64,000 bases of DNA from Pseudomonas triticicola (lineage in GTDB: Bacteria; Pseudomonadota; Gammaproteobacteria; Pseudomonadales; Pseudomonadaceae). The notes beneath the pieces are model-generated. The model was not told the origin of the DNA, searched no databases, and saw only the letters and a program-made list of their open reading frames with translations. A program made the position numbers and the translations under genes. Where the stretch lies: positions 562,001-626,000 of the forward strand of contig NZ_JAHSTX010000002.1 in the NCBI RefSeq assembly GCF_019145375.1, in the 5' to 3' direction. This document shows, in pieces, positions 1 through 64,000 of the stretch. Each line of letters opens with the position of its first letter. Position 1 is the first letter of the stretch.

Positions 1-353
1 CCGGCATCGAAATAATCCCGATGGCGATAAACCTTGTCGCGCCAGAGCAGGTGCGAGCAGCCACCGACCCTGATTTCCCGACCGTTGGCCAGGCGCGGAT
101 GGCGATAACTCATGACCCAGCGCAGGTAACCCTCACCTTCGCGGATCTGGTCAAAGCCGTGAAAATCGAAACGCAGATCGCTGACGTTGGCGTACAGCTC
201 ACTGAAGTAATCCCGCAGTTGTGCCAGGCCCTGAACTTCGTGCAGCGGATCGGTGAAATGAATGTCGTCGCTGTACAACTCGCCGAGGCGATGCAGGTTG
301 TCTTTGTTCAACCCGGAAAACTCGCGGGCGAAGCTGCGCAGGAATTCACTCAT
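1..353 (-). CDS. SnoaL-like / NTF2-fold protein (3' end beyond window)
   Basis: The 117 visible residues begin MSEFLRSFAREFSGL and look like a SnoaL-like (NTF2-fold) small protein. The pattern of an N-terminal helix, then ELYSDDIHFTDPLHEVQGLAQL, then strands with VSDLRFDFHGFD and RWVMSYRHPRL fits the cone-shaped steroid isomerase-like fold. These proteins bind small ligands or act as isomerases, and the substrate cannot be told here. The start overlaps the end of phrB by 8 bp, so it is translated in the same operon as phrB and the MerR regulator. The stop lies to the left of base 1. Confidence 0.75.
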   Translation of the reverse strand, partial: MSEFLRSFAREFSGLNKDNLHRLGELYSDDIHFTDPLHEVQGLAQLRDYFSELYANVSDLRFDFHGFDQIREGEGYLRWVMSYRHPRLANGREIRVGGCSHLLWRDKVYRHRDYFDA

Positions 354-1791
354 CGCTGCCGCCCACAGGTTGGCGCGACGGCAGGTTCTTGAACGCCGTC
401 AGCGCACGCTCGCGTGAAGTGCTGAGATTAACGATCGGCGCCGGATAATCGGCCACGCCGAACAGTCCTCCGGCTGCCACCGGATTGTGCACTTGCTTCT
501 TGTTGAGCCCGGCCAGTTCCGGCAACCAGTGCTTGATGAACACGCCTTCGGCATCGAATTTTTCCGACTGACTCAGCGGGTTGAAGATACGGAAGTACGG
601 CGCCGAGTCGGTGCCGGTCGACGAGCTCCATTGCCAGCCACCGTTGTTGGCCGCCAGGTCGCCGTCGATCAGGTGGCGCATGAAAAAGCGTTCGCCCTCG
701 CGCCAGTCGATCAACAGATTTTTGGTCAGGAACATCGCCACGACCATGCGCAGGCGATTATGCATCCAGCCGGTTTCGAGCAATTGGCGCATCGCCGCGT
801 CGATGATCGGCAGTCCGGTGCGTGCCTCCTGCCAGGCCTTGAGTTCTTCCGGCGCATCGCGCCAGGCCAGCGCCTCGGTTTCCGGGCGGAAGGCGCGATG
901 CCGCGAGACGCGTGGATAGCCGACCAGAATGTGTTTATAGAACTCGCGCCACAGCAGCTCGTTGATCCAGGTCACCGCGCCGACCTTGCCGCTTTCGAAC
1001 TCGCCCTGATTGCTTTGCAGTGCAGCGTGCAGGCACTGGCGTGGCGAGATCACGCCGGCGGCGAGGTACGCCGACAATTGGCTGGTGCCAGGTTTGGCCG
1101 GGAAGTCGCGTTCGCTGCGGTAATAATCGATCTGCGCATCGGTGAAGGTGTCGAGGCGGCGCCGCGCCTCTTGCTCGCCGGCCGGCCACAAGGCGCGCAG
1201 GGATTCGCTCGGCGTGGCGAAGCCTTTGACCGCCTCGGGAATTGCGTCACTTTCGATATCCAGCGCGGCCTGTTTACCCGGTGCTTTGATCAATGCCGGC
1301 ATCGAGCGGTGCAGGCGTTCGTAGCAGACCTTGCGGAACTGACTGAACACCTGGAAATAGGTGCCGGTCTTGGTCAGGATCGTGCCGGGTTTGAACAGCA
1401 ACTGATCCAGATAGCTGTGGAACTCGATGCCCTCGGCCCGCATCGTTTCGGCCACGGCTTCATCGCGGCGGCTTTCGTGAACGCCGTATTCCTCGTTGAC
1501 GTGCACCGCCTCGATCTTCAGTTGCCGACAGAGCTTGAGCAGCTCTGCCGGTGCCTGCTCCCAGTGCGGCGCGCTGCGAATCAACAACGGGATGTTCAGC
1601 GCGCCGAGGCTTTGGCTCAGTTCGCGCAAATTGCGCAGCCAGAAATCCACTTTGCACGGCGCATCGTCGTGCTCCAGCCATTGCTGCGGACTCAACAGAT
1701 ACACCGCCACGGTCGGGCCGCGCGCTGCGGCGGCCGCGAGGGCAGTGTTGTCATGTTGGCGCAAGTCGCTGCGCAGCCAGATCAATTGCAT
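346..1791 (-). CDS. phrB: Deoxyribodipyrimidine photolyase
   Basis: A 481-residue class I CPD photolyase, which repairs UV pyrimidine dimers using blue light and reduced FAD. The N-terminal antenna domain starts QLIWLRSDLRQHDNTAL. The C-terminal FAD domain carries WINELLWREFYKHIL, GLPIIDAAMRQL, TGWMHNRLRM and DGDLAANNGGWQW, the signature region of the family. Length is normal. It lies 16 bp downstream of the MerR/LitR-type regulator and overlaps the SnoaL-like gene, so the unit is probably induced by light. The start ATG at 1791 is the only good one near the conserved N-terminus. Confidence 0.95.
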   Translation of the reverse strand: MQLIWLRSDLRQHDNTALAAAAARGPTVAVYLLSPQQWLEHDDAPCKVDFWLRNLRELSQSLGALNIPLLIRSAPHWEQAPAELLKLCRQLKIEAVHVNEEYGVHESRRDEAVAETMRAEGIEFHSYLDQLLFKPGTILTKTGTYFQVFSQFRKVCYERLHRSMPALIKAPGKQAALDIESDAIPEAVKGFATPSESLRALWPAGEQEARRRLDTFTDAQIDYYRSERDFPAKPGTSQLSAYLAAGVISPRQCLHAALQSNQGEFESGKVGAVTWINELLWREFYKHILVGYPRVSRHRAFRPETEALAWRDAPEELKAWQEARTGLPIIDAAMRQLLETGWMHNRLRMVVAMFLTKNLLIDWREGERFFMRHLIDGDLAANNGGWQWSSSTGTDSAPYFRIFNPLSQSEKFDAEGVFIKHWLPELAGLNKKQVHNPVAAGGLFGVADYPAPIVNLSTSRERALTAFKNLPSRQPVGGSDE

Positions 1792-1807
1792 GTGATTAAA
1801 CCCATCA

Positions 1808-2749
1808 TCAAATCAATCCGCGCTCGAGCAGCGCCTGATGGGCTGCTAGCGGATCTTCGGCCAGGAACAGATCGGTGGCTTGGGCGGTGCGTGCTGACAG
1901 CTCGGCGTGGTGGATGTGCACCGCAGGTCCGGCGATCAGGGTCGGACAATTGACGTTCGCCAACAGCTTCGGCAACTGCGCCAGTTGCAAGGCTTTGCTC
2001 GAATACAACAGCACGCCACGGGCCTGCAGATGCTCGACGGTCAGCGCCAGTTCGCCGGCCGGCAGCGGCCAGTCGAACACCTGCACCGGGCAATCGGCAC
2101 TGCTGATCAGCCATGCGCACAGCCACAGATGCGGCTCCAGCGGCAGGTCGGAATGATTGATCAACAGCAGCGGCGCCGAATGCAACTGGCGGTTGTTATG
2201 GTAGATGCGTGCGCCGAACTTGCTGCGCAGCCAGGAATAGAAAAACGCGCGCTCCATCTGCGCGCCGAACTGGCCCTGCCAGCGCTGTTCGAGCTCGGCC
2301 AGCAGCGGCATCAGCAACTGCTCGCACAAGGTGCGTGGCGGGTACAGGGCGATGGCCTGATTGACGCTGTCATCCAGCGTGCGCTCATTCAGTGCGGTCA
2401 CCGCCGAAAGCAATGTCTGGCGCAGACGCTGCCAGTCGTTCTCCACGGTTTCGGTGAAGGCTTGCGGTGCGTCCAGCAATGGCTTGACCTGGCTGACCGC
2501 AACTCCGCGGTTGAGCCAGGTGAGGATGGCCATGATCCGCTGCACATGTTCAGCGCTGTAGAGTCGATGGCCCTTGGGCGTGCGCTGCGGCACCACCAAC
2601 CCATAGCGACGTTCCCACGCGCGCAGGGTGATGGCGTTGACGCCGGTCTGCCGCGCGACTTCGCGAATTGGCAACCAGCCCTCGTCGAGGGCTTTCTTGA
2701 AGTCGGCGCCGAGGTCTTCCCGGGCGCTGCTGTCGGTTTTATCGTTCAT
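1808..2749 (-). CDS. MerR-family regulator, LitR/CarH-like without B12 ligands
   Basis: A 313-residue regulator. Residues about 25-95 form a MerR DNA-binding domain (LPIREVARQTGVNAITLRAW, then ERRYGLVVPQRTPKGHRLYS). The rest resembles the helical-bundle plus Rossmann part of the LitR/CarH photoreceptor family. The B12-binding residues appear to be lost: the expected W-x9-EH site reads W-QGQFGAQM-ER, and no DxHxxG motif is visible. This fits class II LitR, which in P. putida is said to be B12-independent and to work with a LOV photosensor. The start overlaps the stop of the DUF523 gene (TAATG), so translation is coupled. Operator-like sites lie just upstream of that operon, suggesting autoregulation. 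Confidence 0.85.
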   Translation of the reverse strand: MNDKTDSSAREDLGADFKKALDEGWLPIREVARQTGVNAITLRAWERRYGLVVPQRTPKGHRLYSAEHVQRIMAILTWLNRGVAVSQVKPLLDAPQAFTETVENDWQRLRQTLLSAVTALNERTLDDSVNQAIALYPPRTLCEQLLMPLLAELEQRWQGQFGAQMERAFFYSWLRSKFGARIYHNNRQLHSAPLLLINHSDLPLEPHLWLCAWLISSADCPVQVFDWPLPAGELALTVEHLQARGVLLYSSKALQLAQLPKLLANVNCPTLIAGPAVHIHHAELSARTAQATDLFLAEDPLAAHQALLERGLI

Positions 2750-3711
2750 TAGATCGCGTTTCGCAGACTGAGGTTTTCCGGATGCGGCTGCAGGTAAACC
2801 TGCTGCGCGATGTACGGGTCCGGATGGAGTCGAAAGTGGTGTTTGAGCAGCGTCAACGGCACCACCAGCGGCACGATGCCCTGACGGTACTGGCCGATGA
2901 TCTGCTGCATTTCCTGTTTGTCTTCGGCGCTCAGCGATTGTTTCAAATAACCGCTGAGGTGCAGCAGCACGTTGCAATGGGTGCCGCGCGTGGCGCATTT
3001 CCTCAGCGCGGCCATCAGTTCGCTGAAATAGCGCGGGCCGAGTTCGGCGGGATCACTGTCGGCCATGTTGCCGAGCATCTTGCCGAGGTTTTTGTATTGC
3101 AACGGGTTGTGCGCCATCAGCAGGTACTTGTAGCGCGAATGGAATTCGGTGAGGGCGCGGCGGCTCAGGCCTTCGGCGAGCACTTGTTGCCAGGCGCTGT
3201 AGGCCAGGACGCGGGTGATGAAGTTTTCCCGCAGCACCGGATCGTTGAGGCGCCCGGCTTCTTCCACCGGCAGATCCGGATGTTGGGCACAGAATGCCTG
3301 CGCATAGATGCCGCGTCCGCCACCATTCACTGGCGCGCCGTTGTCGTGATAGACCTTGACCCGTTCCAGCCCGCAGGAGGGCGACTGCTGCATGAAGATG
3401 TAGCCGGACAGGTCCTGCAACTCGGCGGCCATTTTCTCGCCGTATTCGGCCAGCGGCCTGGTGACGTTGATGGTCCGGTCGACGGTGCCGACTGCCTCGG
3501 GCTGTTCAGGGTCGCCGACCAGCCGGATCGGCTCACGGGGAATGCCCATGCCGATGGCGACTTCCGGGCACAGCGGGACGAAATCGAAATATTCGGCGAG
3601 GGTACGGCTGCATAGCCGCGATTCCTTGTGCCCACCGTTGTAGCGCACTTCTTCGCCCAACAGGCAGGCGCTGATGGCGATCTTCGGCTTGGACAGGGAA
3701 GCAGTAGACAT
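2749..3711 (-). CDS. DUF523 + DUF1722 protein (YbgA-type)
   Basis: A 320-residue protein in two parts. The N-terminal DUF523 domain starts near ISACLLGEEVRYNGGHK and includes QSPSCGLERVKVY, with conserved cysteines. The C-terminal DUF1722/YbgA-like domain (about residues 190-305) includes FHSRYKYLLMAHNP. In other gammaproteobacteria YbgA-like proteins sit beside photolyase genes, as here, which suggests a DNA-repair or light-stress role, though the biochemical function is unknown. It heads the operon running to the MerR gene, phrB and the SnoaL-like gene. I chose ATG 3711 because conservation begins there and a longer reading would run across the promoter and operator. Confidence 0.85.
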   Translation of the reverse strand: MSTASLSKPKIAISACLLGEEVRYNGGHKESRLCSRTLAEYFDFVPLCPEVAIGMGIPREPIRLVGDPEQPEAVGTVDRTINVTRPLAEYGEKMAAELQDLSGYIFMQQSPSCGLERVKVYHDNGAPVNGGGRGIYAQAFCAQHPDLPVEEAGRLNDPVLRENFITRVLAYSAWQQVLAEGLSRRALTEFHSRYKYLLMAHNPLQYKNLGKMLGNMADSDPAELGPRYFSELMAALRKCATRGTHCNVLLHLSGYLKQSLSAEDKQEMQQIIGQYRQGIVPLVVPLTLLKHHFRLHPDPYIAQQVYLQPHPENLSLRNAI

Positions 3712-3731
3712 GAGCACCTCGAATCTATACC

Positions 3732-3755
3732 TGTACAGAGAGTTACCTCTGTACA
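3732..3755. promoter_or_regulatory. Class II LitR-type operator, perfect match
   Basis: TGTACA, 12 bases, TGTACA, located 21 bp upstream of the DUF523 start. It matches the operator I recall for Pseudomonas class II LitR, T(G/A)TACA-N12-TGTA(C/T)A. On the minus strand a TATAGA box (3724-3729) directly follows it, so a bound regulator would block transcription. Confidence 0.7.
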
Positions 3756-3765
3756 ACTTTTCCTC

Positions 3766-3805
3766 AGCATAGATCGATGGATGTACAAGTCAAATGATTT
3801 GTATA
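3766..3805 (-). promoter_or_regulatory. Second LitR-type operator overlapping a sigma-70-like promoter
   Basis: TGTACA-N12-TGTATA at 3782-3805 is a full match to the operator pattern. On the minus strand TTGACT (3793-3788), a 16-bp spacer and TATGCT (3771-3766) form a plausible -35/-10 pair whose -35 lies inside the operator. Repression by the linked MerR protein in the dark is the natural inference. Confidence 0.6.
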
Positions 3806-3828
3806 AGATTTTTGTGCGGCGTTGATCT

Positions 3829-3917
3829 GTGGGAGCGAGCGTGCTCGCGAAAGCAGTGGGTCAGTAAAGGAATTTGTATCTGATACAGCGCTTTCGCGAG
3901 CAGGCTCGCCACCACAA
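3829..3917. repeat. REP doublet, family A
   Basis: Inverted pair of the short element TGGGAGCGAGCGTGCTCGCG / CGCGAGCAGGCTCGCC separated by about 45 bp. Further family A doublets occur at 7266, 10025, 24526, 42309 and 54124. It separates the DUF523 operon promoter from the convergently ending TIGR02450 gene. Confidence 0.85.
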
Positions 3918-3924
3918 GGGAAAT

Positions 3925-5198
<1,274 letters not shown>

Positions 5199-5320
5199 CT
5201 AGCGTTCTCGTTCTGACAGCTTGGCCTATTGTTAAACCATAGAGCCTGCCCGATCGAAAAGATCCCTGCCTATAAAAATAGACTAGTGATCCGGGTTAAA
5301 CGCCACGCGAGGAAGATGTC

Positions 5321-6223
5321 ATGCACATATTGCTGACCGGCGGTACTGGTTTGATCGGACGTCAGCTCTGCCGGCACTGGCTGGAGCAGGGCCATCGGCT
5401 GACGGTGTGGAGTCGCCGCGCGGAAAAAGTCGCGCAGATCTACGGCGCGCAAGTGCGCGGAATTTCGCGTCTGGAGGACCTCGGCGAAGAGCCGCTGGAT
5501 GCGATCGTCAACCTCGCCGGTGCGCCGATTGCCGACCGCCCCTGGACCCATCGACGCAAGGCGTTGCTGTGGAGCAGCCGCATCACCCTGACGGAAACGC
5601 TGCTGGCGTGGCTGGAAACCCGCGCGCAGAAACCGGCGCTGCTGATTTCCGGCTCGGCGATCGGCTGGTACGGCGACGGTGGCGAACGCGAGTTGACTGA
5701 AGAATCACCGCCCGGCATCGACGACTTCGCCAGTCAGTTGTGCATCGCCTGGGAAGAGACCGCGCTGCGTGCCGAGAACCTCGGCATCCGCGTGGTGCTG
5801 GTGCGAACCGGTCTGGTGCTGTCGGCTGAGGGCGGCTTTTTGTCGCGGCTGTTGCTGCCGTTCAAGCTCGGGCTGGGTGGGCCTTTGGGCAATGGTCGGC
5901 AGTGGATGCCGTGGATTCACATCGACGATCAAATCGCCCTGATTGATTTTCTTCTGCACCGGAATCAGGCCAGCGGTCCTTATAATGCCTGCGCGCCGAA
6001 ACCTGTGCGCAACCGCGAATTTGCCAAGACCCTGGGCAGTGTGTTGCACCGCCCGGCGTTCATGCCGATGCCGACCCTGGCGCTGAAAGTCATGCTCGGC
6101 GAGCTGTCACTGTTATTGCTCGGCGGCCAGCGTGCGACGCCGGCACGCTTGCTCGAAGCGGGGTTCGCTTTCCGCTTTACGGATTTACGCGCGGCTCTGG
6201 ATGATCTCTCCAGCCGCCTCTGA
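5321..6223 (+). CDS. TIGR01777 / YfcH-like SDR epimerase-family protein
   Basis: A 300-residue atypical short-chain dehydrogenase. The N-terminus [20 protein letters not shown] gives the TGxxGxxG NAD(P) site. It is followed by [30 protein letters not shown] and a C-terminal DUF1731 portion ([14 protein letters not shown]). Length is typical. The substrate is unknown. It lies directly upstream of hemH with a 13-bp gap, so the two are probably cotranscribed, away from the LitR-type operator. Confidence 0.9.
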
Positions 6224-6236
6224 AATAGGACGTTGC

Positions 6237-7262
6237 ATGACCGATCACGCTTTGCTTCTGGTCAACCTGGGCTCTCCGGCCTCCACCTCGGTGGCCGATG
6301 TGCGCAGCTACCTCAATCAATTTCTGATGGACCCCTACGTGATCGACCTGCCATGGCCGCTGCGGCGGTTGCTGGTGTCGCTGATCCTGATCAAGCGCCC
6401 CGAGCAATCGGCCCATGCCTACGCCTCGATCTGGTGGGAGGAGGGCTCGCCGCTGGTGGTGCTCAGCCGCCGCTTGCAGGAACAGATGACCCGGACGTGG
6501 AAACACGGCCCGGTGGATCTGGCGATGCGTTATGGCGAGCCGTCGATCGAAACCTGTCTGCTGCGTCTGGTCAAAGCGGGACATAAGAAGATCACGCTGG
6601 CGCCGCTGTACCCGCAGTTCGCCGACAGCACCACGACCACGGTGATCGAAGAAGCCCGGCGCGTGCTGCGCGAGAAGAAGCTCGACGTGCAGTTGTCGAT
6701 CCTGCAACCGTTCTACGATCAGCCGGAATACATCGAGGCACTGGCCGCCAGCGCGCGTCCGCATCTGCAGCAGGATTACGATCATCTGCTGCTGAGCTTT
6801 CATGGCTTGCCGGAGCGCCATCTGAGCAAACTCGACCCGACGGGCAATCACTGCCTCAAGGGCGCCGATTGCTGCCAGACTGCCTCGCCGGCGGTATTGG
6901 CGACCTGTTATCGCGCGCAGTGTTTCCGTACCGCCGCCGCCTTCGCCAAAAGTATGGGCCTGGCGGACGGCAAATGGTCGGTGTCGTTTCAGTCGCGCCT
7001 GGGCCGGGCGAAATGGATCGAGCCGTACACCGAAGCGCGGCTGGATGAACTGGCGAAAAGCGGGGTGAAAAACATTATGGTGATGTGCCCGGCGTTCGTC
7101 GCCGATTGCATCGAGACGCTTGAAGAGATTGGCGATCGCGGCAAGGAACAATTCCGCGAAGCGGGGGGCGAGGAGTTGGTGCTGGTGCCGTGCCTGAACG
7201 ACGACCCGCAATGGGCCAAGGCCTTGGCCACGCTTTGCGAACGAGCGCCGCTGGCCCTTTAA
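6237..7262 (+). CDS. hemH: Ferrochelatase
   Basis: A 341-residue ferrochelatase that inserts Fe2+ into protoporphyrin IX, the last step of heme synthesis. Motifs are LLLVNLGSP at the N-terminus, the [12 protein letters not shown] loop containing the metal-binding histidine, and the C-terminal [17 protein letters not shown] with its conserved glutamate. I chose ATG 6237, 13 bp after the SDR stop and preceded by an AGGA-like site. In Pseudomonas, light response and heme/porphyrin genes are often neighbours, plausibly because protoporphyrin is a photosensitiser. Confidence 0.95.
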
Positions 7263-7265
7263 AAG

Positions 7266-7334
7266 CTTCGCGAGCAGGCTCGCTCCCACAGGTTGAAATG
7301 CATTCCAACCTGTGGGAGCGAGCCTGCTCGCGAA
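7266..7334. repeat. REP doublet, family A, between convergent hemH and uraA
   Basis: Inverted copies of the GCGAGCAGGCTCGC element around an almost perfect central palindrome (ACAGGTTGAAATGCATTCCA and its partner). The whole 69 bp can fold as one long cruciform between the two gene ends, and may help stop transcription from both sides. Confidence 0.85.
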
Positions 7335-7366
7335 TGCGGTGTATCAGGCGATGAAGCTCTAAAGAC

Positions 7367-8641
7367 TTAAATCAGCGGCTCATCCGCCTTCTTCTGCTTC
7401 CAGCCATCATTGCCCGGCAGGATCAGGTTCAGCGCAATCGCCACCACCGCGCACAGCGCGATGCCTTTGAGGCCGAAGTCATCAGGACCGGTGCCGGTGC
7501 CGACCAGCACGCCGCCGATACCGAACACCAGCGTCACCGAAACAATCACCAGGTTGCGCGCTTCGCCCAGGTCGATCTTGTGGCGGATCAGGGTGTTCAT
7601 GCCCACCGCTGCGATCGAACCGAACAGCAAGCACAGAATCCCGCCCATCACCGGCACCGGAATGCTCTGCAGCAGCGCGCCGAACTTGCCGATGAACGCC
7701 AGGGTGATGGCGAAGATCGCCGCCCAGGTCATGATTTTCGGGTTGTAGTTCTTGGTCAGCATCACCGCGCCGGTCACTTCGGCGTAAGTGGTGTTGGGCG
7801 GGCCGCCGAACAGGCCGGCAGCAGTGGTGGCGATGCCGTCACCGAGCAGGGTGCGATGCAGGCCCGGCTTCTTCAGGTAATCGCGACCGGTCACGCTACC
7901 CACGGCAATCACGCCGCCGATATGCTCGATCGCCGGGGCCAGTGCCACCGGAACGATGAACAGAATCGCCTGCCAGTTGAACTCGGGCGCGGTGAAGTGC
8001 GGCAGGGCGAACCATGGCGCTGCAGCAATCTTCGCCGTGTCGACCACGCCGAAATAGAACGACATGGCAAAGCCCACCAGCACGCCGGAAATGATCGGCA
8101 CCAGACGGAAGATGCCCTTGCCGAAGACCGCCACGATCAGCGTGGTCAGCAGCGCCGGCATGGAAATCATCATCGCCGTCTGATAGTGAATCAGCTCGGT
8201 GCCGTCACCGGCCTTGCCCATCGCCATGTTCGCGGCAATCGGCGCCATGGCCAGACCGATCGAGATGATCACCGGACCAATCACCACTGGCGGCAGCAAA
8301 CGGTCAATGAAGCCGGTGCCTTTGATTTTCACGGCGAGGCCGAGGAAGGTGTAGACGAAACCGGCCGCCATCACCCCGCCCATGGTCGCGGCGAGGCCGA
8401 ACTGGCCCTTGGCGAGGATGATCGGCGTGATGAAGGCGAAGCTCGACGCGAGGAACACCGGCACCTGACGCCCGGTGACGATCTGGAACAGGATCGTCCC
8501 CAGACCCGCGGTGAACAGTGCCACGTTCGGGTCCAGGCCGGTGATCAGCGGCATCAGCACCAAGGCGCCGAAGGCCACGAACAGCATCTGCGCGCCGGAC
8601 AGCACCGTGCGCCAGAGCGGATCGTTGAACTCTTGCTGCAT
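7367..8641 (-). CDS. uraA: Uracil permease, NCS2 family
   Basis: A 424-residue integral membrane transporter of the nucleobase:cation symporter-2 family, importing uracil. Visible marks are FASSFAFITPI (written LASSFAFITPIILAKG), many hydrophobic helices, and the family region PAIEHIGGVIAVGSVTGRDY followed by GDGIATTAAGLFGGPPNTTY, where substrate-binding glutamate and asparagine lie. Its ATG follows the upp stop by two bases, so upp-uraA is an operon for uracil uptake and conversion to UMP. A GTG at 8647 is also in frame, but ATG 8641 is preferred. Confidence 0.95.
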   Translation of the reverse strand: MQQEFNDPLWRTVLSGAQMLFVAFGALVLMPLITGLDPNVALFTAGLGTILFQIVTGRQVPVFLASSFAFITPIILAKGQFGLAATMGGVMAAGFVYTFLGLAVKIKGTGFIDRLLPPVVIGPVIISIGLAMAPIAANMAMGKAGDGTELIHYQTAMMISMPALLTTLIVAVFGKGIFRLVPIISGVLVGFAMSFYFGVVDTAKIAAAPWFALPHFTAPEFNWQAILFIVPVALAPAIEHIGGVIAVGSVTGRDYLKKPGLHRTLLGDGIATTAAGLFGGPPNTTYAEVTGAVMLTKNYNPKIMTWAAIFAITLAFIGKFGALLQSIPVPVMGGILCLLFGSIAAVGMNTLIRHKIDLGEARNLVIVSVTLVFGIGGVLVGTGTGPDDFGLKGIALCAVVAIALNLILPGNDGWKQKKADEPLI

Positions 8642-8643
8642 GG

Positions 8644-9282
8644 TCACGCGTCCTTCTGCTTGGTGCCGAAGATCTTGTCACCAGCATCGCCAAGCCCAGG
8701 AATGATGTAGCCGTGCTCGTTCAAGCGTTCATCGATGGACGCGGTGTAGATGGTCACGTCCGGGTGCGCCTGTTCGACCGCAGCAATGCCTTCCGGCGCG
8801 GCCACCAGGACCATGGCGCGGATGTCGCGGCAACCGGCCTTTTTCAGCAGGTCGATGGTGGCAACCATGGAGCTGCCGGTGGCGAGCATCGGGTCGATGA
8901 TCATCGCCAGGCGTTCGTCGATTTCCGGTACCAGTTTTTCCAGGTAGGTGTGCGCTTGCAGGGTTTCTTCGTTGCGGGCAACGCCCACAGCGGAGACCTT
9001 GGCGCCCGGGATCAGGCTGAGCACGCCTTCGAGCATGCCGATACCGGCACGCAGGATCGGCACGACGGTTATCTTCTTGCCGGCGATTTTCTCCACCGAC
9101 ACGGTGCCGCACCAACCGGCAATGTCGTAGGATTCGAGCGGCAGATCTTTTGTAGCTTCATAGGTCAACAGGGCGCCGACTTCCTGAGCGAGCTCGCGGA
9201 AATTCTTGGTGCTGATGTCAGCGCGGCGCATCAGGCCGAGTTTATGACGGATCAGCGGATGGCGGATCTCGAGGATGGGCAT
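8644..9282 (-). CDS. upp: Uracil phosphoribosyltransferase
   Basis: A 212-residue enzyme making UMP from uracil and PRPP. It begins [19 protein letters not shown], carries the PRPP loop region ([20 protein letters not shown]) and the uracil-binding C-terminus [19 protein letters not shown]. All are normal for the family. Start ATG 9282 matches the conserved N-terminus. The gene is divergent from hpt, and the 165-bp space between them contains two perfect palindromes. Confidence 0.97.
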
Positions 9283-9317
9283 GGGAAAGGCTCCGGCGGC
9301 GGGCAAAAAAACCGGCC

Positions 9318-9355
9318 TAGATTAATCTATCCGAGGGTGATGTCCTATAGGACAT
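9318..9355. promoter_or_regulatory. Two perfect palindromes in the upp-hpt divergent promoter region
   Basis: TAGATTAATCTA (9318-9329) and ATGTCCTATAGGACAT (9340-9355) are perfect dyads 10 bp apart, between the divergent upp-uraA and hpt genes. Perfect 12- and 16-bp dyads in such a place suggest operators for dimeric regulators, but I cannot name the protein. Confidence 0.4.
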
Positions 9356-9447
9356 TCTGTACGTTAGTCCATAAGAGCTTGATTCGACCTCGCGGGATGC
9401 GTACCTTTGCCCGCTTTTCCAATTCCGCCAACCCCTTGGAGAGCGCC

Positions 9448-10005
9448 ATGTCCGCTGATCTCGAGCATATCCGTCAAATCATGCGAGAGGCTGACTGCCT
9501 GTACACCGAATCTGAAGTCGAGGCGGCCATCGCCCGCGTCGGTGCACAAATCAACGAACAACTGGCTGACAGCAATCCGGTGGTGTTCTGCGTGATGAAC
9601 GGCGGCCTGATCTTCTCCGGCAAACTGCTGACGCATCTGCAATTCCCGCTGGAAGCGTCCTACCTGCACGCGACCCGTTATCGCAACGAAACCAGCGGCG
9701 GCGACCTGTTCTGGAAAGCCAAGCCGGAAGTCTCGTTCATCGACCGCGACGTGCTGATCATCGACGACATCCTCGATGAAGGACACACCCTGGGCGCGAT
9801 CATCGACTTCTGCAAACACGCCGGCGCGCGCAAAGTACACACCGCCGTGCTGATCGACAAGGATCACGACCGCAAGGCGCGCCCGGACCTGAAAGCCGAT
9901 TTCGTCGGCCTGCCATGCATCGACCGCTACATCTTCGGCTACGGCATGGACTACAAGGGCTACTGGCGCAACGCCAACGGGATTTACGCCGTTAAAGGCA
10001 TGTAA
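9448..10005 (+). CDS. hpt: Hypoxanthine-guanine phosphoribosyltransferase
   Basis: A 185-residue purine salvage enzyme forming IMP or GMP from the base and PRPP. The PRPP loop VLIIDDILDEGHTLGAII is clear, as are the early VVFCVMNGGLIFSGKLL segment and the late DRYIFGYGMDYKGYWRN segment. ATG 9448 follows GAGAG-type ribosome-binding sequence. It is oriented away from upp-uraA, so nucleobase salvage for both pyrimidine and purine rings is grouped here. Confidence 0.95.
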   Translation: MSADLEHIRQIMREADCLYTESEVEAAIARVGAQINEQLADSNPVVFCVMNGGLIFSGKLLTHLQFPLEASYLHATRYRNETSGGDLFWKAKPEVSFIDRDVLIIDDILDEGHTLGAIIDFCKHAGARKVHTAVLIDKDHDRKARPDLKADFVGLPCIDRYIFGYGMDYKGYWRNANGIYAVKGM

Positions 10006-10024
10006 GAACCTGCATTGCCCCCTT

Positions 10025-10113
10025 TGGGAGCGAGCCTGCTCGCGAAGGCGTCGTGTCAGTCAGCATCATTGAAAACTGACACACCGCTTTCGCGAGCAGG
10101 CTCGCTCCCACAG
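10025..10113. repeat. REP doublet, family A
   Basis: GGGAGCGAGCCTGCTCGCGA and its inverted copy, about 90 bp overall, downstream of hpt. Confidence 0.85.
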
Positions 10114-10184
10114 TGTTTTTGTGTGTGCTGATCCATCCGCGTTACCCATGCTAGAGTGCTCGGCCCCGCCCTCCGGAGCCTGTC

Positions 10185-10664
10185 ATGCGCCTCTTGATCC
10201 GCAGTCTCGCCGCCCTGTTGCTGTCTCTCAGCCTGCCGCTGTCCGCCGCGCCGATGCACAGCCAGTTCCTGCCGCCGGACGATCTGACCCTGCGCGACGC
10301 TGAACCCGAGCAGCAGCAACTGCTGCAAGTCAGCGAGTATTCGGTGGTGGTCGGTGCGCAGCGCCAGTCCAATCAGCAGCCGATTCCGGTCACCTCATCC
10401 TTGTTGATCCGCCTCAAAGGCAAATCGCTGAACAAGGGCGCGAGCATTTCTCAGGTGCTGGTGAGTTTCGACGGCGAAAGCAAAAGCCTGAAAAAGCCGG
10501 CCTACGATGACAAAAGCAAAACCCTGACGCTGTTCTATCCGCTCGCTCAGTACCGCGTGGTGATGGATCTGCTGCGTAATGACACGGTGTATGTGCAGTT
10601 CCTCAGTTATGCCAATGGCCATATCTGGGCCGATTTGCACACCGGGGCAATTCGTCCGCGTTGA
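10185..10664 (+). CDS. Conserved exported protein of unknown function
   Basis: A 159-residue protein with a clear Sec signal peptide (RSLAALLLSLSLPLSAAP, cleavage near residue 22), so it is probably periplasmic. The mature part has alternating strand-like segments and no cysteines or obvious catalytic motif. I do not recognise a named family. It stands alone between hpt and the small PA4642-like gene, in the same direction. Confidence 0.75.
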   Translation: MRLLIRSLAALLLSLSLPLSAAPMHSQFLPPDDLTLRDAEPEQQQLLQVSEYSVVVGAQRQSNQQPIPVTSSLLIRLKGKSLNKGASISQVLVSFDGESKSLKKPAYDDKSKTLTLFYPLAQYRVVMDLLRNDTVYVQFLSYANGHIWADLHTGAIRPR

Positions 10665-10727
10665 GCCGGGCGGTCGGGCAGGGGTAAACTGCCCGCCCCG
10701 TGTCATGTCTGCGAGCTGGAGTCGGCA

Positions 10728-11015
10728 ATGCGTAAAGATAAGAAACAAGTGATTGGTGACGAGATCGGCGATGAGCAGATCAAGCTGTTCCTCGATTTTG
10801 AGCCGGTCGACGCCACTTCGCCGTCGCTGCACAAACTGATCAAGGCCTACCGCGGTTTGCGCATCGATGACTTCGAGCGCTTTCTGGGTTTCTTCGTTGC
10901 GGCGGGTTATGACGTCGATGGCAAGGATGAGCAGGGCAAGACTTTCGTTGACCTGATCGCCGATCAGCGCAACGCCCCGGAATACATTGAACTGATCGAA
11001 AAGTCCCGCGGTTAA
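10728..11015 (+). CDS. PA4642-family small protein
   Basis: A 95-residue acidic protein, beginning MRKDKKQVIGDEIGDEQIKL, with repeated short helices (LHKLIKAYRGLRIDDFERFL, GKTFVDLIADQRNAPEYIEL). This repeating pattern resembles the Pseudomonas PA4642 family of unknown function. It has no signal peptide, so it should be cytoplasmic. It ends before the bidirectional terminator shared with mqo. Confidence 0.8.
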   Translation: MRKDKKQVIGDEIGDEQIKLFLDFEPVDATSPSLHKLIKAYRGLRIDDFERFLGFFVAAGYDVDGKDEQGKTFVDLIADQRNAPEYIELIEKSRG

Positions 11016-11032
11016 GGGCAAAAGACAAGATC

Positions 11033-11113
11033 AAAAGATCGCAGCCTTCGGCAGCTCCTACATCGGATTTATGTTGGCCCTGTAGGAGCTGCCGAAGGCT
11101 GCGATCTTTTGCT
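11033..11113. repeat. REP doublet, family B
   Basis: AAAAGATCGCAGCCTTCGGC... and its inverted copy ...GCCGAAGGCTGCGATCTTTT. Other family B copies are at 15536, 25320, 30963 and 60424. Confidence 0.85.
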
Positions 11114-11125
11114 TTTCAAGGCCAT

Positions 11126-11155
11126 AAAAAAACGCCCCGATCGGGGCGTTTTTTC
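11126..11155. terminator. Bidirectional rho-independent terminator
   Basis: A7, stem AACGCCCC-GA-TCGGGGCGTT, T6. It lies between the ends of the PA4642-like gene and mqo, and can serve both. Confidence 0.9.
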
Positions 11156-11166
11156 ATGCCGCAAGA

Positions 11167-12675
11167 TCAAGCGAAGCTTGGTGTCTCGCTGCTTTCTTCA
11201 ACCAGTTCCAGGGCGATGTTGTTCTGCGTGTTGATCTTGCGATACAGCGCAGCATCGGTTTCCAGAACCTTTTCACGGGCCGGGAAGATCTCCGCCAGTT
11301 TGCTTGCCCACTCGCCGGACGCCTTGGCCGGGAAGCATTTTTCGATCAGCTCGAGCATGATCGAAACGGTCACCGACGCACCTGGCGATGCGCCGAGCAG
11401 GGCAGCGAGGGAGCCGTCTTTCGCTGCGACCAGTTCGGTACCGAACTGCAAGATGCCGCCCTTTTTCGGGTCCTTCTTGATGATCTGCACCCGTTGGCCG
11501 GCCACTTCCAGGCGCCAGTCTTCGGCTTTCGCCTGCGGGTAGAAACGGCGCAGGGATTCCAGACGCTGTTCCATCGACTGCATCACTTCGCTGACCAGGT
11601 ACTTGGTCAGGTCCATGTTGTTTTTCGCCACCGCCAGCATCGGCCCGATGTTGCCGGCGCGCACCGACATTGGCAGGTCCATGAAGGAGCCATGCTTGAG
11701 GAACTTGGTGGTGAAACCGGCGTATGGCCCGAACAGCAGGGATTTCTTGCCGTCGACGACGCGAGTGTCGAGGTGCGGCACCGACATCGGTGGCGAACCC
11801 ACGGCCGCCTGGCTGTAGACCTTGGCCTGGTGGTGCTTGACCACTTCCGGGTTATCGCAACGCAGCCACTGGCCACTGATCGGGAAGCCGCCGAAGCCTT
11901 TGCTTTCTTCGATGCCCGAAGCCTGCAGCAACGGCAGGGCCGCGCCACCGGCACCGAGGAAGACAAACTTTGCGTCGACTTCGCGGGTGTTGCCGTTGTT
12001 GACGTCCTTGATGCTGACGGTCCAGCCGGCGCCGTTACGCTTGAGGCCGGTCACGCGCTTGCAGTATTTGACCTGGGTGTCCGGAGCACTGCTCAGGTGC
12101 TTGAGCAACTGATTGGTCAGGGCGCCGAAGTTGACGTCGGTGCCGTTCATTACGCGGGTAGCGGCGAGGACTTCGTCGGGCGAGCGGCCCGGCATCATCA
12201 GCGGCATCCACTCGGCCATCTTGCCCTTGTCTTCGGTGTATTCCATGTCGGCAAACGCGTGGTGCTTGCTCAGGACATTGAAGCGTTCCTTGAGGAACGA
12301 CACACCGCTCTCGCCCTGAACGAAACTCAGGTGCGGTACCGGACTGATGAAGGATTTGCACGAGCCGAACGTGCCTTTTTTGGTCAGGTACGACCAGAAC
12401 TGCTTCGACACCTCGAACTGGGTGTTGATGTGCACGGCTTTCTTGATGTCGACGCTGCCATCGGCGGCCTGCGGCGTGTAGTTCAGCTCGCACAGGCCGG
12501 CGTGACCGGTACCGGCGTTGTTCCACGGATTGGAACTCTCGGCGGCGCCGGAATCCATCAGCTCGACGACTTCCAGCTTGATCGCGGGGTCGAGCTCTTT
12601 GAGCAGTACGGCCAGGGTGGCACTCATGATGCCGGCCCCTACCAGAACTACGTCGACTGCTTCGTTATGCGCCAT
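11167..12675 (-). CDS. mqo: Malate:quinone oxidoreductase
   Basis: A 502-residue membrane-associated flavoprotein oxidising L-malate to oxaloacetate with reduction of quinone. The N-terminal FAD fold is [20 protein letters not shown] (residues 8-27). Family segments [20 protein letters not shown] and [15 protein letters not shown] are present, and the length is right. Pseudomonas usually relies on Mqo instead of, or beside, NAD malate dehydrogenase. The start ATG 12675 opens directly into the conserved N-terminus. Confidence 0.96.
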
Positions 12676-13379
12676 TTAACGCGTCTCCCAAATCTGCAGC
12701 ACCAAATTGTCGGCATGGCTGCCAGGCGTTCCAGGGCAGGTCAGTGGGCCCGGGCTATCCGTGGTCAGGTGGGCCATGTCCGAATCTTCGCAATTTTTCG
12801 CAACTTCGACGGATGCGTGCGGCCTGGTTTCAAGCGTTCCATGAACGCATTTTCGCGCAGGGCTGGCAATTCGACTTATGGTCGAGTCATCCGTTTTCGT
12901 GCAACCAAATCCGTAGCGGACAGGCTTCAGGCTCCGATGTTCGAGGTGTACCCGGTCCTGTGTCGTTGGGCTGTTTCAGACGCTAATGGTGCATGTTCAG
13001 ACGCAAAACTATTCATTTGCTCGCCACACTCTTGTGAAGTTGTGAAAACCCGTTTTTTTCACGCTCTTTTGAAGACGTGAACCTCAAAAAAGGGCTGCCT
13101 TGGCCTGGCACCTGCCCGCTAGGGCAAAACAACGCGGTGGCCGAGCGAATGACAGCTCTGCAGATTCGCGAAAAGCGGGTTTTTGCCGGAAGAACAGGCA
13201 AGCGCGCCAACTTCACTCGATCTGTGTGGGCGGCTCTCTGTGGGCGATTTTGATGTCGATGCATGCGCATTGACGCTGTTGCGGGGCCCGATCAGGAGAC
13301 GTCCTTATAATCGGGGGGAGATTGTAGCGAAGAAATGCGCGCAGTTGCTCGTGTTTAATGACTTTTATTAGGCATCCGG
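12676..13379. other. 704-bp intergenic region with no recognisable gene
   Basis: Between the mqo start and the small gene at 13380. It presumably holds the mqo promoter. Open frames here have no plausible codon pattern or ribosome-binding site. No REP element, tandem repeat or RNA motif was seen. The stretch around 12985-13080 is relatively AT-rich. Confidence 0.5.
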
Positions 13380-13613
13380 TCAGATGCTCAACTGCACCTG
13401 ACCCCGTGCGCGCATTTGTCGCGGTACGACCCGGGCGCTGGCGGGCAGCGGCTGGTTCAACCAGGTCAGGCGGATTTCTTCGATTTCCACCCAACCATCG
13501 CCCATCGGTTGCAGGCTGCACTGCTTGAAAGCCTGGCAACGGCCGTTGCGGTCGAGCAGGGCGAAGCTGCGATGCAGCGGGCGTGGGGCGAACAGCGAGA
13601 TCAGATAACGCAT
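13380..13613 (-). CDS. Small conserved Pseudomonas protein, unknown function
   Basis: A 77-residue protein starting MRYLISLFAPRPLHRSFALL and preceded by an AAGGA ribosome-binding site, which decides start ATG 13613 over an upstream frame extension. It contains two cysteines (RCQAF, QCSL) and a strand-rich middle (DGWVEIEEIRLTWLNQPLP). No signal peptide or known domain is visible. It resembles a short conserved gene of Pseudomonas next to mqo. The gene is monocistronic. Confidence 0.65.
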   Translation of the reverse strand: MRYLISLFAPRPLHRSFALLDRNGRCQAFKQCSLQPMGDGWVEIEEIRLTWLNQPLPASARVVPRQMRARGQVQLSI

Positions 13614-13818
13614 GGCAGAGTTCCTTGAAGGAGGACTGCTTTGAAGCTTGCAGGTGAGCCGTGACGCCAGGGTGTATGGACGGTGAAGAATGTGTGACAG
13701 GAACCGCTTTCGGTGGGGTTTGTCTGACATTGCAGTATTCACTGTGCGGCGCTGGTTACGCGCAGTGGCCCACCGCTATACTGCCGGCCTGTTTGTGCCT
13801 GATTCTGGAGAGAAGAGC

Positions 13819-14403
13819 ATGTTGCAACGCCTGTTGTTCGGTTTGATCACTGTCGCCGGTTTGACCCTCGCCGGCTGCGCCCACAGCCCGCAACAACTGA
13901 ATCCGGAGCCGAAGCTGACCACGCAACTGCCAGCGGTCGGTCGCGGCCAGCCTGTCATCGTGCGTGTGGTCGACGGTCGTCCGTCGCCAACCCTCGGCAC
14001 CCGTGGCGGTCTGTACCCGGAAACCAGCGCCATCACCGTGCAGCGCGAGCAGATCCTGCCCAAGCTTCAGGCCCAGGCCGAAGCCGCCGTACGCCTGCTC
14101 GGCTTCACCCCGACCACTAACGCACCCAACGCGCCGCAGCTGACCGTGACCTTGGCCGAGCTGAAGTACCAGTCGCCGAAAGAAGGCATGTACGTGACCG
14201 AAGCGACCATCGGCGCGACCTTCCGCTCCGACGTGCAGAACGCCAACCGCCGCTACAGCGGCCGTTACGGTGCTTCGCTGGACCAGCGCTTCGGCATGGC
14301 GCCGAATCAGGAAACCAATACCAAACTGGTCAGCGATGTATTGAGTGATGCGCTGACGCGTCTGTTCAAGGACCCGACCGTGGGTCAGGTGCTCGCTGAG
14401 TAA
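13819..14403 (+). CDS. YajG-family lipoprotein
   Basis: A 194-residue lipoprotein. The signal sequence ends in a lipobox LTLAGCAHS with Cys18, and the mature part has the YajG pattern VIVRVVDGRPSPTLGTRGG. It should be anchored in the outer or inner membrane facing the periplasm. The function of the family is unknown. I chose ATG 13819, which follows GGAGAGAAGAG, rather than a longer reading with no signal sequence. A terminator hairpin follows at 14421. Confidence 0.85.
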   Translation: MLQRLLFGLITVAGLTLAGCAHSPQQLNPEPKLTTQLPAVGRGQPVIVRVVDGRPSPTLGTRGGLYPETSAITVQREQILPKLQAQAEAAVRLLGFTPTTNAPNAPQLTVTLAELKYQSPKEGMYVTEATIGATFRSDVQNANRRYSGRYGASLDQRFGMAPNQETNTKLVSDVLSDALTRLFKDPTVGQVLAE

Positions 14404-14420
14404 GTTTGCAGCGAATGTGA

Positions 14421-14458
14421 AAAAGCCCGGGGCCAGTGATGGTTCCGGGCTTTTTTTG
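14421..14458 (+). terminator. Rho-independent terminator after the YajG gene
   Basis: AAAAAGCCCGGGGCC, loop, GGTTCCGGGC and T7. It follows the stop codon by about 20 bp. Confidence 0.9.
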
Positions 14459-14491
14459 GATCTGAGATTTGTGTCGTATGGGAAATCGATT

Positions 14492-14840
14492 CCCCTCACC
14501 CCAGCCCTCTCCCGAGGGAGAGGGAGCCGATCGCGTGTGCTCCAAAACCTGAGTTCGGCGCGGTATCTCAAGTCGGCGTATCTACCGCAAACACCTCGGT
14601 CAGTCCCCTCTCCCCAAGGAGAGGTAGCCGATCGCGTGTGCTTCAAAACCTGAGTTCGGCGCGGTATCTCAAGTCGGCGTATCTACCGCAAACACCTCGG
14701 TCAGTCCCCTCTCCCCAAGGAGAGGGAGCCGATCGCGTGTGCTTCAAAACCTGAGCTCGGCGCGGTATCTCATGTCGGCGTATCTACCGCAAACACCTCG
14801 GTCAGTCCCCTCTCCCTCTGGGAGAGGGCTAGGGTGAGGG
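14492..14840. repeat. Tandem 101-bp repeats inside a family D inverted-repeat element
   Basis: The outer ends CCCCTCACCCCAGCCCTCTC and GGAGAGGGCTAGGGTGAGGG are inverted. Between them lie three copies of a 101-bp unit (units begin at 14526, 14627 and 14728), each holding a CCTCTCCCCAAGGAGAGG-type hairpin and differing at only a few bases. The stretch has no gene and fills most of the gap 14404-14852. Confidence 0.9.
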
Positions 14841-14852
14841 TGCTCTTGACGT

Positions 14853-15071
14853 TCAGGCAGCCTGAGAATAGAAATCGAGCACGCTCACTCCGGTCAACAA
14901 ATCGGTCTCGGGCAAGTCCGCATGCTGATGCCCGCCCAGCGCGCAATACACCAGCCAGTGCCGGTCCTGCACGTTGAAGGCGAGGCTGCCGACCAGGCTT
15001 TGCTGGTCGTCGTAAGGAGTGATGAGGTACAGGCGATCCTGGTTTTCCGCGTGCAGCATGTCGCATTCCAT
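14853..15071 (-). CDS. Small conserved protein of unknown function
   Basis: A protein of 72 residues from ATG 15071 (MECDMLHAENQDRLYL) or 68 from ATG 15059 (MLHAENQDRLYL). The later ATG has a GGAA-like site 8 bases upstream. It contains YLITPYDDQQSLVGSLAFNV and DRHWLVYCALGGHQHADLPE. No signal peptide, membrane segment or known domain can be assigned. The codon pattern is consistent with a real gene. Confidence 0.6.
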   Translation of the reverse strand: MECDMLHAENQDRLYLITPYDDQQSLVGSLAFNVQDRHWLVYCALGGHQHADLPETDLLTGVSVLDFYSQAA

Positions 15072-15252
15072 TCGGGTTTCGAGGCGCGCAGGGTGAAGCA
15101 TCCACGTGACGATGCCATGACACAGGACAGCCATCGGTCGATTGTCAGGTTATTTGTCGCAAAGGCTGGGGCAGGGCGTCAGGGTTTGGGTAGAATCCGC
15201 GCCGCGGTCGTCGGTCTGGCGTCTGCCACACCGGTTAAGTTCGAGGTCTGTG

Positions 15253-15531
15253 ATGTCGCTGCACTTGATGACGCTGTTTACCGCCCATCCCGCCAAGTTG
15301 ATCAACCTGCTGGCCTTGCTCCTGGCCTTTCCGGGCAGTTGGCTGCTGCACGCGACCCGCCGCCGTGAGCAACGCGCCCAGGCCAGTCTGGCGGCACAGC
15401 GCCAGGCGCAGCCGAATGCCGAGCCGATGCTCGATTGGGCGACGTTGCGCATGAACCGGTTTTTCTATCGTTTTGGTTTTGCTTGCCTGGGGCTTGCTTT
15501 GATCGTCTCCTGGATCAGCACCCGCTTTTAA
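15253..15531 (+). CDS. Small membrane protein, unknown function
   Basis: A 92-residue protein with two hydrophobic segments, LINLLALLLAFPGSWLL (about residues 15-31) and FACLGLALIVSWISTRF at the C-terminus. A basic, alanine/glutamine-rich stretch (RRREQRAQASLAAQRQAQ) lies between them, giving a two-helix hairpin in the inner membrane. ATG 15253 is chosen because longer frames cover the upstream region without conserved-looking sequence. I recognise no named family. Confidence 0.65.
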   Translation: MSLHLMTLFTAHPAKLINLLALLLAFPGSWLLHATRRREQRAQASLAAQRQAQPNAEPMLDWATLRMNRFFYRFGFACLGLALIVSWISTRF

Positions 15532-15535
15532 AAGC

Positions 15536-15615
15536 AAAAGATCGCAGCCTTCGGCAGCTCCTACAGGATGTACATCATTCCCATGTAGGAGCTGCCGAAG
15601 GCTGCGATCTTTTGA
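15536..15615. repeat. REP doublet, family B
   Basis: AAAGATCGCAGCCTTCGGCA and its inverted copy, between the small membrane protein and the acyltransferase, whose 3' ends converge. Confidence 0.85.
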
Positions 15616-15628
15616 TCTTGCTGTTGCT

Positions 15629-16795
15629 TTACAGCGGCAATCCAGCCTTGACCCGATACTGATTGCGCACCGGCGTCGCATATTGCAGCACCAGGTACGG
15701 CCGATGCTCAGCGGGGCAGGCATCCAGTCGGCTCTGCCATTCATCCTGCGCCTTGGCCAGTTCGTCAGCCGGAAACACCTCGACCGCTTTCGGGACATTC
15801 AGTTGCGGGTCGGCATCCGCCCACTGCGCGTACGCCAGGTAATGCACCGGGAACAACCGGTAGCCGCCGAGAATCTGCTTGTCCATCTCGATCGCCAATT
15901 GCTTGGTGTCCTCGAACACTTCGGTGATCGGCGCGGCAAAGTTCACGTGGACCCGGCCCTTGTAGCCGGTGATGCCCTTGGCGATGCTCACGTCATCCTC
16001 GCCCGGCGCCTTGGCGTAGGTGCCGGTGGTGGCGCGGATGTAGAGTTCGCGGGCCTTGGCCTGGTCGCACGGGTCGTACTCATAGCTGATCGACACCGGC
16101 GTCACGTTGAGCGAGCGGATCACTTCGCCGAACGGCTCGTCCTTGCGGCTCATGTGGAACATCTTGAGGATCGCCGACTCGGTGCGGTCGTCGCCGTCCT
16201 TCGCCCGACCTTCAGCCTGAGCAATCCAGATCGACGCGCAATCGTTGCGGATCGAGTGGTTGATGTACGCCGACAGCAATTGATACGCAGCCATTTTCTC
16301 GCGACGGCCGGTGATCGAACGGTGGACGATGAAGCTCTTGTTCAAGCGCATCAGGTCACTGACAAACGGCTTTTGCAGCAGGTTGTCGCCTATCGCGATG
16401 CGCGGTGTCGGCAGGCCGGCGTGGTACACGGCGTAGTTGACGAAGGCCGGGTCCATGACGATATCGCGGTGGTTGGCGATGAACAGGTAGGCGCTGCCGG
16501 ACTTGAATTGCTCGACACCGGTATAGGTCACGCCGTCGGTGGCGCGCTCGATGGTGTGGTCGACGTAGAACTCGACTTTGTCCTGTAAGGTAGCCACGGA
16601 ATTCACGTCGGCAAACTCACGACGCAGCCGATGGGCTATAAGAGGTTTGAGCATCCAGCCGAAGGCACCGGCAAAACGCGGGAAGCGGAAGTGGGTGAGG
16701 ATATCTAGAAACGCCTTGTCGCCGAGCAGCCTTGCCAGTACCGCAGGTACTTCGCTGTCGTCGTAAGGTCGGATGGCATCGAATTCGCCCATCAT
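15629..16795 (-). CDS. PlsC-like acyltransferase
   Basis: A 388-residue glycerol-phosphate/lysophospholipid acyltransferase-like protein. The catalytic region reads YLFIANHRDIVMD. Counted from this sequence the His-Asp spacing is HX5D rather than the usual HX4D of PlsC. Downstream blocks are LNKSFIVHRSITG and SIWIAQAEGRAKDGDDRTE, the latter with the expected glutamate and glycine. The substrate is unknown. ATG 16795 and ATG 16792 (adjacent) are both usable; the AAGAGAG site suits either. It is divergent from the CPxCG gene. Confidence 0.8.
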   Translation of the reverse strand: MMGEFDAIRPYDDSEVPAVLARLLGDKAFLDILTHFRFPRFAGAFGWMLKPLIAHRLRREFADVNSVATLQDKVEFYVDHTIERATDGVTYTGVEQFKSGSAYLFIANHRDIVMDPAFVNYAVYHAGLPTPRIAIGDNLLQKPFVSDLMRLNKSFIVHRSITGRREKMAAYQLLSAYINHSIRNDCASIWIAQAEGRAKDGDDRTESAILKMFHMSRKDEPFGEVIRSLNVTPVSISYEYDPCDQAKARELYIRATTGTYAKAPGEDDVSIAKGITGYKGRVHVNFAAPITEVFEDTKQLAIEMDKQILGGYRLFPVHYLAYAQWADADPQLNVPKAVEVFPADELAKAQDEWQSRLDACPAEHRPYLVLQYATPVRNQYRVKAGLPL

Positions 16796-16933
16796 GCTCT
16801 CTTGTTGGAAACGGCTAGGGTAAGTAAAGGGTTTGATCGAAAACCCGCAGGGCACGGTCTGAAAAGTAGCCAGACAAAAATAGCCCTGCAAATAGACCGG
16901 CGATTATACGCACAAGTCACTGGGGAGACCGCG

Positions 16934-17116
16934 ATGCTGGAAAATGCACTGTATGAATGTCCGTATTGCGGTGAGGAAGTCGAGACCACGCTGGATTTGT
17001 CCGCTGGAGATCAGACGTATATCGAAGACTGCCAGGTGTGCTGTCGTCCGATCACCTTTGTCCTGCAGGTACATGAAGAAGAGTGGCATCTGGAAGTCTT
17101 CAGCGAAAACGAGTGA
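16934..17116 (+). CDS. CPxCG-motif cysteine-rich small protein
   Basis: A 60-residue protein with two cysteine pairs, ECPYCGEE (residues 8-15) and EDCQVCCRP, a treble-clef or zinc-ribbon-like arrangement. Zinc binding is inferred from the pattern, and the function is unknown. It lies 9 bp before the DUF2007 gene, and the two are commonly paired in Pseudomonas. ATG 16934 follows GGGGAGA. Confidence 0.85.
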   Translation: MLENALYECPYCGEEVETTLDLSAGDQTYIEDCQVCCRPITFVLQVHEEEWHLEVFSENE

Positions 17117-17125
17117 GGGCCGCGT

Positions 17126-17386
17126 ATGCAGCGCATCTACGAACCGGCGAACCTGATGGAGGGCGAAATGCTCAAGGGCATGCTTGCCAGTGAGGGGATC
17201 GAGGCGCATCTGATCGGTCGTGATCTGGTGGGCGGTGCGGGTGAATTGCCGATCTTCGGCCTGCTCTGGCTGTCGGTGGATAACGATCAGGCCGAATACG
17301 CCCGCGAGTTGATCACCGCGTACAATGCCGCGCTGCCGCTGCCCGGCGACGAACCGGAAAGCTTCCCCGGGACGCTGGTCTGTTAG
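17126..17386 (+). CDS. DUF2007-family putative signal-transducing protein
   Basis: An 86-residue protein, MQRIYEPANLMEGEMLKGML, LASEGIEAHLIGRDLVGGAG, then LPIFGLLWLSVDNDQAEYAR. The family is thought to be a regulatory ferredoxin-like fold related to P-II proteins, although no ligand is established. It is likely cotranscribed with the upstream CPxCG gene and the downstream SRAP gene (35 bp gap). Confidence 0.8.
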   Translation: MQRIYEPANLMEGEMLKGMLASEGIEAHLIGRDLVGGAGELPIFGLLWLSVDNDQAEYARELITAYNAALPLPGDEPESFPGTLVC

Positions 17387-17421
17387 GCTGGCCTTCGTTT
17401 TATTCAGAGTCGTGTTGCCCC

Positions 17422-18045
17422 ATGTGTGGACGTTATGCCCTGTTTCGCTGGAACCGCGAGTTCGCGGCCCTGCCAGGTTTTCCCGCCGATCAGCAGGCGC
17501 AGTGGAACATTTCCCCGAATGATTCGGTGTTGATGCTGCGTGCCGAAGAAGACGGCCAGCGCACGTTGGCCCGTGCGCGCTGGGGTCTGACGCCGCCGTG
17601 GCTGACGGATCTGTCGAGGACTCCGGCCCACGCCCGCGCGGAAACCGTGGCCGAACAGCCGATGTTTCGTGAGGCGCTGCGTCTGCGGCGTTGCCTGCTG
17701 CCGGCTAACGGCTTCTACGAATGGCGCGGCACCCAGCGCAAGCGGCCTTACTGGTTGACGCCGGGGGAGGGCTCGTCGTTGTTTTTCGCCGCGATCTGGG
17801 AAGCGTATCCGGTGCAGGAGCAGGTCTGGCTGAGCACGGCGGTGATTACTCAGTCGGCGGCGAGCCAGCGGCGGCCGTTGATTCTTGATGAAGCGGGGCA
17901 GGCTGCCTGGCTTGATCCCGAAACGCCGCTGCATGTCTTGCAGGGTTTGCTCGCCAGTGAACCGGCGGCGCTGCGCGAGCGGGTGCTGGCGAATCTGGTG
18001 AATGATCCGAAGTTGAACGGGCCGGAGTGTTTGACCCCGGCTTGA
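17422..18045 (+). CDS. SRAP-family protein (YedK/HMCES-like), catalytic residues altered
   Basis: A 207-residue SRAP-domain protein. The family crosslinks abasic sites in single-stranded DNA through Cys2. Cys2 (MCGRY) and the glutamate of NGFYEW (E100) are present. In E. coli YedK, as I recall, Asn75 and His160 also matter. Here the Asn position is His70 (AHARAETV instead of NARAET), and the IHDRRP-type site reads ASQRRP with Ser148. The protein may therefore crosslink but not reverse it as usual, or bind something else. The WGLTPPW block is intact. Length is normal for the short bacterial form. Confidence 0.9.
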   Translation: MCGRYALFRWNREFAALPGFPADQQAQWNISPNDSVLMLRAEEDGQRTLARARWGLTPPWLTDLSRTPAHARAETVAEQPMFREALRLRRCLLPANGFYEWRGTQRKRPYWLTPGEGSSLFFAAIWEAYPVQEQVWLSTAVITQSAASQRRPLILDEAGQAAWLDPETPLHVLQGLLASEPAALRERVLANLVNDPKLNGPECLTPA

Positions 18046-18062
18046 TTTGCGTGGATCAAAAG

Positions 18063-18240
18063 CCCCTCACCCCAGCCCTCTCCCGGAGGGAGAGGGAGCC
18101 GAATGGGGGATGCTTGAGAGGTACACCGACCTGAACGATCTGTTGTGAATCCATAATCGACTGTTTTTTTCAGGTCGATGTATAACGCAAGACATCGCGG
18201 TCGGTCCCCTCTCCCACCGGGAGAGGGCCAGGGTGAGGGG
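18063..18240. repeat. Family D inverted-repeat element, single unit
   Basis: Ends CCCCTCACCCCAGCCCTCTC and GAGAGGGCCAGGGTGAGGGG are inverted, bracketing about 120 bp with ATAATCGACTGTTTTTTTC. It has the same termini as the element at 14492 but unrelated inner sequence. It fills most of the gap between the SRAP and chemoreceptor genes. Confidence 0.85.
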
Positions 18241-18251
18241 CTCTTGATCTT

Positions 18252-20393
18252 TCAGACCTTGAACTGATTGATCAACCGCCGCTGCTGTTCCGCCAGTTTG
18301 GTCAACCCGGCGCTCGCCGAACTCGACTCATCCGCACCGCCCGCCACTTCATTCGCCACCTGACCGATATTGATCACATTGCGGTTGATGTCGTCGGCCA
18401 CTGCGCTTTGCTCTTCGGCCGCACTGGCAATCTGCGTGTTCATGTCGTTGATCACCGACACCGCCTGGGTAATCGTTTCCAGTGCCTCGGCCGCTTTCGC
18501 CGCGTGTTGCACGCTTTCGTCGGTGCGGTTCTGGCTGTCTTCCATCACACGCACCACATCGCGCGTGCCCTGTTGCAACTGCTGGATCATGCTCTGAATC
18601 TCTTCAGTGGCCTTCTGGGTTTTCTGCGCCAGATTGCGCACCTCGTCGGCGACCACGGCAAAACCGCGACCCTGCTCGCCGGCCCGGGCGGCTTCGATTG
18701 CCGCGTTCAGTGCCAGCAGATTGGTCTGTTCAGCGATGCCGCGAATGGCGGTGAGGATGGCGTTGATGTTTTCGCTGTCCTTGGCCAGCGTCTGCACCAC
18801 CTCGACAGCCTTGCCGATTTCCACCGCCAGTACGCCAATCGAATTCGAGGTGTCACGGACGATCTGCATGCCCTGGCTGGCGGCCTGATCGGCGTGGCTT
18901 GCCGCTTGTGCGGCCTGGGTGGCGTTGCGCGCCACGTCCTGGGCGGTGGCGGTCATTTCCTGCACCGCTGTCGCCACCTGATCGATCTCGGCCATTTGTT
19001 TCTGCACGCCGATGTTGGTGCGGATAGCGATGTCGGCGGTGTGTTCCGAGGAATCGCTCACGCTCTGCACCGAGGTCACCACCTGGGTAATCATCGCCTG
19101 CAACTTCGCGAGGAAAGTGTTGAAGCCTTTGGCAATCGAGCCCAATTCGTCGCTGCGGTCACTGCTCAAGCGACGGGTCAGATCGCCTTCGCCCTGAGCG
19201 ATGTCATCGAGCATGGCGACCATTTGTTTGAGTGGCCGCGCGATGCCGTGACCCACCAGCCAGATCACCAGCAGGCCGATGCCGGCGATGATCAGGCCGA
19301 CCATGGCCATGCCGAAGGTGTCGGACTTGCGCTGGGCATCAAGGTCGGCCTGCAGGGTTTGCAGATCGGCCATGACGGCGTTGAGCGGCAATTGCAGCAT
19401 CAGCGTCCAGCGTGCGTCGGTCTGGCCGATGCCGAACGGCAGGTACAGTTCGATGCGGCCCTTGGCCTGATTCACCGAATAGGTGACCTCGTCGCGCTTG
19501 AGGTTGGCGAGATTGCTGGCCTGTTCGGCGTCGAGGATGTCGCTGACTTTTTCACCGAATTTGCTCGAATCCTTGGTGTAGGCAACGATCCGCCCGTTGC
19601 CGCCGACCAGGGCCATTTCGCCTGCACCGCTGTAGAGTTTCTGGTTGGCGGCGAGGAGCATGTCCTGAATGAAGTTCACCGAGAGGTCGGCGCCGACGAT
19701 GCCCTGGAACGCGCCGTTGACCATGATCGGTTCGATGAACGAGGCGAGCATGACGATCTTGTCACCGACCTTGTACGGTGCCGGGTCGATCACACAGGGT
19801 TTCTTCGTCTCTTTCGAGCACAGGTAGTACTCGCTGGCGCGCACCCCGGTGGACAGGGTTTTCTGGTCGTCGACATCGGCCAGTTTGTCCACGCCCAGGC
19901 TGCCGTCGGTATTGCGGAACCACCACGGCAAAAAGCGCCCGGTGGCCGGGTCGATACCGACCACGGCGCTGCCGATGTAGGCCGCGTCATTCTGGTCCAG
20001 CGCGTTTTTTTCCCAGCCGATGTAGGTGCCGAGAATCTTCGGGTTTTTTTCGACGTTTTCCTTGATCAGGCTGATCAGTTGTTCGCGGCTGAGACTCAGG
20101 CGCGGCTGGCCGTCGGTGCCGGTTATACCGAGCAGGGCGTTGACCCGTACCAGGCCGCCGGCAATCAGCAGTGGCGCTTCGAGTTCGCGCTGGATCTGGC
20201 TGACCTGGGTCTGCGCCAGCGAAGTCAGGCGCTGTTCGATGACTTGCTCGAATTGCGCCTGGGTGCGCTGTTGCACCATTTCTTGAGTGCGAGCCCCCGA
20301 GAACAGCGCGTACAGCACCAGCGCCGCGACCACGCTGAGAACGATGGCGCCGGCCAGGGCGGCGACGGAAAACTGGATCGACTTGAACTTCAT
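18252..20393 (-). CDS. Methyl-accepting chemotaxis protein
   Basis: A 713-residue chemoreceptor. TM1 is at about residues 9-31 ([20 protein letters not shown]). A long periplasmic Cache-type sensor of about 320 residues follows, with TM2 near 360-380 ([20 protein letters not shown]). HAMP comes next, then the signalling domain with the hairpin tip [20 protein letters not shown]. Its length suggests a dCache ligand domain, often sensing amino acids or organic acids, but the ligand is not visible from sequence. It is monocistronic, convergent with the SRAP gene. Confidence 0.93.
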
Positions 20394-20644
20394 GGGAGCT
20401 CCGCACGCAAGAGGACAATCTGCGAGGGATTTATCGGCGGGGCGTGCAGGGCCATGAGAGACGTTGGTCGGAATCGGCCCGCGATGTCGCTGATGGATCG
20501 GTGCACGGCGGATTCAATGCGCGTTGAGGAATTTCCAGCCAGACTTGCGGCCTTAGGTGGATGTACGCGCAATGCGTCCGTTGTATCTGGCGCCGATACA
20601 ATTAGCCGCCTAGGATACGCCTCAGGTTTTCAGGGAGCTTTTGA

Positions 20645-21463
20645 ATGAACAAGACATTAGTGGTAAGTGCTTTGAGCGCAGCGCTGTTGCTGGCCGGTTG
20701 TCAGTCGGTCAACACCACCAGCGGCGGTGCCGTGGGCGTGGAGCGCAAGCAGTACATGTTCAGCATGCTGTCCTCGCAAGAGGTCGATCAGATGTACGCG
20801 CAGTCGTATCAGAAGACCGTCGGTGAGGCGTCGAGCAAAGGTGTGCTGGACAAGACCAGCCCGGAAGCCAAACGCGTGCAGACCATCGCCAACCGCTTGA
20901 TCGCCCAGGCGCCAACCTTCCGCCCGGACGCGGCGCAGTGGCAATGGGAAGTCAATCTGATCAAGAGCGATGAGCTCAACGCCAACTGCGGTCCCGGCGG
21001 CAAGATCATTTTCTATACCGGGCTGATCGACAGCCTGAAACTCACCGACGACGAAATCGCTGCGGTCATGGGCCATGAAATCGCCCACGCCCTGCGCGAG
21101 CATGGTCGTGAGGCGATGTCCAAGGCTTATGGGATGGAAATGGCCAAGCAGGGCGCCGGGGCCTTGTTCGGTCTGGGTCAGGACAGCCTGGCGCTGGCCG
21201 ACACCGTGGCCAACTACGGCATGACCTTGCCCAACAGCCGCGCCAACGAAAACGAAGCCGACCTGATCGGCCTGGAACTGGCCGCCCGCGCCGGCTACAA
21301 CCCGAACGCGGCGATCACCCTGTGGGACAAGATGAGCAAGGCTTCCGAGGGCGCGCCACCGGAATTCATGAGCACCCACCCGGCATCAAGCAGCCGCATT
21401 GCTGCGTTGCAGGCAGCGATTCCGAAGGTGATGCCGCTGTACGAAAAAGCGCCAAAATCCTGA
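20645..21463 (+). CDS. M48-family metalloprotease lipoprotein
   Basis: A 272-residue lipoprotein with lipobox LLLAGCQS (Cys19), so it is membrane-anchored in the periplasm. HEIAH at residues 144-148 supplies two zinc ligands and the catalytic glutamate. The third ligand is in NENEADLIG near residue 205. It resembles the LoiP/BepA-type single-domain family involved in outer-membrane quality control, but lacks a TPR tail. ATG 20645 follows GGGAG. Confidence 0.92.
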   Translation: MNKTLVVSALSAALLLAGCQSVNTTSGGAVGVERKQYMFSMLSSQEVDQMYAQSYQKTVGEASSKGVLDKTSPEAKRVQTIANRLIAQAPTFRPDAAQWQWEVNLIKSDELNANCGPGGKIIFYTGLIDSLKLTDDEIAAVMGHEIAHALREHGREAMSKAYGMEMAKQGAGALFGLGQDSLALADTVANYGMTLPNSRANENEADLIGLELAARAGYNPNAAITLWDKMSKASEGAPPEFMSTHPASSSRIAALQAAIPKVMPLYEKAPKS

Positions 21464-21479
21464 GATTGACGGGCTCATG

Positions 21480-21582
21480 ATCGTTCCCACGCTCTGCGTG
21501 GGAATGCCGCAAGGGACGCTCCGCGTTCCAAGCGGGACGCAGAGCGTCCCCGGCTGCATTCCCACGCGGAGCGTGGGAACGA
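21480..21582. repeat. Family C repeat (CGTTCCCACGCTCTGCGTGG)
   Basis: Inverted elements CGTTCCCACGCTCTGCGTGG ... CCCACGCGGAGCGTGGGAAC. A partial relative lies at 54049. Confidence 0.85.
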
Positions 21583-21596
21583 TCCTTCTCTCAGGG

Positions 21597-22181
21597 TCAA
21601 ACCCAGCCGCTGCTCTGCATGGCCTTGTATACCGCAACAATCGCCAGAATCATGAACGCCGAAGCCGCGAGGCGGCGGATCAGGGTCAGCGGCAGTTTCT
21701 CTGCGGCAAAGTTACCCGCCAGTACCACCGGCACGTTGGCAATCAGCATGCCCACGGTGGTGCCGATAATCACCAGCCAAAGTTCCGGATATTGCGCGGC
21801 GAGCATCACCGTGGCGATCTGCGTCTTGTCGCCGATTTCCGCGAGGAAGAACGCGATCAGCGTGGTCAGGAACGGCCCGAACTTGCGCGCCGTGCTGGCT
21901 TCGTCGTCATCCATTTTGTCCGGGACCAGGGTCCACAGTGCCGTGGCGGCGAAGCTGGCGGCGAGGATCCAGTGCAGGACGGCGTCGGAGAAGAAACTGC
22001 CGACCCAGGCACCTACCGCACCGGCTGCTGCGTGGTTGGCCAAAGTCGCGGCGACAATCCCGGCGATGATCGGCCAGGGTTTGCGAAAGCGAGCGGCGAG
22101 AATCAGCGCGAGCAGTTGCGTCTTGTCGCCGATTTCGGCCAAGGCAACGATTGCGGTGGGAACGAGTAACGAGTCCAGCAT
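21597..22181 (-). CDS. TMEM165/GDT1-family divalent cation exporter
   Basis: A 194-residue inner membrane protein with two homologous halves, each bearing the family motif E-x-G-D-K-T: ALAEIGDKTQLLALILAARF (about residues 13-32) and FLAEIGDKTQIATVMLAAQY (about 113-132). Six hydrophobic helices are expected. Bacterial members, such as MneA, export manganese. That reading is strongly supported by a yybP-ykoY riboswitch in its leader (22258-22390). The start is ATG 22181, with TTAGGA as ribosome-binding site. Confidence 0.92.
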   Translation of the reverse strand: MLDSLLVPTAIVALAEIGDKTQLLALILAARFRKPWPIIAGIVAATLANHAAAGAVGAWVGSFFSDAVLHWILAASFAATALWTLVPDKMDDDEASTARKFGPFLTTLIAFFLAEIGDKTQIATVMLAAQYPELWLVIIGTTVGMLIANVPVVLAGNFAAEKLPLTLIRRLAASAFMILAIVAVYKAMQSSGWV

Positions 22182-22257
22182 CAGGGATTTCCTAAGGGGC
22201 GGGTCGACACGGCTATGACACGTACAGCCTTCCCGCCCCGGGTAAGGTGTGCGTGTC

Positions 22258-22390
22258 ATAGGTCTTGTCAAACCCTGCGATCCGTCTGGTGCGGACGCTT
22301 GGGTCGCATACGCCATGATCTGAGGATCAAGTATGTTGACGTATGCCGGACGAGCATGGCGCTCGTGGGAGACTACTCCCCTAGGACGGA
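22258..22390 (-). ncRNA. yybP-ykoY manganese riboswitch
   Basis: On the minus strand the leader contains GGGGAGTAG (22381-22373) and GTCAACATACTTGATCCTC, the two hallmark internal-loop sequences of the yybP-ykoY Mn2+ aptamer, plus paired arms GGCATACG/GGCGTATGC. It ends near GACAAGACC. It lies between rsmC and the GDT1-type exporter, the place expected for a manganese-induced exporter. Confidence 0.85.
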
Positions 22391-22394
22391 GCGG

Positions 22395-22423
22395 ATTCTG
22401 CCTAGGCAAATCCGATTGGGCAA
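22395..22423 (-). promoter_or_regulatory. Promoter for the riboswitch-exporter transcript
   Basis: TTGCCC (22423-22418), 17-bp spacer, CAGAAT (22400-22395), sitting a few bases upstream of the riboswitch and just after the rsmC stop. A moderate sigma-70 match. Confidence 0.4.
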
Positions 22424-22433
22424 GAACAAATTT

Positions 22434-23432
22434 TCAGCCGCGCTTGGCCCGGTAGATCCGGAAACCATTGCCTTCAGCCTTGATTGCACACACGCCCAGG
22501 TGCTCCTCGATCAACGGCTGATACTTGAGGAAGCTGTTCGCCACAAGGCGCAGTTCGCCACCGTTTTTCAGATGTTTCGCCGCTTTTCGTAGCAGATTCT
22601 CCGTAGCGAAATAATCGGTGTGCACGCCGACATGGAACGGCGGATTGCTCAGAATCGCGCTCAAACCCATCGGCGCGGCATCGATGCCATCGCCGGTCAG
22701 CACTTCGGCTTCCAGGCCATTGGCAGCCAGGGTCAGACGGCTGCTGGCGGCGGCGAACGCGTCGACATCCAGCAACGTCACCTGATTGTGCGGATAGCGA
22801 CGTTTCACCGCAGCCCCGAGCACGCCGGCGCCGCAACCGAAGTCGAGCAGATGGCCGCTCGGCAGTTTGTCCAGATGCTCCAGCAGCAGGGCGCTGCCGC
22901 GATCCAGTCGACCGTGGCTGAACACGCCCGGCAGGCTGATGACTTTCAACGACCCTTCGGCCAGCGGCAGTTCGTAGGTCTGTGCCAGGCTTTCCAGCGG
23001 TTTCGCTTCAGGCGCATTGGCCACGGTGACTTGCCAGAGCTGGCAGTGGCGGGCGCTGTCGAGTTTGCGCGGCTTGCCGAACGGGTTGAGCTGCTTGGAT
23101 GCGCCTTCGATGCCGCTGCGTTTTTCCCCGACCAGAAACACCTCACGCCCGGCCAGACGCGACGCCACGGCGTTGAGGATGTAATCGGTCAGGTCCTTGG
23201 ACTTGGGCAGGAACACCACAGCGCTGTCGAACTCGCGCTCCGGGACATTCACGCCGAACTGGCCGCGGCCCTCGAAACGCGCGTCCAGTGCGGCTTGGTC
23301 GCCAGCGTGCCAGCACCAGCCGAACGCATTCGGCAGACGCCCGAGCAGATCGTCGGCGGGCAGGCCGGCCAACAGCAGCGAACCCTGGAATAACTCGGCC
23401 TGACGAAGCAGTACTTCACTGCGCGGATCCAT
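22434..23432 (-). CDS. rsmC: 16S rRNA (guanine1207-N2)-methyltransferase RsmC
   Basis: A 332-residue enzyme methylating G1207 of 16S rRNA with S-adenosylmethionine. It has duplicated methyltransferase-like halves. The functional C-terminal half shows the SAM motif [20 protein letters not shown] (near residue 200) and the catalytic NPPF motif ([15 protein letters not shown]). Start ATG 23432 ([11 protein letters not shown]) matches the family N-terminus. Confidence 0.94.
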
Positions 23433-23464
23433 AACTGCTCCTTGAAAAAAAGTGCCGCAGTTTA

Positions 23465-24430
23465 TCAACTGACGACCCGCAGCGCCTCACCGCTGAAGAA
23501 CGCCTGGGCGTTTTCGCTCAGTTGGCCGACGATACGCTGGCGCGCCTCGCGACTGCCCCAAGCGTTATGCGGGGTGACGATCAGGCGCGGGATATCGGCG
23601 GCGAGCAGCGGATTGCCCTGGGTCGGTGGCTCGACACTCAACACATCGGTCGCCGCACCGCCGAGGTGGCCGCTACGCAAAGCGTCGGCCAGCGCTTGCT
23701 CGTCGATCAAGCCGCCACGAGCGGTATTGACCACAAATGCGCCGGGCTTCATCGCGGCCAGTTCGCCGGCGCCGATGAAGTTCCGGGTGTGCTCGTTGAG
23801 CGGGCAGTGCAGGGTCAGGGCGTCGATCTGCGGCAGCAGTTCTTCCAGTGGCAGGCGATCCGGCCGGGCCGGGCGCCCCGGAATCTGCCCGAGCAACACA
23901 CGCATGCCGAACGCTTCGGCCAGTCGCGCCACGGCGCCACCGAGTTCGCCATGGCCGAGCAGGCCGAGGGTTTTGCCTTGCAGTTCGACGATCGGGTAGT
24001 CGAGCAGACAGAACTGTTTCGCCTGTTGCCAGCGGCCTTCGCCCACAGCCTTTTGATAGTCAGCCAGGCGCGTGGCGAGGTTGAGCAACAGCATGATCGT
24101 GTGTTGCGCCACCGACGGCGTGCCGTAAGCCTGGCAATTGCACACGGTGATGCCGTGAGCGCGGGCGGCAGTGAGGTCGACGTTGTTGGTGCCGGTGGCG
24201 CTGATCAGGATCAGTTTCAGTTGCGGGTTGGCAGCCATCGCGGCCGCGTCGATCACGACTTTGTTGGTGATCGCCACACTGGCGCCGTGCAGGCGTTCGC
24301 TGACCTGTTCCGGCAGAGTCTGGGCGAACAGCTGCAAGTCGCTGAAACACTCGCGCAACGGACCGAGGTCCAGATCGCCGAGGTCCAGCGAAGGGTGATC
24401 AAGGAATACCGCGCGGCGCGTGTTCGTCAT
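23465..24430 (-). CDS. D-isomer-specific 2-hydroxyacid dehydrogenase
   Basis: A 321-residue NAD(P)-dependent dehydrogenase of the glycerate/hydroxypyruvate type. The Rossmann motif is [20 protein letters not shown] (about residues 147-166). The catalytic arginine is in [15 protein letters not shown], and the His/Glu pair is in the region ending [14 protein letters not shown]. The exact 2-oxoacid is not determinable. An in-frame TTG lies one codon upstream, and ATG 24430 is preferred. It may share a transcript with rsmC (32-bp gap). Confidence 0.9.
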
Positions 24431-24525
24431 CAACTGTACCTTTTGTGCTGTGAGCGGAGGGCGTACTCTGCCGAGCCTACCAGATGAAACAATTGGTTAC
24501 TCGACACCGAGATGCCTTTAACACC

Positions 24526-24616
24526 TGTGGGAGCGAGCCTGCTCGCGAAAGCTCTGGCCCATTCAACATCTCTGTTGGCTGACCCACCGCTTTCGCGAGC
24601 AGGCTCGCTCCCACAG
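24526..24616. repeat. REP doublet, family A
   Basis: CTGTGGGAGCGAGCCTGCTC and inverted CGAGCAGGCTCGCTCCCACA about 90 bp overall, upstream of the LysE-family gene. Confidence 0.85.
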
Positions 24617-24670
24617 GGAAGGCATTCGGCAATGAGCCCAGTGTGAACATTCGAATCCTGAGGAGTCCCC

Positions 24671-25300
24671 ATGTACTGGACCGAGTTCTTGACCGTTGCC
24701 CTGATCCATCTGCTCGCCGTGGCCAGCCCCGGACCGGACTTTGCCGTGGTCGTGCGCGAGAGCGTGACCCACGGGCGCCGCGCCGGCACCTGGACCGCGC
24801 TGGGCGTGGGCTCGGCGATTTTCCTGCATGTCGGCTATTCGTTGCTCGGCATCGGTCTGATCGTGTCGCAGTCGATCGTGCTGTTCAACGCGCTGAAGTG
24901 GGCGGCGGCGGCTTACCTGCTGTACATCGGCTTCAAGGCCTTGCGCGCACAACCGGCGAAAACCGTCACCGATGACTTGCACCGGGAAACCGGCGTACGC
25001 ACCGCGCGGGGCGCGTTTACCTCGGGCTTCGTCACCAACGGCCTGAACCCGAAAGCCACGCTGTTTTTCCTCTCGCTGTTCACCGTGGTGATCAACCCGC
25101 ACACACCGCTGGCGGTGCAGGCCGGTTACGGCGTTTACCTGGCGGTGGCGACGGCGATCTGGTTCTGCCTGGTGGCGATGCTGTTCAGCCAGCAACGCGT
25201 GCGCGCCGGCTTCGCCCGCATGGGCCACTGGTTCGACCGCACCATGGGCGCGGTGCTGATTGCTCTCGGCGTGAAAATCGCGTTCACCGAGATGCACTGA
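24671..25300 (+). CDS. LysE-family amino acid exporter
   Basis: A 209-residue inner membrane protein with about six hydrophobic segments. It carries the family signature ASPGPDFAVVVRESVTHGRR near residues 16-36 and SGFVTNGLNPKATLFFLSLF in the middle. LysE/RhtB proteins export amino acids or small metabolites; the substrate cannot be read from sequence. ATG 24671 follows an AGGAG ribosome-binding site. Confidence 0.92.
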   Translation: MYWTEFLTVALIHLLAVASPGPDFAVVVRESVTHGRRAGTWTALGVGSAIFLHVGYSLLGIGLIVSQSIVLFNALKWAAAAYLLYIGFKALRAQPAKTVTDDLHRETGVRTARGAFTSGFVTNGLNPKATLFFLSLFTVVINPHTPLAVQAGYGVYLAVATAIWFCLVAMLFSQQRVRAGFARMGHWFDRTMGAVLIALGVKIAFTEMH

Positions 25301-25319
25301 CCGGGCCGCGTTGTTCTCT

Positions 25320-25413
25320 TGTAGGAGCTGACGAGTGCAACGAGGCTGCGATCTTTTGATCTTGTCTTTTCATACGCAAAACCAAAAGATCGCAGCCTTC
25401 GGCAGCTCCTACA
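25320..25413. repeat. REP doublet, family B, with a variant arm
   Basis: The left arm reads GTAGGAGCTGACGAGTGCAA CGAGGCTGCGATC, a diverged version of the standard GGAGCTGCCGAAGGCTGCGATC. The right arm is standard. The same variant occurs at 60480-60511. Confidence 0.85.
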
Positions 25414-25569
25414 GGCGCCATATCCAATTTCCCGATACCTGGGGTGCTGGCGCAAAGCTAGCATTTGTACGGCTCTGCAAATCATTCCTTTGGCTGATTT
25501 GACTGTCATGCAGGCGCACTAGAGTACGAATCTCTCCGCCAACACCGTGCAGTCAGAAAAGGGATTCTT

Positions 25570-27252
25570 ATGTTGCAGACTCGGGTCATTCCGCCGGCCG
25601 ATGGGGCCTACCAGTATCCATTGCTGATCAAACGGCTGCTGATGTCCGGCGCCCGTTACGAGAAAACCCGCGAAATCATCTACCGCGACCAGTTGCGCTA
25701 CAGCTATCCAACCCTGATCGAGCGGGTTGCGAGGCTGGCCAACGTGCTCACGGCTGCTGGCGTGAAGGCCGGTGACACCGTTGCGGTGATGGACTGGGAC
25801 AGCCACCGTTATCTGGAATGCATGTTCGCCATTCCGATGATCGGCGCGGTGATCCACACCATCAATGTGCGTCTGTCGCCGGAGCAGATCCTCTACACCA
25901 TGAACCACGCCGAGGACCGCTTCGTGCTGGTCAACAGCGAGTTCGTCGGGCTGTATCAGGCGATTGCGCCGCAACTGACCACGGTCGAGAAAACCCTGCT
26001 GCTGAGCGATCTGCCGGAGAAAACCGCAGAGCTGCCCAACCTCGTCGGCGAATATGAGCAACTGCTGGCCGCTGCGAGTGCGCAGTATGATTTTCAGGAT
26101 TTCGACGAAAATTCGGTGGCCACCACGTTCTACACCACCGGCACCACGGGCAATCCGAAAGGCGTGTATTTCACCCACCGGCAACTGGTGCTGCACACCA
26201 TCGGCGTGGCGACGATCATGGGTTCGATCGACAGCGTACGGCTGCTCGGTACCAACGATGTGTACATGCCGATCACGCCGATGTTCCACGTCCACGCCTG
26301 GGGTTTGCCGTACGTGGCGACCATGCTCGGGCTCAAGCAGGTCTACCCGGGGCGTTACGATCCGGAGTATCTGGTGGAGTTGTGGCGCAAGGAGAAGGTC
26401 ACCTTTTCCCATTGCGTGCCGACCATCCTGCAGATGCTGCTCAACGCCAAAGCCGCGCAAGGTGCGGATTTTGGCGGCTGGAAAATCGTCATCGGCGGCA
26501 GCGCGCTCAATCGCAGCCTTTATGAAAACGCCAAGGCCCGTGGCATTCAGCTGACGGCCGCGTACGGCATGTCGGAAACCGGGCCGCTGGTGTCCTGCGC
26601 GCACCTCAACGACGAATTGATGGCCGGCAGCGAAGACGAGCGCACTACTTACCGGATCAAGGCCGGCGTGCCGGGGCCGTTGGTCGATGCGGCGATTGTC
26701 GACGGTGAGGGCAACTTTCTTCCGGCCGACGGTGAAACCCAGGGCGAACTGGTGCTGCGCGCGCCGTGGCTGACCGAAGGTTATTTCAACGAACCGCAGA
26801 AGGGCGCCGAGCTCTGGGCCGGTGGCTGGTTGCACACCGGTGACGTCGCCACGCTCGACAGTATGGGCGTGATCGATATTCGTGACCGCATCAAGGACGT
26901 GATCAAGACCGGCGGCGAGTGGATCTCCTCCCTCGACCTCGAAGACCTTATCAGTCGGCATGCGGCGGTACGCGAAGTAGCAGTGGTGGGCATCGCCGAT
27001 CCGCAGTGGGGCGAGCGTCCGTTTGCCTTGCTGGTGGTCCGCGAAGGGCAGGTGATCGGTGCACGGGAACTGAAGGAACACCTCAAGCCGTTCGTCGAGC
27101 TGGGGCACCTGAGCAAGTGGGCGATTCCCAGTCAGATCGCCCTTGTTACCGAAATTCCCAAGACCAGCGTCGGCAAGCTCGACAAGAAGCGCATCCGCCT
27201 CGACATCACCGAATGGCAGGCCAACAACAGCACCTTTCTTTCGACACTTTAA
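25570..27252 (+). CDS. Medium/long-chain fatty acid-CoA ligase (AlkK-like)
   Basis: A 560-residue ANL-superfamily enzyme activating a carboxylic acid through an acyl-AMP. The P-loop is YTTGTTGNPKGVYFTH (residues 188-203), followed by AYGMSETGPLVSC and the hinge/A10 region DRIKDVIKTGGEWISSLDLE with lysine at SVGKLDKKRIR. It resembles the P. putida AlkK-like medium-chain ligase beside DUF1302/DUF1329 genes, as here. The start is ATG 25570. Its neighbours suggest uptake and activation of a hydrophobic acid or ester. Confidence 0.9.
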   Translation: MLQTRVIPPADGAYQYPLLIKRLLMSGARYEKTREIIYRDQLRYSYPTLIERVARLANVLTAAGVKAGDTVAVMDWDSHRYLECMFAIPMIGAVIHTINVRLSPEQILYTMNHAEDRFVLVNSEFVGLYQAIAPQLTTVEKTLLLSDLPEKTAELPNLVGEYEQLLAAASAQYDFQDFDENSVATTFYTTGTTGNPKGVYFTHRQLVLHTIGVATIMGSIDSVRLLGTNDVYMPITPMFHVHAWGLPYVATMLGLKQVYPGRYDPEYLVELWRKEKVTFSHCVPTILQMLLNAKAAQGADFGGWKIVIGGSALNRSLYENAKARGIQLTAAYGMSETGPLVSCAHLNDELMAGSEDERTTYRIKAGVPGPLVDAAIVDGEGNFLPADGETQGELVLRAPWLTEGYFNEPQKGAELWAGGWLHTGDVATLDSMGVIDIRDRIKDVIKTGGEWISSLDLEDLISRHAAVREVAVVGIADPQWGERPFALLVVREGQVIGARELKEHLKPFVELGHLSKWAIPSQIALVTEIPKTSVGKLDKKRIRLDITEWQANNSTFLSTL

Positions 27253-27589
27253 GTGCCTGCTGGCGCGCCGAAACCGGCGCGCCAGACCCACCAAGCAAGC
27301 GCTTGGCTTGTGAAATCGAAAAAATCAGCCATCCTTGCCGTGCCGACGTGTGTCGGACTGGCGAAAGGACTGTTCCAGAGTGGTTGGCGGCTGCAAATCA
27401 CACTTTAGAGGGATCAAGCACTACCACCCGCTGGCTATAGTCCGCTCAAGGACTTTTTGAAAACGGAGCACACGCACTGATCGGGGCGAGCAACTCTGGA
27501 ACGATTTCGGGCAGCCCTGGCTCCCGGTCCTCCACAGCGTTTTTAAAAGTACTCACTGCCATAACAATAATGCACATGGAGTAGCGTCG
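27253..27589. other. 337-bp leader before the DUF1302 gene with two palindromes
   Basis: A GC-rich hairpin CTGGCGCGCC-GAAACC-GGCGCGCCAG (27260-27285) follows the ligase stop; it has no T-run. A perfect palindrome CAAGCGCTTG (27296-27305) flanked by CAAG and GCTTG lies just after, and looks like an operator. The remainder probably holds the DUF1302 promoter. No further gene was seen. Confidence 0.5.
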
Positions 27590-29479
27590 ATGACCTCAGC
27601 AAACCAGTTCTGGCGCCGGGCGAAACTGCCTCTGGCGGTCAGTCTTGCCTCCTCGCTCGCCGGGCCTGCATTCGGCGTCAGTTTCAACGTCGGTGAAATC
27701 GAAGGCCAGTTCGACTCGTCCCTGTCGATCGGTGCCAGTTGGTCTACTCAGAGCCCGAACAAGAACCTCATCGGCGTCAACAACGGCGGCCATGGCCTGT
27801 CGCAGACTTCCGATGACGGTCACGCCAACTTCAAGAGCGGCGAAACCTTCTCGAAGATCTTCAAGGGCATCCATGACCTTGAACTGAAATACGGCGACAC
27901 CGGCGTGTTCGTCCGTGGCAAGTACTGGTACGACTTCGAACTGAAGGACGAGAGCCGCGAATTCAAGGACATCAGCGACAGCAACCGCAAAGAGGGCGCC
28001 AAGTCCTCCGGCGGGCAAATCCTCGACGCCTTCGTCTACCACAACTACGCGATTGCCGATCAGCCGGGTTCCGTGCGTCTGGGCAAGCAGGTAGTGAGCT
28101 GGGGTGAAAGTACCTTCATCGGCGGCGGCATCAACTCGATCAACCCGATCGACGTCTCCGCGTTCCGTCGTCCGGGCGCCGAGATCAAGGAAGGCCTGAT
28201 TCCGGTCAACATGTTCTATGTGTCGCAGAGCCTCACCGATAACCTCTCGGCCGAAGCGTTCTACCAACTGGAATGGGACCAGACTGTCGTCGATAACTGC
28301 GGCACCTTCTTCTCCCAGCCGGACATCGTTGCCGACGGTTGCGACAGCAATCTGCGCGTACTGAACAAGCGTTCGCAGATTCCGGCCGTTGCTTTGGGGC
28401 CATTGGCCAACGCTGGCGTTGATGTGAACCAGGAAGGCGTGCTGGTACGCCGTGGGCCGGACCGTGACGCGCGCGACAGCGGTCAGTGGGGCGCGTCCCT
28501 CAAATACATGTTCGAGCCACTCGACACCGAGTTCGGCGCCTACTTCATGAACTACCACAGCCGTGCGCCGATCTTCAGTGCCACCGGTGCGCCGCAGTCG
28601 GTGTACAACACCGCCGCCGCGCTGCCGGGGCCGTTCGCCGCGCTCGCACCGCTGCTGGTTGCGGGCAACTCGAACTACTTCATCGAATACCCGGAAGACA
28701 TTCGTCTCTACGGTCTGAGCTTCTCCACCACCCTGCCTACCGGTACGGCGTGGAGTGGTGAAATCAGCTACCGTCCGAACGCACCGGTACAACTGAACTC
28801 CACCGACATTCTGTTTGCCGGAGTACGCCCATTGGGCGGCGCGCTGACCAACGCTTCGTTGCTCACGGGCGTACCAGGCCAGGATCTGCACGGTTACGAG
28901 CGCAAGGAAATCACCCAGATCCAGACGACCTTCACGCACTTCTTCGATCAGGTCATGGGCGCCAGCCGTCTGACCCTCGTCGGTGAAGTCGGCGCGACCT
29001 ACGTTGGCGGCCTGGAAAGTCGTTCCGACATGCGTTATGGCCGCGATCCGGTTTACGGTCCGGGCGAACTGCCAGCCACCGGCACCACCAACACCTGCGC
29101 CAACATCCTCAACGCCAGCACCATCAACGGTGCCGGACCAGGTTCGCCACAGAACAACCGCAGCCGCAATTGCGATAACGACGGTTTCACCACCTCGATG
29201 TCCTGGGGCTACCGTGGTCGCGCAATCTGGGAATACAACGACGTGTTTGCCGGTGTGAACCTGAAGCCGAACGTGGCCTGGTCCCACGACGTCAGCGGTT
29301 ACTCACCAGGCCCTGGCGGCAACTTCGAGGAAGGTCGCAAAGCGGTCAGCCTGGGCGTCGATGCCGAGTACCAGAACACCTACACCGCGAGCCTGGCTTA
29401 CACCAATTTCTTCGACGGCAAGTACACCACCGTGGATGACCGCGACTTCGTGGCGCTCAGCTTCGGCGTGAACTTCTAA
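27590..29479 (+). CDS. DUF1302 outer-membrane protein
   Basis: A 629-residue protein with a signal peptide (LPLAVSLASSLAGPAFG). A strand-rich mature part ends in FVALSFGVNF, the aromatic C-terminus typical of outer-membrane beta-barrels. DUF1302 members occur beside DUF1329 proteins and are linked to handling of hydrophobic substrates, though the function is not settled. The conserved start FNVGEIEGQFDSSLSIGASW is present. It lies 27 bp upstream of the DUF1329 gene. Confidence 0.88.
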   Translation: MTSANQFWRRAKLPLAVSLASSLAGPAFGVSFNVGEIEGQFDSSLSIGASWSTQSPNKNLIGVNNGGHGLSQTSDDGHANFKSGETFSKIFKGIHDLELKYGDTGVFVRGKYWYDFELKDESREFKDISDSNRKEGAKSSGGQILDAFVYHNYAIADQPGSVRLGKQVVSWGESTFIGGGINSINPIDVSAFRRPGAEIKEGLIPVNMFYVSQSLTDNLSAEAFYQLEWDQTVVDNCGTFFSQPDIVADGCDSNLRVLNKRSQIPAVALGPLANAGVDVNQEGVLVRRGPDRDARDSGQWGASLKYMFEPLDTEFGAYFMNYHSRAPIFSATGAPQSVYNTAAALPGPFAALAPLLVAGNSNYFIEYPEDIRLYGLSFSTTLPTGTAWSGEISYRPNAPVQLNSTDILFAGVRPLGGALTNASLLTGVPGQDLHGYERKEITQIQTTFTHFFDQVMGASRLTLVGEVGATYVGGLESRSDMRYGRDPVYGPGELPATGTTNTCANILNASTINGAGPGSPQNNRSRNCDNDGFTTSMSWGYRGRAIWEYNDVFAGVNLKPNVAWSHDVSGYSPGPGGNFEEGRKAVSLGVDAEYQNTYTASLAYTNFFDGKYTTVDDRDFVALSFGVNF

Positions 29480-29506
29480 GCACTGCATTTCAGGACGAAC
29501 GAATTT

Positions 29507-30871
29507 ATGAAAATAACAAAGAGTCTGTTCCACGCCGGTGTTCTGGGCCTGTCGCTGCTGGCGACCAGTGTCATGGCGGCGGTGCCTGCTGCCGAAGCGG
29601 ATAAACTGGGCAAGAGCCTGACGCCGATGGGCGCGGAAATGGCCGGTAATGCCGACGGTTCGATCCCGGCCTGGAAACCACTGCCGAAGAATGCCGGCAG
29701 CGTCGACAGCAAAGGCTTCCTGTCCAACCCTTACGCCAGTGAGCAGCCGCTGTTCACCATCACCGCCAAGGACGTAGACAAGTACAAGGACAAGCTTGCC
29801 CCGGGCCAGTACGCGATGTTCAAGCGCTACCCGGAAACCTTCAAGATGCCGGTCTATCCGTCCCATCGCGGTGCCACCGTGCCGGATGATGTATTCGCCG
29901 CGATCAAGAAGAACGCCACCAGCACCAACCTGGTGTCCGGCGGCAACGGTCTGGAAAACTTCGATACCGCCGTGCCGTTCCCGATCCCGAAAACCGGTGT
30001 GGAAGTGATCTGGAACCACATCACCCGCTATCGCGGCGGCAGCGTGACCCGTCTGGTGACCCAGGCCACGCCGCAACCGAACGGCTCGTACAGCCTGGTG
30101 TACTTCCAGGATCAGTTCGTGTTCCGCGACAAGATGAAGGACTACGATCCGGCGAACCCGGGCAACATCCTGTTCTACTTCAAGCAGAAAGTGACCGCGC
30201 CGGCGCGTCTGGCCGGTGGCGTACTGCTGGTGCACGAGACGCTCGATCAGGTCAAGGAGCCGCGTTCGGCGTGGGTCTACAACGCCGGTCAGCGTCGTGT
30301 GCGCCGTGCACCGCAAGTGTCGTATGACGGCCCGGGTACTGCCGCCGACGGCCTGCGTACTTCCGACAACCTCGATATGTACAACGGTGCGCCGGATCGT
30401 TACGACTGGAAGCTCGAAGGCAAGAAAGAGATGTACATCGCCTCCGACAGCTACAAGCTCGACGATCCGAAACTGAAGTACTCGGACATCATCAAGGCCG
30501 GTCACATCAACCAGGACCTGGCTCGCTACGAGCTGCGCCGCGTCTGGCACGTGGTCGCGACCCTGAAGGAAGGCCAGCGCCATATCTACGCCAAGCGTGA
30601 CTTCTATATCGACGAGGACACTTGGCAGGCAGCTGTCATCGACCACTATGACGGTCGCGGCCAACTGTGGCGTGTAGCCGAGGCGCATGCCGAGAACTAC
30701 TACGACAAGCAAGTGCCGTGGTACGCCCTCGAAACCCTCTACGACCTGCAGTCCGGCCGTTATCTGGCACTGGGCATGAAGAACGAAGAGAAGCAGGCGT
30801 ATGACTTCGGCTTCACCGCCACCACCAGCGACTTCACCCCGGCCGCTCTGCGTCAGGATGGTGTTCGCTAA
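29507..30871 (+). CDS. DUF1329 exported protein
   Basis: A 454-residue protein with a signal peptide (GVLGLSLLATSVMAAVP). The mature fold is expected to be LolA/LolB-like, a cupped beta-sheet that binds lipids. Visible segments are NPGNILFYFKQKVTAPARLAG and RFYIDEDTWQAAVIDHYDGR (written DFYIDEDTWQ). It is probably periplasmic and works with the DUF1302 barrel. A terminator follows directly. The pair with an acyl-CoA ligase and a LuxR activator is repeated in other pseudomonads. Confidence 0.88.
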   Translation: MKITKSLFHAGVLGLSLLATSVMAAVPAAEADKLGKSLTPMGAEMAGNADGSIPAWKPLPKNAGSVDSKGFLSNPYASEQPLFTITAKDVDKYKDKLAPGQYAMFKRYPETFKMPVYPSHRGATVPDDVFAAIKKNATSTNLVSGGNGLENFDTAVPFPIPKTGVEVIWNHITRYRGGSVTRLVTQATPQPNGSYSLVYFQDQFVFRDKMKDYDPANPGNILFYFKQKVTAPARLAGGVLLVHETLDQVKEPRSAWVYNAGQRRVRRAPQVSYDGPGTAADGLRTSDNLDMYNGAPDRYDWKLEGKKEMYIASDSYKLDDPKLKYSDIIKAGHINQDLARYELRRVWHVVATLKEGQRHIYAKRDFYIDEDTWQAAVIDHYDGRGQLWRVAEAHAENYYDKQVPWYALETLYDLQSGRYLALGMKNEEKQAYDFGFTATTSDFTPAALRQDGVR

Positions 30872-30902
30872 ACCAGCGTAAACCCGAGGCCGCATCCTCG
30901 TG

Positions 30903-30934
30903 AAAACGCCCCGACCGGTTCGGGGCGTTTTTTT
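30903..30934 (+). terminator. Rho-independent terminator after the DUF1329 gene
   Basis: AACGCCCCGACCGGTTCGGG GCG followed by T7. Confidence 0.92.
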
Positions 30935-30962
30935 GCGTGCGGTTTCACGCCGCACCGCTCAT

Positions 30963-31055
30963 GTAGGAGCTGCCGAAGGCTGCGATCTTTTGATCCTGTT
31001 TTTGATTCTGGAAAAAGCAAAGTCAAGAGATCGCAGCCTTCGGCAGCTCCTACAC
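30963..31055. repeat. REP doublet, family B
   Basis: GTAGGAGCTGCCGAAGGCTG and its inverted copy, upstream of the LuxR gene. Confidence 0.85.
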
Positions 31056-31215
31056 GGATTCATCGTGGTCGCGATTGGTCGGTGATGCCGGATTTTGGCG
31101 GCGCTGTGTAGGCTTTTTGTAGCCATTTGTAGCAGTGACCTTCATTACCTCTTCGTTTAAGGCTAGGCTGCGGACATCTGCAACGCCGCCAATCGCCTTC
31201 GAACAAGAGCCGGCC

Positions 31216-33948
31216 ATGACTGATCTGTCCCCACTTCCGGGTCCCGCAAGCATCACCGTCGCAGCACTGGACGGGCGTTTTTTTCGCCCACCGCTGCCCG
31301 ACGGCTATGTCTTGCGGCCGCGCCTTTGCCAGCGTCTGCAGGCAGGGCTCGGAGGTCGGTTGCTGCTGGTCAGCGCCCCGGCCGGGTTCGGCAAGAGTTC
31401 GCTGGCGGTGGAGTTCTGTCAGAGCCTGCCGGCGCACTGGCAAAGTCTCTGGCTGGGCTTGAGCCCACGAGACAGTGATCCCGGACGTTTTCTCGAGCGC
31501 TTGCTCGAAGGTCTGCAGGACTATTTTCCTGCGTTGGGCGCTGGTGCCCTCGGTCTGTTGAAAATGCGTCAGCGCCATCAGCCGTTTGCTTTCGAAGAAT
31601 GGCTCGACGGTCTGCTCGATGAGCTGGCGCTGCACCTCGATCCTGCTGCACCGCTGCTTCTGGTGCTCGACGACTACCACCTCGCCCAGGGGCCGGTGCT
31701 GGATCGTTGCCTGCAATTTTTCCTCAATCATCTGCCCGATGGCTTGCTGGTGATGGTCACCAGCCGTCAGCGCCCGGACTGGCATCTGGCGCGTCTGCGC
31801 CTGTCGCGGCAGTTGCTCGAGCTGCACGAACAGGACTTGCGCCTGACCCACGACGAAGCCCTGACCTTGCTCGATCGCCACAGCAGCTCACTGCGCGGCG
31901 AAGCACTGGAAAGCCTGATCCAGCGCAGCGAAGGCTGGGTCGCCGGCCTGCGCTTCTGGCTGCTGGCGGTGGCCGAGGCGGGCAACGATGCCGCGCTGCC
32001 GCAAGCACTGAACGGCGGCGAAGGGCTGATCCGCGATTATCTGCTCGAAGAAGTCATCGATTGCTTGCCGGCCGAAGTGCAATCGTTTCTCTACGAAACC
32101 GCTCCGCAGGAACGCTTTTGCAGCGAGCTCTGCGACGCCGTCCGCGAAGCCCATGACAGCGCCGAGATCCTGCGCTTTCTCCTCGCTCACCAAGTGTTTC
32201 TGGTGCCGCTGGACGAGCACGGTCACTGGTACCGCTATCACCATTTGTTCTCCGACTTGTTGCGCAGCCGGCCAATCGCCCAGGCGATGGTGCCCAACGC
32301 CACCCTGCATTTGCGCGCCTGCCGCTGGTTCAATGCGCAGGGCTTGCTCGATGAAGCGGTGGAGCAGGCCTTGCGTGCCGGGCATCTCGATGTCGCGGCG
32401 AACCTGGTACAGAACCTCTCCGAAGAACAGCTGCTCGCCGAGCAGAACGTCGGCATGCTGCTGCGCTGGAAAATGGACTTGCCCGACAGCCTGCTGATCA
32501 GCACGCCTCGGCTGATCGTGCTCTACAGCTGGGCACTGGGGCTGGCCTGTCAGCTCGATGCCGCCGAAGAGCTGGCCAGCCATTTGAGCCGGTTTCTACC
32601 AGCACCTTCAGCCACTGCGCAGAAATCCATGCTGGCGCAATGGCTGGCGCTGAGCGGGATCATCGCTCGCGGACGCGGCCATCGCGAACTGACACTGCGT
32701 TATTGCAGCGAAGCGCTGGAGAGCCTGCCGGCCAAGCGTTACGGCCAGCGCCTGATGTGTCTGTCGACCCTATCCAATCTGGCGATCGCCGACGGTGATC
32801 TATGGCGCGCCCGTGGCCTGAACCGCGAATCCCTCGAGCTGGCACAGCGGGTCGGCAATCCATTATTCGAAGCACTGGCGCATTACGACAGGGCGCGGGT
32901 TCTGCAGTCGCGCGGTGAGATTCTGCGCGCGCTGGATGAAGTGCATCAGGGCCTGGAACGCCTTCGTGGTTTGTCGCCGCAACGCCTGTACGCCGTGCGC
33001 GCGCGGCTGACGCTTTACGAAGGCTTCCTGCTGGCGATGCGTTTGCAGCCGCAGGCCGCACGCGTGCGTCTGCTGGCCGGCATTGGTGAAGCGCGGACCT
33101 GTCGCGACATCAGCGTGCTGATCGGTCACTGCGTGATCGCTCGCCTGGACGGTGCCTGCGGCGAGTTCGCCAAAGCCTTCGCCGAACTCGCCGAAGCCGA
33201 ACGCCTGATGCATATCTGGGACGTACCGCCGATCTACTACCTGGCGATGATCACCCTGGTCAAATGCGAACTGTGGCTGGCCCAGGGCCGCATCGATCTC
33301 GCCGAGGCGTGGCTTGCACGATTGGGCCAGACCTACACCGGCGAAAACGCTGCGGCACCGCCGGAGTTTCATCCACAGCTGCCGCTGCATGTGGAACTGC
33401 AACAGGCGCTGCTCGATGTGATTCAGGGGCAGCCGATGCTCGCCGAAGGAAGGTTGAACGTGTTGCATGAGAATGGTCAGCGGACCGGGCGGCAGTTGCT
33501 CAGTGTGATGGCGTTGACGCAGAAGGTGGCGCTGTTGCTGGTGAGTGGGCGTGAGCCGGAGGCCAGAAAAACACTGAGCCAGGCGTTGGAAGCCGCGGCT
33601 GGTGGCGTATTGCAGCCGTTCGAGGGGTTGATGAAAGGACACGCCGATTGGTTGCGTGGGCAGTTGCAGACTTCACCGACATTGCCTGGGCAACGGTTGC
33701 TGGAACATTTTACGCCTGCCGCAACGCGCCCGGTTGCCGAGTCTGGCGCAACTGAACAACTCAGCATTCGGGAGTTGGCGGTGTTAAGCCTGATAGCCCA
33801 AGGTTGTTCGAATCAGGAAATCAGCGACCAGTTGTTCATTTCCCTGCATACGGTGAAAACTCATGCCAGCCATATCAATAGCAAGTTGGGAGTTGAACGG
33901 CGTACCCAAGCGGTAGCGCGGGCCAAGGCGTTGGGCTTACTGAGTTAG
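31216..33948 (+). CDS. LuxR-family transcriptional activator, MalT-like (LAL)
   Basis: A 910-residue large ATP-binding LuxR regulator. The Walker A motif is APAGFGKSS (residues 54-62) and a Walker B-like LLLVLDDYH is near residue 150. A long helical TPR-like middle follows, and a LuxR helix-turn-helix lies at the C-terminus (SIRELAVLSLIAQGCSNQEI, FISLHTVKTHASHINSKLGV). It probably senses a ligand derived from the adjacent AlkK-DUF1302-DUF1329 system and activates it. ATG 31216 (MTDLSPLPGP) is preferred over an upstream ATG at 31135 with a poor leader. Confidence 0.88.
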   Translation: MTDLSPLPGPASITVAALDGRFFRPPLPDGYVLRPRLCQRLQAGLGGRLLLVSAPAGFGKSSLAVEFCQSLPAHWQSLWLGLSPRDSDPGRFLERLLEGLQDYFPALGAGALGLLKMRQRHQPFAFEEWLDGLLDELALHLDPAAPLLLVLDDYHLAQGPVLDRCLQFFLNHLPDGLLVMVTSRQRPDWHLARLRLSRQLLELHEQDLRLTHDEALTLLDRHSSSLRGEALESLIQRSEGWVAGLRFWLLAVAEAGNDAALPQALNGGEGLIRDYLLEEVIDCLPAEVQSFLYETAPQERFCSELCDAVREAHDSAEILRFLLAHQVFLVPLDEHGHWYRYHHLFSDLLRSRPIAQAMVPNATLHLRACRWFNAQGLLDEAVEQALRAGHLDVAANLVQNLSEEQLLAEQNVGMLLRWKMDLPDSLLISTPRLIVLYSWALGLACQLDAAEELASHLSRFLPAPSATAQKSMLAQWLALSGIIARGRGHRELTLRYCSEALESLPAKRYGQRLMCLSTLSNLAIADGDLWRARGLNRESLELAQRVGNPLFEALAHYDRARVLQSRGEILRALDEVHQGLERLRGLSPQRLYAVRARLTLYEGFLLAMRLQPQAARVRLLAGIGEARTCRDISVLIGHCVIARLDGACGEFAKAFAELAEAERLMHIWDVPPIYYLAMITLVKCELWLAQGRIDLAEAWLARLGQTYTGENAAAPPEFHPQLPLHVELQQALLDVIQGQPMLAEGRLNVLHENGQRTGRQLLSVMALTQKVALLLVSGREPEARKTLSQALEAAAGGVLQPFEGLMKGHADWLRGQLQTSPTLPGQRLLEHFTPAATRPVAESGATEQLSIRELAVLSLIAQGCSNQEISDQLFISLHTVKTHASHINSKLGVERRTQAVARAKALGLLS

Positions 33949-33966
33949 GCGCAAAATGCGCAGGCA

Positions 33967-34000
33967 TAAAAAAACGCCCCAAACCAGTGGGGCGTTTTTC
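33967..34000. terminator. Bidirectional terminator between the LuxR gene and the serralysin gene
   Basis: A7, AACGCCCCAAACCAGTGGGG CG, T5. The two genes converge here. Confidence 0.9.
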
Positions 34001-34042
34001 TTTCCGGGCGATGAAACAGGCCAGGAGTCTCTGCTATGGCCT

Positions 34043-37000
34043 TCAGGCCACCAGATCGTTGGCACTGAATGTATTGACACCTACCAACTGGATTTCGAAA
34101 TCCGCGCCAGCGTTACCACTGACGTTGCCTGACAGCACGTGGTCCACGAAACGCAGTTGGCCTGCACCGCTGAAATCACCGGCACCGATGAACGTAAAGC
34201 CGTTGAAGCCGGCAATCGTCAGATTGGCATCGAACGCTGTCAAGTCGATTTTATCGCCTTGCAAGGCATTGAAGTCGTTGATGACATCACGATTAGTACC
34301 CACGCCCATGTCACTGACAAGGCTGAACTTGAAGATGTCGGCACCGGTACCACCGATGAGGGTGTCGACGCCGGCTCCACCGTCCAGAATGTTGTTGCCG
34401 GCGTTGCCGGTGAGGGTATTGTTCAGCGTGTTGCCGGTCAGACTCAGCCCAGCGTTGCCCAAAAGCACGCCATCTTCAACGTTGGCCGAGAGGGTATAGC
34501 TGACGTTAGAACGGATCAGGTCATGACCTTCATCGGCCGCTTCGATCACGGTATCGCCTACGCCGTTGATGTAGTAGGTGTCATCACCGGCCCCGCCAAT
34601 CAGGGTGTCGGTACCGCCCAGGCCATCGAGGACGTTGTTGCCGGCGTTGCCGGTCAGGGTATTGCTCAAGGCATTGCCGCCGAAGTTGATGTTGGCGGTG
34701 CCCAGCAGCACGCCGTCCTCGACATTGGCCGAGAGGGTGTAGCTGACGGAGGAGCGGATCACGTCGCGGCCTTCGCCGGCTGCTTCGATCACGGTGTCGC
34801 TGCGGGTGTCGACAATATAGACATCATCGCCTGCACCACCGATCAGGGTGTCGATGCCGGCGCCACCGTCCAGGGTGTTATTGCCGGCGTTCCCGCTCAA
34901 CGTGTTGTTTTGCGCGTTACCGGTCAGGCTGATGCCGGCAGTGCCCAGCAGTACGCCGTCTTCGACGTTGGCCGAGAGGGTGTAGCTGACGTTGGAGCGG
35001 ATCACGTCGCGGCCTTCACCGGCTGCTTCGATGACGATGTCGTTCTGGCCATTGATGTAGTAAATGTCGTCGCCGGCCCCGCCGATCAGGGTGTCGGTGC
35101 CACCCAGGCCGTCGAGGACGTTGTTGCCGGCGTTGCCGGTCAGGGTGTTGCTCAAGGCATTGCCGCCGAAGTTGAGGTTGGCGGTGCCCAGCAGCACACC
35201 GTCTTCGACGTTGGCCGAGAGGGTGTAGCTGACGTTAGAACGGATCACGTCATGGCCTTCATCGGCCGCTTCGATCACGGTGTCGTCCCGACCGTTGATG
35301 TAGTAGGTGTCATCACCGGCCCCGCCAATCAGGGTGTCGGTACCGCCCAGGCCATCGAGGACGTTGTTGCCGGCGTTGCCGGTCAGGGTATTGCTCAAGG
35401 CATTGCCGCCGAAGTTGATGTTGGCGGTGCCCAGCAGCACGCCGTCTTCGACATTGGCCGAGAGGGTGTAGCTGACGGAGGAGCGAATCACGTCGCGGCC
35501 TTCGCCGGCTGCTTCGATCACGGTGTCGCTGCGGGTGTCGACAATATAGACATCATCGCCTGCACCACCGATCAGGGTGTCGATGCCAGCGCCACCGTCC
35601 AGGGTGTTATTGCCGGCGTTCCCGCTCAACGTGTTGTTTTGCGCGTTACCGGTCAGGCTGATGCCGGCAGTGCCCAGCAGTACGCCGTCTTCGACGTTGG
35701 CCGAGAGGGTGTAGCTGACGTTGGAGCGGATCACGTCGCGGCCTTCACCGGCTGCTTCGATGACGATGTCGTTCAGGCCATTGATGTAGTAAATGTCGTC
35801 GCCGGCCCCGCCGATCAGGGTGTCGGTGCCACCCAGGCCGTCGAGGACGTTGTTGCCGGCGTTGCCGGTCAGGGTGTTGCTCAAGGCATTGCCGCCGAAG
35901 TTGATGTTGGCGGTGCCCAGCAGCACACCGTCTTCGACGTTGGCCGAGAGTGTGTAGCTGACGTTAGAACGGATCACGTCATGACCTTCATCGGCCGCTT
36001 CGATCACGGTGTCGTCCCGACCGTTGATGTAGTAGGTGTCATCACCGGCCCCGCCAATCAGGGTGTCGGTACCGCCCAGGCCATCGAGGACGTTGTTGCC
36101 GGCGTTGCCGGTCAGGGTATTGCTCAAGGCATTGCCGCCGAAGTTGATGTTGGCGGTGCCCAGCAGCACGCCGTCCTCGACATTGGCCGAGAGGGTGTAG
36201 CTGACGGAGGAGCGAATCACGTCGCGGCCTTCGCCGGCTGCTTCGATCACGGTGTCGCTGCGGGTGTCGACAATATAGACATCATCGCCTGCACCACCGA
36301 TCAGGGTGTCGATGCCAGCGCCACCGTCCAGGGTGTTATTGCCGGCGTTCCCGCTCAACGTGTTGTTTTGCGCGTTACCGGTCAGGCTGATGCCGGCAGT
36401 GCCCAGCAGTACGCCGTCTTCGACGTTGGCCGAGAGGGTGTAGCTGACGTTGGAGCGGATCACGTCGCGGCCTTCACCGGCCGCTTCGATGACGGTATCG
36501 TCCTGGCCATTGATGTAGTAAATGTCGTCGCCGGCCCCGCCGATCAGGGTGTCGGTGCCACCCAGGCCGTCGAGGACGTTGTTGCCGGCGTTGCCGGTCA
36601 GGGTGTTGCTCAAGGCATTGCCGCCGAAGTTGAGGTTGGCGGTGCCCAGCAGCACGCCGTCTTCGACGTTGGCCGAGAGGGTGTAGCTGACGCTGGAACG
36701 GATCACGTCATGGCCTTCACCGGCCAGTTCGATCACGGTGTCGCTGCGGCTGTCGACGACATAGGCATCATCACCTGTACCACCTATGAGAGTGTCATTT
36801 CCGGCACCGCCATCAAGAATGTCGTTGCCTGCGTTTCCGGAGAGAGTGTTGTCGGCAGCGTTGCCAGTCAAGGCGTTGTCCAGGGCGTTGCCGGTCAGAC
36901 TCAGCCCAGCGTTGCCCAAAAGCACGCCATCTTCAACGTTGGCCGAGAGGGTATAGCTGACGTTAGAACGGATCAGGTCATGACCTTCATCGGCCGCTTC

Positions 37001-40000
37001 GATCACGGTATCGCCTACGCCGTTGATGTAATAGGTGTCGTCACCGGCCCCGCCAATCAGGGTGTCGGTACCGCCCAGGCCATCGAGGACGTTGTTGCCG
37101 GCATTGCCAGTCAGGGTGTTGCTCAAGGCGTTGCCGCCGAAGTTGATGTTGGCGGTGCCCAGCAGCACGCCGTCCTCGACATTGGCCGAGAGGGTGTAGC
37201 TGACGGAGGAGCGGATCACGTCGCGGCCTTCGCCGGCTGCTTCGATCACGGTGTCGCTGCGGGTGTCGACAATATAGACATCATCGCCTGCACCACCGAT
37301 CAGGGTGTCGATGCCGGCGCCACCGTCCAGGGTGTTATTGCCGGCGTTCCCGCTCAACGTGTTGTTTTGCGCGTTACCGGTCAGGCTGATGCCGGCAGTG
37401 CCCAGCAGTACGCCGTCTTCGACGTTGGCCGAGAGGGTGTAGCTGACGTTGGAGCGGATCACGTCGCGGCCTTCACCGGCCGCTTCGATGACGGTATCGT
37501 CCTGGCCATTGATGTAGTAAATGTCGTCGCCGGCCCCGCCGATCAGGGTGTCGGTGCCACCCAGACCGTCGAGGACGTTGTTGCCGGCGTTGCCGGTCAG
37601 GGTGTTGCTCAAGGCATTGCCGCCGAAGTTGAGGTTGGCGGTGCCCAGCAGCACGCCGTCTTCGACGTTGGCCGAGAGTGTGTAGCTGACGCTGGAGCGG
37701 ATCACGTCATGGCCTTCACCGGCCAGTTCGATCACGGTGTCACCGCGGCTGTCGACGACATAGACATCATCGCCTGCGCCGCCAGTAAGTGTGTCGATGC
37801 CAGCCCCGCCGTCGAGGATGTTGTTGCCATCATTACCGGTCAGGGTGTTGTTGAGCGCGTTGCCGGTACCGTTCAGGTTGGCGCTGCCCAAGAGGGTAAG
37901 GTTCTCCAGGTTGGCGCTCATCGCCCAACTGACTGTTGACTGGACAGTATCGATTCCGCTGTTGGCGGAGTCGGTTTCGATGACTACGTCTTGGGCATTG
38001 TCGACAAGGTACAGGTCATTGCCGTCACCGCCGATCAGCGTGTCCGCCCCGGCGCCACCGTCCAGGGTGTTATTGCCTGCGTTGCCGGTCAGGGTATTGT
38101 TCTGCGCGTTACCGGTCAGGCTCAGGCCGGCGGTGCCCAGCAGTACGCCGTCTTCGACGTTGGCCGAGAGGGTGTAGCTGACGTTGGCGCGGATCACGTC
38201 GCGGCCTTCACCGGCCGCTTCGATGACGGTATCGTCCTGGCCATTGATGTAGTAAATGTCGTCGCCGGCCCCGCCGATCAGGGTGTCGGTGCCACCCAGA
38301 CCGTCGAGGACGTTGTTGCCGGCGTTGCCGGTCAGGGTGTTGCTCAAGGCGTTGCCGCCGAAGTTGAGGTTGGCGGTGCCCAGCAGCACACCGTCTTCGA
38401 CGTTGGCCGAGAGGGTGTAACTGACGCTGGAGCGGATCACGTCATGGCCTTCACCGGCCAGCTCGATCACGGTGTCGCTGCGGCTGTCGACGACATAGAC
38501 ATCATCGCCTGCGCCGCCACTGAGTGTGTCGATGCCAGCCCCGCCGTCGAGGATGTTGTTGCCGGCATTACCGGTCAGGGTATTGTTCTGCGCGTTACCG
38601 GTACCGTTCAGGTTGGCGCTGCCCAAGAGGGTAAGGTTCTCCAGATTGGCGCTCATCGCCCAACTGACGGTCGACTGGACAGTATCGATTCCGCTGTTGG
38701 CGGAGTTGGCTTCGATGACTACGTCTTGGGCATTGTCGACAAGGTACAGGTCATTGCCGTCACCGCCGATCAGCGTGTCCGCCCCGGCGCCACCGTCCAG
38801 GGTGTTATTGCCTGCGTTGCCGGTCAGGGTATTGTTCTGCGCGTTACCGGTCAGGCTCAGGCCGGAGGTGCCCAGCAGCACACCGTCTTCGATGTTGTCC
38901 GCAAGGGTGTAGCTGACGAATGTACGGACCGCATCGCGACCTTCACCGGCAGATTCGATGATGGTGTCAGTCAGGCTGTCGATGATGTATGTATCATCGC
39001 CGGCGCCGCCGATGAGTGTGTCGGTCCCGGCACCCCCGTCTAGCGTGTCGTTGCCGGCACCGCCGTTGAGCGTGTTGTTGCCGGTGTTGCCCGTCAGTAT
39101 GTTATTGAGGGCGTTGCCGGTGCCGTTCAGGTCATCCTCACCGCGCAAAACAAGATTTTCCAGGTTATTGCCCAGCGTCCAGTCCAGCGAGGCAAAGACC
39201 GTATCAATCTCGTTGACCGAGGTGCCGTTTTCCACAATGACGTCGCCGGCATTGTCTACATAATAGGTGTCATTCCCGGCGCCACCAGCCATGGTGTCCG
39301 CACCGGTCATGCCATCGAGGATATTGTTGCCTGTGTTGCCGGTCAGAGTGTTGTCAAGGGCGTTACCACCAAAATTGATGTTGGCATCGCCCAGCAGAAC
39401 GCCGTCTTCGATGTTGGCTGACAGGGTATAGCTGACCGATGAACGGATTACGTCACGGCCTTCATCGGCCGCTTCGATGACGGTGTCGGCGCGGCTGTCG
39501 ACGATGTAGATGTCATCGCCGGTGCCACCGATCAGCGTGTCGCTACCTGCGCCTCCATCGAGCGTGTCAGAGCCGGCTCCTCCGGTTAATACGTTATTCA
39601 GTGCGTTCCCCGTCAGAACATCGTCGAACGCCGAGCCGATGGCGTTTTCGATCTTGGCCCCGTACGCAATTGCTAGCCCGTCATTGATCGCGGTGTTGCT
39701 GTTCAGGTCCGTGAAGGCCTTGCCGATCTGGCTATAGCTGCCTTCATTCAAGTTGATATTGACGGCCGCCAACTGATTGCTGCCATCAATAGTGTCGTTA
39801 CCACCTGCGTCCCAGATGGTTTCGAAGATTGACTGATTGGCATCCCACTTATAAACAGTGTCACCGGTCTGCCAGAGCATGTTGGCGCCATACAAACTCT
39901 GAATCGCAATAATATCCAGCACCATCGGTGTGGTTGGCTGGTAGGAATAGTTGTTGTTGTAGCTCATTACTGTGAAATGAACATCGTCCAGTAATGGACT

Positions 40001-40540
40001 CAGCAGGGTCTTGTTGGTGGGGCTGGTATCGAAGGGATGCTTGAGTCCTAGTGCATGACCGATTTCATGAATGAACGTCATGTAATCGTATGTGCCCTTC
40101 ACCGGATTCGGATTGTTGGTTGCCGGGCCGATCCATACGTCGCCGGAAGAAGGGAGATTGTCAGGAAAGTAAGCCCAGGCCGCGGTTTGGAGATCCATCT
40201 CATCGAAACCTCCAAAACGTAAGTCGCCCACGTTGGTAGAGGTATCGCTGGTCAGCGTGAAGTTGAAAGGTGCGACTGCACTCCATGCAACCAGGGTACT
40301 GACGACTGCAGTTTTCTGCGCTTCGGTCAGTTCATACAGCCCGTTGTACTCGCGGTCCGGGCTATAGAAAGGGGCAAACTTCGAAGTCCCCGGTGCCATG
40401 AAACTAAAGCTGAGATCGGTCGAACCCCCGAACGGCCAGTTGGACCCAAGCCAGTAATTTCCGGAAATCAGGCTGTCAACAGTAGCGTTTCCGGTCAGCG
40501 AAGCAGGTAATGCGAAGGTAAATGTCTTGGGCGTCGGCAT
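34043..40540 (-). CDS. Giant serralysin-type metalloprotease with RTX array
   Basis: A 2165-residue secreted protein, more than four times the usual serralysin length of about 480. Residues 1-280 form the M10 metzincin domain, with zinc motif HEIGHALGLKH (158-168) and Met-turn VMSY (191-194). Residues 301-2065 are calcium-binding RTX repeats (GGAGDDTLxGG type) in 21 modules. The last 100 residues (GADIFKFSLVSDM ... NTFSANDLVA) form the serralysin C-terminal domain with the type I secretion signal. No type I secretion genes are nearby. There is no N-terminal Sec signal, as expected. The repeated DNA is almost identical from module to module, so exact length may differ between isolates. It may act as a protease and as an adhesin-like stalk. 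Confidence 0.92.
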   Translation of the reverse strand: MPTPKTFTFALPASLTGNATVDSLISGNYWLGSNWPFGGSTDLSFSFMAPGTSKFAPFYSPDREYNGLYELTEAQKTAVVSTLVAWSAVAPFNFTLTSDTSTNVGDLRFGGFDEMDLQTAAWAYFPDNLPSSGDVWIGPATNNPNPVKGTYDYMTFIHEIGHALGLKHPFDTSPTNKTLLSPLLDDVHFTVMSYNNNYSYQPTTPMVLDIIAIQSLYGANMLWQTGDTVYKWDANQSIFETIWDAGGNDTIDGSNQLAAVNINLNEGSYSQIGKAFTDLNSNTAINDGLAIAYGAKIENAIGSAFDDVLTGNALNNVLTGGAGSDTLDGGAGSDTLIGGTGDDIYIVDSRADTVIEAADEGRDVIRSSVSYTLSANIEDGVLLGDANINFGGNALDNTLTGNTGNNILDGMTGADTMAGGAGNDTYYVDNAGDVIVENGTSVNEIDTVFASLDWTLGNNLENLVLRGEDDLNGTGNALNNILTGNTGNNTLNGGAGNDTLDGGAGTDTLIGGAGDDTYIIDSLTDTIIESAGEGRDAVRTFVSYTLADNIEDGVLLGTSGLSLTGNAQNNTLTGNAGNNTLDGGAGADTLIGGDGNDLYLVDNAQDVVIEANSANSGIDTVQSTVSWAMSANLENLTLLGSANLNGTGNAQNNTLTGNAGNNILDGGAGIDTLSGGAGDDVYVVDSRSDTVIELAGEGHDVIRSSVSYTLSANVEDGVLLGTANLNFGGNALSNTLTGNAGNNVLDGLGGTDTLIGGAGDDIYYINGQDDTVIEAAGEGRDVIRANVSYTLSANVEDGVLLGTAGLSLTGNAQNNTLTGNAGNNTLDGGAGADTLIGGDGNDLYLVDNAQDVVIETDSANSGIDTVQSTVSWAMSANLENLTLLGSANLNGTGNALNNTLTGNDGNNILDGGAGIDTLTGGAGDDVYVVDSRGDTVIELAGEGHDVIRSSVSYTLSANVEDGVLLGTANLNFGGNALSNTLTGNAGNNVLDGLGGTDTLIGGAGDDIYYINGQDDTVIEAAGEGRDVIRSNVSYTLSANVEDGVLLGTAGISLTGNAQNNTLSGNAGNNTLDGGAGIDTLIGGAGDDVYIVDTRSDTVIEAAGEGRDVIRSSVSYTLSANVEDGVLLGTANINFGGNALSNTLTGNAGNNVLDGLGGTDTLIGGAGDDTYYINGVGDTVIEAADEGHDLIRSNVSYTLSANVEDGVLLGNAGLSLTGNALDNALTGNAADNTLSGNAGNDILDGGAGNDTLIGGTGDDAYVVDSRSDTVIELAGEGHDVIRSSVSYTLSANVEDGVLLGTANLNFGGNALSNTLTGNAGNNVLDGLGGTDTLIGGAGDDIYYINGQDDTVIEAAGEGRDVIRSNVSYTLSANVEDGVLLGTAGISLTGNAQNNTLSGNAGNNTLDGGAGIDTLIGGAGDDVYIVDTRSDTVIEAAGEGRDVIRSSVSYTLSANVEDGVLLGTANINFGGNALSNTLTGNAGNNVLDGLGGTDTLIGGAGDDTYYINGRDDTVIEAADEGHDVIRSNVSYTLSANVEDGVLLGTANINFGGNALSNTLTGNAGNNVLDGLGGTDTLIGGAGDDIYYINGLNDIVIEAAGEGRDVIRSNVSYTLSANVEDGVLLGTAGISLTGNAQNNTLSGNAGNNTLDGGAGIDTLIGGAGDDVYIVDTRSDTVIEAAGEGRDVIRSSVSYTLSANVEDGVLLGTANINFGGNALSNTLTGNAGNNVLDGLGGTDTLIGGAGDDTYYINGRDDTVIEAADEGHDVIRSNVSYTLSANVEDGVLLGTANLNFGGNALSNTLTGNAGNNVLDGLGGTDTLIGGAGDDIYYINGQNDIVIEAAGEGRDVIRSNVSYTLSANVEDGVLLGTAGISLTGNAQNNTLSGNAGNNTLDGGAGIDTLIGGAGDDVYIVDTRSDTVIEAAGEGRDVIRSSVSYTLSANVEDGVLLGTANINFGGNALSNTLTGNAGNNVLDGLGGTDTLIGGAGDDTYYINGVGDTVIEAADEGHDLIRSNVSYTLSANVEDGVLLGNAGLSLTGNTLNNTLTGNAGNNILDGGAGVDTLIGGTGADIFKFSLVSDMGVGTNRDVINDFNALQGDKIDLTAFDANLTIAGFNGFTFIGAGDFSGAGQLRFVDHVLSGNVSGNAGADFEIQLVGVNTFSANDLVA
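34346..39640 (-). repeat. RTX module array: 21 units of 243 bp with 729-bp higher-order repeats
   Basis: Within the serralysin gene, 21 copies of an 81-residue module each carry a linker (SYTLSANVEDGVLLGTA or a variant SWAMSANLENLTLLGSA) and RTX nonapeptides. Equivalent bases recur at 35047, 35776 and 36505, exactly 729 bp apart. The next copies are at 37504 and 38239, with offsets explained by an extra 27 bp and 6 bp. Module types alternate ISLTG and NFGG. Confidence 0.9.
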
Positions 40541-40741
40541 GGGATTTCCTGAGTACTATGCGGCCCTTCCTGAATGCGACCGCTACAAAAAATGCGATTT
40601 TGCACCAGAAGCAATACATTTGACATCATTGAGCCATCATTTTCTGATTGATGGCGTCAAATAACTGACCGGGCGATCTGTATCGGCACGTACAGTAGAA
40701 TCCTGAAACCAACCACTGCGCCGTTCGTCCAGGATTTTTCC

Positions 40742-41385
40742 ATGTCAGTTCCCACCCAGTACTCATCCGCGAAACATTCGCCGTCGGCCCGCTCCAGTGC
40801 AACTGCACCATCATCGGCGACCCCCTCAGCAAAAAAGCCATCGTCGTCGATCCCGGAGGCAACCCTGACCTGATCATGGCGCGCCTCGACGCCCATGGTC
40901 TGAAAGTCGTTAGCATCATCCACACCCACGCCCATCTCGATCACTTCCTGGCTTCCGGCCAAATGAAGGAGAAGACCGGCGCCACTTTGCATCTGCACAA
41001 GGAAGACCAGTTCCTCTGGGACAATCTGGAGATGCAATGCCAGATGTTCGGCGTGCCTTACACCCCGGTGCCATCGCCGGATCGCTGGTTGAGTGATGAT
41101 GAAGAACTGGCTTGCGGCTGTGGTGTGGCATTACACACGCCAGGACATACACCCGGTTCCATGAGCTTTTGGTTTTCCGAGGCTAAGCTGTTGATAGCCG
41201 GCGACACGCTGTTTCGTCGCGGGGTAGGGCGCACGGATTTGTGGGGTGGCGATCAGGCGACCATCGTGCGTTCGATCAAGCAGCGGCTGTATACGCTGGA
41301 CGAGGACGCAACGGTTGTCACCGGGCACGGTCCGGATACGCGTCTGGGTGATGAGATGCGCGAGAACCCGTTTGTGCGTGCCTGA
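40742..41385 (+). CDS. MBL-fold hydrolase, apparent 5' frameshift
   Basis: A glyoxalase II-like metallo-beta-lactamase-fold protein with metal motif IHTHAHLDHF, later histidine LHTPGHTPGSM, aspartate IAGDTLF and final TGHGPDT. The conserved N-terminus LIRETFAVGPLQCNCTIIGD lies in frame with the rest from about 40762, but there is no ATG, GTG or TTG in that frame upstream. The best start, ATG 40742 with AGGA 7 bases before it, is in another frame. Removing two bases (TC at 40745-40746) would give MSSHPVLIRETF. An internal ATG at 40876 would lose the first strands of the fold. Confidence 0.7.
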
Positions 41386-41505
41386 ATTTTTTGTCACGGG
41401 TGTGCGGCGGAATTTTTGCGCATTGTCATGATCCAACGCCCGCGCACGTCCATTGATTGATCAGTGGCCGCTGCACCACAGAATGCAAAAAACCAGGAGC
41501 TCTCC

Positions 41506-42240
41506 ATGTTCACCACGCGTCGTTTGATTATTGTCGCTACTGCCGTGGCCGTGCTGTCCGGCTGCGCCTCGCCTAATCCGTATGACAATCAGGGTCAGGC
41601 CGACGGTGGCTCGCAAGGCATGAGCAAAACCGCCAAATACGGTGGCCTCGGTGCACTGGCCGGCGCACTCGCCGGTGCCGCCATCGGTCACGACAACCGT
41701 GGCAAGGGCGCCTTGATCGGCGCTGCTGTCGTCGGTGCTTCCGCAGCAGGCTACGGCTACTACGCCGACCAGCAGGAAAAGAAACTGCGCGCGAGCATGG
41801 CCAACACTGGCGTTGAAGTGCAGCGGCAGGGCGATCAGATCAAGCTGATCATGCCGGGCAACATCACCTTCGCCACCGATTCGGCGAACATTGCCCCGAG
41901 TTTCTACCAGCCGCTGAACAACCTGGCCAACTCGTTGAAAGAGTTCAGCCAGAACCAGATCGAAATCGTCGGCTACACCGACAGCACCGGCAGCCGCCAG
42001 CACAACATGGACCTGTCCCAGCGTCGTGCGCAGAGCGTGGCGACCTACCTGACCTCGCAAGGCGTCAGCGGTGCCAACCTGTCGGCCCGTGGCGCCGGCC
42101 CGGATAATCCGATTGCCAGTAACGGTGACGTCAACGGCCGCGCGCAGAATCGCCGGGTTGAAGTCAACCTGAAGGCGATTCCGGGCCAGCAGTATGGTGG
42201 TCAGCAGCAACAGCCGGGTACGGTGCAGCAGTATCCATAA
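41506..42240 (+). CDS. OmpA-family lipoprotein (YiaD-like)
   Basis: A 244-residue lipoprotein. Lipobox VLSGCASPN gives Cys19. A glycine-rich segment (GGLGALAGALAGAAIGHDNR) resembles a glycine-zipper domain. The C-terminal OmpA domain with VGYTDSTGSRQHNMDLSQRR, QGVSGANLSARGAG and NRRVEV binds peptidoglycan. It should sit in the outer membrane facing the periplasm. ATG 41506 follows AGGAG. A terminator hairpin comes directly after. Confidence 0.92.
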   Translation: MFTTRRLIIVATAVAVLSGCASPNPYDNQGQADGGSQGMSKTAKYGGLGALAGALAGAAIGHDNRGKGALIGAAVVGASAAGYGYYADQQEKKLRASMANTGVEVQRQGDQIKLIMPGNITFATDSANIAPSFYQPLNNLANSLKEFSQNQIEIVGYTDSTGSRQHNMDLSQRRAQSVATYLTSQGVSGANLSARGAGPDNPIASNGDVNGRAQNRRVEVNLKAIPGQQYGGQQQQPGTVQQYP

Positions 42241-42260
42241 GCGATTGCCTGGATGAAGAA

Positions 42261-42290
42261 ATGCCCGGTCTTGTGATCGGGCATTTTTTT
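42261..42290 (+). terminator. Rho-independent terminator after the OmpA-like gene
   Basis: AATGCCCGGTCTTGTGATCG GGCATTTTTTT. Confidence 0.9.
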
Positions 42291-42308
42291 GTGTCGCCTG
42301 TAGCGGCC

Positions 42309-42378
42309 CTTTCGCGAGCAGGCTCGCTCCCACATTTGAAATGCATTCCCCTTGTGGGAGCGAGCCTGCTCGCGAAAA
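42309..42378. repeat. REP doublet, family A
   Basis: Inverted TTCGCGAGCAGGCTCGCTCC and GGGAGCGAGCCTGCTCGCGA with an AATG CATT centre. Confidence 0.85.
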
Positions 42379-42410
42379 GGCCGGCGAGGGCAGCGAAGAT
42401 TGCAGATACA

Positions 42411-42450
42411 AAAAAGCCCCCGGACAACAGCATTGTCCGGGGGCTTTTTG
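42411..42450 (-). terminator. Rho-independent terminator after the ZapG gene
   Basis: AAAAAGCCCCCGGACAACAG CATTGTCCGGGGGCTTTTTG; a strong 11-bp stem, symmetrical, also usable from the left. Confidence 0.88.
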
Positions 42451-42467
42451 TTGGGCGCGAAACCCGA

Positions 42468-42902
42468 TTACTTCTTCAGACCATAATGCTCATCGAGCAT
42501 GCCCGGCGAGTTTGGCGATTTCGGTGCGTAATCACGCGGCGGCTCTTGATCGCGCGGTGGCGTCAGGCGTTCGCGCGGTGCCTGCGCGGCATCCGCATGC
42601 AGGGCGGCGATCAGGCGCTGGCGGGTCTGTTCGTCGAGGGCCAGACGATTGGCGCCCTCGGCAAGATGATCCTGCACTTCCTGATAGCTCTGAGTGAGCT
42701 TCTTGACCAGCATCGCGGTGCTGTTGAAGTGAGTGACCACTTCGTTTTGATAACTGTCGAAACGCTCCTGGATATCATCCAGTTGACGCTGCGTACGGCT
42801 CGGTGCGGCGTTCGGCGCAACGCGCGCGATCAGGAATCCAATGGCGACACCCACAACCAGGGCAAGAGTCGGTAACAACCAAACTAAGAGCGAGTGTTCC
42901 AC
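42468..42902 (-). CDS. zapG: ZapG/YhcB-like (DUF1043) membrane protein
   Basis: A 144-residue protein with one N-terminal membrane helix (LLVWLLPTLALVVGVAIGFL), a coiled-coil middle (RTQRQLDDIQERFDSYQNEV) and a proline-rich tail ending HYGLKK. This is the DUF1043 (YhcB, renamed ZapG) pattern; E. coli YhcB takes part in envelope synthesis and division. It is monocistronic, divergent from the hydrolase gene. Confidence 0.85.
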   Translation of the reverse strand: MEHSLLVWLLPTLALVVGVAIGFLIARVAPNAAPSRTQRQLDDIQERFDSYQNEVVTHFNSTAMLVKKLTQSYQEVQDHLAEGANRLALDEQTRQRLIAALHADAAQAPRERLTPPRDQEPPRDYAPKSPNSPGMLDEHYGLKK

Positions 42903-43046
42903 GAGTCCTTCCTCTATAAACGGCTTTGCTTTACGTTAACGGCTCGAACCTGCGCTGTATACCGCGATTCACTCGCAATAGATCGGCACAGACAATTTGC
43001 TAGACGAGTCGACCCGATTCGAGGTCACGGAGTTCCTCCCTTGCTG

Positions 43047-43676
43047 ATGCGTGAAACCCCTGTAGTGATTGCCGGCCCGGTGGGTCAACTGGAAAGTCTT
43101 TACCTGGACAACGAGCAGCCGCGCGGCATCGCGCTGATTTGCCATCCGAACCCGGTGCAGGGCGGCACCATGCTCAACAAGGTCGTCTCGACGTTGCAGC
43201 GTACCGCGCGCGACGCGGGTCTGATCACCTTGCGCTTCAACTATCGCGGCGTTGGCGCCAGCGAAGGCACGCACGACATGGGCACCGGTGAAGTCGATGA
43301 TACCCGTGCCGCCGCTGCCTGGCTGCGGGACAAACACCCGGACTTGCCGCTGACCCTGTTCGGTTTTTCCTTTGGCGGATTTGTTGCAGCAAGTCTCGGT
43401 GGCCGTCTCGAAGCCGAGGGCGTGCAGCTCAAGCACCTGTTCATGGTCGCGCCGGCGGTGATGCGCCTTGGCGAGCAGGATCAACTGCCGCAGCGCGGCG
43501 AACTGACCGTGATCCAGCCCGAAACCGACGAGGTCATCGATCCGCAACTGGTTTACGACTGGTCGGAACAACTCCAGCGCCCCCATGAGCTGCTGAAAGT
43601 GGCAGAATGCGGACACTTTTTTCACGGCAAGCTGACCGATCTCAAGGATCTGATCCTGCCGCGTCTCTCGAATTGA
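43047..43676 (+). CDS. Alpha/beta-fold hydrolase, unknown substrate
   Basis: A 209-residue alpha/beta hydrolase. The nucleophile elbow is LFGFSFGGFVAASLGG (Ser near residue 107), an NPVQGGTM loop follows LICHPN early on, and late acid and histidine residues lie in PETDEVIDPQ and CGHFFHGKL. The family (COG2945-type) has no assigned substrate. ATG 43047 (MRETPVVIAGPVG) is preferred over a longer frame beginning upstream. It lies 24 bp before trpS. Confidence 0.88.
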   Translation: MRETPVVIAGPVGQLESLYLDNEQPRGIALICHPNPVQGGTMLNKVVSTLQRTARDAGLITLRFNYRGVGASEGTHDMGTGEVDDTRAAAAWLRDKHPDLPLTLFGFSFGGFVAASLGGRLEAEGVQLKHLFMVAPAVMRLGEQDQLPQRGELTVIQPETDEVIDPQLVYDWSEQLQRPHELLKVAECGHFFHGKLTDLKDLILPRLSN

Positions 43677-43700
43677 TTGCAGTCTGACAAGCGATTACCC

Positions 43701-45056
43701 ATGACCAACCGTACCCGCATCCTCACCGGCATCACCACCACCGGCACGCCGCACCTGGGCAACTACGCCGGCGCGATCCGCCCGGCGATCCTCGCCAGCC
43801 GCGACAGCAATGCCGATTCGTTCTACTTTCTGGCTGACTACCACGCCCTGATCAAATGCGATGACCCGCTGCGCATCCAGCGCTCGCGTCTGGAAATCGC
43901 CGCGACCTGGCTGGCCGGTGGTCTGGATGTCGACCGCGTGACCTTTTACCGTCAGTCCGACATTCCGGAAATCCCCGAGCTGACCTGGCTGCTGACCTGC
44001 GTCGCCGCCAAGGGCCTGCTCAACCGCGCGCACGCCTACAAGGCTTCGGTGGACAAGAACCTCGAAACCGGTGAAGACCCGGACGCCGGCATCACCATGG
44101 GACTCTACAGCTATCCGGTGCTAATGGCGGCGGACATCCTGATGTTCAACGCGCACAAGGTGCCGGTCGGTCGCGATCAGATCCAGCACGTAGAAATGGC
44201 CCGAGATATCGGCCAGCGCTTCAACCATCTGTTCGGCCAGGGCAAAGAGTTCTTCACCATGCCCGAAGCGCTGATCGAAGAAAGCGTGGCCACCTTGCCG
44301 GGCCTCGACGGTCGCAAGATGTCGAAGAGCTACGACAACACCATTCCGCTGTTCTCCGGCGCCAAGGAAATGAAGGACGCGATCTCGCGGATCGTCACCG
44401 ACTCCAAGGCCCCGGGCGAAGCGAAAGATCCCGATAACTCGCACCTGTTCACTCTGTTCCAGGCTTTCGCCACCCCGGTACAGGCCGATGAATTCCGCAG
44501 CGAGCTGCTCGGTGGTCTGGGCTGGGGTGAGGCGAAGAATCGCCTGTTCCAGTTGCTCGACAGCGAGTTGGGCGAGGCGCGCGAGAAGTATCACCAGTTG
44601 ATCGAGCGTCCGGCGGACCTGGAAGACATCCTGCAGATCGGTGCGAAGAAGGCCCGCGCCGTGGCCACGCCGTTCCTCAACGAATTGCGTGAAGCCGTTG
44701 GCCTGCGCTCTTTCGTCAATCAGGTTCAGGTCGCTGCGACCGCGAAGAAGAAAGCCGCAAAAGCCGCGCGTTTCGTCAGCTTCCGTGAGGACGACGGCAG
44801 CTTCCGTTTCCGTCTGCTGGCGGCCGATGGCGAGCAATTGCTGCTGTCGCGCAACTTCGCCGACGGCAAAACTGCCGGCCAGGTGACCAAACAGTTGCAG
44901 TCCGGCGAGCCGCTGGACGTGCGTACTGAAGAATTGAGCTTCAGCGTCTGGCTGGCCGGTGAGTGCGTGGGCGACAGCCCTGCCTTCGCCGACGCTGCCG
45001 CGCGAGACGCCGCCATCGAGGCGTTGCGCGTCGCACTGACTCCAGCTCAAGACTGA
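43701..45056 (+). CDS. trpS: Tryptophanyl-tRNA synthetase with C-terminal extension
   Basis: A 451-residue class I aminoacyl-tRNA synthetase. The HIGH-like motif is GTPHLGNYAG and KMSKS is intact in LDGRKMSKSYDNT. The common bacterial TrpRS is about 330 residues. Here about 95 further residues follow an Ala/Lys linker (ATAKKKAAKAAR), with FVSFREDDGSFRFRLLAADG and ELSFSVWLAGECVGDSP. The two short similar strands look like DUF1508/YegP repeats, though this is inferred by eye. The start is ATG 43701. Confidence 0.95.
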   Translation: MTNRTRILTGITTTGTPHLGNYAGAIRPAILASRDSNADSFYFLADYHALIKCDDPLRIQRSRLEIAATWLAGGLDVDRVTFYRQSDIPEIPELTWLLTCVAAKGLLNRAHAYKASVDKNLETGEDPDAGITMGLYSYPVLMAADILMFNAHKVPVGRDQIQHVEMARDIGQRFNHLFGQGKEFFTMPEALIEESVATLPGLDGRKMSKSYDNTIPLFSGAKEMKDAISRIVTDSKAPGEAKDPDNSHLFTLFQAFATPVQADEFRSELLGGLGWGEAKNRLFQLLDSELGEAREKYHQLIERPADLEDILQIGAKKARAVATPFLNELREAVGLRSFVNQVQVAATAKKKAAKAARFVSFREDDGSFRFRLLAADGEQLLLSRNFADGKTAGQVTKQLQSGEPLDVRTEELSFSVWLAGECVGDSPAFADAAARDAAIEALRVALTPAQD

Positions 45057-45146
45057 TCGGCGGCACGACCCGACCAAGGGCCGATTGCCATTCCCACAGG
45101 CCGTCGCTACAGTGACGGCCCGTTTTTGTTGCCTTGCTAACGAATT

Positions 45147-46241
45147 ATGACGCCCCTAGAACGATATCAAGCTGATCTGAAACGCCCGGATTTCTTCCAT
45201 GACGCCGCGCAGGAAACTGCTGTACGTCACTTGCAGCGTCTGTACGACGACTTGATCGCCGCCGACCAGAACAAGCCGGGCTTGCTCGGCAAGCTGTTTG
45301 GCAAAAAGGATCAGGCACCGGTCAAGGGCCTGTATTTCTGGGGCGGCGTCGGTCGCGGCAAGACATACCTGGTCGACACCTTCTTCGAAGCGTTGCCGTT
45401 CAAGGAAAAGACCCGCACGCACTTCCACCGCTTCATGAAGCGCGTGCACGAAGAAATGAAAACCCTGGGCGGCGAGAAGAACCCGCTGACCATCATCGCC
45501 AAGCGCTTCGCGGCCGAGTCGCGGGTGATCTGCTTCGATGAATTCTTCGTCTCCGACATCACCGACGCGATGATCCTCGGCACGCTGATGGAAGAGCTGT
45601 TCAAGAACGGCGTGACCCTGGTCGCGACGTCGAACATCGTTCCGGACGGCCTGTACAAGGATGGCCTGCAACGTGCGCGTTTCCTCCCGGCCATCGCCCT
45701 GATCAAGCAGAACACCGAGATCGTCAACGTCGATAGCGGCGTCGATTATCGTCTGCGTCACCTCGAGCAAGCCGAGCTGTTCCACTATCCGCTCGACGAA
45801 GCCGCGCACGAAAGCCTGCGCAAGAGCTTCAAGGCGCTGACGCCGGAGTGCACGGCGGCGGTGGAAAACGATGTGCTGATCATCGAGAACCGCGAAATCC
45901 GTGCCCTGCGCACCTGCGACGACGTGGCCTGGTTCGACTTCCGCGAACTGTGCGACGGCCCACGCAGCCAGAACGACTATATCGAGCTGGGCAAGATTTT
46001 CCACGCCGTGCTGCTCAGCGGCGTCGAGCAGATGAGCGTCACCACCGACGACATCGCCCGTCGCTTCATCAACATGGTCGACGAGTTCTACGACCGCAAC
46101 GTCAAACTGATCATTTCTGCCGAAGTCGAGCTGAAGGATCTGTACACCGGCGGACGCCTGACCTTCGAGTTCCAGCGCACACTGAGCCGACTGCTGGAGA
46201 TGCAATCTCACGAATTCCTGTCGCGGGCGCACAAGCCTTAA
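45147..46241 (+). CDS. zapE: Cell division protein ZapE (AFG1-type ATPase)
   Basis: A 364-residue P-loop ATPase with Walker A GGVGRGKTYLVDTFF (near residue 66) and Walker B VICFDEFFVSDITDAMI. Further marks are LVATSNIVPDGLYKDGLQRA and C-terminal YTGGRLTFEFQRTLSRLLEM. ZapE destabilises FtsZ filaments at constriction. Length is typical. It follows trpS by 90 bp, and ends at a terminator. Confidence 0.94.
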   Translation: MTPLERYQADLKRPDFFHDAAQETAVRHLQRLYDDLIAADQNKPGLLGKLFGKKDQAPVKGLYFWGGVGRGKTYLVDTFFEALPFKEKTRTHFHRFMKRVHEEMKTLGGEKNPLTIIAKRFAAESRVICFDEFFVSDITDAMILGTLMEELFKNGVTLVATSNIVPDGLYKDGLQRARFLPAIALIKQNTEIVNVDSGVDYRLRHLEQAELFHYPLDEAAHESLRKSFKALTPECTAAVENDVLIIENREIRALRTCDDVAWFDFRELCDGPRSQNDYIELGKIFHAVLLSGVEQMSVTTDDIARRFINMVDEFYDRNVKLIISAEVELKDLYTGGRLTFEFQRTLSRLLEMQSHEFLSRAHKP

Positions 46242-46256
46242 GCGGAGTCTCGGCAT

Positions 46257-46288
46257 AAAAAAGGGCCTGCGATTGCAGGCCTTTTTTC
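46257..46288. terminator. Bidirectional terminator between zapE and the asparaginase gene
   Basis: A6 GGGCCTGCGATTGCAGGCC T6; it overlaps the final codons of the convergent asparaginase-like gene by two bases. Confidence 0.88.
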
Positions 46289-47273
46289 ATGGCGTGGATT
46301 CAGCGAGGCATTTGACCAACTGTGCTTGCTGTCGGCAGGCAACCAGAAGCCATAACAGGATTCTCGCTTTGCGCGGGCAGAGAAATCCTGCCATGACGGC
46401 GCCTTTGCGCGTGAGATCGATTTCACTGCCGGCGAAGCCATACGTCGCTTGCGCAGTCGCGCCGCAACCGGTGCGGGTGGCAATGATCACCGGGATGTGC
46501 CGGGCGATGCCTTCGATGACCTCGGCCCAGTGCGCGGAAACATGGCCCGCGCCAAAGCCGGCGATCACCAGGCCGTCGTAACCCGACTCGACTATCTTGT
46601 CCAACAGCATACTGTCCGCACCAAGTGATGCTTCCAGTAACGCAATCTTCGGGAGCGTGTCTTGCGGCATCGGCAATACATGGCGCGCAACGGGCGGCTG
46701 AAAGTAGCGCGGTGCGCTTTCGACCAACAAGCCGGCAGGGCCGGTCAAGGGCGAGGCGAAGGCGTGCATGGCCATTGAATCGACCTTGCGCACGCTATTG
46801 GCGCGGTGAATCTCGCCGTTGATAACCACCTGTGCTCCGCGCCCACGACTGCATGCCGCTAATGCAACGCGACCGGCATCCAGCAGGTTTGCCGGGCCGT
46901 CAGCCCCCGCTTGCATGGCAGAGCGCATGGCGCCAGTCAGCACCAGTGGCTCGTCGTGCGCCCACAGGTAGTCGAAGAAAGTGGCGGATTCCTCCAGAGT
47001 GTCTGTCCCCTGGATGATGATGACTGCGGCCACGCCTCGGCTGATCTGCGCGTTGGCCCAGTCCAATACGTTCAAAAGGTATTCGAAATCCAGCGAAGCG
47101 CTGGGTAACAGACCGAAAGTCTCGACGGTTGCTCGTGCGAGCACATTCAACTCCGGCACGGTGTTCAGCAACGCTTCGCCGGACACCGCCGGAACGACGC
47201 CTTGGCCGTCTTGCGTCGATTGCATGCTGACAGTGCCGCCGAGAGCGGCAATCGCCAGTTTTGGCAGTTCCAT
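46287..47273 (-). CDS. Asparaginase/glutaminase-family amidohydrolase
   Basis: A 328-residue member of the type II asparaginase family. The first nucleophile threonine is T14 (ALGGTVSMQ), the Thr-Asp pair is T90-D91 (IIQGTDTLEES), and lysine K163 lies in NSVRKVDSMAMH, all at canonical spacing. The signature TGAMRSAMQAGADGPANL is clear. There is no signal peptide, so it is cytoplasmic. The exact substrate is uncertain; next to an amino-acid oxidase and a nitrilase-family gene it may act on a different omega-amide. Last gene of the accessory block, 66 bp after the membrane protein gene. Confidence 0.88.
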   Translation of the reverse strand: MELPKLAIAALGGTVSMQSTQDGQGVVPAVSGEALLNTVPELNVLARATVETFGLLPSASLDFEYLLNVLDWANAQISRGVAAVIIIQGTDTLEESATFFDYLWAHDEPLVLTGAMRSAMQAGADGPANLLDAGRVALAACSRGRGAQVVINGEIHRANSVRKVDSMAMHAFASPLTGPAGLLVESAPRYFQPPVARHVLPMPQDTLPKIALLEASLGADSMLLDKIVESGYDGLVIAGFGAGHVSAHWAEVIEGIARHIPVIIATRTGCGATAQATYGFAGSEIDLTRKGAVMAGFLCPRKARILLWLLVACRQQAQLVKCLAESTP

Positions 47274-47339
47274 GTGATACCTCGCGAATAACCGGCTGTT
47301 CTGGAGACGATCCAGAAGCCAGCCGGGGCAGGGATAAAG

Positions 47340-48545
47340 TCAGTGGCTGGCGAGCCATCCAACGATTGGCAGGATCAACAGCGTACTGAGAGCCATCGAC
47401 AAAACGTTACCGATGAAACCGTGCATGTAGCCCGGCAGTCGCTGCGCGAGCGCGCAGGCCAATGGCGGAGCGATCAGGGCGCCGAGCAGCGCACTGGAAA
47501 TGATCACTTGCCATTCGCCGCCGTAGGTAAAGATCGCAGCCGGTACAACGGACACCAGCGGCACATAAGTCGGATACCAACCGCGCGCCATCCACTGCCT
47601 GCGCCAGATCACCACGCCCAGTGCCGACGTCAGTGCCTGACCGGCCAGCAGTTGCGGCAGCAGACCGGTGCCGTAGACCGGGCTCATTGGGTTGAGTGTA
47701 AATGCGAGCAACGCGCCGACAATCAGTCCCAGGCTCGCCCACTCATTGCCGAAGAAAGGTGCTTCGGAGAAATCCGCCAAGACCCGGCGCATGCTCCATA
47801 CCACGCCATAATCCGGCGCCCTGCCGGACACGGTGACGCTGAATTCCTCGGCAGACGGGTCGGGCTGCGCTGATTTCACCAGGCTTGGCACGTAGCGACA
47901 AAGCACGAAGGCGCCGATGCTGGCGATGGCCATGCCCGAAACATTGCCAATCACCACGGGCAGACCGAGTGGGTTACATACGTAATTGACCATCAGCAGG
48001 CACAGCGGTGTCACGCACAGTGCGCCCATGATTGCGCCGTTAATGGCAACTTTCCAGCCGGCACCGAACATGAGCACCATGGCCGCAGGCAACGACACGA
48101 ATGCCGCAAAGGTTGGCTGCCAACTGGTGGCGGTGACAGTCCAGCCCCATAGCAGATTGCTCAGCACCAGGCCCAGCAATGAGCTTGTGACCAGCCACGG
48201 CCAGAGCCCGCTGCCGTAACAGATGGTGAAGCCTTGCCAGGCTTTTCCCGTTCGATTCGCCCAATAGCCCAGATATGCACCAGCCAGCAGGCCGATCGAG
48301 GCAAACTCATGTTTATAGAATGCTACCTCGCTGATATCCCCGAGCACCCAGCGCAGCCAGGCAGCAGCGTCGGGAAAGTTCGAGACCATATGGCCGTAAT
48401 CCGGCCAGCGTGCCGACCACAACGAATGATGGGTGAGCGATAGCCAGGCAATCAATGCGGTCGCACCCAGAATCAGGCCGATGATGGTGCTATCCATCGC
48501 GGTTCTGGCCACGATTGTTTTGCGTTGCTTTGCGTGAATGTCCAT
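47340..48545 (-). CDS. Membrane protein with internal duplication, transporter-like, unknown family
   Basis: A 401-residue integral membrane protein with about ten hydrophobic segments. Its two halves are homologous: DISEVAFYKHEFASIGLLAG with DFSEAPFFGNEWASLGLIVG, SWQPTFAAFVSLPAAMVLMF with GWYPTYVPLVSVVPAAIFTY, and PVVIGNVSGMAIAS with HGFIGNVLSMALST. Two similar halves are the usual plan of transporters. I cannot name the family with confidence. I chose ATG 48545 (MDIHAKQRK), 14 bp after the nitrilase-family stop, so the pair is cotranscribed. A role in importing the amino acid or exporting the product is inferred only. Confidence 0.8.
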   Translation of the reverse strand: MDIHAKQRKTIVARTAMDSTIIGLILGATALIAWLSLTHHSLWSARWPDYGHMVSNFPDAAAWLRWVLGDISEVAFYKHEFASIGLLAGAYLGYWANRTGKAWQGFTICYGSGLWPWLVTSSLLGLVLSNLLWGWTVTATSWQPTFAAFVSLPAAMVLMFGAGWKVAINGAIMGALCVTPLCLLMVNYVCNPLGLPVVIGNVSGMAIASIGAFVLCRYVPSLVKSAQPDPSAEEFSVTVSGRAPDYGVVWSMRRVLADFSEAPFFGNEWASLGLIVGALLAFTLNPMSPVYGTGLLPQLLAGQALTSALGVVIWRRQWMARGWYPTYVPLVSVVPAAIFTYGGEWQVIISSALLGALIAPPLACALAQRLPGYMHGFIGNVLSMALSTLLILPIVGWLASH

Positions 48546-48559
48546 AGCCCGGCCTCCGG

Positions 48560-49447
48560 TCAACGCGGCAGGCACGGATGCTGGGTGTAACCGAGCATCC
48601 GATCGTAGACATCACAACGCCGATCACGGTGCAGGTCGTTCAGGTCATTCCAGATCGGCGCACTGCGCGAGCTGGTCAAATCGATATCGGCGTAGAGAAT
48701 CTCCTGCTGATCGGCGGATGCGACCCGGCCGATCGGCCAGCCGTTGGTGCCGGCAATCAAAGAGCATCCCAGGTAGCGAGCACCGCGCTCTTCGCCGATT
48801 CTGCTCGCTGCCGCGATAAACACATTGTTGACGTGCGCTGCGGTCATGGTCAGGTACGAGGCCATGCATTTGCCGGCGTCATCGAATAGTGGCGGTGGCG
48901 TCCAGACCCAATTGTTCAGACTGCAGATAATGTCCGCGCCCTGCTGGCTGAGGATTCTCGGGACTTCGGGAAACCAGATGTCCCAGCAGATCAGCATGCC
49001 GATACGGCCGATCGGCGTTTCGAATACCGGGAAACCACAATCCCCCGCAGTGAACCAGAGCTTCTCGAGATTCCACAGGTGCGCCTTGCGGTATTTGCCA
49101 ATGAAACCGTCAGGCCCCACCAGCACGGCTGTGTTGTAAAGGCGCGCTCCGTAGCGCTCGGTCAGCCCGGCCACCAGATACACCTGATGTTGGCGAGCAA
49201 AATCCTCCCATCGGCTCACGCTCGGCCCATCCGGAACCGATTCGGCGTGATCGAACGCATCCTGTCGAGTGCGAAAGAAATAACCGGTGTTTGTCAGCTC
49301 GGGCAAAACGATGAGGTTGGCACCACCATTGACCGCCTGAAGTGACAACTCCAGGCTGTTGCTCAGATTCGCTGCACGATTTTGCGTACCGACCTGCGGA
49401 TCACATTGCACGACCGCGACACGAACGGGGCTGGTTGACTCACTCAT
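48560..49447 (-). CDS. Carbon-nitrogen hydrolase (nitrilase superfamily amidase)
   Basis: A 295-residue amidohydrolase. The catalytic triad is E50 (LIVLPELTN), K120 (YRKAHLWN) and C153 (MLICWDIWFPE). Members hydrolyse aliphatic amides, carbamoyl compounds or nitriles; amidase activity is the commonest for this subgroup. It lies beside an FAD amino-acid oxidase/monooxygenase, a pairing seen in the lysine 2-monooxygenase/5-aminovaleramidase (DavB/DavA) system, where the oxidase makes an amide that the hydrolase opens. No signal peptide. ATG 49447 (MSESTSPVRVAVVQCD) is clear. Confidence 0.88.
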   Translation of the reverse strand: MSESTSPVRVAVVQCDPQVGTQNRAANLSNSLELSLQAVNGGANLIVLPELTNTGYFFRTRQDAFDHAESVPDGPSVSRWEDFARQHQVYLVAGLTERYGARLYNTAVLVGPDGFIGKYRKAHLWNLEKLWFTAGDCGFPVFETPIGRIGMLICWDIWFPEVPRILSQQGADIICSLNNWVWTPPPLFDDAGKCMASYLTMTAAHVNNVFIAAASRIGEERGARYLGCSLIAGTNGWPIGRVASADQQEILYADIDLTSSRSAPIWNDLNDLHRDRRCDVYDRMLGYTQHPCLPR

Positions 49448-49624
49448 TTTTCATGATCCCTTATTGTTGTTTTCACGCCATTGGGTGGCGGAGGAACATA
49501 AGAGTCGAGTCAGCAGTGGAAGGTAAGTCGGCGCTTTCCGGTTAGCTTGTAGTACACCTCCTAGGATGATTAAACACATATCGACGGTGCACGCTCAGGA
49601 CGCCGAATTGCATGACTGAAAGCT

Positions 49625-51574
49625 TCATGGTCCGGCCTGGTAGTGTGGATAGTCGGTTATCTGGAAGCCGCCATTGAACTGCGCCGAGGTTTTTTCGCAA
49701 ATATGAATTACAGCATCGATGGCACCGCGAAAGCAGGGCTCGGTCCAGCCGGCATCCACCGAAAACGATTCGCCAGACAAATACAGCCCCGAAACACGGG
49801 AATACTCGCGGTTGTATTTCATCAGGCTTAAAGCGTCGTAGTAGGCGCCGGGGCGGTAAAGTTTGGCGCACCCCAGTGAGTTCTTATCGGTGATCCAGCG
49901 CTGTACGACGGCCTGATTGAGGCCAATGAAAGGCGAGATGCGTTGCCCGATATTGCTGCAGTTCATCAGGATTCGATCAAGTTCTTCGGCACATTTGGCG
50001 ACCAGTTCCTTGTCGCTGAAACAGCAGAGTTTGGTAGCGTCATCTTCCCAGGTATAACTGAGAAGAATGCAGTCGTAGCTGTAGTGATCGTTATAGCGGT
50101 AGGTATAAACATCGTGGATGAAGCTGTCCGTGACGATGGCTTGGGGGATAGCGGTGTTGCCGGACAGAAAGGATTTCTTCAGCGGAGCGAACACCTTGCA
50201 GCTGGTTTCCCAATGCGCAGTCTTGTAGGCATTAATCGCTTCGAACGGCAACATTTGTACCGTGAAGTTTTCAAGCCTGATTCGTGTTTCGATCAACCAC
50301 GAAGGCAGCGTCATTATCACGGAGTCATAATCGCTGAAATTTTCCTGGGCCTGATGGGGGCGACTTTGCTTCCAGTTGTAGTAGACACGGGTTTTACCGC
50401 TGTCGAGCTTTTTCAGCCGAGTGACGGAGCTATCAGTCAGCAAACCTTCGCGGTATTGCAGGCTGTGTTCGTGGAAAGACATCGCTGTTTCATCAGGTTT
50501 GATGAACATAAGGCTTTCACTCAGCGCCGCCAGACCTAGGTAGCGCGGGCCTTCGAACTGCAGCCCGGTTGAATCGAAAACCGCATTGCTGCGGATATGC
50601 GGTGAGTCAGGCAGAGGATCGCCTTTTTCATCTACCCGACCCAGCACCAGTTGCAAGTGACTGCTGAACCCGAAGATGGCAGTGCGCAGAGGGTAGAGTG
50701 CACAGACGTCATAGAATGCGCCCCAGCTGCCGTCACCGATGCCGATGGCATAAAAAATGGCCGATTCCTCTGGCGACATTCCCATCCCGCCAAAATCGCC
50801 CGGCGCGTCTTTTTCCCAGCGTTGCAGCACCGGCATGCTCACCAGATCACGGAAGGAAATGGCGTGATACCTGGCGACAATAGCTGCCCACACGGACTCC
50901 CATTCCTCGCTCGCATAACTGTCGCAAACGTGCCGGGTCATGCGGTAGGCGAACGCTCTCCATTTTGCATACACCGCTTGTAGCTCCTCGCCGGGAGGGC
51001 GGGTCTGACCGTCGGCGTTTTTCCAGATAAGCATTTGCGGCGTAGCCTGCTCTGACAGGCTGCCCTCGCGCAGATAGATGCCGGTTGATTTGACCCATTG
51101 GCTGCCGGGATTGGCAAAATCTGAAAGGGCCAGGTCGAATATCGTCGTGTAGTAGGCCATCAGCGAACGACCTTCCTTCGGCGATTCTCCTTCGCGATTG
51201 AACAAAGGCATACGCATCGCACCCATTTCGAACGGGGTATGGCTGGCCTTGGATTGAGGACTGCCGGGAACGGTCAGGTGCCTGCCGCCGATTCGCGAGG
51301 ACTGTTCGATCAGCGTGATCTGGGTGAAGCCGCAGCGCAGCAATTCTCTCGCTGCCGTCAGGCCTGTGATGCCTGCGCCGATGATGCAGATTCGATGGCT
51401 CGAATCAGTCGCTCGGGCGATTCCGCCTGGCTGCTCCAGTAACGCGCGATAGTCAAAACACAGGTCCGGCGGATTGGGGAAACGGGCTTTCCATTTTTCC
51501 TGTGGCGAACGTTTTTTGCGTTTTTCAAGGCCAGGAGCCTGTGAGGGATAGTTGTAGCTGGAGCCGATGGTCAC
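49625..51574 (-). CDS. FAD L-amino-acid oxidase/2-monooxygenase-like protein
   Basis: A 649-residue flavin amine oxidase-family protein. The FAD motif is ICIIGAGITGLTAARELL (residues 62-79), with GxG at 66-68, E90 in the ribose contact and RIGGRH following. The C-terminus SGESFSVDAGWTEPCFRGAI resembles L-amino-acid oxidases and tryptophan/phenylalanine/lysine 2-monooxygenases. The 60-residue N-terminal leader (MTIGSSYNYPSQAPGLEKRK) recalls the propeptide-like extension of Pseudomonas phenylalanine 2-monooxygenase. Which amino acid it takes is unknown. Its base composition looks less GC-rich than its neighbours, suggesting transfer. Confidence 0.82.
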   Translation of the reverse strand: MTIGSSYNYPSQAPGLEKRKKRSPQEKWKARFPNPPDLCFDYRALLEQPGGIARATDSSHRICIIGAGITGLTAARELLRCGFTQITLIEQSSRIGGRHLTVPGSPQSKASHTPFEMGAMRMPLFNREGESPKEGRSLMAYYTTIFDLALSDFANPGSQWVKSTGIYLREGSLSEQATPQMLIWKNADGQTRPPGEELQAVYAKWRAFAYRMTRHVCDSYASEEWESVWAAIVARYHAISFRDLVSMPVLQRWEKDAPGDFGGMGMSPEESAIFYAIGIGDGSWGAFYDVCALYPLRTAIFGFSSHLQLVLGRVDEKGDPLPDSPHIRSNAVFDSTGLQFEGPRYLGLAALSESLMFIKPDETAMSFHEHSLQYREGLLTDSSVTRLKKLDSGKTRVYYNWKQSRPHQAQENFSDYDSVIMTLPSWLIETRIRLENFTVQMLPFEAINAYKTAHWETSCKVFAPLKKSFLSGNTAIPQAIVTDSFIHDVYTYRYNDHYSYDCILLSYTWEDDATKLCCFSDKELVAKCAEELDRILMNCSNIGQRISPFIGLNQAVVQRWITDKNSLGCAKLYRPGAYYDALSLMKYNREYSRVSGLYLSGESFSVDAGWTEPCFRGAIDAVIHICEKTSAQFNGGFQITDYPHYQAGP

Positions 51575-51709
51575 TGTTGATCTTCCCTGATGCGATGTGC
51601 TTGGGAAGTAGTCTGGTCGGCGCAGGCACGTCCGAACAGTCGTAAAACACAGCCAGACGCTGTTCTGTTTTCGTTCATTTGTGTCGGACGAATCACAACT
51701 TACAAGCCG

Positions 51710-51740
51710 GTCCCCGTGGAAGGACTACACCCACAGGGAC
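51710..51740 (-). other. Hairpin without T-run after glxA-type gene
   Basis: Inverted repeat GTCCCTGTGG / CCACGGGGAC on the minus strand with an 11-base loop, one G-T wobble. It lies between the GlxA-type stop and the oxidase start and may reduce readthrough; it is not a typical intrinsic terminator. Confidence 0.35.
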
Positions 51741-51757
51741 GTCAGTCTGGCGGAAGT

Positions 51758-52753
51758 TTACGCAGCCTGCTGAAACTGTTGCCGATACTGGTTAGGCGAC
51801 AGTTCGGTGTGCTGGCGGAACAATCGCGCAAAAAAGCTCGCATCGTCGTAACCGACCTCATAACTGATGGTCTTGATGCTCTTGCGCGTGCCCGAAAGCA
51901 AGCCCTTGGCCGTCTCGATGCGCAGGCGTTGCAAGTAGTGCAGCGGTTTGTCGCCGGTGGCGGTCTGGAAGCGGCGCATGAAGTTGCGGATGCTCATGCC
52001 GTGCTCGCGGGCGACGTCTTCGAAGCGGAATTTGTCGGCGAAATGTTCTTCGAGCCATTGCTGGATCTGCAGGATGATCACGTCCTGATGCAGCTTCTGC
52101 CCACCAAAACCGATACGTCCCGGCGAATAGCTGCGCTGCACTTCGTAGAGGATGTCGCGGGCCACGGCTTGCGCCACGTTCGCGCCGCAGAAGCGTTCGA
52201 TCAGATAGATATAGAGATCGCAGGCCGAGGTCGTACCGCCGGCGCAGTACAGATTGTCAGCATCGGTCAGGTGCTTGTCCTGATTCAGATAGACCTTGGG
52301 GAAACGTTCGGCGAAGGCATTGAAGAAGCGCCAGTAGGTGGTTGCTTCCTTGCCGTTGAGCAGCCCGGCTTCGGCGAGCCAGAACACCCCGGTGGCTTCG
52401 CCGCATAACACCGCGCCGCGCGCATGCTGTTCGCGCAGCCACGGCAGGATTTGCGGGTAACGGCCACACAGCGTATCGAAGTCGTCCCAGAACGCCGGGA
52501 GGATGATCACATCGGCGTTTTCCAGGCCACCGTCGACCGGCATGACCACGTCGCTGAAGCTTTTTACCGGTTTGCCATCCGGGCTGACCAGGCGCGTTTC
52601 GAACGCCGGTGTCAGGCCGTGGCCCAGTTGTTTGCCGTAACGCAGGCTGGCCACATGGAAAAAATCCTTGGCCTGCATGAGGGTGTAAGCGAAAACCCGG
52701 TCGATGGCCAGGATGCTGACGCGCCGCAAGGGCGGGGAGACGTGCTTAGACAT
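51758..52753 (-). CDS. GlxA-family transcriptional regulator (DJ-1/PfpI + AraC HTH)
   Basis: A 331-residue regulator. Residues about 10-200 form a DJ-1/PfpI-like ligand domain with the elbow region AVLCGEATGVFWLAEAG. The C-terminal AraC/XylS domain contains FRFEDVAREHGMSIRNFMRR and the second HTH SIKTISYEVGYDDASFFARL. This layout is shared with regulators of amino-acid derivatives such as carnitine and arginine in Pseudomonas. It is divergent from the acyl-CoA dehydrogenase gene and upstream of the amino-acid oxidase block, and it could control either. A relative seems to sit by the acyl-CoA dehydrogenase in P. aeruginosa, so the oxidase block is the likely newcomer. Confidence 0.9.
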   Translation of the reverse strand: MSKHVSPPLRRVSILAIDRVFAYTLMQAKDFFHVASLRYGKQLGHGLTPAFETRLVSPDGKPVKSFSDVVMPVDGGLENADVIILPAFWDDFDTLCGRYPQILPWLREQHARGAVLCGEATGVFWLAEAGLLNGKEATTYWRFFNAFAERFPKVYLNQDKHLTDADNLYCAGGTTSACDLYIYLIERFCGANVAQAVARDILYEVQRSYSPGRIGFGGQKLHQDVIILQIQQWLEEHFADKFRFEDVAREHGMSIRNFMRRFQTATGDKPLHYLQRLRIETAKGLLSGTRKSIKTISYEVGYDDASFFARLFRQHTELSPNQYRQQFQQAA

Positions 52754-52909
52754 AATTCAACTTTTGTTTTGTTTTGTTTTTATAAGGGAAAGTGGTCACC
52801 AGACGGCTGGATCGTCTTATTTTTTGTCGGATGTGTCCAGTGTCCCGTAGCAGGAGTCGGGCTTAGTCTCTGAGAGCCGTATCCCTCCAACAATAAAGAA
52901 AGGTGCCGC

Positions 52910-54046
52910 ATGATCCCCAGAACCCTGTTCAGCTCCGAGCACGAATTGTTCCGCGACAGCGTGCGAACTTTCCTCGAGAAAGAGGCCGTGCCGTATCACG
53001 CGCAGTGGGAGAAGCAGGGACACATTGACCGCGCGCTGTGGAACAAGGCGGGGGAGGCGGGGATGCTCTGTTCGCATCTGCCGGAAGAGTACGGCGGACT
53101 CGGCGCGGATTTCCTCTACAGCACCGTGGTGATTGAAGAAGTCGGGCGTCTGGGACTGACCGGCATCGGCTTTTCGCTGCACTCGGACATCGTCGCACCG
53201 TACATCCTGCATTACGGCAGCGAGGCGCTGAAACACAAATACCTGCCGAAACTGGTCTCAGGGGAAATGGTCACGGCGATCGCCATGACCGAGCCTGGCG
53301 CCGGTTCCGACCTGCAAGGGGTGAAAACCACGGCGGTGCTCGACGGTGACGAATATGTGATCAACGGTTCAAAAACCTTTATCACCAACGGCTTTCTGGC
53401 TGACCTGGTGATCGTGGTGGCCAAGACCGATCCCAAGGCTGGCGCCAAGGGCACCAGTCTGTTTCTGGTGGAGGCTAATACGCCGGGCTTCGAGAAGGGC
53501 AAGCGCTTGGAGAAGGTCGGCATGAAGGCGCAGGACACCTCGGAACTGTTCTTCCAGGACGTGCGCGTGCCGAAGGAAAACCTTCTCGGCCAAACGGGTG
53601 CCGGGTTTGCCTATCTGATGCAGGAGTTACCGCAGGAACGTCTGACCGTGGCTATCGGCGGCCTGGCCTCGGCCGAGGCAGCGCTGCAATGGACGCTGGA
53701 TTACACCCGCGATCGCAAGGCGTTCGGCAAGGCGATTGCCGATTTTCAGAACACCCGCTTCAAACTGGCCGAAATAGCCACCGAGATCCAGATCGGCCGG
53801 GTCTTCGTTGACCGCTGCCTGGAGCTGCACCTGCAAGGCAAACTCGATGTGCCGACGGCGGCAATGGCCAAATACTGGGTCACCGACTTGCAATGCAAAG
53901 TGCTCGACGAATGCGTGCAACTGCATGGCGGCTACGGCTTCATGTGGGAATACCCGGTGGCCCGGGCGTGGGCGGATGCGCGGGTGCAGCGGATTTATGC
54001 CGGCACCAATGAAATCATGAAGGAGATTATTGCGCGGTCGCTCTGA
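52910..54046 (+). CDS. Acyl-CoA dehydrogenase
   Basis: A 378-residue FAD-dependent dehydrogenase introducing a trans-2,3 double bond into acyl-CoA. The family signatures are MTEPGAGSDLQGVKTTAVLD near residue 125 and the C-terminal QLHGGYGFMWEYPVARAWAD ending IYAGTNEIMKEIIARSL. The chain-length specificity cannot be read from sequence. It starts 156 bp from the divergent GlxA-type gene. ATG 52910 follows AAAGGTG. Confidence 0.94.
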   Translation: MIPRTLFSSEHELFRDSVRTFLEKEAVPYHAQWEKQGHIDRALWNKAGEAGMLCSHLPEEYGGLGADFLYSTVVIEEVGRLGLTGIGFSLHSDIVAPYILHYGSEALKHKYLPKLVSGEMVTAIAMTEPGAGSDLQGVKTTAVLDGDEYVINGSKTFITNGFLADLVIVVAKTDPKAGAKGTSLFLVEANTPGFEKGKRLEKVGMKAQDTSELFFQDVRVPKENLLGQTGAGFAYLMQELPQERLTVAIGGLASAEAALQWTLDYTRDRKAFGKAIADFQNTRFKLAEIATEIQIGRVFVDRCLELHLQGKLDVPTAAMAKYWVTDLQCKVLDECVQLHGGYGFMWEYPVARAWADARVQRIYAGTNEIMKEIIARSL

Positions 54047-54048
54047 TG

Positions 54049-54100
54049 ATCGTTCCCACGCTCTGCGTGGGAACGCCGCCGGGGACGCTCCGCGTTCCGC
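54049..54100. repeat. Family C repeat, partial
   Basis: GATCGTTCCCACGCTCTGCG TGGGAACGCCG and GACGCTCCGCGTTCC, half of the element seen at 21480. It directly follows the acyl-CoA dehydrogenase stop. Confidence 0.8.
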
Positions 54101-54123
54101 TGTTGAGGTAATCCGACTGGCCC

Positions 54124-54188
54124 CTTCGCGAGCAGGCTCGCTCCCACAGGTACAGTGTTCCACTGTGGGAGCGAGCCTGCTCGCGAAG
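54124..54188. repeat. REP doublet, family A
   Basis: TTCGCGAGCAGGCTCGCTCC and inverted GGGAGCGAGCCTGCTCGCGA, short 20-bp centre; between convergent gene ends. Confidence 0.85.
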
Positions 54189-54202
54189 CTTTTGGCGGTC
54201 AG

Positions 54203-55243
<1,041 letters not shown>

Positions 55244-55418
55244 CGGGTGCTCCTTGGGCAAAACAATCATAAAAGCAGGTTGAAAAATTTTTCGCAATCT
55301 GCATAATTGCCGACCTCTTTCTGCAGTGGAAGTGATGCGCCGCCGCCGAAGAATCTTGCCGTTGAACGGACGCGCCGACCCGAGCCCCCGAAAGCGTCTG
55401 TATCCGGCTGCCTTTGAC

Positions 55419-55447
55419 TTGTCAAAGTACGCACTATTCAGTAAGAT
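55419..55447 (+). promoter_or_regulatory. rplM-rpsI promoter
   Basis: TTGTCA (55419-55424), 17-bp spacer, TAAGAT (55442-55447), close to the sigma-70 consensus, 40 bp before the rplM ATG. A short hairpin CCGCC-GTCTTATTTACA-GGCGG starts just after the -10 and may be part of the leader. Confidence 0.55.
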
Positions 55448-55487
55448 CCGCCGTCTTATTTACAGGCGGCCCCTGAGGCTATAAAGA

Positions 55488-55916
55488 ATGAAAACTTTTA
55501 CTGCTAAACCGGAAACAGTAAAGCGCGACTGGTTTGTCGTCGACGCTGCTGGTCAGACCCTGGGTCGTCTGGCCACCGAAATCGCGAGCCGTCTGCGTGG
55601 CAAGCACAAGCCTGAGTACACTCCTCACGTTGACACCGGCGACTACATCGTCGTCATCAACGCCGAGCAGATCCGTGTTACCGGCGCTAAAACCACTGAC
55701 AAAATGTACTACTCCCACTCCGGTTTCCCGGGCGGCATCAAGTCGATCAACTTTGAAAAGCTGATCGCCAAAGCCCCTGAGCGCGTGATCGAGACCGCGG
55801 TTAAAGGCATGCTGCCTAAAAACCCACTGGGTCGCGACATGTACCGTAAGCTGAAAGTCTATGCGGGCGCTGCACACCCTCATACTGCTCAGCAGCCCCA
55901 AGAACTGAAGATTTAA
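55488..55916 (+). CDS. rplM: 50S ribosomal protein L13
   Basis: The 142-residue L13 protein, one of the early-assembly proteins of the large subunit. It begins [20 protein letters not shown] and includes [20 protein letters not shown] and [20 protein letters not shown]. Length is exactly that of E. coli. It is 14 bp upstream of rpsI in the usual pair. Base use is less GC-rich at wobble sites, as expected for a highly expressed gene. Confidence 0.99.
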
Positions 55917-55930
55917 CGGAATAGTTCATT

Positions 55931-56323
55931 ATGTCGGCGACTCAAAATTACGGCACTGGCCGTCGCAAGACCGCAACCGCACGCGTTTTCCTGCGTCCGG
56001 GTACTGGTAACATCTCCATCAACAACCGTTCGCTGGATAACTTCTTCGGCCGCGAAACTGCCCGCATGGTAGTTCGTCAGCCGCTGGAGCTGACCGAGAC
56101 TGTCGAGAAGTTCGACATCTACGTCACCGTGATCGGCGGTGGTGTAAGTGGTCAGGCTGGCGCAATCCGCCACGGCATCACTCGCGCTCTGATGGACTAC
56201 GACGAAACCCTGCGTAGCGCTCTGCGCAAAGCTGGCTTCGTTACCCGCGACGCCCGTGAAGTTGAACGTAAGAAAGTTGGTCTGCGTAAAGCGCGTAAGC
56301 GTCCGCAGTACTCGAAGCGTTAA
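55931..56323 (+). CDS. rpsI: 30S ribosomal protein S9
   Basis: The 130-residue S9 protein. It contains [20 protein letters not shown] and ends [11 protein letters not shown], the basic tail that reaches the P-site tRNA. Cotranscribed with rplM and closed by a rho-independent terminator. Confidence 0.99.
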
Positions 56324-56343
56324 TTCCGCTTCCGCGTTCAAAA

Positions 56344-56380
56344 AGAACGCCCGCCTCCTCACGGAAGCGGGCGTTTTTTT
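56344..56380 (+). terminator. Terminator after rpsI
   Basis: AACGCCCGCCTCCTCACGGA AGCGGGCGTT followed by T6. The stem CGCCCGC/GCGGGCG is perfect. Confidence 0.9.
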
Positions 56381-56417
56381 ATGTCTGCGATTTATCAAAG
56401 AATTGCGTTGTGACAAC

Positions 56418-56468
56418 TTGCCACAGCCGTAGACCCCCTATACTCCAAGGCTTAAGGGGCTGAGCCCC
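56418..56468 (+). promoter_or_regulatory. Possible petABC promoter and leader dyad
   Basis: TTGCCA (56418-56423), 15-bp spacer (shorter than usual), TATACT (56439-56444), then a dyad GGGGCTGAGCCCC at 56456-56468. The petA start is 128 bp further, with AT-rich sequence between. Confidence 0.35.
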
Positions 56469-56595
56469 GGGGAATTAACCTTGTCAGAATTGGGGGTTTT
56501 CATTACCATTCGGGCAAAATTTTTATAAGTAACATTTGATTTATTTAGTAGACGCCTGATTTAACAGGCCAAAAAAGCTGATGGGAGAGGACTGA

Positions 56596-57189
56596 ATGAG
56601 CAATGACGGCGTGAATGCAGGCCGGCGTCGCTTCCTGGTGGCAGCCACATCCGTGGTGGGTGCTGCAGGAGCGGTGGGGGCTGCGGTCCCGTTCGTGGGG
56701 TCATGGTTTCCCAGTGCCAAGGCGAAAGCTGCCGGTGCACCGGTGAAAGTGAATGTCAGCAAAATCGAGCCAGGCCAGCAGATGATTGCTGAATGGCGCG
56801 GCCAGCCGGTGTTCATTGTCCGCCGTACCGAGGAAATCCTGGGGAATCTCAAGAAGATCGAGGGTCAGCTCTCCGATCCGACCTCCAAAAACTCCACGCA
56901 ACCCACTTATGTCGACCCTGAAGTACGCTCGATCAAGCCGGAAATTCTCCTGCTGATCGGGATCTGTACGCACCTGGGTTGCTCACCGACCTTCCGTCCC
57001 GAAGTGGCACCTGCGGATCTGGGCAAGGACTGGGTAGGCGGCTATTTCTGCCCGTGCCACGGTTCCCACTACGATCTGGCTGGCCGCGTCTACAAGTCGC
57101 AACCTGCGCCTTTGAACCTGCCAGTTCCCCCGCATTCCTATGAGACCGATGACCTGATTGTCATTGGCGTCGATACGGAGAAAGCGTGA
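56596..57189 (+). CDS. petA: Ubiquinol-cytochrome c reductase, Rieske iron-sulfur subunit
   Basis: A 197-residue Rieske protein of the bc1 complex. The N-terminus carries a twin-arginine-type region (GRRRFLVAATSVVGAAGAVG), which also serves as membrane anchor. The 2Fe-2S ligands lie in ICTHLGCSP and FCPCHGSHYDLAG. It passes electrons from ubiquinol to cytochrome c1. Its stop overlaps the petB start (TGATG), so the three genes are coupled. Confidence 0.97.
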   Translation: MSNDGVNAGRRRFLVAATSVVGAAGAVGAAVPFVGSWFPSAKAKAAGAPVKVNVSKIEPGQQMIAEWRGQPVFIVRRTEEILGNLKKIEGQLSDPTSKNSTQPTYVDPEVRSIKPEILLLIGICTHLGCSPTFRPEVAPADLGKDWVGGYFCPCHGSHYDLAGRVYKSQPAPLNLPVPPHSYETDDLIVIGVDTEKA

Positions 57190-58400
57190 TGAGCAAGTTC
57201 ATGGATTGGGTTGATGCGCGCTTTCCCGCGACCAAGATGTGGGAAGACCATCTCAGCAAGTACTACGCACCAAAAAACTTCAACTTCTTCTATTTCTTCG
57301 GCTCGCTGGCGCTGCTGGTGCTGGTCAACCAGATCGTCACCGGCGTCTGGCTGACGATGAGCTATACGCCGTCGGCAGAAGAGGCGTTTGCTTCCGTTGA
57401 ATACATCATGCGCGACGTTGAGTACGGTTCGATCCTGCGTCTGCTGCACTCGACCGGCGCCTCGGCGTTTTTCATCGTCGTCTATCTGCACATGTTCCGC
57501 GGTCTGCTCTACGGTTCGTACCAAAAACCGCGCGAGCTGGTCTGGGTGTTCGGCATGCTGATCTACTTGGCGCTGATGGCCGAAGCGTTCATGGGTTACC
57601 TACTGCCGTGGGGCCAGATGTCGTACTGGGGCGCCCAGGTGATCATCTCGCTGTTCGGCGCGATTCCGCTGATCGGCGATGACCTGACCCAGTGGATTCG
57701 TGGTGACTACCTGATCTCCGGAATCACCCTGAACCGCTTCTTCGCCTTGCACGTTGTCGCGCTGCCGATCGTGATTCTCGGTCTGGTGGTGTTGCACATT
57801 CTGGCGCTGCACGAAGTCGGTTCGAACAACCCTGACGGCGTCGATATCAAGAAGCACAAAGACGAAAACGGCATCCCGCTGGACGGCATTGCGTTCCACC
57901 CGTACTACACGGTGAAGGACATTGTCGGCGTTGTGGTGTTCCTGTTCATCTTCTGCTTCATCGTGTTCTTCTTCCCGGAAATGGGCGGCTACTTCCTCGA
58001 AAAACCAAACTTCGAGCCGGCTAACCCGTTCAAGACGCCTGAGCACATTGCCCCGGTCTGGTACTTCACTCCGTTCTACGCAATCCTGCGTGCGGTCCCG
58101 GACAAGCTCATGGGTGTTATCGCCATGGGCGCGGCGATTGCGGTGCTTTTCGTGCTGCCATGGCTGGATCGCAGTCCGGTGAGATCGATGCGCTACAAGG
58201 GCTGGATGAGCAAAATCTGGCTGGTGGTGTTCTGCATTTCTTTCGTGATTCTTGGCATCCTCGGCGTTCTTGCGCCGACGCCGGGGCGCACGTTGCTGTC
58301 GCAGGTCTGCACCTTCCTGTATTTCGCCTACTTCATTCTGATGCCGTTCTACACCCGGCTCGAGAAGACCAAACCGGTTCCGGAAAGGGTGACTGGCTGA
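57189..58400 (+). CDS. petB: Cytochrome b subunit of bc1 complex
   Basis: A 403-residue membrane protein with eight or so helices, binding hemes bL and bH. Histidines lie in LRLLHSTGASAFFIVVYLHM and FFALHVVALPIVILGLVVLH (two per helix). The quinol-site motif PVWYFTPFYAILRAVPDKLM includes a PEH-type element (TPEHIAPVW). ATG 57189 is favoured over an in-frame GTG one codon upstream. It overlaps petA and petC by one base each. Confidence 0.97.
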   Translation: MSKFMDWVDARFPATKMWEDHLSKYYAPKNFNFFYFFGSLALLVLVNQIVTGVWLTMSYTPSAEEAFASVEYIMRDVEYGSILRLLHSTGASAFFIVVYLHMFRGLLYGSYQKPRELVWVFGMLIYLALMAEAFMGYLLPWGQMSYWGAQVIISLFGAIPLIGDDLTQWIRGDYLISGITLNRFFALHVVALPIVILGLVVLHILALHEVGSNNPDGVDIKKHKDENGIPLDGIAFHPYYTVKDIVGVVVFLFIFCFIVFFFPEMGGYFLEKPNFEPANPFKTPEHIAPVWYFTPFYAILRAVPDKLMGVIAMGAAIAVLFVLPWLDRSPVRSMRYKGWMSKIWLVVFCISFVILGILGVLAPTPGRTLLSQVCTFLYFAYFILMPFYTRLEKTKPVPERVTG

Positions 58401-59182
58401 TGAAAAAGTTATTTCTTGCTCTGATTTTTACTGCGCTGCCTTCCCTGGCTTTTGCTGCCGGGGGCCATGGTCCGGAACTGGAAAGTGTCGATATCGACGT
58501 CTCCGACAAAGCCGCCCTGCAGGATGGTGCGCGGACCTTTGCCAACTATTGCATGGGTTGTCACAGTGCCAAGTTCCAGCGTTACGAGCGCGTCGCCGAT
58601 GACCTTGGCATCCCGCACGAGCTGATGCTGGAGAAGCTGGTGTTCACCGGTGCCAAGATTGGCGACCACATGAACATCGGCATGCAGCCGGCCGACGCCA
58701 AGACCTGGTTCGGTGCAGCGCCGCCGGACCTGACTCTGGTAGCGCGGGTACGTGGCACCGACTGGCTCTACGGTTACCTGAAGTCGTTCTACGAAGATCC
58801 GGCGCGTCCATGGGGCGTAAACAACAAGGTCTTCCCGAACGTCGGCATGCCTAACGTGCTGGTCGGCCTGCAAGGTCGTCAGGTCGTCGGCTGCAAACAG
58901 GTGCAGATCGTCGAAGACGGCAAGAAGCAATACGATCCGCTGACCGGCACGCCGCTGACCCATGAAGCGTGCGATCAGTTGACCATCGTGCCGAAGTCCG
59001 GTGCTCTGAACGAAGAGCAGTTCGATGAGAAGGTCAAGAATCTGGTAACCTTCCTGGCTTACTCGGCTAACCCGGTTAAGCTGCAACATCAGCGCATCGG
59101 TACTTATGTCTTGCTGTACCTGGCGTTCTTCTTTGTGTTCGCCTACCTGCTCAAGCGTGAATACTGGAAAGACGTGCACTGA
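58400..59182 (+). CDS. petC: Cytochrome c1 subunit of bc1 complex
   Basis: A 260-residue protein with a signal peptide (FLALIFTALPSLAFAAGG). Heme attaches at CMGCH (residues 50-54), and a C-terminal anchor helix is at IGTYVLLYLAFFFVFAYLLK. The axial methionine is probably in MNIGMQPAD or NVGMPNVL. It receives electrons from the Rieske protein and passes them to soluble cytochrome c. Last gene of petABC. Confidence 0.97.
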   Translation: MKKLFLALIFTALPSLAFAAGGHGPELESVDIDVSDKAALQDGARTFANYCMGCHSAKFQRYERVADDLGIPHELMLEKLVFTGAKIGDHMNIGMQPADAKTWFGAAPPDLTLVARVRGTDWLYGYLKSFYEDPARPWGVNNKVFPNVGMPNVLVGLQGRQVVGCKQVQIVEDGKKQYDPLTGTPLTHEACDQLTIVPKSGALNEEQFDEKVKNLVTFLAYSANPVKLQHQRIGTYVLLYLAFFFVFAYLLKREYWKDVH

Positions 59183-59206
59183 TACGCTTCAAGCATTGCT
59201 GTTAAT

Positions 59207-59292
59207 CGCGCGCGCCCAAGGGCGCCTCCGCTAAAGCAGGATCTGCTCAGTCAGACCCTGCGGGAGGTGCCCTCTGGGCGCGCGCGTTTTTC
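59207..59292 (+). terminator. Long imperfect terminator hairpin between petC and sspA
   Basis: GCGCGCGCCCAAGGGCGCCT CC ... and GGAGGTGCCCTCTGGGCGCG CGC with T5 after it; about 86 bp overall, with mismatches and a loop TAAAGCAGGATCTGC. Much larger than an ordinary terminator. Confidence 0.7.
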
Positions 59293-59328
59293 CGGTTCCG
59301 ACAAATTCAACAAGCGAGGAGGATCGCC

Positions 59329-59946
59329 ATGGGCGTGACCAATCGGTTGGCCTGTTACTCCGACCCCGCCGACCACTATTCCCACCGAGTGCGCATCGTG
59401 CTTGCAGAGAAGGGTGTCAGCGCCGAAATCATTTACGTGGAAGCGGGCCGCCAGCCGCCTAAACTGATTGAGGTGAACCCTTACGGCAGTCTGCCGACGC
59501 TGGTCGATCGTGACCTGGCGTTGTGGGAGTCGACCGTGGTGATGGAGTATCTGGATGAGCGTTACCCGCACCCGCCGCTGATGCCGGTTTATCCGGTGGC
59601 GCGGGCCAACAGCCGTCTGCTGATCCACAGGATTCAGCGTGACTGGTGCGGGCTGGTGGATCTGATTCTGGATCCCAAGAGCAAAGAGGCTGCACGGGTC
59701 GTGGCGCGCAAGGAACTGCGCGAAAGCCTGACCGGCGTTTCGCCGCTGTTCGCCGACAAGCCGTTCTTCCTCAGTGAGGAACAAAGTCTGGTGGATTGCT
59801 GCCTATTACCCATACTCTGGCGTTTGCCGATTCTGGGTATTGAACTGCCGCGGCCGGCCAAGCCGCTGCTTGATTATATGGAGCGCCAGTTTGCGCGTGA
59901 GGCTTTCCAGGCGAGTCTGTCTGGTGTCGAACGCGATATGCGCTAA
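59329..59946 (+). CDS. sspA: Stringent starvation protein A
   Basis: A 205-residue glutathione S-transferase-fold RNA polymerase-associated protein. Key parts are the thioredoxin-like N-terminus ([20 protein letters not shown]), the [20 protein letters not shown] segment, and the C-terminal helical domain with [19 protein letters not shown]. It modulates sigma-70 RNA polymerase under starvation and acid stress. It precedes sspB by 16 bp, as in other gammaproteobacteria. Confidence 0.96.
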
Positions 59947-59962
59947 GGCTTAAGGAGCCGCT

Positions 59963-60376
59963 ATGAACTCCAGTCGACCTTATCTGGTCCGCGCGCTCTA
60001 CGAGTGGATTGTGGATAACGATTGCACCCCGCACATGCTAGTCAACTCCGAGTACCCGGCGGTGCAGGTGCCACAGGGTTTTGCCAGTGACGGCCAGATC
60101 GTCCTGAACATCTCGCCGAGTGCCGTGCGTCATCTGCACATGGATAACGACGTGGTGACGTTCGAAGGCCGCTTCGGCGGTGTTCCGCACAGTCTCTACG
60201 TGCCGATCAGCGCGATCCTGGGTATTTACGCCCGGGAGAACGGCCAGGGCATGGTGTTTGACCTCGAGTTGCCGATGGACGACGAGGAAGACATCGATCC
60301 GGATGACGACTCGCCGCCACCGGGCAGCGAGCCGCCACGCCCGAGTGGCCGGCCAAGTTTGAAGGTTGTGAAATAA
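59963..60376 (+). CDS. sspB: ClpXP specificity-enhancing factor SspB
   Basis: A 137-residue adaptor that delivers SsrA-tagged proteins to ClpXP. The folded domain is RPYLVRALYEWIVDNDCTPH to VPISAILGIYARENGQGM. An acidic flexible linker (DDEEDIDPDDDSPPPGSEPP) follows, and the ClpX-binding tail ends RPSLKVVK. Length is typical. Cotranscribed with sspA and ended by a terminator. Confidence 0.97.
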   Translation: MNSSRPYLVRALYEWIVDNDCTPHMLVNSEYPAVQVPQGFASDGQIVLNISPSAVRHLHMDNDVVTFEGRFGGVPHSLYVPISAILGIYARENGQGMVFDLELPMDDEEDIDPDDDSPPPGSEPPRPSGRPSLKVVK

Positions 60377-60407
60377 AAAAAGGCGATCCGGATGGATCGC
60401 CTTTTTT
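60375..60407 (+). terminator. Terminator after sspB
   Basis: A6 GGCGATCCGGATGGATCGCC T6. Confidence 0.92.
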
Positions 60408-60423
60408 GTGTCTGCGTTGGTCG

Positions 60424-60511
60424 TGTAGGAGCTGCCGAAGGCTGCGATCTTTTGATCTTTAAAAGCAAGATCAAGAGATCGCAGCCTCATTGCACTCGTC
60501 AGCTCCTACAC
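60424..60511. repeat. REP doublet, family B, with a variant arm
   Basis: GTAGGAGCTGCCGAAGGCTG on the left and the variant GCAGCCTCATTGCACTCGTC AGCTCCTAC on the right, as at 25320. Confidence 0.85.
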
Positions 60512-60536
60512 GCTCCATAGTTTCTGTGTAATCAGG

Positions 60537-62168
<1,632 letters not shown>

Positions 62169-62169
<1 letters not shown>

Positions 62170-63980
62170 CAGCGCGGTGTGTCCGGCAGGCGCTGCACCT
62201 GACCGCTGACGAACTGTGCCCATGGCAGCTGGCGCACTACGCGTTGGGTCTGGGTCATGCCGAGGCTGCCCGACTGACCTTCGATGCGGCTGTCCGGCAG
62301 GGCCTTGAGTTGGCCGAGGCGCGGTGCCAGGCGATAGGCGTCGGCGCCCATGGCGTACAGGCGACCGAGGCTGCCATTGGCTTGCGGCCATTGCGCAGCC
62401 ACCTGCTGGCGCAGCGGATCGCTGGTTTCCAGCAGCCATGGGGTTTCGCAGAAGCGAATGCCGTTCATGTCGTTGTACTGATTGACGTCGCCGCTTGCGC
62501 TGTACACGTGGGAAGTCGCGTAGACCGGCACGTCACCGGCGTACTGGAAGTTCAGGGTCGGCTTGATCTGCTGGGCCTGTTGCGGCGTGGCGGCCAAGAA
62601 GATGAATTCGATGTCCTGGCGACGCGAAGGCTGCGCGGCGACATTGGTGCCGGCAACATTCTGCAGGCTCTTGGCGCGAGCTTCGCTCTGACGCAGCTGG
62701 AACATGTCGGCGATCTGCTGGGCCAGTTGCACCGGCTGATCGACACGCTCGGTGGCAACGATACTGCCGCCATTGGCTTGCCAGTCCTGGCTGAAGGCAC
62801 GCAGGACGCGATCGCCCCATTCGCCCTTCGGCACCATGATCGCGGCGCGATGCAGGCCGTCGGCACGAGCGCGACGGGAAACTTCGCGAGCTTCGTCTTC
62901 AGCAGCGAGACCGAACTGGAACAGTTGCGCCGGGCCTTGCTCGCCTTCGCTGTAGTTCAGCGCCAGGGTGGTGATCGGCAGTTGCGGGCGAGTGCTCAGT
63001 TGCTTGACCAGTGGTTTTTCCAGTGGGCCGACTACCAGTTGCACGCCGTCAGCCTGGGCCTTGCGATAGAACTCGTCCATCGAGGTCAGCTTCGAGCTGT
63101 CGTAGAACTCGATGGCAGGTGGGTTCTGGCCGGCCTGTTGCGCCTGATAATGCGCGGCCATGAAGCCTTCACGCAGCGCTTTGCCGACCGACGCCAATTG
63201 GCCGTCCTGTGGCAGCAGCAGGGCGATTTTGCTCAGTGGCTGGCTGGCCAGTTCCTTGAGTTTGGTCAATGGCAGCGGCAGGTTGACAGCCGCCGGGTGC
63301 TTTGGATTCTGCGCACGCCAGTTGTCGATTGCGGCTTGTTGCTGTTCCAGCGTGCCTGCGGTTTTCACCGCTTGCGCCAGAGCCATCCAACCGCCGAGAT
63401 CGTCGGTGTTGTTCGGTTGCAATTGATCGGTTGGCAGCGACGCGATCAGGGTCCAGATCGCTTCGTGGTTCTTGCTCGCCGCTTCGCCTTCCAGCATCGG
63501 TGCAATGAACACACGCTCACGGGCAGCGGCCAGCGTCTGGCCATCGGCTTCAAGGGCGCGGGCGTGAACAGTGCCAGTGCGCACTTGCTGCTCTTCCGGC
63601 ATTTCGCTGAGCTTCTGGAAGCTCGGATGGCTCAGGGCGGTCAGCGCAGCTTTAGGCTGATTGCGCGTCATGGCCAGTTCGGCGGACAGCGTATTGGCGA
63701 AAATCTGCTGGCCTGGCTTGAGTTGCTCCACCGGCACTTGTTGCAGGATTTGCGCGGACTGGCCGGCATTGCCTTGGCGATAAGCCTGGTCTGCTGCGCT
63801 CAGGCGCAGCAGGGCGGCTTGTTCCGGGGTTTTAGCCTGGGCAGCCTGTTCGAGCAGTTGCTCGATGCTGGCGTCCGGAGTCCGTGGAAGTTCGCCAAGG
63901 CTGGAGGAAGGGGAGCTGGCACACGCGGCCAACAAGGCAGCGAGGCAGAGGGCAGTGAACAGCCGCAGGCAAGCGATCAT
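62169..63980 (-). CDS. lpoA: Penicillin-binding protein activator LpoA
   Basis: A 603-residue outer-membrane lipoprotein that activates PBP1a. Lipobox LAALLAACASSP gives Cys20. Helical TPR-like repeats follow (residues about 35-230), then a periplasmic-binding-protein-like LppC domain (KIALLLPQDGQLASVGKALR to the end). Length matches the family. It is the first visible gene of the leftward operon yraN, gmhA/diaA-like, dolP-like; its ATG is 20 bp from the window end. Confidence 0.94.
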
Positions 63981-64000
63981 GTAAGTGTTCCTGATACTCG

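Follow-up and report, generated by a model that had tools for sequence, protein, structure and literature searches.

Within the window, the 64,000-nucleotide stretch of Pseudomonas triticicola DNA analysed here, four open reading frames make up an accessory block, bordered by two flanking elements. In reading order, the genes are OXI, NIT, MEM and ASN, and the features are as follows.

49625..51574, minus strand: OXI, a flavin L-amino acid oxidase / 2-monooxygenase-type enzyme (649 aa, GTG start)
48560..49447, minus strand: NIT, a nitrilase-superfamily (CN_hydrolase) amidase-like enzyme (295 aa)
47340..48545, minus strand: MEM, a membrane protein with a predicted urea-transporter fold and two homologous halves (401 aa from ATG)
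46287..47273, minus strand: ASN, a type II asparaginase-like amidohydrolase, optional member of the block (328 aa)
51575..51757, minus strand: promoter-side region upstream of the block, reaching to the insertion boundary and, like the block, unaligned in six empty-site relatives
46257..46287, no strand assigned: terminator-like inverted repeat after zapE, at the block's left boundary

The ORF list bears out the description of four same-strand genes in the earlier, sequence-only reading of this DNA, all four frames being present on the minus strand, and Pfam supports three of the assignments: Amino_oxidase in OXI (1.6e-25), CN_hydrolase in NIT (1.5e-55) and the N and C domains of Asparaginase in ASN (1.4e-46 and 1.8e-21). 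At E 1e-3 the window's MEM had no match in Pfam or NCBIfam, and all four proteins stayed below the NCBIfam curated cut-offs. MEM is listed at 47340-48575 with a GTG start at 48575; because its close homologues are mostly 401-403 aa long, the ATG at 48545 (47340-48545, 401 aa) fits as the start. The closest named relative of OXI is from P. siliginis (98%, among the matches listed, 80 of 227 relatives), and that of MEM from P. atacamensis (96%).

The earlier expectation that the genes occur together was confirmed by a survey of 199 Pseudomonas genomes. Near full-length OXI, called at 58% identity or more, is present in 44 of them, the source genome included, and two of these copies (G037, G121) carry an in-frame stop. 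MEM was found in 66 genomes, and near full-length OXI in 44 of these 66 and in none of the 133 MEM-less genomes, one of which (G024) holds pieces of OXI and ASN and no NIT. Counts from the gene neighbourhoods were made with tblastn, since codon-scored ORF annotation of the neighbours misses some OXI copies. Sixty-six neighbourhoods were fetched (40 + 26), with gene order taken from L021-L060; 39 of these 40 loci were scored, L047 being left out as it ends right after OXI. NIT lies directly after OXI on the same strand in 39/39, and MEM follows NIT in 37/39, the exceptions being L040 and L042, where it is upstream of OXI. ASN joins OXI, NIT and MEM in 29/39 neighbourhoods and is missing from 10/39, and a genome-wide search of these ten genomes returned distant asparaginases only. 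Across the 40 annotated neighbourhoods, no fifth gene accompanied the block throughout. The four genes are linked far beyond chance. At L059, a second MEM-like stretch, 55% identical, also lies near the block (16905-17912 of the oriented locus).

Outside the genus, OXI was matched at 1e-10 in two of 369 class genomes, these being the source genome and one 25% match. The MEM profile likewise matched two of 244 order genomes and two of 349 phylum genomes, in both searches the source genome and the congener G136, and the named OXI loci are all from Pseudomonas (80 listed of 227 relatives). The block thus occurs only in Pseudomonas within the samples taken, which are thin and fall short of proving genus restriction.

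The sequence-only reading had further placed the block as an insertion separating zapE from a GlxA-type regulator gene, and as a description this stands. Among the best 30 zapE loci of 59 genomes searched, taken with 1.5 kb flanks, the GlxA-type gene adjoins zapE with the block absent in 20, six contain the block, and four have neither block nor GlxA-type gene within reach; one of these four, G006, is a known block carrier with extra genes between. Two of the 20 empty sites belong to genomes (G007, G052) with NIT-MEM elsewhere. In BLASTN comparison with six empty-site relatives, homology stops and then resumes at junctions 46287-46292 and 51757-51762. The label ‘zapE site’ requires at least four changes on the NIT tree. 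As a separate observation on the inverted repeat at 46257-46287, a stretch there aligns also in reverse in four of the six empty-site relatives (L290, L291, L293, L294).

Of the 66 MEM genomes, 22 have either no OXI or a broken one, and NIT is intact in 21 of these 22 genomes without near full-length OXI, being broken in L077 (the NIT of L071 has an unusual N-terminus). Pieces of OXI persist beside NIT in ten of the 22 (G057, G076, G081, G085, G102, G122, G153, G171, G197 and G067, the last of these weak, at 44% with one stop); they bear internal deletions, frameshifts or stops, and these remnants are losses. At L064 (G007) and L070 (G081), a contig end close upstream of NIT means that the assembly may have cut OXI, and the genome search gave no other OXI in either. 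The broken copies in L067, L079 and L071 are alike in shape, each retaining its N-terminal part up to residue 100-171 and its final 100-180 residues with the middle gone, and L070 holds residues 546-648 only, near its contig end. In a phylogeny built from 64 NIT proteins, the state of OXI (intact or not) takes at least 17 changes and the presence of ASN four, as counted on a quick tree that leaves 26 of its 61 inner branches open and by parsimony, which is blind to gain versus loss. OXI is, then, a disposable member of the block. MEM also decays at times, being split in L023 and L028 and carrying a stop in L026.

Selection on the four genes was gauged by dN/dS (Nei-Gojobori count, pairs with dS 0.05-1.2), the medians being 0.113 for OXI (55 pairs), 0.156 for NIT (561), 0.276 for MEM (386) and 0.265 for ASN (161), from pairs that are not independent and have a median dS near 1. 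At loci without intact OXI the values are 0.103 for NIT (56 pairs) and 0.214 for MEM (35), and at loci with intact OXI 0.170 (263 pairs) and 0.299 (174). Purifying selection on NIT and MEM persists without OXI. The earlier view of an oxidase and two amidohydrolases as one unit survives in part: their co-occurrence holds, but because OXI and ASN are often missing while NIT is kept, the core of the block is NIT with MEM, and OXI and ASN are dispensable.

A flavin amine oxidase domain and, in the predicted structure, the corresponding fold were found in OXI, whose closest solved sequence is tryptophan 2-monooxygenase (TMO; 4iv9). The OXI model (pLDDT 72.7, with residues 278-306 and 561-573 below 50) scores 27.0 against L-AAO/MOG, the lysine enzyme of Pseudomonas sp. 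AIU 813, 25.7 against TMO, and 23.6 and below against snake L-amino acid oxidases; the phenylalanine oxidase/monooxygenase P-501, at 21.0, falls below the snake enzymes. Arg121, Tyr507, Trp509, Ala570, Gly609 and Trp610 of OXI lie in significant alignment segments; the segment holding Trp284 and Phe287 is collinear but, taken by itself, falls short of significance (3.1 bits; -1.2 bits) and is poorly modelled. All eight residues are invariant in 40/40 sequences.

Arg121, Tyr507 and Trp610 align to the carboxylate-binding Arg and Tyr and the cage Trp of TMO, and Gly609 coincides with a glycine present in both the Trp and the Phe enzyme (Gly518, Gly659). Trp284, Phe287 and Ala570 align to Phe244, Val247 and Phe476 of TMO, the first two mappings being weak. 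The second aromatic cage residue thus has no match in OXI, with Ala570 at the Phe476 position in 40/40; as aligned, Ala570 is a difference of the pocket and gives no verdict on the reaction of OXI. These pocket residues of TMO and L-AAO/MOG are taken to be equivalent, with Phe473 of L-AAO/MOG as the counterpart of TMO Phe476. By a weak mapping, Phe287 also stands at the place of Asp238 in the lysine enzyme. For L-AAO/MOG, Arg102 and Tyr416 are described as carboxylate-binding, Trp516 as the cage tryptophan and Phe473 as the second aromatic cage residue (PMC5832979). The data from that study used here have the D238F variant active on Leu, Met and Phe, inactive on Asn and Gln, and retaining some activity on Lys and Arg (PMC5832979), so that OXI might also take basic substrates. 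Phe287 is nevertheless a weak pointer to a substrate amino acid that is neutral or hydrophobic.

The solved structures nearest to NIT are 3ivz, 1j31, 6ypa and 7ovg, variously called nitrilase, hypothetical protein PH0642 or CN hydrolase. Its Glu-Lys-Cys triad (Glu50, Lys121, Cys154) is invariant in 27/27 aligned sequences, and its mean column identity of 81% is the highest of the four, followed by OXI (72%), ASN (68%) and MEM (65%), as calculated on differing row sets. NIT is a putative intracellular primary-amide amidase of the nitrilase superfamily. In ASN, the Thr-Lys-Asp triad is kept as Thr90 (26/27, one Ser), Lys163 and Asp91 (both 27/27), along with Thr14 and Glu284. The corresponding triad of the E. 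coli type II asparaginase is Thr89, Lys162 and Asp90, and the flexible-loop Tyr25 belongs to the Thr12-Tyr25-Glu283 triad. The loop Tyr is replaced in ASN by Gly25 (26 Gly and one Ala of 27 aligned), and the protein scores 178.1 bits against a cut-off of 314.3 for NCBIfam TIGR00520 (type II asparaginase). With the flexible-loop Tyr missing and the score under that cut-off, ASN was not filed as an L-asparaginase.

The predicted structure of MEM has the urea-transporter fold, with two homologous halves, and a structure search matched it to urea transporters. Profile comparison by hhalign against 29 urea transporters, 30 Amt and 28 NqrB/RnfD proteins gave E values for the urea transporters of 1.2e-3 with full MEM (probability 19%, not significant), 0.037 with the first half and 2.4e-4 with the second. 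The corresponding values were 0.28, 0.58 and 0.68 for Amt and 0.19, 0.072 and 0.029 for NqrB/RnfD, so that for the first half the urea transporters are barely ahead of NqrB/RnfD. Sequence homology of MEM to urea transporters is therefore suggestive only. Searching PDB sequences with a profile of MEM gave two meaningless matches (E 2.4 and 2.8), and none of 48 MEM members matched the urea transporter model PF03253 (SLC14) in Pfam at E up to 5 with HMMER filters on. The source genome does have a PF03253 protein, encoded by another gene (G000:C1:2777375-2778163, 1.6e-51), which is a canonical urea transporter; such transporters were seen in 124 of 149 genus genomes searched.

Named sources label MEM homologues as hypothetical protein, membrane protein or threonine/serine exporter family protein. 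Pfam ThrE is matched by 23 of the 48 MEM members at E up to 5 (best 8.5e-4; window's MEM 0.9). A ThrE-type exporter was not adopted, as the structure search gave urea transporters, though sequence alone leaves room for it. Six acidic residues, Asp70, Glu73 and Glu80 and their repeat Asp258, Glu261 and Glu268 in the other half, are invariant in 48/48. They form a D-x-S-E...(H/N)-E motif where the canonical urea transporters compared have G-x-x-Q/E-(V/I), and this could reflect a different cargo, perhaps basic rather than neutral.

Taken together, gene order, linkage, the repeated breakage of OXI, the selective constraint on NIT and MEM, the intact NIT triad and the predicted folds, all of them computed, are best explained by an accessory amide-handling operon of soil Pseudomonas with NIT and MEM as core, OXI as amide-maker and ASN as an optional second amidohydrolase, an account we hold with slightly more confidence than doubt. 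OXI would turn an L-amino acid, its side chain probably neutral or hydrophobic, into the amide one carbon shorter by oxidative decarboxylation, and NIT would hydrolyse this to the acid and ammonia; that the oxidase forms an amide which an amidohydrolase opens, as originally proposed, is plausible. MEM, a divergent membrane protein, is most likely the route by which a small amide passes the inner membrane. The reaction type of OXI (monooxygenase or oxidase), the amide as the cargo of MEM, the direction of its transport and the identity of the amide are all things that we infer. ASN would act on another amide, and strains lacking OXI would go on taking up and hydrolysing environmental amide.

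The frequent loss of OXI also fits a gene unrelated to NIT and MEM. OXI may be a plain L-amino acid oxidase, yielding 2-oxo acid, ammonia and hydrogen peroxide for nutrition or antagonism and having only a promoter in common with an independent NIT-MEM pair for amide use. We regard this as unlikely, albeit the most serious of the alternatives, since the occurrence of near full-length OXI solely alongside MEM (44/44 genomes, with mere pieces in the MEM-less G024) and the proximity of its model to L-AAO/MOG and TMO argue that the link between oxidase and amidase is not random. Less likely again is an auxin route, in which OXI would convert Trp to indole-3-acetamide and NIT would release indole-3-acetic acid. 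The block shares the logic of amino acid to amide to acid with IaaM/IaaH, the nearest solved sequence to OXI (4iv9) is IaaM-type, Gly609 is shared with the Trp enzyme, and OXI homologues go by the name tryptophan 2-monooxygenase in several sources. However, Trp284, Phe287 and Ala570 replace the TMO residues in 40/40 (the first two by weak mapping), an extra membrane protein is present, and the hydrolase is of the nitrilase type, whereas IaaH is an amidase-signature enzyme. In the UW4 genome report, an indole-3-acetamide route is ascribed to a gene named there as Trp 2-monooxygenase (PMC3596284). Naming OXI a tryptophan 2-monooxygenase, and hence an auxin maker, is not safe.

The suggestion that two amidohydrolases imply an amino acid whose side chain itself bears an amide (Asn, Gln or a derivative), degraded with one amide per hydrolase, has the company of asparaginase-like and nitrilase-like genes in 29/39 neighbourhoods in its favour. 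It is disfavoured, and to us highly improbable, given that ASN is missing from 10/39 neighbourhoods that have the other three genes, has Gly25 for the loop Tyr and scores under the NCBIfam cut-off, and that the aligned specificity residue of OXI is Phe287.

In the simplest account, that of an amide-handling operon, the block would work like DavB/DavA with a channel added, or like AmiE/AmiS with another channel fold. DavB/DavA, the lysine pathway of L-lysine 2-monooxygenase and 5-aminovaleramidase, is among the closest known systems, as is L-AAO/MOG for the enzyme; relative to DavB/DavA, the block has an extra membrane protein and ASN. No davBA was located in the source genome, because its seven other nitrilase-family matches are 29-37% identical to NIT and none has an OXI-like gene within 1.5 kb. 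AmiE/AmiS of Pseudomonas aeruginosa pairs an aliphatic amidase with an amide channel of the UreI/AmiS family. The block would resemble it in joining a nitrilase-superfamily amidase to an amide-permeable membrane protein, and differs in the predicted fold of that protein and in having no internal regulator gene. Among the matches listed from the open-licence literature (titles and abstract starts), nothing concerned this operon.

If correct, the operon would set another kind of module for the passage of amides or urea alongside the canonical urea transporters and the UreI/AmiS family, one matching no Pfam or NCBIfam model and tied to the making of an amide from an amino acid, and would propose a function for genes so far named hypothetical, membrane or threonine/serine exporter protein. 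A bolder extension, which we entertain only tentatively and think will probably not hold in full, is that MEM represents a new family of amide channels with the urea-transporter fold, and that the operon divides Pseudomonas into amide producers with intact OXI and consumers that have repeatedly discarded it while keeping channel and amidase, the amide being a shared good or signal between strains. The repeated loss of OXI, with channel and amidase retained, is open to direct test as such a producer/consumer split.

With regard to regulation, a sigma-54 (nitrogen-control) promoter upstream of OXI was rejected, the best scores in 42 upstream regions being at or below the level of shuffles, and a scan without shuffles of 12 NIT upstream regions from OXI-less loci revealed no shared sigma-54 site. 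Five of the 40 neighbourhoods annotated (L044, L046, L048, L049 and L053) have a second GlxA/AraC-like regulator gene (302-324 aa) between zapE and ASN, possibly a dedicated regulator of the block. In the same five, a protein of 262-265 aa that looks by eye to have a metallo-beta-lactamase fold is encoded beside the block.
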